From an uncultured Alphaproteobacteria bacterium (GTDB lineage: Bacteria > Pseudomonadota > Alphaproteobacteria > HIMB59), in assembly GCA_902527045.1 (NCBI GenBank), contig CABZNL010000009.1, positions 1 through 53,915 of the forward strand: a stretch of DNA of 53,915 nt, written 5' to 3'. Below, piece after piece: positions 1 to 53,915 of the stretch. Under the pieces are notes generated by a model that was not told the DNA's origin, did not search any database, and saw only the letters and a program-made list of their open reading frames with translations. Every line of letters begins with the position of its first letter. Positions within the stretch are counted from its first letter, which is position 1. The position numbers and the translations under genes were made by a program.

Positions 1-420
1 CATGACATATGCTCAAGATTATTGAAAGGTTTCATTATTTGGATTGAAATAAATGATAGCAAAGAAAAAGCATCAATTCTAGATAATGCATTTCAATTTA
101 AAACATCTATCTTAGAACAAGATAAATCAACACTTCAAAAAAAATACTTTATATCACCACAGAATTTATCAAAAAAAGAAGCAAGTGCTCTCTTGCTCCA
201 GTGGAAAGATACTTTTTCCACATTAGTTAATTCAAATGTAGATAGATTATCAAAGGACTCTTTTAAGATTTGGTTTTTAAGTTTAGCATCATATTCGATT
301 CCAGAATTAGAAAAGGATGCAAATGAATTATGGTCAAAACTTTTAGAGGGTGTTGAATATTGTAATAAATTTTCCATTAAAGATGTTCCATATCCACTCA
401 ACACTATTTCAAAGAATTAA
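1..420 (+). CDS. Hypothetical protein, 5' end outside window
   Basis: The frame is open from base 1 to the stop at 418-420, so the true start probably lies before the window; a TTG at 22 is the only plausible internal start. The visible part (about 139 residues) is soluble, rich in Lys, Ser and Phe, probably mostly helical, with no signal peptide or metal motif. I do not recognise the family. It ends 4 bases before the next gene, so the two are probably cotranscribed. Confidence 0.5.
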   Translation, partial: HDICSRLLKGFIIWIEINDSKEKASILDNAFQFKTSILEQDKSTLQKKYFISPQNLSKKEASALLLQWKDTFSTLVNSNVDRLSKDSFKIWFLSLASYSIPELEKDANELWSKLLEGVEYCNKFSIKDVPYPLNTISKN

Positions 421-424
421 ATCA

Positions 425-1027
425 ATGTTAAAATCCATTATGTTTAAGACATTATTCACGGCTAGTATGTTTTTTTGTTTGAATGCACAATCAAATGAGC
501 TTTTTGGTTATAAACTTTATGAGGACATTTTAAAATATGAAAATGACGGCAGTATTAAATTAAAGAAAGGTAATATTGAGAGCATCTCTATCAACGAGGG
601 TAACGTTTTAATAGCAAATAAATATCTTAATGAATACACATTAAAATCAACAAAAACAGGAAATATTTATGAAATTCATGGATCAAATAATCTATTGCAA
701 TTAAGTCCTGTTGAGTGCCTTGGCATCCAAGATAGTTTTATTAATTCATTTCAAAAGAAAAACATTGAATCATTTCGAACAGAAGTAAGACAATTTCCAA
801 ATAAACTTAAAAGTAAAACAACTTGGGAAATTTATCTTAGCAATAGATCTAACAATAGTGAGTTAATTTTTTCGGTTACTTGTGACTATAGCTTTAATAA
901 TAGGAGAATGGATATAATTTTAAGTGATGGCAATTATTTAAGTGATGAAAATTCAAAGTATGAAAATTTACTTGATGAAAATAAAGAAAATATTTCTAAA
1001 GAAGAAATTGATACTAGTGGAATTTAG
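425..1027 (+). CDS. Predicted secreted protein of unknown function
   Basis: A 200-residue protein starting at ATG 425; a second ATG at 440 is also possible. I chose this start because residues 1-24 form a Sec-type signal peptide (MLKSIMFK, a hydrophobic stretch, then LNAQS before the mature chain). The same frame is open upstream to 350 but that part overlaps the preceding gene. The mature part has two cysteines in ECLG and TCDY that could pair, and an acidic, Lys-rich C-terminus. No known family recognised; likely periplasmic. It overlaps by 14 bases the convergent small gene on the other strand. Confidence 0.6.
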   Translation: MLKSIMFKTLFTASMFFCLNAQSNELFGYKLYEDILKYENDGSIKLKKGNIESISINEGNVLIANKYLNEYTLKSTKTGNIYEIHGSNNLLQLSPVECLGIQDSFINSFQKKNIESFRTEVRQFPNKLKSKTTWEIYLSNRSNNSELIFSVTCDYSFNNRRMDIILSDGNYLSDENSKYENLLDENKENISKEEIDTSGI

Positions 1028-1241
1028 TAACTAAAGATAACATATTGATAATTATATAAGACTTTATGTCAGATTTGAGTTGATCATAAGTCTCAGGTAA
1101 TTTATCACTAAGCTGGAAAGCAAAGTCTATAATCTCATAAGCTTCCTCTTTCCTCATATAAATCTCATTACATAAATCAATTGCTAGTTTTTCTCTTACT
1201 AAAATTAAGGCTGCTAAAGATTTTTTTTGATCTCTTACCAT
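1014..1241 (-). CDS. Small hypothetical protein
   Basis: A 75-residue protein read from ATG at 1241. The frame extends further upstream, but that would run through the gene at 1243-1761, whose stop codon lies next to this start, so translational coupling is likely. The sequence is soluble and helical (MVRDQKKSLAALILVREKL). No family recognised. Its 3' end overlaps the convergent gene at 425-1027. Confidence 0.45.
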   Translation of the reverse strand: MVRDQKKSLAALILVREKLAIDLCNEIYMRKEEAYEIIDFAFQLSDKLPETYDQLKSDIKSYIIINMLSLVTKFH

Positions 1242-1242
1242 A

Positions 1243-1761
1243 TTAGTCTTTTTTTGTAGGCTTCTTGAGTTGCATCCCAGTTCCACCAAGTTGCATACCA
1301 CCAGAACCTTTACATAAACTTTTCTTTTCCTTGTCACACTTTTCTATCTTCTTCTCTTTTTTCTCTTCTTTTTTGGCAACCTCTTTTTCTTCATTATTTT
1401 CATTAGATTTTTCTGATTGTTTTACAGTTTTAGCATCTGAGGAAGGCTCGACATTTTGAACTGTGTTGAAAGATCCAACCTGAATATTCGAAAGCATTTC
1501 TATTATTTGATCTTGTTTTGATTGTTTATCACTCTGTTTTGCTTTCCAAGATTTTGGTAGTTTTAAATCGATACAACTCTCAGAACCACAAAAAAGGACA
1601 TCCCCAGTTTCATTATCAAATAAAAAACCACCACAATTTTCAACACCTTTTTGAGTGCAATTTGGTATGTGCATCTCATACTCAGCATTCAAATTCAACG
1701 ATAATAATGGCAAACTTATAAGAAGTGCAAAAATATATTTCATTAACTTATAATGTATCAT
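1243..1761 (-). CDS. Predicted secreted Lys/Glu-rich protein
   Basis: Up to 172 residues; ATG at 1743 (MKYIFALLISLP) may be the real start because it puts a compact signal peptide ending LNLNA at the N-terminus. The first part of the mature protein has four cysteines (PNCTQKG, ENCGG, LFCGS, ESCIDL), then a linker, a strongly charged Lys/Glu stretch (about residues 110-147) and a Gly/Met/Gln/Leu tail in which GGMQL and GTGMQL repeat before KKPTKKD. This suggests a periplasmic disulfide-containing domain with a flexible basic tail. Function unknown. Confidence 0.55.
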   Translation of the reverse strand: MIHYKLMKYIFALLISLPLLSLNLNAEYEMHIPNCTQKGVENCGGFLFDNETGDVLFCGSESCIDLKLPKSWKAKQSDKQSKQDQIIEMLSNIQVGSFNTVQNVEPSSDAKTVKQSEKSNENNEEKEVAKKEEKKEKKIEKCDKEKKSLCKGSGGMQLGGTGMQLKKPTKKD

Positions 1762-1785
1762 TTGTATAAAAAATTTTTAAATCTT

Positions 1786-2400
1786 TTATTCATATTTAAA
1801 ACTCTCACCAGGTAATGTTGATTTCATAAAATCATTCTTAGTAATATTTTCTAACCATTTTTTTAATTTAATATTATTTTCTCCCCAAGTATCAGTAAAT
1901 CTAAAAGATGTGTAGTCTAATGCACATGCAACAGAAATTTGATCAATTGTTAAATTATCAGTTACGAACTCATCATATTTTCCTTCAATCCAATCTATGG
2001 ATCTTAAAATTTTTTTCTCATATCGTTCTATAGATATTTGTCTTTGCTCTAATTCTGGTATAGCTGACATCTCTATATAACGATTAACTGCATTTTCCAT
2101 AATTCCATTTGAAACACTTATCATTGTCATACTTTCCCAATAACGATCTTTTGGATATATAGAGTCTTTTTTTGAAATACTATCAAAGTACAAACAAATA
2201 TTGTCACTGTCTGTGATCGTCTTATCACCAACTATTAAAGTAGGAACTTGTCTTAATGGATTAAATTTATCTAGAAATCTTGATTTATAAATATTTATCT
2301 TTTCTTCTTTATGAGCTACCTCTAATACAAGAGTAGATACTTTACATTTTCTTCCAAAAGGAGAAGTAGGCCCATTATATAGTAAAGGTATATCTGACAT
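1786..2400 (-). CDS. Glutathione S-transferase family protein
   Basis: A 204-residue protein with the thioredoxin-like N-terminal domain of GSTs: the first strand is followed by GPTSPFGRKCKV (catalytic Ser/Thr region), then the cis-Pro turn VPTLI and the glutathione-binding TDSDNI (residues about 50-70). The helical C-terminal domain follows. GSTs conjugate or bind glutathione in the cytoplasm; the substrate cannot be read from sequence. It begins directly after the stop of the biotin-carrier gene, so it is the last gene of the leftward transporter/carboxylase operon. It may detoxify or process a pathway intermediate, but that is inference from position only. Confidence 0.8.
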   Translation of the reverse strand: MSDIPLLYNGPTSPFGRKCKVSTLVLEVAHKEEKINIYKSRFLDKFNPLRQVPTLIVGDKTITDSDNICLYFDSISKKDSIYPKDRYWESMTMISVSNGIMENAVNRYIEMSAIPELEQRQISIERYEKKILRSIDWIEGKYDEFVTDNLTIDQISVACALDYTSFRFTDTWGENNIKLKKWLENITKNDFMKSTLPGESFKYE

Positions 2401-2631
2401 TTAATCTATGACAATAGCAACAGTACCAGGGCTTACACCCTCTTGATCGCTCCTAATGTTAACTTGAGTTATTGTCCCACTAACTGGTGCGTTATGGTTG
2501 ACCTCTGATTTCATAACTTCCATAATAAATAATATATCGCCCTCATTTACTTCATCACCAACTTCAACTAAAACTTTCCATATGTTACCGGGAACCGAAG
2601 TTAAAACTTCTGTAGACATATTATATGACAC
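2401..2631 (-). CDS. Free-standing biotin carrier (biotinyl/lipoyl attachment) domain
   Basis: A 76-residue single domain. Residues 37-43 read MEVMKSE, the biotin-attachment loop with Lys41 as the modified residue (classical form EAMKM). Flanking glycines (VGDEVNEGD and the later PVSGTI) fit the beta-hammerhead fold. It would shuttle a carboxyl group between the biotin carboxylase (8743-10245) and the PxpB/PxpC carboxyltransferase-like pair. Its first 11 bases overlap the end of pxpC, so the two are translationally coupled. In urea carboxylase this domain is fused at the C-terminus; here it is separate. A lipoyl carrier is less likely given the partners. Confidence 0.85.
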   Translation of the reverse strand: MSYNMSTEVLTSVPGNIWKVLVEVGDEVNEGDILFIMEVMKSEVNHNAPVSGTITQVNIRSDQEGVSPGTVAIVID

Positions 2632-3589
2632 TCCCCATTGAACAGATGGAGGTTTGCTCAGATCTCATCTCCTGAGCGTCTTGCACACTAATTTCTATAA
2701 ACTTGAATTTTTCATTTGGTTTTGCTTGTCCTAATTTCCAAAAAGAGGCCGATGGAACAGTAAAAGGCACAATGAATCCACCCATACTAGGCCCATCATT
2801 AACAAGAATTATCGGTGTTTGACCTGCCAAATTAATACCACCAATAGGATAACCCTGATCGATGATATTTGAGGGTTCATAGCCATGTTCAGGAGATTTA
2901 TTTGTAGCTTTTTCAGTAAAAGTTAATGTGGGTCCATCCAACCTAAATCCAGTGCGATCACTTCTTGCTTGAAGTTTCCACTCTGCATTTAGAAATGTGT
3001 CATATCCTTCGTCGTCAAGCCAATCATCATTTGGCCCCCTAACAACCTCAATTTCCCAAATACCACTATTGCTAATATCTGGAATTGACTCAGTTCTAAT
3101 TTTTCTTCCGATCTTACCATTTGATTGACCTAAAGGAACTCTTTGACCGTCTTTTAAAGCATGACCTTCAATACCACCAACACCTGCTTTGTGAAAAGTT
3201 GATTGAGAGTTTAGCCATTTTTCCGACACAATGCCTCCAGCAAAAGACACGTAAGATCTTGCACCAGATACTGTAAAACCCATTTCAAGAGTTTGTCCAG
3301 ATTTTACTAAAACACTCTCCCACATAGGAATTGAAGTACCATTTATTTTGGGTTGCATATCTGCACCACAGACCGCAATGACGTGATCTTTTTCAAATTT
3401 TAAAGTTGGACCAGTGTACTGACACTCAAGTGCTGCAAAACTCTCCTCATTACCTACAAGTAAATTGGCAAGTCGAAAAGACCAACTATCCATTGGCCCT
3501 GAGGGAGGAAACCCTTGGTTAAGATAACCAACTCTCCCGGGATAATCTTGCACTGATGTTTCTAGTCCTTGTTTAATAACTTCAAACAT
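2621..3589 (-). CDS. pxpC: 5-oxoprolinase subunit C / biotin-dependent carboxyltransferase-like protein (KipA/PxpC family)
   Basis: A 322-residue protein of normal family length. The N-terminus GLETSVQDYPGRVGY...GPMD followed by LANLLVGNEESFAALE is the signature of KipA/PxpC (allophanate hydrolase subunit 2). In the 5-oxoprolinase PxpABC it forms the catalytic heteromer with PxpB; the same fold is the second half of the carboxyltransferase region of urea carboxylase. Cytoplasmic. It follows pxpB with no spacing and overlaps the biotin carrier, which argues for a biotin-dependent reaction. Substrate uncertain: a lactam, 5-oxoproline or another amide-type nitrogen compound. Confidence 0.88.
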   Translation of the reverse strand: MFEVIKQGLETSVQDYPGRVGYLNQGFPPSGPMDSWSFRLANLLVGNEESFAALECQYTGPTLKFEKDHVIAVCGADMQPKINGTSIPMWESVLVKSGQTLEMGFTVSGARSYVSFAGGIVSEKWLNSQSTFHKAGVGGIEGHALKDGQRVPLGQSNGKIGRKIRTESIPDISNSGIWEIEVVRGPNDDWLDDEGYDTFLNAEWKLQARSDRTGFRLDGPTLTFTEKATNKSPEHGYEPSNIIDQGYPIGGINLAGQTPIILVNDGPSMGGFIVPFTVPSASFWKLGQAKPNEKFKFIEISVQDAQEMRSEQTSICSMGSVI

Positions 3590-4852
3590 TTAAAACTTTT
3601 TATTGTAATCTATCTTGGACAACCAGTTTTTGTATTTTTTTATAGAAAACTTATGCTCTTCAATTAAATCATATCGATATGATTTATCTTCAACTTTTTT
3701 TTCAATCATTTCAAACTCATCATAATCACAAGGTACAAATTTAATTCTATCTCCCGGCCTAAATAGACAAATACTATCTTTGAAAACATCAAAATTCTTG
3801 TCAGGATCCCAAATGGGTATAGGAGTCCTCCCAAAAATTTGATAACCTCCAGGTAGCCTGTCAGGATAAATAGCTGTGGACGATCCCCCCATACCCACAG
3901 TTCCTTTTGGTGTCCATGTTCTAGGTGGGTTATACTTTGGAGCGGTTAATTTGCACCTAGGGTCAAGCGGCATTGTAAATGGTAAACCAGGCCAAAAACC
4001 AAGCGAAGCCACCCAATATTCAGTTCCAGAGTGAACTCTCACAAAATGATTAACATCATCTAATTGATTTAATTCTGTAATGAACTCAGGATCTGGCTTT
4101 TTCATTGTGATTTTAGCTATATAGTCTTCAATGGCTTCTTTTGTCCATTTGTCAAGATAGACAGTCGGGAAATGAAAAAGTCTGCTATTTACGACAGTAT
4201 CATCATTATCTTTCATATCTTTAAGCAATGATTTCAATTCATTAATTAAATCTTGATAGCCGATATCATCTGGATTGTAGTGAACTATCATTGAGGCAAA
4301 ACATGGGAGTGTTTCGTAAACTCCCTTAATATTTGCTGTCTTAATTAAGTTTGATAGCCCCTGCGCTTTAAAGTTCAATTCTAAATTCATTACATTCCCA
4401 AATTCTATTAATAAATACTTATCACCACCTGGTAAAAACTTTGGCTCAGGGTAAATTCCTTGAAATATCTCTAAGGTTTTCTCTTTTGTTACATTTGAGT
4501 CCAAATTGGGATAAGAGCCGTCTTCGTTTATATGCTTTTTAACAGAGAGCTTACTGACATTTAATTTAGGTTGGGAAATATTATGAGGATACATATTTTT
4601 AAAACTAGCATAATCATCGACATCGAGTTGTGAGAATAAAATATCATCAAGCTTTTTTGATTTATCTTGAGACAAATGACTCTCTAAATTTTCAAATTTT
4701 GAAATCTCGTGATTTAAATAATTAAATTTAATATTATTGTTTTCTTGTTGCGAGGAACCTATTTTGTTTTTTTTTAATAACTCATCTTTAGGATTGGTTA
4801 AATCTATTTGCTGAAATAAATCTAAATCTGTATTTTTATATTCTTGAACCAT
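3590..4852 (-). CDS. pxpB: 5-oxoprolinase subunit B-like protein (KipI/PxpB family) with long N-terminal extension
   Basis: A 420-residue protein. From about residue 137 onward it matches the KipI/PxpB (allophanate hydrolase subunit 1) domain: PGGDKYLLIEFG, GFWPGLPF, and near the end PGGYQIFGRTPIPIW. The last motif resembles the form I remember from urea carboxylases more than the PGGW form of ordinary KipI. The first 137 residues are hydrophilic, Asn/Lys/Asp-rich and match nothing I know; normal PxpB proteins are roughly 220-240 residues. It sits between the transporter ATPase and pxpC. Expected to form the carboxyltransferase/hydrolase core with PxpC. Confidence 0.82.
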   Translation of the reverse strand: MVQEYKNTDLDLFQQIDLTNPKDELLKKNKIGSSQQENNNIKFNYLNHEISKFENLESHLSQDKSKKLDDILFSQLDVDDYASFKNMYPHNISQPKLNVSKLSVKKHINEDGSYPNLDSNVTKEKTLEIFQGIYPEPKFLPGGDKYLLIEFGNVMNLELNFKAQGLSNLIKTANIKGVYETLPCFASMIVHYNPDDIGYQDLINELKSLLKDMKDNDDTVVNSRLFHFPTVYLDKWTKEAIEDYIAKITMKKPDPEFITELNQLDDVNHFVRVHSGTEYWVASLGFWPGLPFTMPLDPRCKLTAPKYNPPRTWTPKGTVGMGGSSTAIYPDRLPGGYQIFGRTPIPIWDPDKNFDVFKDSICLFRPGDRIKFVPCDYDEFEMIEKKVEDKSYRYDLIEEHKFSIKKYKNWLSKIDYNKKF

Positions 4853-4857
4853 TGAAT

Positions 4858-6642
4858 TTAAAAATATTTAACTTTAATTTTTTCTTTGCTCTTGGTTTTA
4901 TCTGTAAAATCTACTACTTTGACATTTGTAGGCACTGTCGGTTTAATTATTTTATTTTGAATTTCTGCATTACCATTGGCTTTGCGATTTGAATTTTGCA
5001 CACTTGATAAATTATTATCACTAGATTTTTTTTGAGTATGACCAAACATTCCCTCAAGAATTGTATTTGGATTGATATCCTCTTTCTCAAAAGTCTCAAA
5101 TATACTCCCATCCCGAAAAACTAAAACTCGATGACAGAGTCCTATAAATTCCTCGAGTTCACTTGATAGAAATATTGCTGTACCACCATCATTTACAAAA
5201 ATTCTAAGGTATTTATATAAGTCTCGTTTTGCGCCGACATCAATACCTCTCGCTGGATCGTTAAGTATGAGTATTTTTGGAGTTGTTGTGAAAGCTCTGG
5301 CAATCATGACTTTTTGCTGATTTCCGCCACTCAATGAGGTAATTAGATTATTTTTTGGACCTGTTTTAATACTTAACCTCTCTACTTCCCAATCAAAAAT
5401 ACCGTTTAATTCCATCCATTTAATAAAACCAATAAACCCACCAGACGTTTTAGATTGTTTTCCCTTGTATAATGGAATGACCATATTCTCATATATGCTC
5501 ATGTTAGGAAAAATACCCTCTTTTTTTCTATCTCCGGATACGTATCCAATTCCACTTTTCTTTGCATCTAATAAGCTATTTACAGTTGTATAATCTTTCT
5601 TTGTTCTTTCTCGTTCCTCATCAGACTGTTTAACAACTACTTCCCCGCTAAGTGGTTGATTGATACCAGCAAGAGCCTTAACAAAATTATCTTGTCCTTG
5701 TCCATCAAGTCCTGTGACTCCAAGTATCTCACCTTTAGGCAGGTCAAAGTTAATAACATCTCCATTGTCCCAAACTTTTAAATCTTTAGCAGACAGAACT
5801 ATTTCATCTGAGATTGAGTCTGGAGGTGTAGCTTTTATTTCTGATGCTGTAGAAAATTTTTTATCACCTGTCATGAGACCGAGAAGATTTTTCTCAGTAA
5901 TTTCATCTCCTGCTAAAACTCCAACATCAACCCCATCTCTCATAACCGTTGCTCTATCACTTATCCTTACTAACTCTGCAATTCTGTGAGTTACTATAAA
6001 AATTGCTGCACCTTGATCTCTTAAAGTTCTCATTTTTGCAAAAAGTCTTTCTGTAGAGTCAAAATCGAGTGCAGCTGATGACTCATCTAAAATTAATACT
6101 TTAGGATTTCTTAAAAATGCTCTACCAATTGTTATCCAAGCTTTCATACCAAGCGATAATTGACTTGCAATTGTATATGGATCAACAAATTCACCCGATA
6201 GTTCTAACATTATGGAAGCGGCTTTTTCGACCCTATCTCGATGTGCTAATTTTTTTCCAAAAAAAGAGTCATATCCAATAAATAAATTTTCATAAACAGT
6301 AGCTTCCTCAGCTATCATCACTTCTTGAAAAACTGTTGCGATGCCAACTCTTTGGGCTTCAATTGGTGAATTGGGTGATTGCCCCATTATAGACACTTTT
6401 CCTTTGTCCAAAGGCAAAACTCCTGAGATAACCTTTGCCAATGTACTCTTACCACATCCATTGCCACCAACAATGGCGTGTATTTCACCAAAGTTAGCTT
6501 TAAAATTTACTCCGTTTAGAGCTTTTGTTACACCAAAGGATTTTGATGCATCTTGAACGTAAATATCTCCTCCAACTTTGGAGGAGTTAGACTGTGCCCC
6601 ATTCCCGTTTGGGGCACTGTCCAAAGTTTTTTCTTCATTCAT
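4858..6642 (-). CDS. Sugar-type ABC transporter ATP-binding protein, duplicated NBD (RbsA/MglA-like)
   Basis: A 594-residue protein with two nucleotide-binding domains. Domain 1 (about 26-265) has Walker A GGNGCGKST and Walker B VLILDES. Its signature is unusual, LSLGMKAWITIGRAF where LSxGxxQ is expected. Domain 2 (about 280-525) has the degenerate Walker A typical of RbsA C-terminal halves (GLDGQGQDN) and a regular signature LSGGNQQKV. About 70 hydrophilic residues follow. It energises the two RbsC-like permeases at 10251-13919 together with the binding protein just upstream (12-base gap). The N-terminal 20 residues are polar and non-conserved. Confidence 0.9.
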   Translation of the reverse strand: MNEEKTLDSAPNGNGAQSNSSKVGGDIYVQDASKSFGVTKALNGVNFKANFGEIHAIVGGNGCGKSTLAKVISGVLPLDKGKVSIMGQSPNSPIEAQRVGIATVFQEVMIAEEATVYENLFIGYDSFFGKKLAHRDRVEKAASIMLELSGEFVDPYTIASQLSLGMKAWITIGRAFLRNPKVLILDESSAALDFDSTERLFAKMRTLRDQGAAIFIVTHRIAELVRISDRATVMRDGVDVGVLAGDEITEKNLLGLMTGDKKFSTASEIKATPPDSISDEIVLSAKDLKVWDNGDVINFDLPKGEILGVTGLDGQGQDNFVKALAGINQPLSGEVVVKQSDEERERTKKDYTTVNSLLDAKKSGIGYVSGDRKKEGIFPNMSIYENMVIPLYKGKQSKTSGGFIGFIKWMELNGIFDWEVERLSIKTGPKNNLITSLSGGNQQKVMIARAFTTTPKILILNDPARGIDVGAKRDLYKYLRIFVNDGGTAIFLSSELEEFIGLCHRVLVFRDGSIFETFEKEDINPNTILEGMFGHTQKKSSDNNLSSVQNSNRKANGNAEIQNKIIKPTVPTNVKVVDFTDKTKSKEKIKVKYF

Positions 6643-6654
6643 GTATTACTTAAA

Positions 6655-7815
6655 TTAAAGTAACGCTTCTCCATTATCAAAGAAATTATTTAAATATTCA
6701 TCACTTGCCCAGTTTTCAATTCCAACAGTTCTAAACTCACTTGAGTTTCTGTCACAATCTTCAGGAACAAAAGACTGAATGGTCTCTACATCTTCTTCAT
6801 ATGGAGGAACTAAAATAGATTGGATTTTCAGACCCTGACCTTTCATAGTTCTTAAAAGAACATTCATAGCAAACTCTGCATCATCTCCTGGAGGCCATGC
6901 ATAGACTGCTCTGTCAATAAAATCTGGATTATTTCTCCAGTAACAGAATGCTCCGATTTCTCCACCTAAAGCCATTGGCACCATGGGTCTACCTGATGAT
7001 TCGAGAGCATTAAGTGCTCCTGACTCACCTGAAGACTGAACTGCAAAACCATCAACTTGAGTTGTATTAGCTGATAGCCATTTTTGTAGTTCGGCTTGCG
7101 CTATCTGTGGAGTCCACATGTGTGCAATTTCTGCAACAACAGTAATGTCTGGATATTCTGCAAAACCGTCTAGCATACCTTGGTGCTGTGAGTCAGATGC
7201 TGATGTTCCTGGAATGCCTTCCATGATAATAACATTACCTTCACCACCAATAGTTTCTGCTAACCATTGTGCAATATAATATCCGGTTAATTTATAGTTA
7301 ACAGATGTGCTGATAGCATACTCTGAAGTTAAATAACCTGTCATTGATGCAGTTGGAACACCTTTTCCATATGCATATTCAATTGTAGGATTCAAAGCGA
7401 CAGGATTTGAGCAACAGACTATTAATCCATCAACTCCTTGATCAGTCAACTGTCTCATTTGTTGAATTTGAACTGCGTCTTTCAGGTTCGATTGGGTCAC
7501 AACGATATCGTTAAGAATACCTGCTTCCTTCATTTTAGGTAAGTAGTCACCGTATAATCTCTCCATCACACCTTTTCTCCATAGATTACCAGCGTATGAG
7601 CTTGCATAACCAATAGTCCAAGGAAGCGGTCTATCACTTTTCCAATCTCTGTATACACTTTCGCCAAGTGGCTGGTTAGGATCCATAAAGTCAGGATTAT
7701 AAACGAAGTCTCTAATGTCAGCTGGAATTTCATCTAAGATGTCCGCATTTAAGTTACCTGCAACACCAACAAAACTTACAGCTAAAATAGCTATGAACTT
7801 TTTAAGCAATGTCAT
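6655..7815 (-). CDS. Periplasmic substrate-binding protein of a ribose-type ABC transporter
   Basis: A 386-residue protein with a signal peptide (MTLLKKFIAILAV... ending NLNA-D). The mature part fits the type 1 periplasmic binding fold used by RbsB-like proteins (GYASSYAGNLWRKG near residue 70, then QMRQLTDQGVDGLIVCCSNP). The acidic mature N-terminus and the extra cysteines (for example FCYW and the CD pair late in the chain) are not typical of RbsB. Ligand not predictable; the genetic link to PxpABC, biotin carboxylase and BCCP suggests a nitrogen-containing ligand and not a plain sugar. A near-perfect Shine-Dalgarno (AAGGAGG) precedes the ATG. First gene of the leftward operon. Confidence 0.87.
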   Translation of the reverse strand: MTLLKKFIAILAVSFVGVAGNLNADILDEIPADIRDFVYNPDFMDPNQPLGESVYRDWKSDRPLPWTIGYASSYAGNLWRKGVMERLYGDYLPKMKEAGILNDIVVTQSNLKDAVQIQQMRQLTDQGVDGLIVCCSNPVALNPTIEYAYGKGVPTASMTGYLTSEYAISTSVNYKLTGYYIAQWLAETIGGEGNVIIMEGIPGTSASDSQHQGMLDGFAEYPDITVVAEIAHMWTPQIAQAELQKWLSANTTQVDGFAVQSSGESGALNALESSGRPMVPMALGGEIGAFCYWRNNPDFIDRAVYAWPPGDDAEFAMNVLLRTMKGQGLKIQSILVPPYEEDVETIQSFVPEDCDRNSSEFRTVGIENWASDEYLNNFFDNGEALL

Positions 7816-7960
7816 AGTTTTATCCTCCTTACTTATATATAAGTAATATTATAATATCTAAATTATCAAAAAAGTTATCAAAATTGTTCCAACATGTGGA
7901 AAAGATTTTCACATAAAAGCCTTATTTTCTGTAAATTAGTTAAGAGAAGGAATTTTTATT
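7816..7960. promoter_or_regulatory. Divergent control region between leftward and rightward transporter/carboxylase operons
   Basis: This 145-base spacer must hold both promoters. Seen directly: a 14-base perfect palindrome ACTTATATATAAGT at 7831-7844, an ATTATA at 7848-7853 (a TATAAT -10 box read leftward), two copies of TTATCAAAA near 7863 and 7875, and an interrupted palindrome TTCCA-5-TGGAA at 7887-7901. The leftward gene has AAGGAGG at about 7823-7829; the rightward gene has AGAAGGA just before its ATG. No clear -35 box is visible. The palindromes could be operators, but no regulator gene is nearby. Confidence 0.45.
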
Positions 7961-8746
7961 ATGGTTGATTTGAACTGCGATATGGGCGAAGGCTTTGGTA
8001 TTTACTCATTTGCTGATGATGAAGAAATAATGCCATTTATTGATGCTGCTAATGTGGCTTGTGGCTTTCACGCATCAGACCCAAACACAATGAGAAAAAC
8101 AGTCGAACTTGCAAAAAAATATAATGTAAAAGTTGGCTCTCACCCAGCTTACCCAGATCTTGTGGGTTTTGGTCGAAGACCAATGAAGATGAAGCGAGAG
8201 GAAATAAAAAATTTGGTTATGTATCAAACAGGTGCGATTAAAGCTTTTTTAGATGAGTTTGGTATGCCATTGAACCATATTAAACCACATGGATCGTTAT
8301 ATGGTGTCTCTGCAAAAGAAGAGGATGTGGCTCATGGAATTGCTGATGCAGCTGAAATTTTTAATGTTGGCATTTTCGGTATGGTTAATACCTTTCATGA
8401 AAAGGTGTACAAAGAAAGAGGAGTGAAATTTTATGGAGAATTTTACTCAGACTTGGAGTACGATGAAACAGGATATTTGGTTATCGCTAAGGGTCGAAAT
8501 AAATATTATCCAACTGATAGAGCTGTAGAGCGTTGCTTAAGAGCAATGAATGAAAATAAAGTTGAGACTGTTCAAGGAAATGATGTGGTTGTTGGATGTG
8601 AAACAATTTGTGTTCACTCTGATACTCCAAATGCAGTAGAAATCTTAAAAGCTCTCAGAGAAAAAATATCCTCTGAAAAAAAAATACCTCAAAAAACTTC
8701 TAATGGTACTCATACCAAAATGCCTTATATTGTTGATAAGAAATGA
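7961..8746 (+). CDS. pxpA: 5-oxoprolinase subunit A (LamB/YcsF family)
   Basis: A 261-residue protein with the full LamB/YcsF signature: DLNCDMGEGFG at the start, ANVACGFHASDP (about 31-42), VGSHPAYPDLVGFGRR (about 58-73) and KPHGSLY. PxpA is a cytoplasmic TIM-barrel-type subunit that works with PxpBC in ATP-dependent cleavage of 5-oxoproline to glutamate. The gene lies on the opposite strand from pxpBC but starts the operon that carries the biotin carboxylase, with a 4-base ATGA overlap. The C-terminal 25 residues are basic and variable. Confidence 0.92.
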   Translation: MVDLNCDMGEGFGIYSFADDEEIMPFIDAANVACGFHASDPNTMRKTVELAKKYNVKVGSHPAYPDLVGFGRRPMKMKREEIKNLVMYQTGAIKAFLDEFGMPLNHIKPHGSLYGVSAKEEDVAHGIADAAEIFNVGIFGMVNTFHEKVYKERGVKFYGEFYSDLEYDETGYLVIAKGRNKYYPTDRAVERCLRAMNENKVETVQGNDVVVGCETICVHSDTPNAVEILKALREKISSEKKIPQKTSNGTHTKMPYIVDKK

Positions 8747-10245
8747 AAAAAATTTTAATTGCTAATCGTGGTGAAATAGCAAATAGAATTATTAAAAGTT
8801 GTAAAGTATTAGGTCACAAATCTGTCGCTGTTTATGCAGATGCAGACAAGAACTCAAAGCATGTAAGATTATCCGATGAGTCTTATTATATAGGACCTAG
8901 TAAAGCTCAGGAAAGTTATCTCTCTTATAATAAGATTTTAGATATTGCTACTAAAGCAAATGTAGATGCTATTCATCCTGGTTTTGGTTTTTTATCTGAA
9001 AATGACACTTTTGCTCAAGAGGTAATAGACAGGGGTATTACATGGATTGGCCCAAAACCAAAATCAATAAAATCAATGGGGAATAAGGATATTGCTAGAG
9101 AATTAGCTCTAAATTCCAATATCCCTATATGCCCTGGCATAAATAATGTTCACAAATTAAGCGATGAACAACTCAAGACCAAATGTGAAGTTATAGGTTA
9201 TCCATTGTTAGTAAAATCAAGTGCTGGAGGGGGAGGGATAGGGATGAGTGTCGTCCAAAATTTCAAAGACCTTGCGAATGCAATTGAGAAAACAAGCAAT
9301 CTTGCTTCTAAATCTTTTGGTAATGGAGATATATTTATTGAGAAGTTTATCACAAACGCCCGACACATAGAAATACAAGTTTTTGGTTTTGGGTCAAAGG
9401 GAGCTGTTCATCTCTACGAAAGGGATTGTTCCATGCAAAGAAGATATCAAAAGATAATTGAGGAGTCCCCCGCGCCAGAAGTAGACAGGGAATTAATTAA
9501 TACTATGGCAGAAGCAGCTGTCAAATTATCCTCTGATGTTAAATACGAGGGAGCAGGAACTATTGAGTTTATATATGATGTTCAAGAAATGAAATATTAT
9601 TTTTTAGAGATGAATACTAGAATTCAAGTTGAACATCCAGTTACAGAGTTAGTGACAAACAATGATTTGATTTCCATGCAAATAAACTTCGCCTTTGATA
9701 GAAAAAATAAATTTTTAAATCAGAACAAAATTAAAACTTATGGACATGCAATTGAATGCAGAGTTTATGCAGAGGATCCCTCTCAAAATTTCTTGCCATC
9801 TCCAGGAAAAATTACAAAATTAAAATTTCCAAAAATACCAAATGGTATCAGATTAGATTGGGGATATGATGAAAGAGACGAAGTTAGTTTCTACTACGAC
9901 CCTATGATTGGAAAAATAATATCTCACGATTTAATTCGAGAAGACGCAATATCCAAATTAATAAAATTTTTAGAAGGCACTCAAATTGAGGGTATTAAGA
10001 CAAATATACCTTTTCTAGTTTGTCTTCTTAAAGATAAAAATTTCCTAGAAGGCAGACATAACACTAAATATATAGAAAATAATTTAAATACACTTATAAG
10101 TAAGACATCTTTTACAAATGGTTTTACTAAAAATATTGATTTGGACTCAAAGAGAATTAAAATTGTAGAAACTGACAAACTTAAAGTAGGTCATGGAAGA
10201 TCGCAGTCAGATAGAGGGGGTATCAAAGTCGTTTATTTTGACTAA
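8743..10245 (+). CDS. Biotin carboxylase subunit (AccC-like)
   Basis: A 500-residue ATP-grasp carboxylase: N-terminal KKILIANRGEIANRII, glycine-rich KSSAGGGGIGM (ATP lid), ERDCSMQRRYQK, EMNTRIQVEHPVTE (catalytic and biotin/bicarbonate site) and ECRVYAEDP, all in the right order. It would carboxylate the biotin on a carrier protein using ATP and bicarbonate. Because it overlaps pxpA and a free biotin carrier lies with pxpBC, I assign it to that system and not to acetyl-CoA carboxylase. About 50 extra residues at the C-terminus replace the usual end. No carboxyltransferase for acyl-CoA is present in the window. Confidence 0.9.
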   Translation: MKKILIANRGEIANRIIKSCKVLGHKSVAVYADADKNSKHVRLSDESYYIGPSKAQESYLSYNKILDIATKANVDAIHPGFGFLSENDTFAQEVIDRGITWIGPKPKSIKSMGNKDIARELALNSNIPICPGINNVHKLSDEQLKTKCEVIGYPLLVKSSAGGGGIGMSVVQNFKDLANAIEKTSNLASKSFGNGDIFIEKFITNARHIEIQVFGFGSKGAVHLYERDCSMQRRYQKIIEESPAPEVDRELINTMAEAAVKLSSDVKYEGAGTIEFIYDVQEMKYYFLEMNTRIQVEHPVTELVTNNDLISMQINFAFDRKNKFLNQNKIKTYGHAIECRVYAEDPSQNFLPSPGKITKLKFPKIPNGIRLDWGYDERDEVSFYYDPMIGKIISHDLIREDAISKLIKFLEGTQIEGIKTNIPFLVCLLKDKNFLEGRHNTKYIENNLNTLISKTSFTNGFTKNIDLDSKRIKIVETDKLKVGHGRSQSDRGGIKVVYFD

Positions 10246-10250
10246 ATATA

Positions 10251-12524
10251 ATGGTTAATCAACTTGTAGCAGCTATAAAACCCTCTCAAATCTCGGGTTC
10301 TGATCCACAGTCAACGAAATACTTAATTGTTCCAATATTCATATTTTTTGCCCTTATGATTTTTGCAATGATTAGGGGACCACAAATTATTTCAGGCTCC
10401 GGTATTGGAACAGCTATTATGGTTTCAACACCTCTTATTCTTGCTACTTATGCTCTTACTGCCTTGGCTTTAGCAGGTAGAGTTACAGTCGATTTATCAA
10501 TAGGACCACTTATTGGTTTTATAAATGTAACGACAATTCAACTTTATGCTGCTGGTTACATTCAATCACCGGTTGCATATTTCATATGCGCTCTTGCAAT
10601 CGGAGTAATATATCAATTCTTGTATGCACTGATTGTAATTTTTATCAGAGTTCAACCAATAATTGTTGCACTAAGTATGTTTCTTGCCTTCTCTGGTATA
10701 AATTTAGTTATTTTACCAAGACCTGGAGGAAGAGCGCCTGATTGGATGTTATCTTGGAGTGCAGGAACTGAAGTAATACAACCTACACTTATTCTCCTAA
10801 TTTTCTCAACTCTTATTTGGTATGCACTTACTCATACAGCTTTTTGGCAACATTTGAAATTAATGGGGTCAGATGAAAAATCTGCTTACACAAGTGGAGT
10901 AAGAATTTATATTGTAAGAATTGGTGCTCATATTATTGGTGGAGTATATGCTGCACTTGCAGCTATCGCATTTACAGGTTTAATTGGCTCCGGAGATCCA
11001 ACTCAGGGTACTACTTATACATTAATGGCTGTTACCGCACTTGTTTTGGGTGGTTCAAGTTTGATTGGTGGAAGAGGCGGTGCATTTGGAGCTATATTAG
11101 GTTCGGTTAATATTTATTTAATAAATTTTATATTATCTACTTTTAGGTTTGAAAGATTTCAAAGTTTTGTAACAGATTTATCTTATGGTGCAGTATTGGT
11201 GGCCTCACTTTTAATACTTATTGCACTTCCTTACATTCAAAAAGCATTTAAAAATATATCGGTTTTTGTGTTTTTCATAATTGGAACATTAAGTGCTGCT
11301 GCTGTTCAAATTCATATGAAATTTGATCAAGTCACTAGAGGAACTGTTGGAGGCTTTGGAGGTAAATCCAAAGATGCAGAGATTTTTGAAAAAGCTCTTG
11401 AGTCTGGAAGTGATTGTCTAATCACAGGTAAAGCGTGCGCCGAGGGCGGAAATTCTACAGTTTGGATGTTTATTGCCATTGGAATAGCAGCCTTGATTTA
11501 TCTTGTTTATTTGCTCGTTAAACATAGAGATGGTCCAACAGTATCTTTTATCATTGCAGCGATTGTTATTTTCTTTGGATGTGTTTGGAGTGGCACGAGA
11601 GAGGCTTATTTTGTCAACGCTGATTTGGGGACTAATTTACAATATATTTTAAATTATGCTCCTCAGTATTTCACATCCGAGTATCTCAGAGTTGGAGTAG
11701 GATTACCAGATTTTTCATCCTCATCAAGTGCTTTGGTGGGCCTCGCTTACGCTATAGCAACTTTAGGAGGAATAGTTTTCTTTACATCGGCCATAGTTAT
11801 AATTGCTATGCCAAAATTTAGAAAAGAAATTAAGACACAAACGTTGGTATTGTTTGCAATTGCGATTTCTTTTGTAGTGTTTGCTGCAATATCTTACTAT
11901 GGTATAGATTCAAATAGACAAAGTTTCTTTGGAATAGATGGATACGCTGTAATACTAATTCTATTTTTACTTTTTTTACTCACAGCACCAACTTTTTTCT
12001 CCAATATCAATCTAAATAATGTTTTTATAATTTTCCTTGGTGTATTAGCGATACTCGCTGTTTACTTTTTGGCCTCACCCTCTGGAATAATTATTACTGA
12101 TGATGGAAGTAAGTATTATTCCCCAATTATTACAGAATTAATTGTTGGCGATACATCATCTATTAATTACACAAGACCTATCCGTGGTGAGTTTATCACA
12201 AGTAATGTAACTTGGCTTAAAGAGGCAGCTCTAATTATATTTGCAATATTTGTATTTCAATTTTTTACCTTTCTAACAATGGGAACAAAAATATCATTTG
12301 CAAGATTCAAACCTTACATTGCCATCTTAACTATTGCAGCATTAACTTGGTCTGCGATGTTCTTCGCAATAGGATATCCTTATTGGAAAATGATTTTAAT
12401 CACAGCAATTGGAGTAGCTATTTCGCCTCTGATATGGCAAGCATTTGGTGTTTACAAAATTAAACTTAAATCTCAAGAGGGACTTGAAAAATGGGGAGGA
12501 CTATCAGAAGATAGAAGAGTTTAA
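10251..12524 (+). CDS. RbsC-like ABC permease with large C-terminal membrane extension
   Basis: A 757-residue membrane protein. Residues about 30-340 look like an RbsC-type permease (YALTALALAGRVTVDLSIGPLIG early, then MAVTALVLGGSSLIGGRGGAFGAILG near 260-290, the conserved permease region). After it come about 400 residues with several further hydrophobic segments separated by hydrophilic loops; one loop has two cysteines (GSDCLITGKACAEGG). Typical RbsC is about 320 residues, so the protein is more than doubled. The extension has no family I recognise. It starts 5 bases after the biotin carboxylase and is followed 3 bases later by the second permease. Confidence 0.85.
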   Translation: MVNQLVAAIKPSQISGSDPQSTKYLIVPIFIFFALMIFAMIRGPQIISGSGIGTAIMVSTPLILATYALTALALAGRVTVDLSIGPLIGFINVTTIQLYAAGYIQSPVAYFICALAIGVIYQFLYALIVIFIRVQPIIVALSMFLAFSGINLVILPRPGGRAPDWMLSWSAGTEVIQPTLILLIFSTLIWYALTHTAFWQHLKLMGSDEKSAYTSGVRIYIVRIGAHIIGGVYAALAAIAFTGLIGSGDPTQGTTYTLMAVTALVLGGSSLIGGRGGAFGAILGSVNIYLINFILSTFRFERFQSFVTDLSYGAVLVASLLILIALPYIQKAFKNISVFVFFIIGTLSAAAVQIHMKFDQVTRGTVGGFGGKSKDAEIFEKALESGSDCLITGKACAEGGNSTVWMFIAIGIAALIYLVYLLVKHRDGPTVSFIIAAIVIFFGCVWSGTREAYFVNADLGTNLQYILNYAPQYFTSEYLRVGVGLPDFSSSSSALVGLAYAIATLGGIVFFTSAIVIIAMPKFRKEIKTQTLVLFAIAISFVVFAAISYYGIDSNRQSFFGIDGYAVILILFLLFLLTAPTFFSNINLNNVFIIFLGVLAILAVYFLASPSGIIITDDGSKYYSPIITELIVGDTSSINYTRPIRGEFITSNVTWLKEAALIIFAIFVFQFFTFLTMGTKISFARFKPYIAILTIAALTWSAMFFAIGYPYWKMILITAIGVAISPLIWQAFGVYKIKLKSQEGLEKWGGLSEDRRV

Positions 12525-12527
12525 TAA

Positions 12528-13919
12528 ATGGAGAAAAGAACTCATAATTTTTTAAAAGGACTTGGAATTCTTTTTGCCGTTGCTGCTGGAATAGGAACAG
12601 CAGTTCTGGGCTATGTAGATAGAACTGATTGGATACAAGTTGCTTTTTATTCAGTAGCAGTTGTTGCCATCATTTTATGGGGATGGCATTTTTTCTTAGT
12701 AAGATGGTCGTATCGGTCACTTGTTAAAGATGATGGATCTCAACCTCCTGAAACTACTGAAACTACTAGTAAAAGAGGCCTTTTCTGGGACCTTATTGCA
12801 AAGAACTGGATAGCAGTTACGGGATTTCTTCTTCTTTTAGGGCTTTTTATACTACTTTGTTTTTTAGTACCTGGTTTCTTCTCGGGTAGAACTGTCGTAT
12901 CCGCAATCATACTTTTAGGCTTCTTAATCTTAGCATTCCTTGCGTATAAATTTTTAAACATTAATAAAAGTGTAATAATAGGAGTCGCCGTATTAGTCGG
13001 TCTATTTATAATAGGATCAGTTTCTATTGACGGCTTCTTATCATTACAAAATATTAAATCCATGTTAGTTTTTGCTTCTTTCCTAGGAATCGCAACCATT
13101 GGTCAGACGTTAGTTGTGATGTTAGGTGGTCTAGACTTATCAATACCATTTTTAATTGGTGCAACTAATTTAGGATTAATGTCACTTATTTCACTCGGAG
13201 TCCCTCCATGGCTTGCTTTTATAGTAATTCTCGCTTTTGGCACAATTGTTGGATTGTTTAATGGTTTGATAAGTTTTAATCTCCAAGGTCAATCACTTAT
13301 AGTCACACTTGGCGTTGGCTTCATGGTAGTAGGTGGAGTACAGATATTGGTGTCACTTCCTACTGTTACAGGTGGAACTGTTTTTGGTGTCGTACCAGAC
13401 TGGTTAAAAAATCTAGCTTCATTAAATGGAAAATTTTTTGGTTTACCGATACCTCCAGTCATATTAATTTGGATATTAATTTCAATTTTATTAATTGTTG
13501 GTCTTAGACACACTAAGTGGGGAAGGAATTTATATGCAGTTGGAGGAAAAAGGTTATCAGCTGATAGATTATCAATTTCTGAGAGAGCATATTGGGTTGG
13601 TGTTTATGTTATTAGTGGATTTACTTCCGCAGCCACAGGTGCAATGTTGCTGGGCTGGAGTGGTGGAGGTTTCATAGGTGTAGGAGATCAATATTTATTT
13701 TTAACAGTAGCAGCTGTGGCTGTCGGAGGAACTTCCTTGTTAGGTGGATATGGAGGATACGGATTTACAGTGATCGGTGTTCTTGCTCTGCAAGTTATTA
13801 GTACATTTTTAGCTGGATTGGGTTTGAGTTTTGAAGGTCAGCAATTTATATTTGGTCTTCTTATTTTACCTCTTGTTGCTCTTTACTCCAGAGCACCTCA
13901 TATAAGGGAACAAATATAA
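12528..13919 (+). CDS. RbsC-like ABC permease with N-terminal membrane extension
   Basis: A 463-residue integral membrane protein. Residues about 170-460 match the RbsC permease family (QTLVVMLGGLDLSIPFLIG, later AVAAVAVGGTSLLGGYGGYGFT). The first 160 residues add about four hydrophobic segments and a polar loop (DDGSQPPETTETTSKRG). It forms the membrane channel with the preceding permease, driven by the ATPase on the opposite strand. The paired oversized permeases differ from the usual homodimeric RbsC. A spacer of 123 bases separates it from the rhodopsin gene, with no convincing terminator. Confidence 0.88.
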   Translation: MEKRTHNFLKGLGILFAVAAGIGTAVLGYVDRTDWIQVAFYSVAVVAIILWGWHFFLVRWSYRSLVKDDGSQPPETTETTSKRGLFWDLIAKNWIAVTGFLLLLGLFILLCFLVPGFFSGRTVVSAIILLGFLILAFLAYKFLNINKSVIIGVAVLVGLFIIGSVSIDGFLSLQNIKSMLVFASFLGIATIGQTLVVMLGGLDLSIPFLIGATNLGLMSLISLGVPPWLAFIVILAFGTIVGLFNGLISFNLQGQSLIVTLGVGFMVVGGVQILVSLPTVTGGTVFGVVPDWLKNLASLNGKFFGLPIPPVILIWILISILLIVGLRHTKWGRNLYAVGGKRLSADRLSISERAYWVGVYVISGFTSAATGAMLLGWSGGGFIGVGDQYLFLTVAAVAVGGTSLLGGYGGYGFTVIGVLALQVISTFLAGLGLSFEGQQFIFGLLILPLVALYSRAPHIREQI

Positions 13920-14042
13920 TAAAATGACTTTAATCAACAGATTTTGTTGTTTCTGTGATGAATATTTATTTCAAAATATGAAACAAAAATTATTATTAAC
14001 AACAGAGGATGGGTAGTATGTATCTAAGAGGAATAAGTTGTA

Positions 14043-14744
14043 ATGAATAAAATGCTTCTCCCTTACGACATTGTTGGGGGGTCTTTCTGGTTAATTTCTG
14101 TCGGCATGATTGGTGCCACCTTATTTTTCTTTTTTGAGCGCAGCAAAGTAAGCTCTAGGTTTCATACACCAATGACGATGATAGCTGTAGTGTGCTTGAT
14201 GTCCTCAATACATTATTTCTTTATTAAAAATCTTTGGGTAGTAAGTGGCACTGCTCCAACTTTACTGAGATATATAGACTGGTTTCTTAACTTTCCTATG
14301 CTTGTGCTGATTTTTTATGCGATGCTTATGTCAGTTGTCAAAGTTAAACAAGGTATGTTCTGGAGATTATTAGTTGGTACTCTTGTTTTTGTGGTAGCAG
14401 GTTTTTTAGGTGCAGCAGGTTACATGAGCAAGACATTAGGTTTCATAGTTTGGTTAGCTGGATGGTTGTACATCCTTGGGGAGCTATATGTTGGAGAGGC
14501 TGGAAGGGCAAATGCTAGATGTGGTAATGAAAATGTTCAAATGGTCTTCTTCTCCAATAGACTTATTATTACTATTGGATGGGCAATATATCCAATGGGA
14601 TATTTCATAGAGCATTTAGGTGGAGGTATTGACCCAAACAGTGTTAATGTGATTTACAATCTAGCAGACTTTTTAAATAAAATAGTTTTTGGTTTAATAA
14701 TTTATAAAGCAGCAATACAAGACATGAGAGTTAATGGACAATAA
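14043..14744 (+). CDS. Proteorhodopsin-like microbial rhodopsin with atypical D-N-I motif
   Basis: A 233-residue seven-helix protein. Helix C reads RYIDWFLNFPMLVLIFYAM and helix G NLADFLNKIVFGL, aligning with green proteorhodopsin. Lys213 is the retinal Schiff-base lysine (PR Lys231), Asp209 equals Asp227, Arg76 equals Arg94, and His57 equals His75. The proton acceptor Asp79 (Asp97) is kept. The next motif positions differ: Asn83 replaces Thr101, and Ile90 replaces the proton donor Glu108. Leu87 at the tuning position 105 predicts green absorption. The helix G and GWAIYPMGYF region are otherwise typical. It leads a long operon; a GAGGAATAAG Shine-Dalgarno precedes the ATG. Pumping, slow-cycle sensory or other function cannot be decided from sequence. 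Confidence 0.92.
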   Translation: MNKMLLPYDIVGGSFWLISVGMIGATLFFFFERSKVSSRFHTPMTMIAVVCLMSSIHYFFIKNLWVVSGTAPTLLRYIDWFLNFPMLVLIFYAMLMSVVKVKQGMFWRLLVGTLVFVVAGFLGAAGYMSKTLGFIVWLAGWLYILGELYVGEAGRANARCGNENVQMVFFSNRLIITIGWAIYPMGYFIEHLGGGIDPNSVNVIYNLADFLNKIVFGLIIYKAAIQDMRVNGQ

Positions 14745-14753
14745 CATCGATTT

Positions 14754-14763
14754 AGGAGGTGAT
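14754..14763 (+). promoter_or_regulatory. Near-complete Shine-Dalgarno of the flotillin gene
   Basis: AGGAGGTGAT matches ten consecutive bases of the standard anti-Shine-Dalgarno complement and lies 8 bases before the ATG at 14772. Most genes here have weaker sites, so this points to strong translation of the flotillin relative to its neighbours. Confidence 0.75.
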
Positions 14764-14771
14764 AAATAGGT

Positions 14772-16760
14772 ATGAACATTACTAGTGGTGCAGATATTAT
14801 TGCAGTAATAATCTTAATAGCGTTAGCAATAGCGATTATAGTTTACTTGCTACATTGGTTGTACAGGCGTTCCTCAAAGGAAATAGCATTTGTTAGAACT
14901 GGTATGGGAGGTGAACAAGTTGTGATTAGTGGAGGTGCCTTTGTTTTACCTATTATTCACAACATAACCTCAGTTGGAATGAAAACTCTTTGTATAGAGG
15001 TTCAAAGAAATGGAAGTAAATCTTTTATTACAAAAAATAGAATGAGGGCAGAAGTAACTGCAGAATTCTATGTCAGAGTAGCTCCTACAACAGAGGCCGT
15101 TTCAATAGCCGCGCAAACATTGGGAAATAGAACATTAGAGCCTGATCACTTAAAAGAACTTGTTCAAGGTAGATTTGTTGATGGATTGGGTGTTGTCGCA
15201 GCAAAAATGAGCCTTGATGAAATTCAAGAAAATAGATCTGAGTATATTAAAAAAGTTGCTACTCATGTTGAAGAGGCAATCAAACACACTGGTTTGGAGT
15301 TAGAGACTGTATCTTTGACATCTCTTAACCAAGCACCTGTTGGTGTTTTTGATCCATCCAATACTTTTGATGCTGAGGGTTTAACTCAAATAACAGAATT
15401 TACTCAATCACGTAAAAAGAAAAGAAATGATATTGAGAAGGATACAGAGGTCAGTATTAGAAATAAAAACCTCCAATCTATTAAACAAACTCTTGAAATT
15501 GAAAAAGAAGAGGAGTTTTCAAAGTATCAACAAAAACGAGAAATAGAACAACAAAGAGCCATAGAAAATACAGAGACAGTAAAAACAAAAGCAGAGAAAG
15601 ACAAAGAGTCTGAGCTGGCTGAAATATCCTCAGAAAAAGATATTGAGATTGCTAAGATCAGTAAAAAGGACTTTGTTGAGATGGAAAAAAGTTTACAAGA
15701 AACTAAACTTATCCAAGAAATCGAAAAAAGAAGAAAAGAACAAAATGACTTTAGACAACAAACTTCAATTGAAATTAAACAAAAAGATATCGAGACTGAA
15801 AAGTCTATTCTTGAATTGGAAAGAGATGTTGAATTTAGTCGTCTCGAAAAACAAAGATCAGTTGACATTAAACTCGCTGAGGAAAAAGCTTCAACAGCAA
15901 AAGAAGAGGCTAGAAAAAGATATGAGTCTGAAGAGGCTTATATTATGGCTGAAGAGCAAATTAAAAATGCTAAAACTGCTCAACAGAAAAATGTTGATGC
16001 GTTCAAAATTGCTGCTGAGCAAGAGACAAGAGTCTTAGATATTGAAAAGGCAAAAAGAATAGAAATTGAAGAAAAGCAAAAACAAATGGAAGTTCTTGAG
16101 AAATCTAAGTCAGTCTTAAAGACAAAAATGGAAGAGGAAAATGCCCGTGCGAAGGCTGTAGAGGCTGAGGAAAAGGTCAACACCATTCGCGATGTTGAAC
16201 AAGCTGAGAAGGCAAAAGCTCTAGGAGTAATAGACGCGAGCAAAAATGCTGAGAGAGAAAAACTGGCATCGATGGCTGCAAAGATTAGATACGAGATTGA
16301 AGCAGCAGGCAAAAAAGCTTTAAACGAAGCTGAAAATGCTAGAAGCGATGCAAGTAGAAGAAGCGCTCTGAGACAAAAACTTGCTGAAAAGATTGAGGGT
16401 ATTATCAGAGAATGGGTTAGACCAATGCAAAATATTGACTCAATTAAAGTTGTTGATGTAAATGGTTTACCTGGTTTTAGTCAGGGGAATGGATCTGAAG
16501 GAAGTGGCAACACTGATAATCCATCTGCATCCTCAGGTGGATATTCAAAGAAAGGATCTTTAGCAGATAACGTTGTAAATTCTGCTCTTAGATACAGGGC
16601 GCAACAACCATTCTTAGATAGCCTCTTAAAAGAAATTGGTATGTCACCTGGTGAGGCAAGTAATATAAGAAATATTCTTGGTGATTATGATGACCCCAAG
16701 AAGGATAAGCATATGAGATTTGATGAACAAGCTACAAAAGCACCTAGGAAAAAGAAATAG
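14772..16760 (+). CDS. Flotillin-like SPFH/Band 7 protein with long coiled coil
   Basis: A 662-residue protein. Residues about 8-30 are one transmembrane helix, followed by an SPFH domain (about 38-200: AFVRTGMGGEQVVISGGAFVLP is the start and KHTGLELETVSLTSLNQ its end). From about 215 to 530 there is a long Lys/Glu/Gln-rich coiled coil, then PMQNIDSIKVVDVNGLPG as in flotillin C-termini, a Ser/Gly linker and a basic tail ending APRKKK. Closest in layout to YqiK/FloT, but longer. Flotillins scaffold membrane microdomains in the inner membrane. The gene follows the rhodopsin by 27 bases and precedes the SCP2-like gene by 9. Confidence 0.9.
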   Translation: MNITSGADIIAVIILIALAIAIIVYLLHWLYRRSSKEIAFVRTGMGGEQVVISGGAFVLPIIHNITSVGMKTLCIEVQRNGSKSFITKNRMRAEVTAEFYVRVAPTTEAVSIAAQTLGNRTLEPDHLKELVQGRFVDGLGVVAAKMSLDEIQENRSEYIKKVATHVEEAIKHTGLELETVSLTSLNQAPVGVFDPSNTFDAEGLTQITEFTQSRKKKRNDIEKDTEVSIRNKNLQSIKQTLEIEKEEEFSKYQQKREIEQQRAIENTETVKTKAEKDKESELAEISSEKDIEIAKISKKDFVEMEKSLQETKLIQEIEKRRKEQNDFRQQTSIEIKQKDIETEKSILELERDVEFSRLEKQRSVDIKLAEEKASTAKEEARKRYESEEAYIMAEEQIKNAKTAQQKNVDAFKIAAEQETRVLDIEKAKRIEIEEKQKQMEVLEKSKSVLKTKMEEENARAKAVEAEEKVNTIRDVEQAEKAKALGVIDASKNAEREKLASMAAKIRYEIEAAGKKALNEAENARSDASRRSALRQKLAEKIEGIIREWVRPMQNIDSIKVVDVNGLPGFSQGNGSEGSGNTDNPSASSGGYSKKGSLADNVVNSALRYRAQQPFLDSLLKEIGMSPGEASNIRNILGDYDDPKKDKHMRFDEQATKAPRKKK

Positions 16761-16769
16761 GTATAATTC

Positions 16770-17159
16770 ATGAGTATAGATTTAAATTCTTGGGCAAGAA
16801 AATACAAAGAGCTGACTGAAAAAGACGAGACTATAAAAGCTATGGCAAAATATTACACTTGTTCATTCCTCTTCGACATGGGCAGTGTAAAAGTGATTAT
16901 CGAGATGCACGACGGAAAGGTAAAAAATATTAATACTAATCCTGGAGGTTTAGACCCTTATGACTTTGCGCTGAGGGCATCAGAGCAAACATGGAGGGAG
17001 TTTGCAAAGCCAGTTCCAAAACCTATGTTTCATGGTATCTACGCAGCTTCATTTAGAGAAGACCTTAAAATTGAAGGAAATCATTTAGTCTTAATGCAAA
17101 ATCTTAGAAACTTTACTGTTCAATTTGAATTGTTAAGACAATCAGGAGTTCCAGTATGA
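16770..17159 (+). CDS. Small protein with SCP2-like (sterol/lipid carrier) domain pattern
   Basis: A 129-residue soluble protein without signal peptide. From residue about 30 it shows the SCP2-type layout: beta strands with FDMGSVKVIIEMHDGKV, a helix containing RASEQTWREFA, a segment KPMFHGIYAASFREDLKIEGN and a final helix. The match is by pattern, not by an exact motif, so the family call is tentative. SCP2 proteins bind lipids or other hydrophobic ligands. Its place directly after a flotillin gene makes lipid or retinal/carotenoid handling an attractive idea, which is inference only. Confidence 0.5.
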   Translation: MSIDLNSWARKYKELTEKDETIKAMAKYYTCSFLFDMGSVKVIIEMHDGKVKNINTNPGGLDPYDFALRASEQTWREFAKPVPKPMFHGIYAASFREDLKIEGNHLVLMQNLRNFTVQFELLRQSGVPV

Positions 17160-17184
17160 TTAAAAAAATTGAAAGGAAAAATTT

Positions 17185-18048
17185 ATGGCCGTAAAACATC
17201 ATGACCCAATAGGTAGATACGTCACCATCGAGGTAGATGGACAACAATACAAAGTCTTTTATCTTTCAAATGGAAAAGGTATTCCACTAGTATGTCAGCA
17301 TACTGCTGGGTGCCACAATCATCAATGGAGAGGATTGCTTGAGGATGAAGAAATAACTCAAAATTATCAAGTTATCGCATACGACCTTCCAAGACATGGT
17401 AAATCAGATCCACCTCATAATACAGAATGGTGGAAAGAAGAATACAAATTAACAGCAGAGCATTATTGCAATTTTATTGTGGAACTTTGCAAGGCTCTAG
17501 ACCTTGAAAACCCTATATTTATGGGCTCTTCCTTTGGAGGGAATGTGGCTCTTCAACTAGCTTTGAAATATCCAAATAAGTTTAAAGCTGTAATTCCTGT
17601 CGAGGCTGCTCATTACTCCCCAGGTTTTTATATTGATTGGTGGAGGCATCCTCATGCCAATGCAGCTCAAGTGTGTGGTAGTGGAGTTTGGGATTTGATG
17701 GCCCCTCAATCACCAGATATGGACAGGTGGTTAACTTGGCATTATTACACTCAAGGATCAGAGGCTTTTAAAGGAGATCTCCATTTTTACTCAGTTGATC
17801 ATGATTTAAGAGATGAACTACAAAATATAGATGGTCACAAGTGTCCAGTAATCATGTTGACTGGAACTTATGACTATCTTACCCCTCCTGAAGCAACAGA
17901 AGATACTGCCAGACAAATTAAGGGAGGAGTTTATATTGAAATGAGAGATATTGGTCATTTTCCAATGAGTGAAAACCATGAAGTCTTTAGAATATATTTA
18001 TTAGAGGCACTCAGAGTCATCAAGGAAAAGACTGATTACAACTCTTAA
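17185..18048 (+). CDS. Alpha/beta hydrolase
   Basis: A 287-residue alpha/beta-hydrolase fold enzyme. The nucleophile elbow is GSSFGG with Ser116; the acid is probably Asp230 (GTYDYLTPPE) and the base His258 (DIGHFPMSEN). An oxyanion-hole segment lies at about 38-46 (QHTAGCHNH), with three His/Cys-rich positions. It likely hydrolyses an ester or amide in the cytoplasm. It stands 25 bases after the SCP2-like gene and 14 before the symporter, and has an AAAGGA Shine-Dalgarno. Substrate unknown; a link with the amide-hydrolase genes downstream is suggested by position. Confidence 0.85.
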   Translation: MAVKHHDPIGRYVTIEVDGQQYKVFYLSNGKGIPLVCQHTAGCHNHQWRGLLEDEEITQNYQVIAYDLPRHGKSDPPHNTEWWKEEYKLTAEHYCNFIVELCKALDLENPIFMGSSFGGNVALQLALKYPNKFKAVIPVEAAHYSPGFYIDWWRHPHANAAQVCGSGVWDLMAPQSPDMDRWLTWHYYTQGSEAFKGDLHFYSVDHDLRDELQNIDGHKCPVIMLTGTYDYLTPPEATEDTARQIKGGVYIEMRDIGHFPMSENHEVFRIYLLEALRVIKEKTDYNS

Positions 18049-18062
18049 TTCAATAACGAGTT

Positions 18063-20117
18063 ATGGTCGCTAATCTTTATTGGTTTTTTTTCTTTCTCGT
18101 TCTTTATATAAGTTTTTGTCTTTTTTGGGGAGCCAGAACTCTTAGAAAAAATAAAACTCCTGAAGCTTATTATTTAGCAGACAGAAGCGTATCACCTTGG
18201 GTATTCTTTTTCTCAGCAACTGTGACTACATTTGCAGGGATAACTATCATATCTTTCCCATCACTAATTTATGCAGATGGCTACTCTTTTCTTGCTACCG
18301 CTGCAATTGTAATAACAATACCTCTTGGAAGTATATTGTTTTTTAAAAGGCAGTGGATGTTAAGCAGAAAATTTAATTTTATCACCCCTGGAGAAATGTA
18401 TTACAAATATTATCAAAGCAATACTCTAAGAATTGTAGTCTTAATAATCGGATTATTTTTCGCTGTTCCGTTTCTGGGAATAATTATTGGATCCACAGGC
18501 AATGTTGTTGAGTTTATTAGTGGAGGAGAAATATCCAGAGACTCTGCCATGTGGGCGCTGACTGCTGTTGTCTTATTTTACATAGTATCTGGTGGGTTTA
18601 AACCCATGGTGAGTGTGAGTGTTGTTCAATCTTGGTTATTTTTTGTTTTCTTCTTAGCGCTGGGTGTTGGTGTATTTAATTATCTCGGAGGTTTAAGTTT
18701 TTTTGAAGAACTATCTATGGCGAATAGCTTTATTTCATTTGGAGCTTGGGGAACTACTGGGGGCTACGGAGGAGGTGATATTTCAGGGTATTTCAACGTT
18801 CCCGGTGTAATTCAGTGGGTTGCAGGTATTGGAAAAAACAACCCATTGGGAGGACCGTGGACAGCAGTTATGATTTTGTCCTTTACTCTGTCATATATGG
18901 GTATTGTGCTCTCTCCCACCTTTTCGATGTGGAGTTATTCAGTAAAATCTCCTAGGTCATTTTACTTTTATCAAGTTTGGGGGTCAGGTGCTGTCGTTGG
19001 AATATTTTTATTTATATTCGCTCCTTTATTGGGAGTAGGGGCTCATCTTCTTGGAGCTAACAGTATTGTTAATTCAAATGGTTTTGCCATTAACCAAATA
19101 TTTCCAGAGCTAAGTTTACAAAATATATCATCTTTGATTTATGTGTTTATTGAGAGCTTTAGTAATCTTTCACCAATCATAGTTGGATTTTTAGCAATTG
19201 CTATAATCGCTGCTCTTCAATCCACATTATCTGCTTTTTTAATGACTTCAGGTAGCATGGTAGCAAGAGATCTTTACAGACCATACATTGATAACAACCC
19301 CTCATGGAAAAGAGAATTATTAGTTGCTAGGTTAGCGATGTTATTATTAAGTTTAGCATCACTGTACCTTGCAACTTTTTTTGAAACTTCTCTTGTATTA
19401 TTAGGTGGATTAGCAATTGCCTTTGGTTTTCAATTATTTCCCGTTCTACTTGGAATGCTTTGGTTCAAATGGATTACCAGAGGTGGAGCAATACTTGGAC
19501 TCATCACTGGATTAGGATTTGTAACATTGGCTGAAACTTTTGGTCATAAACTGACAGGTAATTCTCTTCCGTGGGGTCGATGGCCACTGACAATTTATTC
19601 TGGCTTGTGGGGTTTATTTTTTAATGTGATTGTATGCTTCTTATCTTCAATATTTTCAAGCAACGATACAGACAAAGACCACCGAGAGTCATTTCACAGT
19701 TTTTTAAATCAGCATATGGGCATTCACCCATCACGAAAAAAAATAAAATCTCTCGCTTATGTTTTCTTTTTAATTTGGGCATTCTTTTCTATTGGCCCAG
19801 GTTTGATTTTTGGAAATTTAATATTTGGCAACGCTGATCAAAGTTATGATAATTGGGTGATGGGGGTCCCTTCACTGTGGGCCTACCAAATAATTTGGTG
19901 GGTAGCAGGTATATTTTTAATTTGGTTTTTAGCAAATAAAATGGACTTATCGACTTTGCCGAAGAAACCGATACTAAATGGTGATGAATTTTTGGCTCCT
20001 GATGATGTAGAGGAACAAGGAAACTATATTGACAGAATGGGAGGTGGATATGGTTGGCCACTTATTTTAATCGGTATGGCTGTGGCAACTGTAATACTTT
20101 CCGTTTATGCATTATGA
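18063..20117 (+). CDS. Sodium:solute symporter family protein (SSS)
   Basis: A 684-residue membrane protein with about 14 hydrophobic segments. The N-terminus (YYLADRSVSPWVFFFSATVTTFAG) and the central SGGFKPMVSVSVVQ and QSTLSAFLMTSGSMVARDLYR motifs are those of SSS transporters, which use Na+ to import sugars, amino acids, organic acids or urea. It is longer than the usual 500-600 residues because of a C-terminal extension with two extra membrane segments (after residue about 560). In this operon it is the obvious uptake system for the substrate of the amidohydrolase. The substrate cannot be read from sequence. Confidence 0.88.
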   Translation: MVANLYWFFFFLVLYISFCLFWGARTLRKNKTPEAYYLADRSVSPWVFFFSATVTTFAGITIISFPSLIYADGYSFLATAAIVITIPLGSILFFKRQWMLSRKFNFITPGEMYYKYYQSNTLRIVVLIIGLFFAVPFLGIIIGSTGNVVEFISGGEISRDSAMWALTAVVLFYIVSGGFKPMVSVSVVQSWLFFVFFLALGVGVFNYLGGLSFFEELSMANSFISFGAWGTTGGYGGGDISGYFNVPGVIQWVAGIGKNNPLGGPWTAVMILSFTLSYMGIVLSPTFSMWSYSVKSPRSFYFYQVWGSGAVVGIFLFIFAPLLGVGAHLLGANSIVNSNGFAINQIFPELSLQNISSLIYVFIESFSNLSPIIVGFLAIAIIAALQSTLSAFLMTSGSMVARDLYRPYIDNNPSWKRELLVARLAMLLLSLASLYLATFFETSLVLLGGLAIAFGFQLFPVLLGMLWFKWITRGGAILGLITGLGFVTLAETFGHKLTGNSLPWGRWPLTIYSGLWGLFFNVIVCFLSSIFSSNDTDKDHRESFHSFLNQHMGIHPSRKKIKSLAYVFFLIWAFFSIGPGLIFGNLIFGNADQSYDNWVMGVPSLWAYQIIWWVAGIFLIWFLANKMDLSTLPKKPILNGDEFLAPDDVEEQGNYIDRMGGGYGWPLILIGMAVATVILSVYAL

Positions 20118-20146
20118 TGCTAAAGTGTACAAAATTGAGGAGGAAT

Positions 20147-20218
20147 ATGAATTTTTCGTATTGTGTTTCATTATTTGGAACAAAAAACTGTGTGGAAGGT
20201 GAAGAATATCTAAAATAG
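20147..20218 (+). CDS. Candidate 23-residue microprotein or leader peptide upstream of dmfA1
   Basis: ATG at 20147 follows a very strong Shine-Dalgarno, GAGGAGG (20137-20143), and the frame ends at TAG 20216-20218, four bases before the dmfA1 ATG at 20223. The peptide has 23 residues with two cysteines (SYCVSL and KNCVEGEE). dmfA1 itself has no good ribosome site, so reading this microORF may couple translation to dmfA1. It could be a structural small subunit, a leader, or an accident of a strong ribosome site. No homolog is known to me. Confidence 0.45.
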   Translation: MNFSYCVSLFGTKNCVEGEEYLK

Positions 20219-20222
20219 AGTT

Positions 20223-20651
20223 ATGTCTGATTACAGCTACAAGAACCCCTCAAACGTCCAATTAAATAAAGGACATAAGCACACTGACGATTTCATTACA
20301 AAGAAATATATTTTAAAAATGTTGAGAGATCCTCAAAAATTAAAATCTTTAATTGAAGAGCACAGAGCAACCCCAATAGGAAGGGCTGCAACTCGAGATC
20401 ACGGTATCATTCAGCATAGCCAAGATCTTCAGACACTTTTAGATAAGTTAAGAAGAGGTAGTAAAGAAAATGGCTTTGTAACAGTTTGTTTAAGAAGACA
20501 TGAAGATTATAGAGTTGGTATAACAACAGGCGTAAGAGGTGAGCCAGTTGAAATTACTGAAGACTCTTACTCATCAGAAGAAGCATGTGAACATGCAATT
20601 TTTTTAAAAAGAATTAATAGATTACTTGAGGAGTATAGCGGGGAAGAATAA
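20223..20651 (+). CDS. dmfA1: N,N-dimethylformamidase small (alpha) subunit-like protein
   Basis: A 142-residue basic, helical protein, close to the roughly 130 residues of the DMFase small subunit, and located directly before the large subunit with a one-base TAATG overlap, as in known dmfA1A2 pairs. Recognition rests mainly on size and the partner gene; visible segments include LKMLRDPQKLKSLIEEH and an Arg-rich part RLLRRGS-like region near 75-85. In DMFase the two subunits form an alpha2beta2-type assembly that hydrolyses formamides in the cytoplasm. Confidence 0.72.
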   Translation: MSDYSYKNPSNVQLNKGHKHTDDFITKKYILKMLRDPQKLKSLIEEHRATPIGRAATRDHGIIQHSQDLQTLLDKLRRGSKENGFVTVCLRRHEDYRVGITTGVRGEPVEITEDSYSSEEACEHAIFLKRINRLLEEYSGEE

Positions 20652-23005
20652 TGTTAAAAATTACAGGATATAGCGACAAGTACTCAGCTCACCCTGGTGA
20701 GGAGGTAAAATTTTATATTAATGCTGAATACAATGATAGTTATGAAGTTCAATTAGTCCGCCTCATACACGGTGATACAAATCCAGAAGGCCCAGGATAT
20801 AAAGAAGCTGAAATAGACGCTACTTGTAACGGAACTTATCAAGGTAAAAACCAGAGAATACATGGTGGATCATATATCATCATGCCTCAACACGATAATT
20901 TAAATTTAGAGAGCTTTACGATGCAGGCTTACATTTTCCCAACTACCCCAGATAAAGGTAGACAAGGAATTTTCACTAAATTTAATGAGGAAGAAAAAAA
21001 AGGTTATGGTCTTTTCGTTAATGATGAAGGTTGTTTGTCTGTTGAAATTGGTGATGGGTCTCAAGTTGTTACTGTCTCTTCAGAAAAAAAGCTTTTGAGA
21101 AAGGTTTGGTATCTAGTCATCGCAACATTTGATGCACAATCAAGAAGATTAACTCTTCACCAAGAACCAAGAGTTACATCTACTAATGGGGGTTTGGGCA
21201 TGGCTATTTTGAATCCAATCGAAGAAACTTCAGCAATTATCGAAACTACTAGCTCAGTTTTACCTGCTGCTAATGATGCTCCTCTTCTACTTGCTGCCAC
21301 AACTCTCAACAATAGATCAGGTCGACATATTTTTGGCGGACATTTCAAAGAAGTAACTTCTCCAATTGAACTACCTGAGCAAACAAAGACTTTTAACGGC
21401 AAGATAGATAGACCTAGATTGTCTAATATTGCCTTATCGAAGGCTGAAATAGAAACACTTGCTTCAAGTTATGATGAATGTAATACGACTGTCAGGTCAA
21501 CAGTTGTCGGGGCTTGGGATTTTCACGCAAATATTGGTAAAAGTATTGCCTCAACAAAGATCGTTGATACGTCGCCAAATAACCATCATGGATTTATAAT
21601 TAATATGCCAAACAGAGGTATGACTGGACATAACTGGACAGCAGATGAAATGGTTTTCCATCATAAACCTGAAGAGTATGGTGCAATTCATTTTCACGAT
21701 GATGATATAGACGATGCGAGATGGGATGTAGATTTTACTCTAAAAGTACCTGAAGGATTAAAAAGTGGAGTTTATGCTGCAAGACTCAGAGTTGATGGAA
21801 GAGAGGAATCAGAAAATGAAGATTACATTCCATTTTGTGTTAAACCTCCTAAAGGAACAGCAACTGCAAAAACTTTATTTCTGTTACCTACTAATAGTTA
21901 CATGGCTTACTCCAATGATAATCTTGGAACCAACTCTGTTGTTGCACAATTATTAGCAGGTAAGGTTCCTGTACTAGAACCTGCAGATTTATATTTAAAT
22001 GAACACAGAGAATACGGACTATCAACCTATTCACTTCACTCAGATGGACACGGTGTATCTATATCATCGAGGCTCAGACCAATCCTTAATATGAGACCTA
22101 AATACAGACATTGGCTTTCTCCATCGTTATGGCAACTTAATGCTGACTTACATCTTACCGACTGGCTTGAAGAAAAAGGTTTCGATTTCGATGTTCTCAC
22201 AGATGAGGATTTGGAACACGAGGGCATAAACTTATTAAATCGATATAAAGTTGTAATGACAGGAAGTCACCCAGAGTATTCATCTGAAAAATATATGGAC
22301 GCTTTAGAGTCCTATCAAATGCAAGGCGGTAGATGTTTCTATTTAGGTTCTGATGGGTTTTATTGGATTAGTGAATATCATCCTGACAACCCCAATATTA
22401 CTGAAGTTCGAAAAGGTGAAGCTGGCACAAGAGCATGGACTTCTAACCCAGGCGAATATAATAATGCTTTTGATGGTAAATACGGTGGTATGTGGAGAGC
22501 TCGAGGAAGAATACCTTCTAAAGTTTGTGGTTTGACCTTTACATCTTATGGATTTGATGTTTCCTCATACTACAAAAGAGAGGAAGATAGTTTTAAGCCT
22601 GAATGTTCTTGGATTTTTGAGGGTATAGGAGCAGATGAGGTGATTGGTGATTTTGGTTTAGTTGGTGGAGGAGCTGCCGGTTTGGAGTTAGACAGGTACG
22701 ACTTAGAGTTTGGAACCCCACATAATGCATATTATTTGGCTCGTTCACAAGATCACTCTAATATGATGTTGCAAGTAAATGAGGAAATACACTTTGCTGT
22801 CCGGGGTTACTATGGTGGTGGTCATGAAAATCCAATGGTCAGAGCTGATATGATTTACTATAAAACACCTAATAATGGTGCAATGTTTGCACCAGGTTCC
22901 TTGGCTTGGTGTGGAAGTCTCTCACATAATAATTATAATAATAATGTCTCTAGAATTATGGAAAATACGCTCAAAGGTTTTTTAAAGGACGGTCCTTTAC
23001 CTTAA
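20651..23005 (+). CDS. dmfA2: N,N-dimethylformamidase large (beta) subunit-like amidohydrolase
   Basis: A 784-residue protein, close to the roughly 760 residues of the Paracoccus enzyme. An N-terminal beta domain is followed by a LamG/concanavalin-like segment (about 60-290) and a C-terminal catalytic part from about 400. The known mononuclear iron site uses two Tyr and one Glu (Tyr399, Tyr440, Glu521, with His519 nearby, from memory). Here Tyr420 (NSYMAYSN), Tyr460 (LSTYSLHSDG) and Glu542 with His540 (GSHPEYSS) occur at matching spacing. The family cleaves N-substituted formamides to amine plus formate. The real substrate may be another amide: no amine dehydrogenase or formate dehydrogenase gene lies in the window. 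Confidence 0.85.
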   Translation: MLKITGYSDKYSAHPGEEVKFYINAEYNDSYEVQLVRLIHGDTNPEGPGYKEAEIDATCNGTYQGKNQRIHGGSYIIMPQHDNLNLESFTMQAYIFPTTPDKGRQGIFTKFNEEEKKGYGLFVNDEGCLSVEIGDGSQVVTVSSEKKLLRKVWYLVIATFDAQSRRLTLHQEPRVTSTNGGLGMAILNPIEETSAIIETTSSVLPAANDAPLLLAATTLNNRSGRHIFGGHFKEVTSPIELPEQTKTFNGKIDRPRLSNIALSKAEIETLASSYDECNTTVRSTVVGAWDFHANIGKSIASTKIVDTSPNNHHGFIINMPNRGMTGHNWTADEMVFHHKPEEYGAIHFHDDDIDDARWDVDFTLKVPEGLKSGVYAARLRVDGREESENEDYIPFCVKPPKGTATAKTLFLLPTNSYMAYSNDNLGTNSVVAQLLAGKVPVLEPADLYLNEHREYGLSTYSLHSDGHGVSISSRLRPILNMRPKYRHWLSPSLWQLNADLHLTDWLEEKGFDFDVLTDEDLEHEGINLLNRYKVVMTGSHPEYSSEKYMDALESYQMQGGRCFYLGSDGFYWISEYHPDNPNITEVRKGEAGTRAWTSNPGEYNNAFDGKYGGMWRARGRIPSKVCGLTFTSYGFDVSSYYKREEDSFKPECSWIFEGIGADEVIGDFGLVGGGAAGLELDRYDLEFGTPHNAYYLARSQDHSNMMLQVNEEIHFAVRGYYGGGHENPMVRADMIYYKTPNNGAMFAPGSLAWCGSLSHNNYNNNVSRIMENTLKGFLKDGPLP

Positions 23006-23008
23006 ATT

Positions 23009-23368
23009 ATGAAAAAACAAAATATGCAGGAGATCCCATGGGGAAAAGAGACACTTGGTGCTCTGGACACTCCGTTAAATGAGTTAGAAAAAAAAGCACT
23101 CCAAAATTTAGATGTAGATAAATTAAATGATATGGCAGAGTGCCTCTTTGCTTTAAACAACAGACATTATGGCCCTATTCCTGGAACATACATGGTTATG
23201 TGTGTCGAGCCTGGTAAGACCTGGTGTGTTGGGCAGCTCAGCGCTGATAGAGCAAAACCTTTTGTTCTTTTTCCTGAACTTGTTTTTGACTCAGTTGAAA
23301 AAGCAACAAAAGCTGCCGAAGCTCTTAAAGCTGAAAAAGCTGAGAGCGTACCTTGTAGAAATATCTAA
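23009..23368 (+). CDS. Conserved-looking 119-residue protein of unknown function
   Basis: Starts 3 bases after the amidohydrolase stop; MQEIPW at 23024 is an alternative start. Soluble, with a helical first half, a central beta-rich stretch GTYMVMCVEPGKTWCVG, and a C-terminal helix rich in Ala/Glu/Lys. No signal peptide or metal motif. I do not recognise the family. Its position inside the tight dmf operon suggests an accessory role. Confidence 0.7.
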   Translation: MKKQNMQEIPWGKETLGALDTPLNELEKKALQNLDVDKLNDMAECLFALNNRHYGPIPGTYMVMCVEPGKTWCVGQLSADRAKPFVLFPELVFDSVEKATKAAEALKAEKAESVPCRNI

Positions 23369-23372
23369 CGAC

Positions 23373-23648
23373 ATGGCTAAAGCCAATGTCATGATAGATA
23401 ACAACAAAACTAGAGTCACAGAATGGTCTTTTGAAGTTGGGGATTCAACTGGTCAGCACATTCATGAATACGATTATGTAGTAGTGCCCTTATTAGATGG
23501 GGAACTTAAAATTGTAAATCATGATGGAGAGGAAACGATTTCGAAACTAGCAAAAGGTGGATCTTACTTTAGAGAAAAGGGAATTAACCATAATGTTTAT
23601 AATAACAATGATTTTATTTATAAATTTATTGAGATAGAATTTAAGTAG
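23373..23648 (+). CDS. Small cupin-domain protein
   Basis: A 91-residue single cupin. Motif 1 is HIHEYDYVVVPLLDGEL (metal-site pattern GxHxHxnE-like with His, His and Glu), and motif 2 has a His in GINHNVYN near residue 75. Such small cupins bind a metal and act as isomerases, dioxygenases or ligand-binding accessories. I set the start at ATG 23373 because upstream sequence in this frame overlaps the preceding gene. The stop abuts the lactonase ATG. Confidence 0.8.
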   Translation: MAKANVMIDNNKTRVTEWSFEVGDSTGQHIHEYDYVVVPLLDGELKIVNHDGEETISKLAKGGSYFREKGINHNVYNNNDFIYKFIEIEFK

Positions 23649-24602
23649 ATGGAAAAAAAACTAAGCGCAAGTTACAAAAAATCTGATTTAGATCAATTTG
23701 ATAAAATTATTACAAATAAACAAACTGATCAAAAAGTTAAAGAATATTCCATTAAAGAGGCAATTGAAGACTCAAAAAAAGAATATAGCCACTTAACCAA
23801 TTCTCAAGTCTCTACTGACATGAGGCTCTATATGTTTCAGACCGGAACACTAAAAACTAAAATGAAATATATTAAGATGAACCAATCTAATGAGGATTTT
23901 GAAATTCCAGTCCCATGGTTTTTGATAAGGCATCCAAAAGGAGATGTGGTAATTGATGGGGGAAATGCAAAAGAAGTCAGTGAAGACAAACATGCTCATT
24001 GGGGTTCCGTTGTAGCTGCATACGATCCAATAATGGGAAAAACTGAAAATTGCATTGATCAGCTTAATTCCATTGGAGTTAATCCAGCAGGCATCAGATA
24101 TGTTTTGCATTCTCACCTTCACCTTGATCACTCAGGCGGTGTTGGAAGATTTCCTAATGCAACACACTTAGTTCAACAAAAGGAGTATGATTATGCTTTT
24201 AATCCAGATTGGTTCTCTAAACCTGCTTATATCAGAAAAGATTTTGATAAACCTGGAATTAATTGGAAATTTTTAAGAGACAGAAATGATGATTTTTTTG
24301 ATTTATATGGTGATGGATCAATTATAGTAATCTTTACTCCAGGGCATGCACCGGGCCATCAGTCTTTTTTAGTAAATTTACCAAACTCTGGTTACGTGTT
24401 GCTAACTATTGATGCGGCTTACACAATGGATCATTGGAACAATTTAACACTACCTGGTCTTGTTTGCTCAGCTGTAGACGTTGTTGAGTCAGTAAAGAAA
24501 CTTAAAAAAGTTGCAAAAGACAAAAATGCTACAGTTGTCACTGGGCACGATCCTCATGCATGGCAAGAGTTTAAAAAAGCTCCAATGTTTTATTATGATT
24601 AA
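23649..24602 (+). CDS. Metallo-beta-lactamase-fold lactonase (AttM/AiiA-like)
   Basis: A 317-residue protein. [11 protein letters not shown] gives the dinuclear metal signature HxHxDH with His156, His158, Asp160 and His161; a later TPGHAPGH adds the next His and an Asp ligand follows (TIDAAY). The domain order matches N-acyl-homoserine-lactone or gamma-lactone hydrolases. In this operon a catabolic lactonase is more likely than a quorum-quenching enzyme, as no LuxI/LuxR system is present. It starts directly at the cupin stop and overlaps xylA by one base. Confidence 0.85.
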
Positions 24603-25909
24603 TGTCTGACTATTTTCAAGATATACCTCCAATTAAATTCGAAGGCAAAGACTCAAAAAACCCTCTTGCCTTTAAATATTATCAAGCAGATAGAAAGATC
24701 TTAGGAAAAAATCTTGAAGACCACCTACGTATGGCAGTATGTTACTGGCATACATTTAACTGGCCGGGGGGAGATCCTTTTGGAGGCCAGACTTTTCTTC
24801 GTCCATGGATGGAGTCAGGGGACAAATTAGAGCAAGCAAAAGATAAACTAAATAATGCTTTTAGTTTTTTTGAAAAATTAAGAATTCCTTTCTTTTGTTT
24901 TCACGATGTCGACGTTGCTCCTGAAGGAGATAATTTTTCAGAGACAGAGAAGTTACAAAAAACCATAGTTGATGAAATTTCAAAAAAATTAGAAACTAGT
25001 AAAGTTCAACTTCTTTGGGGAACTGCTAATCTCTTCAGTCATCGAAGGTATATGTCAGGAGCTGCCACTAATCCTGATCCTGAAGTTTTTCAATATGCTG
25101 CTGCTCAAGTAAAGATGTGTCTAGAAAATACTCAATTCCTTGGGGGCCAAAACTATGTTTTGTGGGGAGGTAGAGAGGGTTATGAAACAATTCTCAATAC
25201 GAATATGAAACAAGAATATGATCAGCTGGGTAGATTTTTGAATATGGTAGCTGAACATAAGCATAAAATTGGTTTCAAAGGTTCACTTTTGATTGAACCT
25301 AAACCTCATGAACCAACTAAACACCAGTATGATTTTGACTCTGCGAATGTTTTTGCATTTCTCCAAAAATACGGTCTTGAGAAAGAATTCAAACTAAATA
25401 TTGAACAAAATCACGCTATTTTGGCTAAACACTCTTTTGAACATGAGATAGCCTACGCTCTTTCCAATAATATTCTTGGGAGTATTGACATTAATAGAGG
25501 TGATTATTTAGTTGGATGGGATACTGATCAATTCCCAAACAATGTTGAAGAACTTGTTTTGCCTTTCTATTACATTTTTAAAAACGGAGGTTTTTCATCA
25601 GGGGGACTTAACATGGACGCTAAGATTAGAAGACAATCCATTGACCCAGAGGATCTTTTTTATGCTCACATTGGCTCCATGGATACATGTGCTAGAACAC
25701 TTATTAGTGTTGAAAAAATGATAAACGATGGAAGCTATGAAACTTTTTTAAAACAAAGATATGAGTCTTGGAATGAAAATTCTGAACTGATGAATAAATT
25801 ATCATTAGAGGATATTCATAATAAAGTCATTAAGGAAAATATTAATCCAGATCCTAAATCTGGTAGACAAGAATATCTTGAAAATCTAATCAACTCATTT
25901 GTTGAGTAA
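24602..25909 (+). CDS. xylA: Xylose isomerase
   Basis: A 435-residue protein of normal class II length (about 440). The catalytic [12 protein letters not shown] places His101 and Asp104 at the same numbers as in the E. coli enzyme; [14 protein letters not shown], the [14 protein letters not shown] segment and [10 protein letters not shown] carry the two Mg2+/Mn2+ sites. It isomerises xylose to xylulose (and can act on glucose or other aldoses). No xylulokinase (xylB) lies in the window, so the physiological sugar may be another short aldose; DhaKL-like kinase genes downstream are an alternative partner. One-base overlap with the lactonase. Confidence 0.93.
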
Positions 25910-25913
25910 ATCT

Positions 25914-26519
25914 ATGAAAGTAAATAAATTTTTATTTGACTTGGGTAATGTTTTTTTTGACTGGAGCCCGCACCATGTATTTAAAAAAATAATACTTGAT
26001 GATGATAAATTTAATTATTTCATAAATGAAATAGCATTTCCTCATCTTGATACAAGGTGTGATGCTGGCGTTAAAATAGATATTGCTGTTTCTGAGGCTG
26101 TTCAAAAGTTTCCTGACTATGAGAAAGAAATAAAACTCTATTATCCAAATCATAGAAATATGGTTAATGGTTCCTACCAAGATTCTATTGATATATTTAA
26201 AAAGATTAAATCTCTGGGGCACCCATGTTATGTATTGTCTAATTGGTCAGATGAAACTTATGAAGGTATGGAAGACCAATATCCTTTTTTAAAAGAATTT
26301 GATGGTAAAATTATTTCTGGAAGAGAATTCTTAGTAAAGCCTGACCCAAAAATATATCAACTAGCTATTTCAAGGTTTGATTTAGTAAGTTCTGAAACTC
26401 TTTTTATAGATGATCGTGAAGAAAATATCGAAGCTGCAAAAGAATTAGGTTTTCAAACAATTCATTTAACAGATCCATCTTTAATAAAATCAGAAATCAG
26501 TAAATATTTATTTGTTTAA
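25914..26519 (+). CDS. HAD-family phosphatase (YihX-like)
   Basis: A 201-residue protein read from ATG 25914; a TTG at 25899 would give 206 residues but overlaps xylA. Motif I is FDLGNVFFDW (the DxG form of the YihX/epoxide-hydrolase-like HAD group), motif II LSNWSD, motif III the Lys in FLVKPDPKIY and motif IV LFIDDREEN. It would dephosphorylate a sugar phosphate or other small phosphoester. Placed between xylA and the aldo/keto reductase, with an 8-base overlap with the latter. Confidence 0.83.
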   Translation: MKVNKFLFDLGNVFFDWSPHHVFKKIILDDDKFNYFINEIAFPHLDTRCDAGVKIDIAVSEAVQKFPDYEKEIKLYYPNHRNMVNGSYQDSIDIFKKIKSLGHPCYVLSNWSDETYEGMEDQYPFLKEFDGKIISGREFLVKPDPKIYQLAISRFDLVSSETLFIDDREENIEAAKELGFQTIHLTDPSLIKSEISKYLFV

Positions 26520-27465
26520 ATTAGACAATAAAATCGGGCTTGGCTTGGCCTCTTTAGGTAGACCTGGTTACATTAATATAGGTCACGATGGCGATCTTGG
26601 ACCCAATAAAACGAGAGAAAATATGCAATCACACTGCCATGATGTATTAGACTATGCCTACAGCAATGGAATAAAATATTTTGATGTAGCAAGAGTATAC
26701 GGAGAGTCTGAACAATTTTTATCAAACTGGATTAGAAAACAATCACAGTTTGATGGATTTGTTGGTTCCAAATGGGGCTATGAATATCTAGCTAATTGGG
26801 AGGTTGATGTTAAAACCCATGAAAGAAAAGACCATTCTTTAAAATTTTTAAAAGAGCAATGGATTGAAACAAGATTAAATTTGGGAAAAAGCATAGATCT
26901 ATATCAAATTCATTCTGTGACAAGTGATAGTCCTGTTTTAGATGACCCTACAGTATTAAAAGAACTTGAGGAGATGAAAAAAAAAGGAATTGAAATTGGA
27001 ATTTCTACTAGTGGACCAGATCAGGAAAAAACAATTGAAAAATTTTTGAAAATTAATGAAAAGACTAAATTATTCTCTTTTCTTCAAACAACTATTAATA
27101 TTTTTGATCAATCTTGCACGGCAATTTTAGAAAATGCTTCAGAAAATAAAATTAATATTATTGCGAAAGAAATTTTTTCAAATGGAAGACTTACTTATGC
27201 TAATAAAAAATTTCATCAAAATGAATTAACTGAATTAGTCTCAATAGCAAAAAGTATTAATTTAAACTTAGAAGAATTATCTTATTTGTGGGTCTATCAA
27301 TTACCATTTATTAAAATTTGTCTTACTGGTGCCTCAACAATCATTCAGCTTGATACAAACTTAAAATGTATTAAAAAAAAAGATTTAGAAATTCCATCTT
27401 TAGAGTCCTTTGCTTTGTCTACAGATGATTATTGGTCAACTCGAAAATTATTAAACTGGAACTAA
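26512..27465 (+). CDS. Aldo/keto reductase family oxidoreductase
   Basis: A 317-residue TIM-barrel enzyme with the AKR tetrad region: FDVARVYGESE (Asp and Tyr), FVGSKWG (Lys) and YQIHS (His). The start is probably TTG 26512, because the first strand LGLGLASLG lies directly after it and the next in-frame ATG would remove it. NADPH-dependent reduction of an aldehyde or ketone, or the reverse oxidation of a sugar. Last gene of the long rightward operon; convergent by 4 bases with the Gfo/Idh gene. Confidence 0.85.
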   Translation: MFKLDNKIGLGLASLGRPGYINIGHDGDLGPNKTRENMQSHCHDVLDYAYSNGIKYFDVARVYGESEQFLSNWIRKQSQFDGFVGSKWGYEYLANWEVDVKTHERKDHSLKFLKEQWIETRLNLGKSIDLYQIHSVTSDSPVLDDPTVLKELEEMKKKGIEIGISTSGPDQEKTIEKFLKINEKTKLFSFLQTTINIFDQSCTAILENASENKINIIAKEIFSNGRLTYANKKFHQNELTELVSIAKSINLNLEELSYLWVYQLPFIKICLTGASTIIQLDTNLKCIKKKDLEIPSLESFALSTDDYWSTRKLLNWN

Positions 27466-28619
27466 TTAAAATTTACCCAGCTTGAATTTGACGAGCTGGA
27501 TGCGACGGATCTCTCTATAAATTTAATACCTTCAAGACCATCCTCTACGCTTGGGAATTGATGATTATCGGGGTTAAAAGTACCATTTTTCTTATCTATT
27601 AAGGCGTTTGCAACATCGGTATAGATATTAGCAAATCCCTCTAAATATCCTTCAGGATGTCCAGGAGGAATACGTGTTACCTCGTTAGATACACTGAGTG
27701 CACCCGCTCCACCTCTTGTGATTTTTTGTTTAGGCTCTCCATATTTTGTAAAATAAAGATAGTTAGGATCTTCCTGACACCATTCAAGCCCTGCTTTTTC
27801 ACCATAAATTCTAATTTGCAAATGATTTTCATTTCCTGGTGCTATTTGAGAAGACCATATCGTACCTTTAGCACCTTCTTTAAAACGAAGAGAAATTTGC
27901 GCATTATCATCTAAATTTCTTCCAGAAACAAAAGAAGTTAATTCAGCTGAGATCTCTTGTGTATCAAGACCAGTGACATATCTAATTAAATTGTAAGCAT
28001 GAGTGCCTATATCACCAATGCATCCCCCAGCTCCTGATTGACTAGGATCAGTTCTCCAAGATGCTTGTTTGTTTCCGTCATTCTGTGTTTTGTTTTCTAA
28101 ATCTTCTGTTAACCAATCTTGAGCATATTCAGCTTGAATAACTCTTATTTTACCAAGATCTCCGTTATGACATAATGCTCTGGCATTGCGTATCATTGGG
28201 TAACCAGTGTAATTGTGCGTCAAAGCGAATAATACATCATTATCTTGTTTGCTTTGAACAAGCTCCTCACATTGTTTAAGGTTCATCGCTAGGGGCTTAT
28301 CACAAATAATGTTAAATCCTTTGTTCATGAAAGCCAAAGCAATAGGGTGATGCATATGGTTAGGAGTAACGATGGCAACAGCATCAATTTTATCTTCTCT
28401 AGAACTCTCTGCCTCAATCATTTCATTAAAATTTTTATAATTTCTGTCATCGTCAATTCCAATTTCTTTACCAGAAGCAAAAGCCTTTTCTGCATTTGAG
28501 GAAAATGCTCCAGCTAAAAGCTCATATCTATCATCAATTCTTGAAGCAATTCTGTGTACAGCCCCAATGAAGGCTCCTTGACCACCACCCACCATTCCAA
28601 GTCTTATTTTTTGTGACAT
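27462..28619 (-). CDS. Gfo/Idh/MocA family oxidoreductase
   Basis: A 385-residue dehydrogenase. N-terminal Rossmann motif GMVGGGQGAFIGAVH, then the lysine motif CDKPLAMN (the conserved EKP-like region) at about residues 100-107, and a C-terminal domain with the His motif region DIGTHAYNLI. These NAD(P)-dependent enzymes oxidise sugars, inositols or other polyols. It is transcribed 3 bases after the sugar isomerase/epimerase and away from the ABC transporter operon. It could oxidise the imported substrate. Confidence 0.88.
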   Translation of the reverse strand: MSQKIRLGMVGGGQGAFIGAVHRIASRIDDRYELLAGAFSSNAEKAFASGKEIGIDDDRNYKNFNEMIEAESSREDKIDAVAIVTPNHMHHPIALAFMNKGFNIICDKPLAMNLKQCEELVQSKQDNDVLFALTHNYTGYPMIRNARALCHNGDLGKIRVIQAEYAQDWLTEDLENKTQNDGNKQASWRTDPSQSGAGGCIGDIGTHAYNLIRYVTGLDTQEISAELTSFVSGRNLDDNAQISLRFKEGAKGTIWSSQIAPGNENHLQIRIYGEKAGLEWCQEDPNYLYFTKYGEPKQKITRGGAGALSVSNEVTRIPPGHPEGYLEGFANIYTDVANALIDKKNGTFNPDNHQFPSVEDGLEGIKFIERSVASSSSNSSWVNFN

Positions 28620-28622
28620 TTT

Positions 28623-29678
28623 TTATTCAATTCCAAGCATTTTTTTGTTAGCTGCCTTATCTGTTCCTGAGTCAGCAAAATCATCAAAAGCTTTTTCGGT
28701 TACTCTAATAATATGATCTTTAATAAATTGAGAGCCCTCTCTGGCACCATCTTCTGGATGTTTAAGAGCACATTCCCATTCTAAAACAGCCCATCCTTCA
28801 AATCCGTAGGTAGTTAATTTTGAAAAAATAGATTTAAAATCTACCTGCCCATCCCCTAATGATCTAAAACGACCCGCTCTATCTTTCCACGGTTGAAAAC
28901 CACTGTATACACCTTGTCTTCCAGTGGGATTAAGCTCTGCATCTTTGACATGAAACATTTTTATTTTCTCATGATAAATGTCTATATTTTGTAAATAGTC
29001 TAAATGTTGAAGCACGTAATGACTAGGATCATACAACATGTTGCACCGATTATGATTTCCTACACGCTCTAAAAACATTTCAAAAGTAATTCCATCATGT
29101 AAATCTTCACAAGGATGAATTTCATAACATAAATTAATTCCACATTCCTCAAATTGATTTAGTATAGGAGTCCATCTGCTTGCAAGCTCATCAAAAGCTG
29201 TTTCAATTAATCCAGCAGGTCTTTGAGGCCATGGATAGACATAAGGCCAAGCTAAAGCACCTGAAAAAGTAACATGATCAGTCAGTCCCAAATTTTTTGA
29301 AGCTTTGGCAGCCATCATGAGTTGGTCGACTGCCCATTTTTGTCTTTCTTGAGGGTTTCCTCTGACTTCAGCAGCAGCAAACCCATCAAAAGCAGTATCG
29401 TAAGTTGGGTGAACAGCTACAAGCTGGCCTTGAAGGTGTGTTGACAATTCAGTCAATGTCAAATTAAAGTTTGATAATATGCCTTTAACCTCATCGCAGT
29501 AATCTTTACTTTCGGATGCTTTTTTTAAATCAAATAATCTGTTATCCCAACTAGGTATTTGGACTCCAATATAACCCAAATCATTAGCCCACTTAGAAAT
29601 ATTCTCTAAACTATTGAAAGGTGCTTCGTCTCCTGCAAATTGAGCTAAAAATATAGCTGGCCCTTTAATTCCCGTCAT
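28623..29678 (-). CDS. Sugar phosphate isomerase/epimerase (xylose-isomerase-like TIM barrel)
   Basis: A 351-residue TIM-barrel protein of the IolE/IolH/AP-endonuclease-2 superfamily. Seen: YEIHPCED (metal ligands Glu/His), MLYDPSHYVLQHLDY and FHVKDAELN, later VLEWECALK with the last Glu. Such proteins isomerise or epimerise sugars, or dehydrate inosose. Its start lies 138 bases from the divergent binding-protein gene; a purine-rich GGGGGATAGG precedes the ATG. It and the Gfo/Idh enzyme form a two-gene catabolic unit. Confidence 0.85.
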   Translation of the reverse strand: MTGIKGPAIFLAQFAGDEAPFNSLENISKWANDLGYIGVQIPSWDNRLFDLKKASESKDYCDEVKGILSNFNLTLTELSTHLQGQLVAVHPTYDTAFDGFAAAEVRGNPQERQKWAVDQLMMAAKASKNLGLTDHVTFSGALAWPYVYPWPQRPAGLIETAFDELASRWTPILNQFEECGINLCYEIHPCEDLHDGITFEMFLERVGNHNRCNMLYDPSHYVLQHLDYLQNIDIYHEKIKMFHVKDAELNPTGRQGVYSGFQPWKDRAGRFRSLGDGQVDFKSIFSKLTTYGFEGWAVLEWECALKHPEDGAREGSQFIKDHIIRVTEKAFDDFADSGTDKAANKKMLGIE

Positions 29679-29775
29679 TCACCTATCCCCCAGATCATAT
29701 TATTACAGTATATTGTTTTTTTAAATAGCTTAAAACTCATGTAAATTCAGCATTTATCATTAATTAAAAAATTAG

Positions 29776-29781
29776 TATAAT
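29776..29781 (+). promoter_or_regulatory. Possible -10 box of the sugar ABC transporter operon
   Basis: A TATAAT lies 36 bases before the ATG of the binding-protein gene, in the 138-base divergent spacer. The -35 position holds only a weak match, so the call is tentative. The gene has a strong GAGGAGG Shine-Dalgarno at 29803-29809. Confidence 0.3.
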
Positions 29782-29816
29782 TAAATTATTAGTTATTGAA
29801 CTGAGGAGGAAATAAC

Positions 29817-31127
29817 ATGAAGAAAATACTATCTGTATTTCTAGTTCCTGTTTTTGCCTTACTTTTTTCTTTAAATGCAAAATCAGAGTCATTGACTCTT
29901 GGTTGGGCCGCTTGGGATCCAGCTAATGCACTTCAAGAATTAAGTAAAGAGTTTACTGCAGAGACAGGTGTAGAAATGAACTTCGAATTTGTGCCATGGC
30001 CAAATTTTGCAGAGAGAATGTTAAACGAATTAAATAACCAAGGTAAAACATTTGATTTGTTAATCGGAGACTCTCAATGGATTGGACAAGGTGCTGAATA
30101 TGGTCACTATGTGAAGTTAAATGAATTCTTTGATGCTAATGGTATTTCAATGGATGATTTTAACCCTGCAACTGTTTACGCATATTCCACATGGCCTAAA
30201 GGCTCACCAAACTATTATGCCTTACCAGCAATGGGTGATGCTCTAGCTTGGGCTTACAGAAAAGATTGGTTTGATAGACCAGAACTACAAGCAGAGTTCA
30301 AAGGTAAACACGGTTATGACCTAGGTGTTCCAAAGACCTGGGATGAACTTTATGATATGTGTACTTTCTTCCAAGGAAGAGAAATTGACGGTCAGGTAAG
30401 ATATGGTGCTGCAATCAACACAGAGCGTGGCTCTGAAGGTATCACCATGGGTGTCACAGCAGCTATGTATGCTTGGGGTATGCAGTACGAAAATCCAGAC
30501 AAAGCTTATGATATGGATGGCTATTTTAACTCTGATGCATCAGTTGAGGCTGTTGAATTTTATAGAAAAATGTACGAAGATTGTGCGCCTCCAGGACATT
30601 CAGACGCCTACATGGTAGCAAATCTTGACGCGTATAAATCAGGACAAGTCGCATTCCAAATGAACTGGTATGCATTCTGGCCTGGTGTTTCTAAAGAAGA
30701 CAGCGATGGAAGAGTTTCTGGTTTCTTTGCAAACCCATGTCAAAATGTATGCGCAGCTACACTTGGAGGACAGGGTATTTCAGTTGTAAAATACTCTGAC
30801 AAACAAGATTTAGCATTGGAATATATGAAGTGGTTTGCAAAACCTGATATTCAACAAAAATGGTGGGATTTAGGCGGATATTCATGTCATATGGATGTTT
30901 TAGGATCCCCTGATTTCGTTGACTCAGCTGTGTACGCTCAAGGCTTTCTTGACTCTATGGGCATAGTCAAAGACTTTTGGCAAGAACCAACATTTGTTGA
31001 GTTGATGCTACCTATGCAGGAGAGAATTCATGACTACGTTGTGAATGGAAAAGGCTCTGCAAAAGAAGCACTTGACAAAATTATTGATGATTGGACTGAA
31101 GTCTTCGAAGACGACGGTAAAATTTAA
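29817..31127 (+). CDS. Sugar/polyol ABC transporter substrate-binding protein
   Basis: A 436-residue protein with signal peptide (MKKILSVFLVPVFALLFSLNAKS). The mature part is a type 2 (MalE/UgpB-like) binding protein of the usual length, with GWAAWDPANALQELSKEFTAE at the start and PDIQQKWWDLGG near the C-terminus. It captures a sugar, polyol or similar solute in the periplasm for the permeases downstream. A hairpin follows in the gap to the permease gene, which commonly lifts binding-protein transcript level over that of permeases. Aromatic residues are numerous, in line with a sugar site. Confidence 0.9.
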   Translation: MKKILSVFLVPVFALLFSLNAKSESLTLGWAAWDPANALQELSKEFTAETGVEMNFEFVPWPNFAERMLNELNNQGKTFDLLIGDSQWIGQGAEYGHYVKLNEFFDANGISMDDFNPATVYAYSTWPKGSPNYYALPAMGDALAWAYRKDWFDRPELQAEFKGKHGYDLGVPKTWDELYDMCTFFQGREIDGQVRYGAAINTERGSEGITMGVTAAMYAWGMQYENPDKAYDMDGYFNSDASVEAVEFYRKMYEDCAPPGHSDAYMVANLDAYKSGQVAFQMNWYAFWPGVSKEDSDGRVSGFFANPCQNVCAATLGGQGISVVKYSDKQDLALEYMKWFAKPDIQQKWWDLGGYSCHMDVLGSPDFVDSAVYAQGFLDSMGIVKDFWQEPTFVELMLPMQERIHDYVVNGKGSAKEALDKIIDDWTEVFEDDGKI

Positions 31128-31145
31128 TCAGTAAATATATTTTTT

Positions 31146-31167
31146 AGGGTGGGTTAATTCCCACCCT
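31146..31167 (+). terminator. Intercistronic hairpin (partial terminator or mRNA stabiliser)
   Basis: GGGTGGG (31147-31153) and CCCACCC (31160-31166) form a 7-pair GC-rich stem, 8 with the flanking A:T, around a TTAATT loop, followed by TTTC. It stands between the binding protein and the first permease, where such a structure usually causes partial termination or protects the upstream mRNA. Confidence 0.8.
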
Positions 31168-31191
31168 TTCACCCATACCTAAATTAGAAAT

Positions 31192-32094
31192 ATGAAAAGT
31201 GCTGTTAAAAAGTTTAAGGGATTGTCCGATAAGGCTATTGCTTGGATTTTTATAGCACCGACATTAATTTTACTTCTAGCTATAAACATATATCCACTCA
31301 TCTATGCCATAAGAATGTCTTTTACAAACTTCTACGCTAACAAGATTGGAAGAGAAGTAAAATTTGTTGGATTAAAAAATTACAAAAAAATTTTAGGAAA
31401 AGAAGAGATTTGGGAAAAGATGCAAATAACTGCCCATTTTGTCTGTTGGACATTAGTTCTACAAGCGTTGATTGGTTTAGGATTAGCATTACTTCTTAAT
31501 AAAAAATTTAAAGGTAATGAACTACTAACAACACTTATAGTTTTACCTATGATGTTATCACCTGCAGTTGTTGGAGTATTTTGGACGTACTTATATAACC
31601 CACAAGTTGGATTATTTAATTACGTCGTGAACTTTTTCTATGATTTTGGTATTTTTGATATGATTGGCTCAAGTACGTTGGCTCCATGGTCTATTGTCAT
31701 TGTTGATACATGGATGTGGACACCTTTTACGATGCTTATCTGTCTTGCCGGTTTAAGGTCAATTCCTAACTACCTTTATGAAGCTGCAGAAGTCGATAGG
31801 GCCAGCAAATGGCAGCAATTTATTCATATCACCTTACCTTCTGTTCTCCCTTTTTTATTACTTGCCCTTCTTTTTAGAGGTATTGAAAATTTCAAAATGT
31901 TCGATTTAGTAGCTGAACTCACTTCCGGTGGTCCTGGATCGGCAACAGAGTTGGCATCAATAAATTTAAAACGAGAAGCATTTGAGAAATGGAAGACGGG
32001 ATATAGCTCAGCATTTGCTGTTATATTGTTTGTAACAATATTTGGTTTTGGAAACGTCTATGTGAAAGTGATGAATAAAATTAAGGATAGATGA
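31192..32094 (+). CDS. Sugar ABC transporter permease (MalF/UgpA-like)
   Basis: A 300-residue inner-membrane protein with six predicted helices. The EAA loop that contacts the ATPase is YEAAEVDRASKWQQFIHITLP (about 198-218). The first helix starts near residue 15 (AIAWIFIAPTLILLL). Overlaps the second permease by 4 bases. Forms the translocation pore with it. Confidence 0.92.
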   Translation: MKSAVKKFKGLSDKAIAWIFIAPTLILLLAINIYPLIYAIRMSFTNFYANKIGREVKFVGLKNYKKILGKEEIWEKMQITAHFVCWTLVLQALIGLGLALLLNKKFKGNELLTTLIVLPMMLSPAVVGVFWTYLYNPQVGLFNYVVNFFYDFGIFDMIGSSTLAPWSIVIVDTWMWTPFTMLICLAGLRSIPNYLYEAAEVDRASKWQQFIHITLPSVLPFLLLALLFRGIENFKMFDLVAELTSGGPGSATELASINLKREAFEKWKTGYSSAFAVILFVTIFGFGNVYVKVMNKIKDR

Positions 32095-33038
32095 TGGATA
32101 CTTCAAGATCACCCTCAGAAGCTAGCGGATTTTCAAGAAAATTAGCAGCCACAATTATTATTGTGTATATGGTTGTTACACTTATTCCAATCTCCTGGAT
32201 GGTAGCAACAAGCTTTAAAAGTGTTGATAGTGCTATCTCATATCCTCCTGAGGTTTTTTTTGAGCCATCATTAGAGGGCTATGTTAATCTTTTTACAAAC
32301 CGTTCAAGACAACCTAAGGATTATTTAGACTCTCTTCCGCCGCCTGATACCTGGTACGAGGAATTAGTCAGAAGTAGAGAGATGGTAATAACAGGACCTT
32401 CTAAATTCTTACCAAGATATTCTAATTCTTTGATTATCGGATTTGGAGCTACATTCTTTTCTGTATTTTTAGGTTCCCTTGCAGCATATGCATTGTCAAG
32501 ATTTAAAGTTCCTTTAAAGGATGACTTATTATTTTTTATTTTGTCGACAAGAATGTTTCCTCCCATAGCTGTGGCTGTTCCAATTTTCATAATGTATAGG
32601 AAACTTGGTTTAGGAGATACCCATGTAGGAATGATAATTTTATATACAGTCGTAAACTTAAGTTTATCTGTATGGTTATTAAAAGGTTTCATGGATGAAA
32701 TACCTAGGGAGTATGAAGAGGCAGCTATGATTGATGGATATTCTCGAATGCAGGCATTTTTTAAGGTAGTGCTTCCACAGGCAACCACAGGTATTGCCGC
32801 CACTGCTATTTTTTGTATGATTTTTTCTTGGAATGAATATGCATTTGCCGTTTTACTTACACAATTTAATGCTCAAACAGCTCCACCATTCATTCCTACT
32901 ATAATAGGAGAAGGAGGTTTAGACTGGCCCGCTATTGGAGCAGGTACAACTTTGTTTTTAATACCTGTAATGATATTTACTGTGGTGCTAAGAAAACATT
33001 TACTCAGAGGTATAACATTTGGAGCAGTAAGAAAATAA
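32091..33038 (+). CDS. Sugar ABC transporter permease (MalG/UgpE-like)
   Basis: A 315-residue inner-membrane protein. Its EAA loop reads REYEEAAMIDGYSRMQAFFKV and is followed by LPQATTGIAA. It has a longer periplasmic loop after the first helix (about 55-100) than MalG normally has. Overlaps neighbours by 4 bases and 1 base, so the transporter genes are tightly coupled. Confidence 0.92.
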   Translation: MMDTSRSPSEASGFSRKLAATIIIVYMVVTLIPISWMVATSFKSVDSAISYPPEVFFEPSLEGYVNLFTNRSRQPKDYLDSLPPPDTWYEELVRSREMVITGPSKFLPRYSNSLIIGFGATFFSVFLGSLAAYALSRFKVPLKDDLLFFILSTRMFPPIAVAVPIFIMYRKLGLGDTHVGMIILYTVVNLSLSVWLLKGFMDEIPREYEEAAMIDGYSRMQAFFKVVLPQATTGIAATAIFCMIFSWNEYAFAVLLTQFNAQTAPPFIPTIIGEGGLDWPAIGAGTTLFLIPVMIFTVVLRKHLLRGITFGAVRK

Positions 33039-33229
33039 TGAGTGAGAAAAAAAGTTTATTAAGAAGAATATTTAGAAGATCTATTTGGGAAAATGCATCA
33101 ACTGTTTTGATTTTGGTGGGTGTATTTATGTTAATGCAACCTTTTGCAATGTGGATGTATACCTATTCCTTTATTGTAATTCTTATTGGGACCATTGGAT
33201 TTGTTATTACAAGTCATTTTCCAGATTAA
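33038..33229 (+). CDS. Small two-helix membrane protein of the ABC transporter operon
   Basis: A 63-residue protein, two hydrophobic segments (about 17-33 and 40-57) after a basic N-terminus (KKSLLRRIFRRS). It starts with a TAATG overlap with the permease and ends 2 bases before the ATPase gene. Glycerol-type ABC operons of rhizobia carry a small membrane protein (GlpU-like, DUF2160) in a comparable place; similarity here is in size and position, not proven by sequence. Confidence 0.75.
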   Translation: MSEKKSLLRRIFRRSIWENASTVLILVGVFMLMQPFAMWMYTYSFIVILIGTIGFVITSHFPD

Positions 33230-33231
33230 CC

Positions 33232-34314
33232 ATGGCAGAGATAGAAATTAAAAATTTACATAAATCTTTCGGTAACTTTGTTGCGGTAAAAAACTCTAAT
33301 CTTGTAATAGAAAATAGAGAATTCTTTGTGTTACTAGGTCCCTCAGGTTGTGGGAAAACAACAACTTTAAGAATGATAGCAGGATTGGAACTACCAACCT
33401 CAGGAAACATTTTACTTGATAAAGAGGATGTAGGTTATCTGAGAGCCTCTCAACGTGATATAGCCTTTGTTTTTCAGCTCTTTGCATTATATCCACATAT
33501 GAATGTTAGAAATAATTTAGCTTTTCCTCTTAAAATGCAAAAGTTTTCCAAAACAGAGGTTGATGCAAAGGTTATGGAAGCCGCAAAGCTATTAAGAATT
33601 GATCATTTATTAAAATCAAAAGTATCCTCATTATCTGGAGGAGATCGTCAACGAGTTGCTTTAGGTAGAGCGCTTGTTCGAAGACCTAAAGCATTTTTAA
33701 TGGATGAGCCTTTAGGCACTCTTGATGCTGAATTTAGAGAATTAATGTGTTTAGAACTTAGAAAACTTCATGATGATATAGATGCCACTACAGTTTATGT
33801 AACACATGACCAACAAGAAGCAATGTCAATGGCAGATCGAATAGCAGTAATGAATGAAGGAGAGGTTTTACAAGCTGACTCCCCAAAAATTATTTATAAT
33901 AAACCAAAAACTAAATTTGTAGCAAACTTTATTGGATCACCGGGTATGAATTTTATCCCAATTAAAGAAAAAATTACTCCAAATCAATCAAGTATCAAAC
34001 TATTAGACTCCTCTTTAAAAATACCTGAACAAAGAGAAGGCACAAATTCAAATGAGAATTTTTTAGGAGTAAGACCAGAAAATTTAAGGTTAGTATCCGA
34101 AAATGGAGTAAAAGGAAATATCTTTGGTGTTGAGTATTTAGGTTCTAGAAAAATACTTACTGTTGAAACTCAACTAGGAAATATAAAGATAAGAGTAGAT
34201 AGTGACACGCAAGTTAAAATTAATGAGCAAATTCAATTTGATACATTGAATAATAATCAAATAATTTTTGATGGATCAAATGATATGGCACTTCAAAGTG
34301 AGTTTATGAGTTAA
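33232..34314 (+). CDS. Sugar ABC transporter ATP-binding protein 1
   Basis: A 360-residue MalK/UgpC-type ATPase. I set the start at ATG 33232 because the first in-frame codons before it overlap the small membrane protein. Walker A GPSGCGKTT (residues 36-44), Q-loop VFQLFALYPH, signature LSGGDRQRVALGRAL (Asp in place of the common Gln), Walker B FLMDEPLGTLDAE and H-loop VTHDQ. A C-terminal regulatory OB-like domain follows after about residue 235. It pairs with the second ATPase (34314-35324), probably as a heterodimer. Confidence 0.93.
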   Translation: MAEIEIKNLHKSFGNFVAVKNSNLVIENREFFVLLGPSGCGKTTTLRMIAGLELPTSGNILLDKEDVGYLRASQRDIAFVFQLFALYPHMNVRNNLAFPLKMQKFSKTEVDAKVMEAAKLLRIDHLLKSKVSSLSGGDRQRVALGRALVRRPKAFLMDEPLGTLDAEFRELMCLELRKLHDDIDATTVYVTHDQQEAMSMADRIAVMNEGEVLQADSPKIIYNKPKTKFVANFIGSPGMNFIPIKEKITPNQSSIKLLDSSLKIPEQREGTNSNENFLGVRPENLRLVSENGVKGNIFGVEYLGSRKILTVETQLGNIKIRVDSDTQVKINEQIQFDTLNNNQIIFDGSNDMALQSEFMS

Positions 34315-35324
34315 TGTCTAAAGTAGAATTACAAAATATTACAAAAATATACGATAAAACAATCAAGGCTTTAGATGACATAAGCTTTACAGTAAAAGAT
34401 GGCGAGTTTTTTATTTTACTCGGACCAACAGGTGCGGGGAAAACAACAACGCTTAGATCAATTGCTGGTCTTGAAAAAATAGATAAAGGAAAAATTTTTT
34501 TTGATGATGAGGATGTTTCTGAGGCTCAGCCAGCTGCAAGGGACACAGCGTTTGTCTTTCAACAGTATTCCTTATACCCACACTACAAAGTATATGATAA
34601 TTTAGCTTTCCCACTTCGATCTCCTTTGAGAAAAGTCTCTGAGTCTGAAATTAATGAAAAAGTCACTAAAATAGCGGAAATGTTGAAGATTTCTGGAAAA
34701 TTAAACAACAAAGCAACAGAGTTATCGGGTGGCGAAATGCAAAGAGTCGCTATTGGTAGAGCTTTGGTTAGAAATCCAAGCATTTATTTAATGGATGAAC
34801 CACTATCTTCTCTAGATGCAAAACTTCGTGAAAGTTTAAGGGTAGAATTAAAAAAAATTCAGTTAAACTTAGGCTCAACTATTCTTTATGTAACTCACGA
34901 TCAAGCTGAAGCTACAACTATGGCTGATCAAATTGGTGTTTTGGAAAATGGAAAGATAGCTCAGATAGGAACACCTGAAGAAATATATAATAATCCTAAT
35001 TCTATTTATGTAGCAAATAGACTAGGATCCCCTAAGATTAATATTTTAGATAAAACTTCAATTAATACCTCATCACCAAATCAGGCTAGTCAATTAGGAT
35101 TAAGACCTGAGCATATTAAATTAGGTCAAGGAGAGCTTATCGGTTCCATTAAAACAATTGAGTCTTTAGGAGCTGAAACAGTAGTGGAGTTAGAATATAA
35201 GGGATTAGAAATTTTATCTTTATATCAAGGACTATTTCAAGGAGTACGTGGAGATGAAATAAACTTTGCCATTGATAATAGTAAAGTTCTATTTTTTGAT
35301 GACAAAGGAGTGAGTGTACAATGA
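34314..35324 (+). CDS. Sugar ABC transporter ATP-binding protein 2
   Basis: A 336-residue ATPase with Walker A GPTGAGKTTT (36-45), Q-loop VFQQYSLYPH, signature LSGGEMQRVAIGRAL, Walker B YLMDEPLSSLDAK and H-loop VTHDQAEA. The C-terminal regulatory domain is shorter than in the first ATPase. One-base overlap with the gene before and a 4-base overlap with dhaL. Two different ATPases for one permease pair is the arrangement found in glycerol-type and some polyol transporters. Confidence 0.93.
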   Translation: MSKVELQNITKIYDKTIKALDDISFTVKDGEFFILLGPTGAGKTTTLRSIAGLEKIDKGKIFFDDEDVSEAQPAARDTAFVFQQYSLYPHYKVYDNLAFPLRSPLRKVSESEINEKVTKIAEMLKISGKLNNKATELSGGEMQRVAIGRALVRNPSIYLMDEPLSSLDAKLRESLRVELKKIQLNLGSTILYVTHDQAEATTMADQIGVLENGKIAQIGTPEEIYNNPNSIYVANRLGSPKINILDKTSINTSSPNQASQLGLRPEHIKLGQGELIGSIKTIESLGAETVVELEYKGLEILSLYQGLFQGVRGDEINFAIDNSKVLFFDDKGVSVQ

Positions 35325-35950
35325 GTGTTGATTTCCTAATCGAAACAGCAAAGAAAATACAGGTTGTCATTAATGATAATTCTTCTGAAATTGAAAAGTT
35401 AGATCAAGAAATAGGCGACGGTGATCATATTTTTAATGTTCAAAGAGGAATAAAACTCGTTATAGAATTAGAACCATCCATAAAAGATCTAATAATGTCT
35501 AAAGCATTAAATCAAATTGCAATGAAGGTCCTTTCTGGCATAGGTGGTTCATCAGGAGCATTATTTGGAACGTTATTTATGACTATGGCTAAAGGTAATG
35601 CTATTGATGAGGGTGTTGATTATAAAAAAGCTATAGAAATTTTTGCAGAGGGTGTGGAAGCAGTCAAACAAAGAGGTAAAGCTAATGTGGGAGAAAAAAC
35701 AATGATGGATGTTTTAATACCTGTCTCTAATTGCCTCAAAAAAGGTGTTGAGGACGACAAAGATCTTAAAGAAATACTAAAAGAGGCCATAGAAGTAGCG
35801 GAAAAAGGGATGTTTTCAACAAAAGATCTCTTGGCTACAAAAGGTAGAGCTTCTTTTTTAGGAGAGCGAGCAAAGGGCCATATTGATCCTGGTGCCCGGT
35901 CTTCACAATTAATGATAAAAACTGTCTGTGAGTCAGTTATAAATAGTTAG
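35321..35950 (+). CDS. dhaL: Dihydroxyacetone kinase-like nucleotide-binding subunit DhaL
   Basis: A 209-residue all-helical protein. LDQEIGDGDHIFNVQRG contains the three Asp residues that bind the Mg-nucleotide in DhaL, and GGSSGALFGT and ANVGEKTMMD are the next conserved segments. With DhaK it phosphorylates dihydroxyacetone or a related short ketose in the cytoplasm. No PTS-type DhaM gene is adjacent, so the phosphate donor is probably ATP. Cotranscribed with the ABC transporter genes. Confidence 0.9.
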   Translation: MSVDFLIETAKKIQVVINDNSSEIEKLDQEIGDGDHIFNVQRGIKLVIELEPSIKDLIMSKALNQIAMKVLSGIGGSSGALFGTLFMTMAKGNAIDEGVDYKKAIEIFAEGVEAVKQRGKANVGEKTMMDVLIPVSNCLKKGVEDDKDLKEILKEAIEVAEKGMFSTKDLLATKGRASFLGERAKGHIDPGARSSQLMIKTVCESVINS

Positions 35951-35959
35951 GAGGAAACT

Positions 35960-36952
35960 ATGAAAAAATTTATGAATTCAGCAGATGACTTTTTAAAGGA
36001 GAGCCTACAAGGTTTTGGTGCTGCACACCAAGACATTGTTTGTTGTCATTACGATCCAAATTTTATAACCAGAGTCACTCCCACAAAAGAGGGAAAAGTA
36101 GCTTTGATAAGTGGAGGAGGCAGTGGTCACGAGCCTATGCATGGTGGATTAGTTGGACACGGAATGCTCGATGCAGCTTGCCCAGGATTTGTATTCTCAT
36201 CACCGACACCAGATCAAATGTTAGCTGCTGCTGAAAAAGTAGATAGTGGAGCAGGTGTCCTTTTTATTGTTAAAAATTACTCAGGTGATGTTATGAATTT
36301 TCAAATGGCTGCTGAAATGATGCAAGGCCCCAATGAGTCTGTATTGACAAATGATGATGTTGCTGTTGAAGACTCTTCATTTACAACTGGTAGAAGAGGT
36401 GTTGCTGCCACTGTTGTTGTTGAAAAAATAGTTGGTTCTTTAGCAGAGCATGGAGGTAGTTTACATGAGTGTAAAGCTTTAGGAGATAAGGTGAATAAAA
36501 ATTCAGGATCTATGGGAGTTGCTTTCTCAAGCTGTACAGTTCCAGCAGCAGGAAAACCAAACTTTGATATTGGTGATGATGAAATGGAATTTGGGGTAGG
36601 GATTCATGGTGAGCCTGGAAGAAGAAGAGATAAAGTTAAATCTTCACAAGAAATTACAAATGAATTATTGGAAGCAATTAATGAGGATTTGAAACCCGAG
36701 GCTAACGAAGAAATATTATTATTTGTGAATGGTATGGGTGGAACTCCTCTAACAGAGTTATACCTAATTTATGATAATGCTAAAAATATGTTAGATAAAA
36801 AAAATATAAAGATTTCAAGGTCTTTGGTTGGAAATTATTGCACTTCTCTTGAAATGCAAGGAGCTTCAATTACCCTTACTAAACTTGATGAAGAGCTTGT
36901 TAAGCATTGGGACTCCTCTGTTCACACTGCTGCTATGAGATGGGGTGTCTAA
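35960..36952 (+). CDS. dhaK: Dihydroxyacetone kinase-like substrate-binding subunit DhaK
   Basis: A 330-residue protein (E. coli DhaK is 356). SGGGSGHEPMHGGLVGHGML contains His57, and EFGVGIHGEPGRRR contains His216, equivalent to the His that binds the ketone carbonyl covalently in E. coli DhaK (His218). It carries a strong GGAGGAAA Shine-Dalgarno. Members of this family also phosphorylate erythrulose or apulose; the substrate here is not fixed by sequence. The operon ends here with a clear hairpin. Confidence 0.92.
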   Translation: MKKFMNSADDFLKESLQGFGAAHQDIVCCHYDPNFITRVTPTKEGKVALISGGGSGHEPMHGGLVGHGMLDAACPGFVFSSPTPDQMLAAAEKVDSGAGVLFIVKNYSGDVMNFQMAAEMMQGPNESVLTNDDVAVEDSSFTTGRRGVAATVVVEKIVGSLAEHGGSLHECKALGDKVNKNSGSMGVAFSSCTVPAAGKPNFDIGDDEMEFGVGIHGEPGRRRDKVKSSQEITNELLEAINEDLKPEANEEILLFVNGMGGTPLTELYLIYDNAKNMLDKKNIKISRSLVGNYCTSLEMQGASITLTKLDEELVKHWDSSVHTAAMRWGV

Positions 36953-36960
36953 AAATTTAT

Positions 36961-36988
36961 AAAGCCTGTAGGAGAACTGCAGGCTTTT
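36961..36988. terminator. Rho-independent terminator, probably bidirectional
   Basis: AAAGCCTG (36961-36968) pairs with CAGGCTTT (36980-36987) around TAGGAGAACTG, followed on the plus strand by TAT and on the minus strand by TATAAATTTTT. It separates the convergent dhaK and the small gene at 37012-37299. Confidence 0.8.
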
Positions 36989-37011
36989 ATTCTATTAAGT
37001 AACAACTCACT

Positions 37012-37299
37012 TTAATCATTATGATGATCGAGAGTGACATCACCTATTAATGTTTCGATTGAAACCCTATTATCTACATTAATATTTAATCTTTTTTCCC
37101 TTGCTGCATCTGCTGCTTTCATGGTTTCGGTATTTGGGTAAATTGTGACAGCCATTAAGGTTACATCATCAATTCTAATACCAATTAACTGACTTGCTTG
37201 TGGAAATTCAGATGGAGCATTCTGAACGTATCCTTGTGTTTGATCATCAGCTGCCTCCTTTGTATCCATTTTTACTGTTGTTATTCTTGCTACACTCAT
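37012..37299 (-). CDS. Small protein, possible dimeric alpha/beta-barrel (ABM-like)
   Basis: A 95-residue soluble protein with the beta-alpha-beta pattern of antibiotic-biosynthesis-monooxygenase/EthD-like dimeric barrels: MSVARITTVKMDT as the first strand, LIGIRIDDVTLMAVTIYPN in the centre and the strand VSIETLIGDVTLD at the end. A strong AAGGAGGAG Shine-Dalgarno precedes the ATG, implying good expression. Function unknown. Unlike its neighbours it has a less AT-skewed, Asp/Ala-rich composition. Confidence 0.65.
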   Translation of the reverse strand: MSVARITTVKMDTKEAADDQTQGYVQNAPSEFPQASQLIGIRIDDVTLMAVTIYPNTETMKAADAAREKRLNINVDNRVSIETLIGDVTLDHHND

Positions 37300-37481
37300 T
37301 TATAGCTCCTCCTTGATCTTGAACTAAATTATTTAATTAATATTCCAATATTACATTCTAATATCACTTTTATTAAATATTTAATTTCATGATTAACTTG
37401 AGCATTTTGCATATCCAAGAATTAAAATTACAATTATACTTCTAAATAATTAAGTAATTTTTATATAAAAGGAGAAAATTT

Positions 37482-38018
37482 ATGAAAATTAAGAAAGGTG
37501 ATAGAATAGAAGATATAGAGTTACCTGACTCTTACGGAAACACATTTAAACTTTCTAGTACAAAAGGTAAAAAAGTATTATTAACTTTTTATAGACACGC
37601 TTCCTGTGCTGTTTGTAATTTAAGAATTAATGAGTTTGTGAAAAAATATAAAGAATTTGGTGAAAATTTTACAATGGTAGGGATCTTTCATGCACCAGTT
37701 GATTTTTTAAAGAAAAATATGGATAGACATAATTTGCCATTTACAGTTCTTGCAGATGAAAGTTTCAAATATTTTATAAAGTATGATGTTGAGAGATCTT
37801 ACGGAAAACTTTTCTCTGCTTTTATTTTTAAAGTTCATAAATTCTTTTTAGCTGGAATAAAAGGTTATTTACCTGTTCAATTTAAAGGGTATGTAGATAT
37901 TGTTCCAGTTGATGTCCTAATTAACGAGGAAGGAATAGTTGAGGATGTGTATTATGGAGAAAGTGATATTGCTGATCACATGCCTTTTGATAAAATTAAG
38001 GCTTTTTCAATAGCCTAG
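37482..38018 (+). CDS. Peroxiredoxin-like thiol protein (AhpC/TSA family)
   Basis: A 178-residue thioredoxin-fold protein. The N-terminal segment DIELPDSYGNTFKLSS and the active site FYRHASCAVCN (CxxC, where classical Prx has a single peroxidatic Cys after PxxxTxxC) indicate an AhpC/TSA or redoxin-type enzyme. An insertion with YGKLFSAFIFKVHKFF lies in the middle. Acts on peroxides or disulfides in the cytoplasm. It has its own AAAGGAG Shine-Dalgarno and a 182-base upstream gap. Confidence 0.8.
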   Translation: MKIKKGDRIEDIELPDSYGNTFKLSSTKGKKVLLTFYRHASCAVCNLRINEFVKKYKEFGENFTMVGIFHAPVDFLKKNMDRHNLPFTVLADESFKYFIKYDVERSYGKLFSAFIFKVHKFFLAGIKGYLPVQFKGYVDIVPVDVLINEEGIVEDVYYGESDIADHMPFDKIKAFSIA

Positions 38019-38029
38019 AATTTTAAAAA

Positions 38030-38239
38030 TCAGGTGTAAAAATATATTGCAAAACCAAATATAAATATTCCTATCAGAAAATAACTTATTGCAGATTTTT
38101 TGAAATATATCTCTGATCTAAAAATAATATTAAAAATTTTATAGGATGCGTAAACTATAAAAACAATTATTAATAAAGTGATTAGCCAAGTGCCTAAAAA
38201 TTCAAGAGAAAAAAGTCTATCTAAAACACCTTCGTTCAT
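38030..38239 (-). CDS. Small two-helix membrane protein, unknown
   Basis: A 69-residue protein with hydrophobic segments at about 17-39 and 51-68. No motif recognised. Ends 11 bases from the convergent peroxiredoxin-like gene. Could be a real small membrane protein of the type common in streamlined genomes. Confidence 0.5.
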   Translation of the reverse strand: MNEGVLDRLFSLEFLGTWLITLLIIVFIVYASYKIFNIIFRSEIYFKKSAISYFLIGIFIFGFAIYFYT

Positions 38240-38357
38240 AATAAAATAATATATTAATAAAATTTTGAACCAAGACCCTTTGCCGTGACAAAAAATGATT
38301 ATTTTAAATAAACAAATAAAATCTATTGTTTAATTGTCTTTAGATTAACAAAGGTAA

Positions 38358-38433
38358 TGGTGGAGCCAAGGGGGATCGAACCCCTGACCTCTACGCTGCC
38401 AGCGTAGCGCTCTCCCAGCTGAGCTATGGCCCC
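38358..38433 (-). tRNA. tRNA-Ala (anticodon GGC)
   Basis: Read on the minus strand: acceptor GGGGCCA pairs with TGGCTCC, D-arm GCTC/GAGC, anticodon stem CTACG/CGTAG with loop CTGGCAG (anticodon GGC), T-arm AGGGG TTCGATC CCCCT. The 3' CCA is encoded (38358-38360). It decodes GCC (and GCU by wobble). The encoded CCA and intact stems indicate a functional gene. Confidence 0.97.
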
Positions 38434-38451
38434 CTTTTAAAACGAGTATAG

Positions 38452-38706
38452 TTACATTTTTTCTAATTTATATACTTCATCAATATTATTGAATTTAGCA
38501 TCAAATTCTTTAGATCTTGGGTCATCAAAAATTGCATAAAATTTCTCTTCATCTGTAACATTTGCTACAACTATGACTTTTCCATCTCTAACAAAGCCCA
38601 TTTCAAATCCATCCGTATACTTCCCGATTTCATCCTTAAATGATTCATATAATTTTAAATAATCTTCCTTCGTGCCATCGAATGTAGATACAACACATAT
38701 ATTCAT
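38452..38706 (-). CDS. Small alpha/beta protein, unknown (ferredoxin-like/DUF3764-like pattern)
   Basis: An 84-residue acidic protein with the beta-alpha-beta-beta-alpha-beta arrangement: MNICVVSTFDG, LYESFKDEIGKY, VIVVANVTD, and a final strand. Its shape is similar to the divergent 89-residue gene at 38778, with 71 bases between them. Resembles small marine DUF3764-type proteins in my memory, unverified. It has AGGAGA-type Shine-Dalgarno. Confidence 0.6.
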   Translation of the reverse strand: MNICVVSTFDGTKEDYLKLYESFKDEIGKYTDGFEMGFVRDGKVIVVANVTDEEKFYAIFDDPRSKEFDAKFNNIDEVYKLEKM

Positions 38707-38777
38707 TTTTATTTTCTCCTTTATTTATATTATCAATCAGTTTTATAAATGTTAAATTAAAATTTTAGGAGGAGAAT

Positions 38778-39047
38778 ATGAAAATAATTATAAGTGCAAA
38801 AATAACAGAGGGCTACCAAAAGTGGAGAGATGCTTTTGTCAGTGCAGATACTTTAAGAGATAAACATGGCTTGAAAGTTTTAGCTTGGGGTCATCCTAAA
38901 GGTGATGAAAATAAGGTTTACCAAGTTATTGAAGTCGAATCGATGGAGAAAATGCAAGAGGCTATTAAAGATCCAGAAATTGAAAATCTAAGATCAAATG
39001 CTGGTGTTGATTTTGAATCTCAAGAAGTAATTGTCTTGGAAGAGTAG
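38778..39047 (+). CDS. Small alpha/beta protein, unknown (ferredoxin-like)
   Basis: An 89-residue acidic protein: MKIIISAKITEGYQKWRDAF, a strand LKVLAWGHPKG, VYQVIEVES, then helix EKMQEAIKD and ending QEVIVLEE. Matches a dimeric ferredoxin-like fold. It has a strong TAGGAGGAG Shine-Dalgarno. Probably related to, or of the same fold as, the divergent 84-residue protein. A hairpin-like AT-rich stretch follows. Confidence 0.65.
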   Translation: MKIIISAKITEGYQKWRDAFVSADTLRDKHGLKVLAWGHPKGDENKVYQVIEVESMEKMQEAIKDPEIENLRSNAGVDFESQEVIVLEE

Positions 39048-39100
39048 ATTATTAAAATATTGATCATAATTTTTGATTAATTTTTTGACTAGCATTTATT

Positions 39101-39289
39101 TTAATAATTCATAAGCATAAGATATAAACCAATAATACAAAATATTATTGTTAATGATAAACTTGATTTGAAAACTTTATCAATCAAAGTAAACTCTTTT
39201 TTGTTAATATACCTCTTTTTCAATATGTAAATCGCTGCTGTGAATATTGAAAGAAACCAAAATGTATTTACAATGAATTCTGCGTTCAA
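39101..39289 (-). CDS. Small two-helix membrane protein, unknown
   Basis: A 62-residue protein, hydrophobic segments at about 9-23 and 43-60, basic loop KKRYINKK between them. No family recognised. It ends 15 bases upstream in transcription order from nothing obvious: the next minus gene (39305-39712) precedes it by 15 bases, so the two may be cotranscribed. Confidence 0.5.
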   Translation of the reverse strand: MNAEFIVNTFWFLSIFTAAIYILKKRYINKKEFTLIDKVFKSSLSLTIIFCIIGLYLMLMNY

Positions 39290-39304
39290 TCTATAATCTT
39301 TCTA

Positions 39305-39712
39305 TCATAATTCCTGATTAAATTTTTTCGGCTTCCAATTTTTTGGGGCAAGCTCTAAATCCTCAAATTCAAATGCAGGCGCTACTGTACATCCAATTAA
39401 ACTAAACGATTTAGTAGATTTCATTGCAAACCAAGTATTCTTTTCAATAGTGAACATATACTGATCTTGAGATCCAATGGTATTTATCTCAAATTCCTCA
39501 CCATTTTTTGATGTAAATATGTTCAAAGGACTTCCTGTATAAAAGTGTATTGTTTCGTTTTTGGTTATTCGATGCCAATGGGAATGTTCATGTTCCTCCA
39601 GCAAAAAATATATGTGACTAACATCCTTATTTTTATAAACTTCGACGAAATGCCCTCCCTCTGGGTGGGGTATCATATTATGATTTTCAATAAGTGATTT
39701 TACTAAGTTCAT
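39305..39712 (-). CDS. Cupin family protein (DUF985)
   Basis: A 135-residue protein with the DUF985 pattern: IPHPEGGHFVEVYK, IYFLLEEHEHSHWHRI, NETIHFYTGSPL, NTWFAMKS and SLIGCTVAPAFEFEDLEL. The fold is a cupin; enzymatic role unknown. The His and Glu residues near HSHWHR could bind a metal. Family members are about 140-170 residues, so this is a compact complete copy. Confidence 0.88.
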   Translation of the reverse strand: MNLVKSLIENHNMIPHPEGGHFVEVYKNKDVSHIYFLLEEHEHSHWHRITKNETIHFYTGSPLNIFTSKNGEEFEINTIGSQDQYMFTIEKNTWFAMKSTKSFSLIGCTVAPAFEFEDLELAPKNWKPKKFNQEL

Positions 39713-39848
39713 TTATTTAGTGTATATATTCTTAGATTTATTCCATAAAATTAAAAATAGTAATATAAAAACATTGTATTTATTATCTTTTTTTACTTTT
39801 TAGGAATGTATTTCATTCTTCATCTAAAAATGTATTATAACAGTACAA

Positions 39849-40034
39849 ATGGCAATGGAAAATTTACAAACAATATCATGCCCAAAGTGTGACTTATCTG
39901 TTTCATCAATTTGTTCTAAATGTAACAAAGAAGTTGAAGTATCTCAGCTAGCTGATGGATGTGTAGTTCAAATTACTAAATGTGTTGAATGCACTAACAC
40001 ACCAGTTATTAAAGATGTCTGCGTAGAAAATTAG
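39849..40034 (+). CDS. Small cysteine-rich (zinc-ribbon-like) protein
   Basis: A 61-residue protein with seven cysteines in spaced pairs: CPKC, CSKC, a single Cys in DGCVV, CVEC and DVCVEN. Two CxxC knuckles can hold a zinc ion. ATG at 39855 is an alternative start. No DNA-binding helix visible. Unknown function. Confidence 0.65.
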   Translation: MAMENLQTISCPKCDLSVSSICSKCNKEVEVSQLADGCVVQITKCVECTNTPVIKDVCVEN

Positions 40035-40128
40035 TCAGTACTTTTAAGCCAGTATATATCCTTAAATTATTTAGGTAAGATCTAAATATTACTTTGAACA
40101 TAAAAAGTATTATTGGAGAACTAAACAT

Positions 40129-40320
40129 ATGAAAATATTGAAAATACTGGATAGCGCAGAACTTATTATTGTTGATTTAGAGGTTAATTTAGGAGAAGAG
40201 GTCAGAAATGCTCCCACTCTGTGTGTTAGGTACCAGGGCAAAATCATTCCTTTAAATACAGCGCATGACGGCAGACCTATCTTGATGAGAGAAGAAAATG
40301 CCCTTCCAAGTGACAATTAA
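40129..40320 (+). CDS. Small hypothetical protein
   Basis: A 63-residue protein preceded by TTGGAGAA. It looks like a beta-rich soluble domain (IIVDLEVNLGEEVRN, VRYQGKIIPL) and has no known motif. An antisense frame covers the same bases; the plus frame is preferred because of its ribosome site and its match to the plus-strand run of small genes. Confidence 0.55.
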   Translation: MKILKILDSAELIIVDLEVNLGEEVRNAPTLCVRYQGKIIPLNTAHDGRPILMREENALPSDN

Positions 40321-40326
40321 AAATAT

Positions 40327-40413
40327 ATGTTCACTGGAACTCTTTGGATAGATTTGACAATATCTCTTATTCTCTTAGCCACATTTTTTATGTGGATAAT
40401 GAGAGGGGATTAA
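40327..40413 (+). CDS. Candidate 28-residue single-helix membrane protein
   Basis: A microORF between two small genes: MFTGTLWIDLTISLILLATF, MWIMRGD. A single membrane helix spans residues 6-24, with Arg-Gly-Asp at the end. It begins 6 bases after the preceding stop. There is no strong Shine-Dalgarno, so translation would rely on coupling. The shape is that of a real micro-membrane protein, but it may be noise. Confidence 0.35.
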   Translation: MFTGTLWIDLTISLILLATFFMWIMRGD

Positions 40414-40431
40414 ATAAAATCAACATCCTAA

Positions 40432-40719
40432 ATGGAGATATTAACCAGCAAAGCTGAAGTTAGAGAAAAACTAAAAAACAACCCTTTACAAGCAGCCCAC
40501 TTACTAAGACTTAATGGTTACGGCTCTATAAAATACACCTGTGCCTGTGGTGAAACCCATGACGCAAATGGAAAAGACGTAAGCTGCAAGGGATCTGCAA
40601 AGCCATTCAAAGCTCTTCTAAAATGCGCCAATGACTTTATGACAATGATAAAAATTGAAGGATTTTTTCGAAAAAAAGCTATCTCTGAGTATGGATTTAA
40701 AGCAAGTATAATGGATTAA
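40432..40719 (+). CDS. Small protein with CxCG/C motif, unknown
   Basis: A 95-residue basic protein. The middle holds YTCACGETHDANGKDVSCKG and KCANDF, four cysteines that could bind a metal. Helices flank this region. No family recognised. Stop is 2 bases before the next gene. Confidence 0.6.
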   Translation: MEILTSKAEVREKLKNNPLQAAHLLRLNGYGSIKYTCACGETHDANGKDVSCKGSAKPFKALLKCANDFMTMIKIEGFFRKKAISEYGFKASIMD

Positions 40720-40721
40720 CT

Positions 40722-41117
40722 ATGAAGCTAATTTATATTTTAATATTTATTCCTTCACTAGTATTTAGCCAAAATATTAAATTAATATGTGAAGAAAATT
40801 CCTTAATTGATTATGTTGATCATAAATTTATAAATTTTGAAGAGTCTAATATCATTGAATTCGAATATACTTTTAATAAAGATTTATCTTTTCTGAAAGA
40901 GAGTTATCAAGATTTAAGTTATGACTACATGGGAGAGGATAAAGTGAGTTATCATTTTAGAATTGAGACCGATTTTTCTTTTAATACTCTAATCCTTTAT
41001 AAAAATATCTATCGCTATGAGAGAAATATTTTTTACCCCAATAGCACCAGTGTAAAAACAACTTTTTATGGTAATTGTAATAAATTAGATGATTTATTAG
41101 CATTTAATACTTTATAA
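40722..41117 (+). CDS. Secreted small protein with terminal cysteine pair
   Basis: A 131-residue protein with a signal peptide (MKLIYILIFIPSLVFS-Q) and mature sequence starting NIKLIC. The second Cys (YGNCNK) is near the C-terminus, suggesting one disulfide. Acidic and aromatic, probably a beta-sandwich. Its layout is like that of the convergent gene at 41137-41496. Unknown function, likely periplasmic. Confidence 0.65.
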   Translation: MKLIYILIFIPSLVFSQNIKLICEENSLIDYVDHKFINFEESNIIEFEYTFNKDLSFLKESYQDLSYDYMGEDKVSYHFRIETDFSFNTLILYKNIYRYERNIFYPNSTSVKTTFYGNCNKLDDLLAFNTL

Positions 41118-41136
41118 ATTTTTGCGTTTCAAAATT

Positions 41137-41496
41137 TCATTTAATAGCTGAGCATTTGTAACTCACACCACTTTTTAAATATTGAAACAAATATCCATTA
41201 TCTTTGTCTAATTCAAAAAAAACTGCATTATTTATGTCTGAATAGCCTTTAGATCCAATTTTTAAATCAAAATCATGATCAAAAAGTATTTCAAAATGCA
41301 CTTCAATTTCTTGTGAGTCCCAAATGAAAGATTTCAGAATATTATCTTTAATTTCTAATTCAATGATACTTGGAGAAGTATTTTTAATAGGAGATTTTTC
41401 AGTAATTTCATTAAATATCTTATTACAAATCAGTTCATCAGATTGTGCCTGAACACAAAAAGCAAAAGTAAGAATGAATAAAATTATAAATTTCAT
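41137..41496 (-). CDS. Secreted small protein with terminal cysteine pair
   Basis: A 119-residue protein with a signal peptide (MKFIILFILTFAFCVQA-Q) and mature start SDELICN. A second Cys (SYKCSAIK) is near the end. The segments LIC and SIIELEI resemble LIC and NIIEFEY in the convergent neighbour, so the two may be distant paralogs. Unknown periplasmic function. Confidence 0.62.
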   Translation of the reverse strand: MKFIILFILTFAFCVQAQSDELICNKIFNEITEKSPIKNTSPSIIELEIKDNILKSFIWDSQEIEVHFEILFDHDFDLKIGSKGYSDINNAVFFELDKDNGYLFQYLKSGVSYKCSAIK

Positions 41497-41537
41497 AAGT
41501 TTTTTTTATAACAATAATGATACTTTAAAAATAATAA

Positions 41538-41735
41538 ATGTTAGATAAATTTATCGAAATGCCCATATGGGCACATTTTCTCATCAACCTATGGGGGGTA
41601 CCTCTTTACTTCTTACTTATTTATTTAATTGATAAAAAAAAAATAAGACTAAACAAAAGGATCAATAATAAACAGACGCTATTTATATACTGTATGATAA
41701 TTGTGGCATTTGGATATGTTGTTTTTATGGATTAA
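41538..41735 (+). CDS. Small two-helix membrane protein, unknown
   Basis: A 65-residue protein. Hydrophobic segments at about 10-30 and 47-63 flank a basic loop (DKKKIRLNKRINNK), placing the loop in the cytoplasm. Directly followed by another small membrane protein 20 bases downstream. No family recognised. Confidence 0.55.
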   Translation: MLDKFIEMPIWAHFLINLWGVPLYFLLIYLIDKKKIRLNKRINNKQTLFIYCMIIVAFGYVVFMD

Positions 41736-41755
41736 TTAGTTAAAAATTTAGAATT

Positions 41756-41974
41756 ATGAATATTAGTTTTATATTGGCATTTATAGCAATCTTTATTGTC
41801 TCTTATTTTGTTGGTAATTATATAGCTATTGATGGAGATGAGTTAAGTAAATCTAAAAAACTCTACTATAAAATTATTTCAATTTTATCTGTATTTGTAT
41901 TTCTGGGAAGTTTTGTGTTTTTTATGTTTCTTGTAAATAATGGAAACTTTGGTTCAAATATAAAAGTATTTTAA
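41756..41974 (+). CDS. Small two-helix membrane protein, unknown
   Basis: A 72-residue protein, hydrophobic segments at about 3-25 and 41-63 with a short acidic/basic loop (DGDELSKSKKLYYK). Same type as the preceding gene; the two may form a small membrane operon. No family recognised. Confidence 0.55.
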   Translation: MNISFILAFIAIFIVSYFVGNYIAIDGDELSKSKKLYYKIISILSVFVFLGSFVFFMFLVNNGNFGSNIKVF

Positions 41975-42076
41975 ATTTATTTGTAACACAATTCAGAAAA
42001 AAGATTATTTAATTAATTTCGGCGGCAAATATTTGAGTCACTAGACAATTCTATTCTTTTTATATAATTTTTTCTT

Positions 42077-42292
42077 ATGTCCAGTATTCATAGTTTAATG
42101 AAATATTTAACTCCATATGAGTTAGATCATATAAAATTTTTAGCTCATAACGATGAGATCCCCTATGGCGCAATCAATACCCAGTATAGAATTGATAAAA
42201 ATGACGTAAAAAATCTGATGAGATTTATGCTAAATGATAATGACTATTTGAATTGGAAAAAAATTTATAATAAAAATTCTCAGCGACACTAG
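42077..42292 (+). CDS. DUF2805/TIGR03643-like small protein
   Basis: A 71-residue soluble helical protein. The pattern LTPYELDHIKFLAHNDEIPYGAIN and DVKNLMRFMLNDNDYLNWKK follows that of the TIGR03643/DUF2805 family (the start SxDDIDRIxxMAxxDxxPFxxI and later LMRxxM...W as I recall it). Function of the family unknown. The stop codon lies inside the terminator hairpin shared with the convergent oxidoreductase gene. Confidence 0.65.
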   Translation: MSSIHSLMKYLTPYELDHIKFLAHNDEIPYGAINTQYRIDKNDVKNLMRFMLNDNDYLNWKKIYNKNSQRH

Positions 42293-42298
42293 CTGAGG
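42270..42298 (-). terminator. Rho-independent terminator of the renalase-like gene
   Basis: On the minus strand CTCAGC...GCTGAG (42292-42297 with 42279-42284, loop of 7) is followed by AATTTTTATT. It ends the leftward oxidoreductase/PsiE/ung transcription unit and overlaps the 3' end of the small plus-strand gene. Confidence 0.7.
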
Positions 42299-42315
42299 CA
42301 AAATTCATATAAACA

Positions 42316-43296
42316 CTAACGTTTTAGGCTATTTTCTGTAAAGTCCTGAGCTAATTTTTTACCTGAAAGCCAAGCATCTTGCATACTTGGACCCTCACAC
42401 CAGTCACCAAAGGAATACAAACGACGATCAATAGACTCAATATATCTTTTTGACTTAATATCCCTTAAACTTTTTTTGGTATAAGAATACCTCCATCTAT
42501 GTGATTTTTTAAATACTGCACCAGCATCAGATTGAAAAGACTGTTTCATCTTATTAATCACATAATCTTCAAGAACATAGTTTTCTATATTATAATACTC
42601 TTTAGTCCACTCAGCTCTCATATTTATAACCCAGCACTCCTCATTAAAAAATTCATGTTTAAAATTCTGGTTCATTAAAAAACTTATTTCTGGTGTTAAG
42701 TGATATCCAAATTGAAATGGAACACCTAGTCGTTTATTAAAGGCCACCATTATGGTCCAAATAGCATCAAACTCGATGTCAGGCATGTCACTATAATCGA
42801 TATATTTTTCTAATAGCGTCTTAGACTGTTCAAAGGGCATGCTGCAAAAAATATAATCAAATGGTCCAAATTTCTCCTCACCTGCCATTAGATAATATTC
42901 CTTATTTATATTCTCAATACTAGTTATTTGCTTTGAAAAATAAGTTGGATAGTGAAGTGATTTATGAATGTTAATTGGAATTGATTCATTACCTTCTTTG
43001 CCCACTATAATTTCTTTATCTTCAATAGGTGAATTTTGTGAAATATTTGAACAAAATTGCCCTTTTAAAATTTTAATCGCATCAATTTTATTTAAGTATT
43101 CATTAAGACCTATAATACCATGATCTAATTTTAAATAATGCGCACCATGATCGAAAGCATATTGACTATGCTTTCTAGTACTTATTCTACCCCCAGGTCT
43201 CCAAGATTTTTCAAAAAAAGTTATATCCAGAGCGGGTAGGTGGTAAGCTAGAGAAAGCGCACTAAGCCCAGTTCCAATAACTGCTATCTTTTTCAA
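42316..43296 (-). CDS. FAD-dependent, renalase-like amine oxidase/oxidoreductase
   Basis: A 326-residue flavoprotein. N-terminal GxGxxG-type motif GTGLSALSLAYHL, then FEKSWRPGGRISTRKH and FDHGAHYLKL, which is the renalase-type FAD-binding start; the C-terminus has LYSFGDWCEGPSMQDAWLSG, the second FAD contact. Bacterial renalases oxidise dihydro-NAD isomers; other family members oxidise small amines. Cytoplasmic. Adjacent (5 bases) to the PsiE-like gene. Confidence 0.85.
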   Translation of the reverse strand: MKKIAVIGTGLSALSLAYHLPALDITFFEKSWRPGGRISTRKHSQYAFDHGAHYLKLDHGIIGLNEYLNKIDAIKILKGQFCSNISQNSPIEDKEIIVGKEGNESIPINIHKSLHYPTYFSKQITSIENINKEYYLMAGEEKFGPFDYIFCSMPFEQSKTLLEKYIDYSDMPDIEFDAIWTIMVAFNKRLGVPFQFGYHLTPEISFLMNQNFKHEFFNEECWVINMRAEWTKEYYNIENYVLEDYVINKMKQSFQSDAGAVFKKSHRWRYSYTKKSLRDIKSKRYIESIDRRLYSFGDWCEGPSMQDAWLSGKKLAQDFTENSLKR

Positions 43297-43301
43297 TGTT
43301 A

Positions 43302-43718
43302 TTACTTTTTTATATTTCTAGGTTTAATTTCATCGACATCTTCTACAGGACGAAGTATCGGTACATATCTTAGTCGAAGAATTATGACCGCAATGGCTAC
43401 TAAGACTATGGCACCAGCTTCATATAAAAGAAGTTCAGGATTTGAGTCTTTACCTTGAAGTATAATAAGTCTTGATAATGCAGTAATGGCAATAAATAAA
43501 GGATAAGTCATTCTCACACGATTAGACACATAATAAACTCTAACCATTCCGATTACCTCAACGTAGATAAATAATAGAAGTAAATCAGCTAATTCTACAT
43601 ATTGTACGTCTATCATTCTTAGTATTTCAAAGAGAATGGCAGTTATCGTAGCTACTAAAATGACACCAATTACTGCTTTTTCTACAAAACCAACAAAATT
43701 TTCAACGTTAGACCTCAT
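43302..43718 (-). CDS. PsiE-like four-helix membrane protein
   Basis: A 138-residue membrane protein with four hydrophobic segments and conserved-looking polar motif LLLLFIYVEVIGMVRVYY. I set the start at ATG 43718, which overlaps the ung stop codon (TAATG). PsiE proteins are phosphate-starvation inducible membrane proteins of unknown mechanism. No Pho box is visible because the gene is internal to the transcript. Confidence 0.75.
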   Translation of the reverse strand: MRSNVENFVGFVEKAVIGVILVATITAILFEILRMIDVQYVELADLLLLFIYVEVIGMVRVYYVSNRVRMTYPLFIAITALSRLIILQGKDSNPELLLYEAGAIVLVAIAVIILRLRYVPILRPVEDVDEIKPRNIKK

Positions 43719-44395
43719 TACCACTCAACCATATCAATTTGTTTTGATTTAAGAAAGGCATTTGTCTTAGAAAAAGGTTTGCTTCCAAAAAAACCGCGAT
43801 GGGCGGATAAAGGAGATGGATGAGGTGCAATTAAAATTAGATGTTTATTCGAATCAATATACTCTTTTTTTGATTGAGCAAATGATCCCCACAATATGAA
43901 AACGATATTTTCTAATTCATTACTAATTACAGAAATGACTTTATTAGTAAAAATATCCCAGCCAATTTTTTGATGTGAAAGGGGTTTTGATCTCTCCACT
44001 GTTAATGTTGTATTTAACAAAAATACACCCTGTTTGGCCCAATTTTCTAGGTTGCCATTATTAAAGTTAACTTCTTTTTTTAAATCATCCTGTAATTCTT
44101 TATAAATATTTATAAGAGAGGGCGGAGGTTTGACAGAGTCTGGGACAGAAAAACTAAGTCCGTGAGCTTGACCAGGGCCATGATAGGGATCTTGACCTAA
44201 AATAACTACTTTTATATTATTTAGAGGTGTTAAATTAAAAGCATTAAAAATTTGTCTTCCTGGAGGAAAGTAAACAATTTTGTTTTGTTTTAATTCTAAA
44301 AGTTTTTTTTTGAGATTGACCATGTAGTCTTGGTCAAACTCATCTTTTAAATGATTAAGCCATGTTTCAGGTAGTTGAATGGTAGGTTTTTCCAC
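43718..44395 (-). CDS. ung: Uracil-DNA glycosylase
   Basis: A 225-residue family 1 UDG. GQDPYHGPGQAHGLSFSV contains the catalytic Asp69, and HPSPLSAHRGF near the C-terminus contains the catalytic His and the minor-groove loop. Removes uracil from DNA in base excision repair. Length is normal. Its stop overlaps the next gene. Confidence 0.97.
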   Translation of the reverse strand: MEKPTIQLPETWLNHLKDEFDQDYMVNLKKKLLELKQNKIVYFPPGRQIFNAFNLTPLNNIKVVILGQDPYHGPGQAHGLSFSVPDSVKPPPSLINIYKELQDDLKKEVNFNNGNLENWAKQGVFLLNTTLTVERSKPLSHQKIGWDIFTNKVISVISNELENIVFILWGSFAQSKKEYIDSNKHLILIAPHPSPLSAHRGFFGSKPFSKTNAFLKSKQIDMVEW

Positions 44396-44406
44396 TCAGG
44401 TGTATA

Positions 44407-44652
44407 TTAGTTTAAGGTTGCGTCTTTACTTCGACCGTATTTTTCAAGTTTATAAATAATTTTTTCTTTAAGATCATGATTTTCTTCTAAAGCCATTACC
44501 AATGCTTGTGTGTAGAAGAAACAAGCTGCTTCAATATCAGCTTTGTCTTCAAAGTAATTTGCTGCTTCGTAGTACAAAGAACATACTTTGTCCATCTGCT
44601 TTTTTTGAAAAGCATCGGTTATATCGTTATCAAATTGAGAAGCGTCTTTCAT
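44407..44652 (-). CDS. Small helical (TPR-like) protein, unknown
   Basis: An 81-residue protein built of amphipathic helices (SQFDNDITDAFQKKQMDK, DIEAACFFYTQALVMALEENHD). The spacing suggests one to two TPR-like repeats. Located between gloB and ung, 11 bases from ung. Conserved small proteins like this often accompany gloB in marine Alphaproteobacteria, in my impression. Function unknown. Confidence 0.6.
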   Translation of the reverse strand: MKDASQFDNDITDAFQKKQMDKVCSLYYEAANYFEDKADIEAACFFYTQALVMALEENHDLKEKIIYKLEKYGRSKDATLN

Positions 44653-44705
44653 TACAAATCTAAAAGTAGCACATTTACCTAAAACACCAAGATTAAAATG
44701 AATTA

Positions 44706-45467
44706 CTAAAAATTATCCTTTGCAGAGCGCATTTTAGCAAAAACCTCTATAGCGTTTTGAGTATCATAAAGTTTCAGAAATTGATCCTCATCGCACCTTA
44801 GAAATGGATTACATAGTAATTGATCTGAGAGCATTGTAGGTATTGTTGGGCGGAGTTCATTTTCTTGATGTGAGGCCCACTTAGAATACTGTTGAAGTTC
44901 CTTGTTATTAGGATCAATGCTTAAAGCAAAATTAATATTTGCTGAAGTATATTCATGTCCACAATATATTTTTGTGTCCTTTGGTAGTTGTTTGATTTTG
45001 CGCAAACTGTCCCAAAAAACTTTAGGTGTTCCCTCAAACATTCTCCCGCAACCTATGCTAAAAAGAGTATCTCCAGAAAATAAAATATTATGTTTAGGCA
45101 TAAAGAAATTTATATGTTGAAGTGTATGACCGGGAGTATGAATAACTTTATATTCATTCCCTAATATCTTAAAAGTCTCATGATCTACAACTTCTTTATC
45201 TGGTTTAGGAATTTTAGAATCATTTTTATATCCTATGACTAAAGAATTAAATTTTGATTTAATCTCACTAACAGCAGCTATATGGTCATCATGATGATGG
45301 GTAATTAAAATATGACTTGCTACGCAGTCATTCAGTTCAAGAATTTTCAAACACATACTCAGATCAGAGGGGTCTACTAGTATCCCTTTAGTTTCATGAG
45401 GATTTTTTATTAAATATCCATAATTATCGTCTAATTGGGGAAATAAATACACATTAGGTTTTTGCAT
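44706..45467 (-). CDS. gloB: Hydroxyacylglutathione hydrolase (glyoxalase II)
   Basis: A 253-residue metallo-beta-lactamase enzyme. THHHDDH (His57, His58, His59, Asp61, His62) is the glyoxalase II metal site; TPGHTLQH and FSGDTLF supply the next ligands, and the C-terminal region is the short substrate-binding helical domain. Hydrolyses S-lactoylglutathione to lactate plus glutathione, completing methylglyoxal detoxification. Divergent from the methyltransferase gene by 40 bases. Confidence 0.95.
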   Translation of the reverse strand: MQKPNVYLFPQLDDNYGYLIKNPHETKGILVDPSDLSMCLKILELNDCVASHILITHHHDDHIAAVSEIKSKFNSLVIGYKNDSKIPKPDKEVVDHETFKILGNEYKVIHTPGHTLQHINFFMPKHNILFSGDTLFSIGCGRMFEGTPKVFWDSLRKIKQLPKDTKIYCGHEYTSANINFALSIDPNNKELQQYSKWASHQENELRPTIPTMLSDQLLCNPFLRCDEDQFLKLYDTQNAIEVFAKMRSAKDNF

Positions 45468-45507
45468 AAGAAATAGAATGTTAAGTAAATCTAGTTAAAA
45501 TACAATT

Positions 45508-46215
45508 ATGAATATTAACGCATCAGATATTTACAGTTTTTACCAATCAAAGTTAGGCAAACTTGTTAAACGAAATATTCGTCATCAACTATACAACAAT
45601 TTAAATTCTATCAACGACAGTGTTGTCTGTGGATATGGATACACAAATCCCTACCTTTCTTTTTTAAATAAACAAAATAAAAATTTACAAATATCTGCAA
45701 TGCAGCCAGAATTTTTAGATGGTAATGTCAAAGATAAATATGATTTCGATCATCAAATTATTCATGAATATTTCTTACCTTTGGATCCAAGCTCAGTAGA
45801 TGTAGTGATATCTGCACATTTACTTGAATTTGTTGATAAACCCCAAAGTAGTATTGAGGAAGTATGGAGAATTCTAAAGCCAAATGGGCTTTTTTTAACA
45901 ATTATACCCAGAAGATCAGGTGTATGGACTAGGTATGATAATAATCCTTTTGGATTTGGTAGATCATACTCCAATAAACAATTTAAATCACTAATACAAG
46001 ACTTTCTAGTTCTTGATTATAGAAAATCATTTCTACATTTCCCACCATGGGACCATTATTTAAATTATAAATCACATCGAACAGTTGAAAAAATGGGTGA
46101 TTTTTTCTTTCCGTATATGGGAGGTCTAATGATTTGTGTTTGTAAAAAGATTGTCTATGCAAAAAGTACTAAAAAACAAAAAAAAATACCAATTAAAAGT
46201 TTTGTAGTAACTTAA
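45508..46215 (+). CDS. Class I SAM-dependent methyltransferase
   Basis: A 235-residue protein. SAM-binding motif I is degenerate (VVCGYGYTNPYLSFL), followed by VDVVISAHLLEFVDKPQSSIEEVWRILKPNGLFLTIIP, the motif IV/post-I region of methyltransferase family 11. Target unknown; a homolog is found next to gloB in many alphaproteobacteria. The C-terminus is basic (TKKQKKIPIK). Confidence 0.85.
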   Translation: MNINASDIYSFYQSKLGKLVKRNIRHQLYNNLNSINDSVVCGYGYTNPYLSFLNKQNKNLQISAMQPEFLDGNVKDKYDFDHQIIHEYFLPLDPSSVDVVISAHLLEFVDKPQSSIEEVWRILKPNGLFLTIIPRRSGVWTRYDNNPFGFGRSYSNKQFKSLIQDFLVLDYRKSFLHFPPWDHYLNYKSHRTVEKMGDFFFPYMGGLMICVCKKIVYAKSTKKQKKIPIKSFVVT

Positions 46216-46256
46216 AAATTATTCATATTTAATTTTTAAAAAGATAGAATTAATCT

Positions 46257-47006
46257 TTGTTAGATCTTAGTTATTATATAATCGTTTCATTCTCTATTTT
46301 ATTGTTTGCGATATCAAAATCTGGTTTCTCTGGAGGAGGGTTGGCTTTAATTTCAGTAACCCTATTATCTATAACTTACGGCCCATTAATTGCAATAGCC
46401 ATTTTGATGCCAATGTTAATTGTATGCGATATAATTGCTTTGTATTTAAATAGAAAATATTTTGAATATAAAATTTTATGGTCAATAGCACCTTATTCTT
46501 TATTGGGTGTAATCGCTGGTACAATCTTGTTTAAATTTATTAATTTATCAATGATAAGTATTTTTATAGGTGCGATCTCATTGATATACGTTATTTTTAA
46601 TTATTTGATTGTAGACACCAAGCTAAAAAAAATACCTTTTTATGGCAGTAGATCTTTTTGGGGAGCATTAGCAGGATTTACTAGTTTTATCCTTCACTCT
46701 GGAGGATTACCATTAAATATTTATTTTATGTCAATCTATAACAAAAAAATACAATTTGTTGCGGGTGTTGTTTTCTCTATTGCTTTAATAAACTTGTTTA
46801 AATTAGTTCCTTATTTTTATTTAGAAATATTAGATTTTGAGAAACTATATAATTATCTTATTTTTTCACCAATTGCTGTTTTAGGAGTAATTTTAGGACA
46901 CTGGATGAACAGTAAGCTTTCAGATAATTCTTTTTTTATGATCATTAATATTTTTGTAGTTATAGGATCAATAAGATTAATTTATTTAGGAATAATGGGC
47001 TTATAA
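46257..47006 (+). CDS. TauE/SafE family membrane exporter
   Basis: A 249-residue protein with about eight membrane helices. The first repeat SKSGFSGGGLALISVTLLS and the second GFTSFILHSGGLPLN are the TauE/SafE glycine motifs. It moves sulfite, sulfoacetate or other organic anions. Starts with TTG at 46257 (no ATG in the first segment). It ends 6 bases into the convergent small gene. Confidence 0.88.
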   Translation: MLDLSYYIIVSFSILLFAISKSGFSGGGLALISVTLLSITYGPLIAIAILMPMLIVCDIIALYLNRKYFEYKILWSIAPYSLLGVIAGTILFKFINLSMISIFIGAISLIYVIFNYLIVDTKLKKIPFYGSRSFWGALAGFTSFILHSGGLPLNIYFMSIYNKKIQFVAGVVFSIALINLFKLVPYFYLEILDFEKLYNYLIFSPIAVLGVILGHWMNSKLSDNSFFMIINIFVVIGSIRLIYLGIMGL

Positions 47007-47360
47007 TATTTTTTCTAGAATATTAATTAACTCAAATTCATCTTTATACTTATTCATTTGATCTTTATTGATTAATATTTTGTATTTACCACTATTTTCT
47101 TCAACACAAATAGGTAAGTCATGTTTATAATTTAAAAGATTATATTCTTCTAATTCTTCTAAATGTAAAAATTTAAAATTATGAGGAGAACTTTCAATAA
47201 ATTTTTTCCAAGCTTCTCTCATCTTCAAATCATGAGTAATTTTACATAAATTACACTCATAAGTGCTCGGAGAAGCATATTTATGAACTGTATCGAGAAT
47301 ATAATTCCACTTTCCACCTTTAGCGTTATAAACAAAAATTATATTTCTTTTACTATTCAT
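47001..47360 (-). CDS. Small CxxC-containing protein, unknown
   Basis: A 119-residue protein from ATG 47360, chosen because earlier codons overlap metW (stop at 47353). N-terminal IIFVYNAKGGKWNYILD, then YECNLCKITHD with a CxxC pair, and a beta-rich C-terminal half. Might be a small redox or metal-binding enzyme. Coupled to metW by the 8-base overlap. Related small CxLC proteins are known to me only as hypothetical. Confidence 0.65.
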   Translation of the reverse strand: MNSKRNIIFVYNAKGGKWNYILDTVHKYASPSTYECNLCKITHDLKMREAWKKFIESSPHNFKFLHLEELEEYNLLNYKHDLPICVEENSGKYKILINKDQMNKYKDEFELINILEKIL

Positions 47361-47946
47361 CTGTAATATGAAACAAAACCTCCTTACAAAATAGGTTTGA
47401 AGGTATTTTGCCATTTTCAAATTTTCTTAGATTAATAACGTCAAAGGTTGAAATTATTTTAAGGTCTAAATTTTTAGCTAATTTTTTAAAATCTTTAATA
47501 CTACACGGGTGAATATAATCAGTATTATACCAATGATCACTATCTTCTTTCTTTAGAAGAGAGTCAAAACTTCCTGATAATAAAAAATTTGAAATTTTGC
47601 TTAACCGTGCAGAATTATTAAAGCTAACAATAATATTCTTACTTACTTTTTTAAGAGTATTTAACAATTTATCTGGTTTTTGAACTGCCTGAATTGTTTG
47701 AGTTAAAAGACAGTAATCGAACTGATTAAATGGAAAGTCTTCCACTATTAAATTTATATCTCCATGTATAACATCTAGTCCTTTTTCTAAACATTTGATT
47801 ACTTTTTCCTGATTCAACTCAACTCCTTGAGCGCTAACACCTTTATTTTCAAGATAAGAAATTAATTCTCCATCAGAACAACCAATATCTAATACTTTGG
47901 AATTTTCCGGAATTAATTTTAAAATAATTTCATAGTCTTTTCTCAT
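47353..47946 (-). CDS. metW: Methionine biosynthesis protein MetW
   Basis: A 197-residue SAM-methyltransferase-like protein. [15 protein letters not shown] is motif I and GVELNQEKV the next conserved piece. MetW works with MetX in methionine synthesis. Its ATG overlaps the metX stop region by 4 bases, the standard metXW arrangement. The HPCSIKDF segment and C-terminal helices are typical of MetW. Confidence 0.9.
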
Positions 47947-49070
47947 TTTATTCCCTTTAAAAAACCCTGTGCAACTTTGAAAAATTGAGGCTCATCAAGT
48001 AAAAAGCTATCATGGCCTCTATCAGAGACAACCTCAGCAAAACTCACGTTTGATCCAATTGAATTCAATAGAGATACGATTTCTCTTGATTCTTTTGTTG
48101 GAAATAACCAATCACTTGTAAATGATAAAACTAGAAATCTAATCGAATTATTAATAATAGTTTTTTTATTTTCAATTATTTCATTTTTTACATCAAAATA
48201 ATCCATAGCTCTTGTCATATACAAGTAGCTGTTGGCATCAAATCGATCTACAAAAGACCTACCCTGGTAACGAAGATAACTTTCAACCTGAAAGTCTATT
48301 CCAAAGCCAAAAGATAAATCATTTTTTTCTTGTAAGTTTCTACCAAATTTGTTTTGAAAAGCTTTTTCAGATAAATATGTAATATGAGCAATCATTCTAG
48401 CAACAGAAAGACCATTTTCAGGTTTTTCATTACCCTCTAAATATCTTCCATTTTGCCAATTTGGATCTAACATAATCGATTGTCTGCCAGCTTCGTCAAA
48501 AGCTATATTTTGTGCGGAGTGTTTTAAGGAACCTGCAATGCTCATAATCGACCTAACACTCTCAGGATAAGTAGCAGCCCACTGAAGCACTTGCATCGCA
48601 CCCATTGATCCACCAGCTACAGAAAGTAATTTAGATATGCCAAGTTTGTCAATAAGAATTTTTTGTGCCTTCACCATGTCTCGAATAGTTATAGTTGGAA
48701 AATCTAAGCCATATATCTTTGAAGTTTCAGGATTTATATCATTGGGACCTGTAGTTCCTACACATCCACCAAGAACATTTGAACAGATAACAAAATATTT
48801 ATTTGTGTCTATAGGTTTATTAGGGCCAACCATTAACTCCCACCAACCTTTCTTTTTAGTAATAGGATTTTCCTCTGCTGGAAATTGGTCGCCAGTTAAT
48901 GCATGACAAACCAAAATTGCATTATTTTTTTGGTTGGTAAGTTTTCCGTATGTTTGGTATGCGATTTGAAAGTCTTTTATTTTTTTTCCAGAGTCTAGTA
49001 ATAGCTCTTCATTGCACTTAAGTAAGTATCCTGGATAATCAGTATTTGCAGTTATTTCTCTCATTTTCAA
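47943..49070 (-). CDS. metX: Homoserine O-acetyltransferase
   Basis: A 375-residue alpha/beta hydrolase-fold enzyme. [13 protein letters not shown] holds the nucleophile Ser155; an Asp is in [11 protein letters not shown] and the His in [26 protein letters not shown] is a further MetX signature. It acylates homoserine on the way to methionine. ATG codons at 49070 and 49064 are both possible; AAGG precedes them. It lies directly after a SAM-II/SAM-V-like riboswitch. Confidence 0.95.
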
Positions 49071-49097
49071 CCTTGTTCGACTGATAACTGCGGTGAT

Positions 49098-49145
49098 ACG
49101 CTTTAGCTGTTTTACACCCGCAAGCTGCTATCAAATCGGTGAAAG
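49098..49145 (-). ncRNA. SAM-II/SAM-V-type riboswitch upstream of metX
   Basis: Read on the minus strand the leader contains CACCGATTTG, then GCAGCTTGCGGGTGTAAA and AGCTAAAG. P1 can form from CACC (49141-49138) with GGTG (49118-49115); the loop AGCT can pair with the downstream AGCT for the pseudoknot, with GCTT opposing AAGC; the TAAA stretch fits the triplex. GATTT, GTAAA and GCTAAA are the shared core of SAM-II and SAM-V motifs. It probably acts on translation of metX, since the ribosome site AAGG lies about 20-25 bases after the aptamer. The exact class needs a model search. Confidence 0.75.
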
Positions 49146-49225
49146 TGAAATTTAAGGCTTTTCTAAAAATTTTCAATATAAAATGATGATATTTTCTTTA
49201 TATAGTTTATTTATTAACAAAAATA

Positions 49226-50281
49226 ATGAAAAACAACCAACCAAAAAATGCATATAAAGGCGGAGCTGAGGTATTTAAAGGCTATGTAAGGCTTTCATCA
49301 AACGAAAATAATTATGGTCCAGCAAAGTCTGTTATATCAATAATAAAACAAAATATTAAATTTTCGAATATTTATCCAGAACTTGACGGGGAGAGCTTAC
49401 GAAATCAAATTGCTAAATCCTACAAGATAAATAGCAAACAAATTATATTAGGCGCCGGTTCAGATGAAGTACTTCAAATGATATATGCAGCTTTTTCTAG
49501 ACCAAATGATGAGGTTATCTTTACTAAGTATGCTTTTGCTATGTATTCAATTTATGCAAAGAATTTTAAATGCAAAGTTAAAACATTTGATGATAAGGAC
49601 TTTCAATTTAAATTAGAAAGTCTTAACAAAATAATAAGTCAAAAAACAAAAATTATTTTTTTAGCTAACCCAAATAATCCTACTGGTTCAATTTTCTACA
49701 AAAATGAATTAATTAAATTTTTAAATAAAATCAAGAAAACAACTCTAGTTGTATTGGATGCAGCATATTGTGAATACATTAAAGATCATAAATATGATGA
49801 TGGGATGAAATTAGTTAAAAATTACTCAAATTTAATAATAACAAGATCTTTTTCTAAAATCTTTGCTCTTGGAGGTTTAAGAATAGGTTGGGGTTACGCT
49901 AACTCAAAAATTATCTCTCAATTATATCAATATAAAAAGCCATTTAATGTATCAAGACTTTCTTGTATCGCCGCTCAAGAGTCTTTAAAAAATAAAAAGT
50001 GGATTAATGAGTCAATTAAGAATAATTCTATTAACAAAACTTTAACATGTAAGCAGTTAAATAATAAATCCTTTGAAATAATTGATACTAAGGCTAATTT
50101 TATTCTTTTAAAATTTAAAAATTCAATAATAACTCAACAATTTGTGGACTTTTTACATATAAATAAAATTACGGTGAGATCTTTATCCTCATACGGTTTA
50201 AATAACTTTGTAAGAATGACCATAGGAACTAAAACTGATATGAAAAAAGCTATTTTAGTTGCAAATAAATTTAATGTTTAA
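49226..50281 (+). CDS. hisC: Histidinol-phosphate/aromatic aminotransferase
   Basis: A 351-residue fold-type I PLP enzyme. SNENNYGP (N-terminal), ANPNNPTGSIF and SFSKIFALGGLRIGWG with the Schiff-base Lys211. It transaminates histidinol phosphate or prephenate/phenylpyruvate. Because it overlaps tyrA by 8 bases an aromatic-pathway role (tyrosine synthesis) is likely, possibly serving both pathways. The name is based on family only. Confidence 0.85.
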   Translation: MKNNQPKNAYKGGAEVFKGYVRLSSNENNYGPAKSVISIIKQNIKFSNIYPELDGESLRNQIAKSYKINSKQIILGAGSDEVLQMIYAAFSRPNDEVIFTKYAFAMYSIYAKNFKCKVKTFDDKDFQFKLESLNKIISQKTKIIFLANPNNPTGSIFYKNELIKFLNKIKKTTLVVLDAAYCEYIKDHKYDDGMKLVKNYSNLIITRSFSKIFALGGLRIGWGYANSKIISQLYQYKKPFNVSRLSCIAAQESLKNKKWINESIKNNSINKTLTCKQLNNKSFEIIDTKANFILLKFKNSIITQQFVDFLHINKITVRSLSSYGLNNFVRMTIGTKTDMKKAILVANKFNV

Positions 50282-51170
50282 AAATATTCTTATTATTGGT
50301 TTTGGGATGATTGGATCTTCAATAGCAAGAACTGTACTTAAAAAAAATAAAAGTATTAAAATTTTTGCTTTTGATAAATCACCAAATCTAAAAATTAGAA
50401 TTAATAAATCAAAATTAAAAAAAGTAAAAGTTTTGAAATCACTCAATGAGATTAAAGATAATAATATTGATTTTATTATTATTTGTACTCCAATGCTCCA
50501 ATACCAATCAATTTTCAAAAAACTTAATGATATTGATCTACAGCAGACTATTGTTACTGATGTAGGATCAACAAAAGTAAATATTGAAAAGATATACTTA
50601 CAAAAAAAATATCAGTTTAATTTTATTCCATCACACCCTATAGCTGGTATAGAAAAAGCTGGTTTAGAAAATGGATTTGATGGACTATTTACTAATAGAT
50701 ACAATATTATTTGCCCAATAAAAAAAACTTCAAAAACACATATTAATAAAGTTATCAAGTTCTGGAGATCTCTAAATATGAAAATTGAATTAATGTCTGC
50801 CAAAGAACATGACAAAGTACTTAGTTTAACTTCACATTTGCCACATTTAATCTCCTATTCATTGGTTTTGACTGCTATGAAAAAGGAAACTTCACTTAAT
50901 TCAAAATTAGTTAAATTTTCTGCTGGAGGATTTAGAGATTTTACCAGAGTTGCAGGAAGTGACCCAGAGATGTGGAGAGATATATTTTTAGCTAATAGTT
51001 CTCAAATTCAAAAATTAACTAGTAATTTTATAAGAGAGTTAAAAGAATTTTCTAGAAACTTAAATAAAGGCAATTCTCATAATTTATTAGCTAAATTGAA
51101 AAAGACTAAAGATGTCAGAGATAAAATTGTTAAGGCACGTCAGGCGGGAAAATTTATCCCTAATGATTAA
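50274..51170 (+). CDS. tyrA: Prephenate/arogenate (cyclohexadienyl) dehydrogenase
   Basis: A 298-residue protein read from ATG 50274 inside the hisC end; the TTG at 50259 is an alternative. NAD(P)-binding IIGFGMIGSSIART, then PSHPIAGIEKAG (substrate site) and SHLPHLISYSL with His and Ser of the active site. Converts prephenate or arogenate to the tyrosine precursor. It overlaps convergent plsC by 11 bases. Confidence 0.92.
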   Translation: MFKNILIIGFGMIGSSIARTVLKKNKSIKIFAFDKSPNLKIRINKSKLKKVKVLKSLNEIKDNNIDFIIICTPMLQYQSIFKKLNDIDLQQTIVTDVGSTKVNIEKIYLQKKYQFNFIPSHPIAGIEKAGLENGFDGLFTNRYNIICPIKKTSKTHINKVIKFWRSLNMKIELMSAKEHDKVLSLTSHLPHLISYSLVLTAMKKETSLNSKLVKFSAGGFRDFTRVAGSDPEMWRDIFLANSSQIQKLTSNFIRELKEFSRNLNKGNSHNLLAKLKKTKDVRDKIVKARQAGKFIPND

Positions 51171-51831
51171 GGCTATTAATTTCAAATTTAAGTTTTTTTA
51201 AAAATTCCTGCTTACTCAATCCTGGAGGAATAGGTTCTTTAAACTCGACCGTTATTGTACCTTTGGTAAGGTTGTTACTTTTTGGCCAGTATTTTCCAGA
51301 ATTCAAAGATATAGGAATTACTGGTTTGTTTAATGACTTATACATAGAGTAGATGCCAGGCTTAAGATCTGGTTGATCTTTGAAGGCTGTTCTTGTTCCT
51401 TCAGGAAAAATTATTACAGGTCTATGATCTAAATACTCAGCTGTTTGATGATTTACATGACGAAGACTTTGTATTCCCTGTGCTCTATCAATAGCTATCA
51501 TCCCTAATTTTTTTAGATATGTTCCAAACAAAGGAATATTCAACAATTCTTTTTTTAAAATATATGCAGGATTATAAAAAAGTTCATTAAAGTATATCGT
51601 TTCAAATATTGATTGATGTTTACTTGCATATAGACATCCTTTTTTATTTGCAAATTCTGCATTAATTACTTCTATATTTATTTTAAATAATCTTAAAACT
51701 GAAGTCATACTTCTCGTAAATAAGAGTACAAAAAATCTAAACTTGAAATATTTGAAAGGAAGACCGAATAGAGAAAATATTAATACAAAAGCTGAGGTTA
51801 AATAAAATGTAATTAAGAAACTAAATTTCAT
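51160..51831 (-). CDS. plsC: 1-acyl-sn-glycerol-3-phosphate acyltransferase
   Basis: A 223-residue membrane-bound acyltransferase. Motif I is KHQSIFETIYF, HX4E where most members have HX4D; motif III FPEGTRT. One N-terminal membrane segment, then acceptor-binding IAIDRAQGIQS. It makes phosphatidic acid from lysophosphatidate. The Glu in motif I is conservative. Overlaps the YdcF-like gene by 11 bases. Confidence 0.88.
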   Translation of the reverse strand: MKFSFLITFYLTSAFVLIFSLFGLPFKYFKFRFFVLLFTRSMTSVLRLFKINIEVINAEFANKKGCLYASKHQSIFETIYFNELFYNPAYILKKELLNIPLFGTYLKKLGMIAIDRAQGIQSLRHVNHQTAEYLDHRPVIIFPEGTRTAFKDQPDLKPGIYSMYKSLNKPVIPISLNSGKYWPKSNNLTKGTITVEFKEPIPPGLSKQEFLKKLKFEINSLNH

Positions 51832-52387
51832 ATTTTTTTATAAAAACTAATTTTGACACAATTAATTTAATATACTCCTCTAACAACTTTTCAAATGGAA
51901 TGACAGAATCTTTATTACTGACTGCAAAAGGTATAATTTTTAAACCTGATAATTGATTAAATAAAAATTCAGCCCGTTGCATATGTAAATCTGAAGTAAT
52001 TAACAATATAGATTTTACTTTATTTTCTAATGCCCAGTATCTAGTCTCTAATGCATTTTCATATGTATTTTTTGATAAATAACCAACATCAATACTGCTT
52101 TCAACTATATTTTGATCAAAATTAAGAATATTAACTAATACTACTTCTGAATTAAAAGTATTATCTACGCCTGAAATAAACAGTTTTTCCTGTTTAGAGT
52201 TTTTAATCTGATTGTAACCTTCAATTATTCTCTCACCTTTGCCACCAGTCAAAACAACAATTGCATCAACATTAAAAGTATTTACCTGCTCATGAGATAA
52301 ATTATTTTTAAATTTAATTATACCAAAAGCTAAAAATAGTAAGATTAGAGCGATTATAATATTTAAACGCTTTAGGAGAATTATCAT
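51821..52387 (-). CDS. YdcF/DUF218-family protein
   Basis: A 188-residue protein with one N-terminal membrane segment (IIIALILLFLAFGIIKF) and a periplasmic DUF218 domain: AIVVLTGGKGERIIEGYN, KLFISGVDN and LLITSDLHMQRAEFLF. The family may act in envelope or vancomycin-resistance-like processes; its function is not established. Coupled by a one-base overlap with lysA. Confidence 0.85.
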   Translation of the reverse strand: MIILLKRLNIIIALILLFLAFGIIKFKNNLSHEQVNTFNVDAIVVLTGGKGERIIEGYNQIKNSKQEKLFISGVDNTFNSEVVLVNILNFDQNIVESSIDVGYLSKNTYENALETRYWALENKVKSILLITSDLHMQRAEFLFNQLSGLKIIPFAVSNKDSVIPFEKLLEEYIKLIVSKLVFIKKYEI

Positions 52388-53574
52388 TACATGATCTCAT
52401 TTTTACATAAGTCCTCTAAGGTATCTCGAGATCGTATCACTCGATATTCATCTTTGTTGTATAATACTTCGAGAGGTCGAGGACGACTATTATAAGTTGA
52501 TGACATGGAGGATCCATAGGCACCCACATTCATAAATATTATGTATTCTCCAGCTTTAATCTCTGGTAATTCAATATCTTTAACAAAATAATCTGTAGAC
52601 TCACAAATTCCACCAGCAATATCATAGATAACAGTTTTTTTTGAACTATTTGCAACTCTTATTGGCGGATTGATATCATATAAAGCTGGGCGAATATATT
52701 CAGAAAAAGAGCAATCAACAATGGCAATTTTTTTTTTACCACTTTCTTTTATATATAAAACTTTACTTATAAGTTCACAGCTATCTGCGACTATAAATCG
52801 ACCAGGTTCAAAAATAATATTAAAATTTTTGCCTTCAAGTATTTTATTACAACTATCTTTCCAACTTTCAAAGTTAATTTCTTTATCAGAGTGATCAAGA
52901 ACGGCAAACCCTCCTCCAAAATCTAATGTATCAATATTTATATTATTTTTAAGATTTTGTTCATCTGCAATTTTTATTAAGTTTTCATATGAACCCAGTA
53001 ACTTTTGATAATCAGTAATCTGACTTCCAATATGCACAGAAAGCGTTTTTAAATCTATTCCCTTAAAATTTGAAATTGCATCAAAGTCAATTTGATCAAT
53101 TGAAATACCAAATTTGCCACCAGATAAGCCAGTGGTTATTTTATCCATTGTAGATCCATCTATATTAGGGTTGATTCTAATACCTATATTTGTTCTTAAT
53201 CCTTTAGTTAAAGAGTAATCGTTTATGAATTTAATTTCCTCAACATTTTCAACATTGATGGAATTAATTTTTTGAGTAATGGCATACTTTAAATCAAATT
53301 CAGTCTTTCCTGGTCCGTCAAATATTATATCTGAGGGTTCGAACCCAGCTTTCAAGGACTTAAAAAGTTCTCCAGCAGATACGACTTCTGCACCGAAACC
53401 ATTTCGATGAATTAGGTTTAAAATTGCAAGGTTTGGATTAGATTTTACTGCGAAATTAAACCTTCTCTGGAATTTTAAGTCTAAACTATTAAGAAAATTT
53501 ATTTTACCTTTAATTTTTTCTTCATCATAAATGTAAAAAGGACTAGAGCACTCTTTTAAAATTTTATCTATCAT
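52387..53574 (-). CDS. lysA: Diaminopimelate decarboxylase
   Basis: A 395-residue fold-type III PLP enzyme. FAVKSNPN places the PLP Lys44; GGGFAVLD, EPGRFIVADS and the C-terminal CESTDYF segment carry substrate and PLP contacts. Converts meso-DAP to lysine, the last step of the pathway. Its start codon overlaps the lptM stop (TAATG) and it follows argH-lptM in the typical alphaproteobacterial order. Confidence 0.95.
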   Translation of the reverse strand: MIDKILKECSSPFYIYDEEKIKGKINFLNSLDLKFQRRFNFAVKSNPNLAILNLIHRNGFGAEVVSAGELFKSLKAGFEPSDIIFDGPGKTEFDLKYAITQKINSINVENVEEIKFINDYSLTKGLRTNIGIRINPNIDGSTMDKITTGLSGGKFGISIDQIDFDAISNFKGIDLKTLSVHIGSQITDYQKLLGSYENLIKIADEQNLKNNINIDTLDFGGGFAVLDHSDKEINFESWKDSCNKILEGKNFNIIFEPGRFIVADSCELISKVLYIKESGKKKIAIVDCSFSEYIRPALYDINPPIRVANSSKKTVIYDIAGGICESTDYFVKDIELPEIKAGEYIIFMNVGAYGSSMSSTYNSRPRPLEVLYNKDEYRVIRSRDTLEDLCKNEIM

Positions 53575-53723
53575 TATTTGTTCTCAGGGTACTCATACTC
53601 CTCATCAGGTGGAAATGGATACTGTGACTTATCTACAACACCTTCTGGTAATTTATTAGGTTTTTGATTACCACAGCTATTTATAAATAAAGATAATAGA
53701 ATTATTGATAAAAACTTAATCAT
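53574..53723 (-). CDS. lptM: LptM-like small lipoprotein
   Basis: A 49-residue lipoprotein. MIKFLSIILLSLFINSCGNQ is a signal peptide with lipobox INSC, and the mature part is short and acidic with KSQYPFPPDEEYEYP. The YPxPP segment and the position between argH and lysA match LptM (YifL-like), which assists LptD maturation in the outer membrane. Both ends overlap neighbouring genes. Confidence 0.85.
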   Translation of the reverse strand: MIKFLSIILLSLFINSCGNQKPNKLPEGVVDKSQYPFPPDEEYEYPENK

Positions 53724-53915
53724 TTTACTTTTAGAAATTTTAAATATTTTTTAATCATTCTAGACACTTCTTTTGGATTAGTACTCATGGATGTTTTTTT
53801 TCTTAAAAGACTCTTATCTACATCGACGTATTTATAGATATTTTTATCAATTACTTTTTGAAATTTTTGATATTCGTCTATTTTCATTTCTGAAAGGTTT
53901 TTATTATTTTGCTGA
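53720..53915 (-). CDS. argH: Argininosuccinate lyase, C-terminal part (5' end outside window)
   Basis: On the minus strand the frame runs from the window end to TGA at 53722-53720, with 64 full codons. The order LSEMKIDEYQKFQKVID and SMSTNPKEVSRMIKKY fits the extreme C-terminus of ArgH (SxGxTxPxxVxxxI). The stop overlaps the lptM ATG by ATGA. Identified by pattern and gene order; the catalytic regions lie outside. Confidence 0.8.
   Translation of the reverse strand, partial: QQNNKNLSEMKIDEYQKFQKVIDKNIYKYVDVDKSLLRKKTSMSTNPKEVSRMIKKYLKFLKVK

Follow-up and report, generated by a model that had tools for sequence, protein, structure and literature searches.

The leader of metX in the analysed DNA, a stretch of 53,915 nucleotides from an uncultured HIMB59 alphaproteobacterium of small genome (the window), raises the question whether a metabolite-sensing RNA controls this gene, to which riboswitch class it belongs and how it might act. 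The single-cell genomes of the group are presumably marine. On the minus strand, metX (47943-49064) encodes homoserine O-acyltransferase (NF001209, 518.9 bits, cut-off 331) and its end is overlapped by a metW-like gene (47353-47946; TIGR02081, 152.5 bits, below the cut-off of 189.5). A riboswitch here would put the homoserine branch of methionine synthesis under feedback by SAM, in a lineage where standard annotation shows nothing.

A first-pass annotation had placed a SAM-II/SAM-V-like riboswitch ahead of metXW, based on four strings in the order shared by the two aptamers. We found these strings as an exact match, since the minus strand from 49141 to 49099 reads CACC-GATTTGA-TAG-CAGCTTGC-G-GGTG-TAAAACA-GCTAAAGCG, upstream of the metX ATG (49064-49062). 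CACC (49138-49141) and GGTG (49115-49118) are the two strands of a P1 stem of four pairs, both near-invariant in the window's order. The GATTTGA strand (49131-49137), invariant in the 28 distinct leaders of the order, would be the third pocket strand that contacts SAM, to judge from SAM-II and SAM-V (PMC6061858; this and most papers cited below were available in part, and our statements refer to those parts). CAGCTTGC (49120-49127) and GCTAAAGCG (49099-49107) are the putative 5' and 3' strands of the P2 pseudoknot, a pairing that is possible by sequence and is modelled on SAM-II and SAM-V. Both strands are invariant in the order and in alignment A2 and thus offer no covariation for or against the P2 pairing. 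The P1-P2 linker TAAAACA (49108-49114) has 7 nt, which leaves no room for the P3 hairpin of SAM-V, and P2a has at most one or two pairs (C49127-G49099, G49128-U49098). The pocket strings GATTT, UUGC and GCUAAA follow each other in SAM-II order. A promoter-like site, TTGAAA-16-TAAATT (49149-49176), would place the transcript start near P1; we graded it as weak because 2 such sites were found compared with 1.5 in shuffles.

The Rfam models of SAM-II and SAM-V had been proposed as the check that could refute the riboswitch, and they gave no significant match. In a permissive scan of the leader, two SAM-II models matched at the motif position, SAM_alpha (RF00521) with 12.1 bits (cut-off 36) and the long-loop model with 12.0 bits (cut-off 44); SAM-V was absent. 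In the window's own genome, which is 82% complete, RF00521 gave ten weak matches with the metX leader ranking fifth, and SAM-V (RF01826) gave no match at E<=10. RF00521 at E<=10 found no match in 19 of 20 relatives; the remaining one, L054, scored 23.5 of 36 bits. Over the whole window no riboswitch exceeded its Rfam cut-off, the sole passing match was a tRNA, and relaxing to E<=0.5 added RF02194 alone, below its cut-off. The view that the window contains no other clear metabolite-sensing RNA holds as far as Rfam shows, though Rfam misses the metX leader too. The Rfam check itself falls short, and the identification rests on models built from homologues and from SAM-II members that Rfam accepts.

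A search for metX gave matches in 88 of 100 genomes, the window's own included, with 78 listed matches of at least 433 bits. Leaders were read for 70 of these 78, comprising 39/39 from the window's genus and 31/39 from a sister family, where 8 were left out. The core motif was present in all 70. They collapse to 28 distinct sequences, in which 31 of 64 columns are invariant, and P1 shows two-sided changes at its fifth pair only (9 cells, a count reached by 6 of 500 shuffles). A core so nearly invariant, with a stem that changes on both sides at a single pair, would also suit a conserved protein-binding or DNA site that binds no ligand as RNA. The homologues outside the order bear on this.

We searched for the core pattern GATTTGA N2-10 AGCTTGC N8-36 GCTAAAGCG, which has a single occurrence in the window's own genome and is present in 63 of 385 genomes sampled from its class. 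The reversed pattern, used as a control, was found in none of the matches listed, and the pattern occurs more often than expected by chance. Among named genomes it is present in at least 118 stretches; by title the matches listed are mostly proteobacterial, with a few from Bacteroidota, Acidimicrobiia, Planctomycetota, Bdellovibrio and Ignavibacteriae, the latter few being for the most part metagenome bins. We separated type B sites, with a P1 like that of the window (GCGCC...GGGCGC), from type A sites (CCGCGG...CCGCG) by a hand rule that looks at the letters following AGCTTGC and is not a published class division. The homologue set has 152 rows and excludes sites whose flanks run off the locus end (e.g. 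L136). Removing 8 rows of the window's order and merging duplicates (111 to 106) left 106 type B sequences, all from outside the order. P1 shows two-sided changes at 5/5 pairs in these sequences, with 20 two-sided cells, where shuffles gave 1.2 and slid registers no more than 5. The P1 stem that the annotation held possible is supported by its four pairs in the window and by covariation in the homologues. Loop and linker lengths differ across the homologue alignment while the stems are kept, and a SAM_alpha match above the cut-off lies at the motif in 8 of 19 loci scanned with Rfam. In the class search SAM_alpha exceeded its cut-off in 123 of 289 genomes, type B sites included. The covariation, the kept stems and the homologues above the cut-off all argue against a protein-binding or DNA site, which we regard as extremely improbable.

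The 106 sequences were used to build a covariance model, R1. It matched the window leader with 52.0 bits (E 2.3e-13; runner-up 11.1 bits), was the only strong match in the own genome (next 14.7 bits) and matched 70/70 leaders of the order with 48-55 bits. The R1 score is inflated because the pattern that collected its training sequences came from the window's group, therefore two stricter models were built as fairer tests. R2 consists of 11 type B sequences, every one of them above the RF00521 cut-off (8 from the Rfam-scanned loci and 3 from the class search) and gave 40.3 bits on the window (E 6.3e-9; next 9.8 bits). R3 was built from an unbroken run of 20 entries in the RF00521 ranking, from 46.2 bits down, chosen by score with no motif filter. 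It gave 32.5 bits (E 2e-7, span 49082-49150; next 18.0 bits, E 0.0019), ranked the leader first in the own genome (E 4.1e-6) and matched 20/20 tested relatives with 29.6-40.9 bits. We take 49095-49145 as the extent of the aptamer matched by covariance model. From these three matches and the P1 covariation we conclude that the metX leader element is almost certainly a SAM-II aptamer. This bears out the proposed SAM-II/SAM-V-type riboswitch on metXW and narrows its class to SAM-II. Taken jointly with a SAM-repressed direction of metXW control, the assignment is still very likely.

The runner-up in the window (7952-8073; R1 11.1 bits, R3 18.0 bits) was taken for chance because the R1 alignment spends 54 bases on a part that is 10 long in the model, and because the match enters an ORF (7961-8746). 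It was not listed in the genome-wide R3 search. Elsewhere in two genomes of the genus we observed a second SAM-II-type element (L289, G029:C1:778358-778432, and L243, G004:C1:485231-485289), with 37.6 bits for RF00521, over its cut-off, and 36.8 bits for R1 (E 1.3e-7). The own genome, 82% complete, has no counterpart above 15.1 bits.

SAM-II and SAM-V share a common pocket (PMC6061858), and in 'Ca. Pelagibacter ubique' SAM-II precedes metX, while SAM-II and SAM-V precede bhmT (PMC2704228, PMC5069961). The window element has the pocket strings and, putatively, the pseudoknot plan of SAM-V and also its short P2a (PMC6061858), which could be read as SAM-V. Against this, RF01826 has no match in the own genome, the 7-nt linker holds no P3, and no Shine-Dalgarno sequence starts at the 3' end of P2. 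We therefore rejected SAM-V, whose probability we consider very small, and assigned the element to SAM-II. With SAM-II (RF00521, including the metX element of 'Ca. Pelagibacter ubique') it shares the GATTT/GCTTGC/GCTAAA order, P1 with a putative H-type pseudoknot, the metX context and detection by models of Rfam-accepted members (R2, R3). It differs in lying far under the Rfam cut-off, in a P1 of four firm pairs, in a short linker, in a Shine-Dalgarno sequence 24 nt away and in a P2a of 1-2 pairs, while most SAM-II members have about 5 bp (PMC6061858). An extended P2a is not a strict requirement of SAM-II, since the crystallised metX SAM-II, a rare translational type, has only a 2-bp P2a (PMC6061858). 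The Rfam score is a detection threshold and not a structural feature, and homologues that share this form score above the RF00521 cut-off. Judged by its sequence, the element belongs to a known class and was overlooked because it falls below the Rfam threshold; family membership makes SAM its presumed ligand.

A MetX/Z/Y/H/N/E- or homocysteine-methyltransferase-like gene lies at most 1.5 kb downstream of 71 of the 111 type B sites outside the order; no such methionine gene follows 31 of them, and the other 9 have none in the less than 900 nt of sequence there. Nine of the downstream proteins were scanned against curated cut-offs for the methionine pathway; eight scored above one, and the MetN-like protein stayed below.

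How could this aptamer control metX? We infer SAM as the ligand from family membership, presume the OFF direction, and hold SAM repression of metXW to be highly probable. The compact SAM-II fold would consist of the 4-bp P1 (CACC/GGTG) and the H-type pseudoknot P2 (CAGCTTGC with GCTAAAGCG), with the GATTTGA strand completing the SAM pocket, and SAM binding would lower the amount of MetX and MetW made. The annotation took the nearness of the ATG as a sign of translational control. That level is plausible; the search of 48950-49260 gave no terminator-like site, which makes translation the likelier level. The argument from distance fails, because the Shine-Dalgarno-like AAGG (49074-49071, 6 nt 5' of the ATG) lies 24 nt past GCTAAAGCG, outside the pseudoknot.

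For the translational metX SAM-II from the Sargasso Sea, direct occlusion is the model (PMC10907184), in which the ribosome is kept off by the pseudoknot once SAM is bound; SAM-V likewise acts by occlusion. The leader without a terminator and a P2a of 1-2 pairs, like that of the translational metX SAM-II and SAM-V (PMC6061858), would suit such a model. It could also act at a distance through a standby site, compare S. meliloti metA (PMC9373788). The position of AAGG outside the pseudoknot makes direct occlusion unlikely, and we give it a low probability.

The same low probability applies to control of transcription by intrinsic or Rho-dependent termination. In S. meliloti, translation of metA is under SAM-II control, while termination is the predicted mode at metZ (PMC9373788). 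A hairpin with a T-tract follows 83 of 111 type B sites compared with 1 of 33 type A sites, a count made with no shuffled control. Within the order, L049 and L051 out of 70 leaders have one as well, by thresholds that differ from those of the type B count. Against termination, 48950-49260 has no terminator-like site, and by the criterion applied to L049 and L051 the leaders of the window's genus have none. In these two sister-family leaders, the stretch between the aptamer and metX contains a hairpin (CCGCC...GGCGG) and then a T-run, therefore the expression platform differs inside one order.

The reading that we prefer is a translational helix exchange at the metX start, and the chances that it is right are about even. 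Without SAM, a proposed anti-aptamer strand (49078-49093) would pair with the 5' half of the aptamer (49118-49138, with interior gaps) and leave the metX start usable. With SAM, the aptamer would retain its own strands and release GCAGUUAU (49091-49084), which could then pair with AUAACUGC (49055-49048) in metX to form a hairpin over the Shine-Dalgarno sequence and the AUG. The pairing of 49093-49078 with the aptamer is predicted at -19.1 kcal/mol, a value that none of 100 shuffles equalled. With the aptamer locked, the best fold contains the start-site hairpin, with GCAGTTAT (49084-49091) as its proposed 5' arm and ATAACTGC within metX (49048-49055) as its 3' arm, and it encloses the Shine-Dalgarno sequence and the AUG.

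The controls for this exchange were mixed. The duplex test, in which no more than 5 of 100 shuffles may equal the pairing, was passed by 29 of 41 distinct leaders, 21/22 in the genus and 8/19 in the sister family, and 11 of the 12 failures belong to the sister family. The opening costs separate the locked and unlocked states in two of four footprints. Among the 26 distinct genus leaders, locking raised the cost for -15..+18 in 25 (window +1.0 kcal/mol) and for -18..+25 in 24 (window +1.9 kcal/mol). The cost was higher in only 18 of 26 for -18..+12 and in only 14 of 26 for -12..+6, and here the window went in the opposite direction (-1.1 and -0.7 kcal/mol). The mean accessibility of the Shine-Dalgarno sequence and the AUG did not separate the two states. 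When aptamers were swapped, the own pairing was the best in 5 of 17 clades and at most two others were better in 11 of 17; L054 failed, with 15 of 16 better.

The locus also touches an RNA element described earlier. The 'metXZ' element of beta-proteobacteria lies ahead of metXW or metZ and was treated as distinct from SAM_alpha; in its pseudoknot regions 1 and 4 pair, as do regions 2 and 6, terminators are present, and antitermination was put forward (PMC4239095). The window element resembles it in preceding metXW and in a putative pseudoknot of matching plan, and differs from it in having no intrinsic terminator in 48950-49260. Our type B sites in beta-proteobacteria precede metX (L110, L133) and metZ (L111, L186 and, by similarity, L120). 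From the genes and the pairing plan, and not from the published consensus, we infer that the compact SAM-II subfamily and the metXZ element are the same. This link suggests SAM as the ligand of the orphan metXZ element. We found no literature on 'metXZ' as a riboswitch beyond PMC4239095, and no mention of the metX leader in the available parts of the HIMB59 riboswitch literature (PMC5069961, PMC3264578).

A second possible relative is RF02424 (Bp2_287), a Burkholderia sRNA that lies upstream of methionine genes and for which a cis-acting role was suggested (PMC3521395). In L322 it matched the plus strand at 1391-1588 with 112 bits, while R1 matched the minus strand at 1501-1561, with a MetZ-like gene downstream. 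On the window leader its match was weak (9.0 bits, plus strand). RF02424 differs from our element in being catalogued as an sRNA and in lying on the opposite strand to the SAM-II-type element. It looks like the reverse strand of the compact SAM-II subfamily and may have been modelled on the wrong strand. The SAM_alpha cut-off of Rfam appears to conceal a sizeable compact subfamily of SAM-II. It is an evenly balanced matter, in our judgement, whether there is one broad compact subfamily, often missed by Rfam, that unites the metXZ element with the reverse strand of RF02424, and in which the window's clade lost the terminator that its relatives often have and uses a distal helix exchange, with one strand pairing either the aptamer or the metX coding start.

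Further SAM-II-type variants were observed elsewhere. In a metK-linked one, GAGTTAA replaces GATTTGA and is followed by ACTTGC and GCTAAAGCGTCGC (L342-L361, at about 1496-1560, and L327, L329, L330 and L331). Of 116 genomes in the G486 family, 75 have its pattern; a metK-like gene lies downstream in 20/20 loci, and one such protein passes TIGR01034. R1 gave 33-40 bits in the three tested, and Rfam at E<=1 gave no match at the motif in 12 loci. Beta-proteobacterial metK is not under known regulators (PMC4239095). We recognised no description of the metK-linked variant in the literature, nor in the available part of PMC2864571. Since the changed base sits in the SAM-contacting strand, the ligand specificity of this variant is noteworthy.

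Six loci with Paraburkholderia titles (L149, L155, L164, L170, L188, L217) have a GGG-GCAA-CCC hairpin in the P1-P2 linker, which resembles the P3 of SAM-V; the rest of the element is of SAM-II type, and a MetZ-like gene lies downstream in 6/6. Tandem SAM-II-type aptamers, a form already known (PMC9481103), occur about 100-170 nt apart in L092, L093 and L116, and in L315 with L341 and L325 with L338. The L315 pair precedes an ATPase-like reading frame that has no profile identification.
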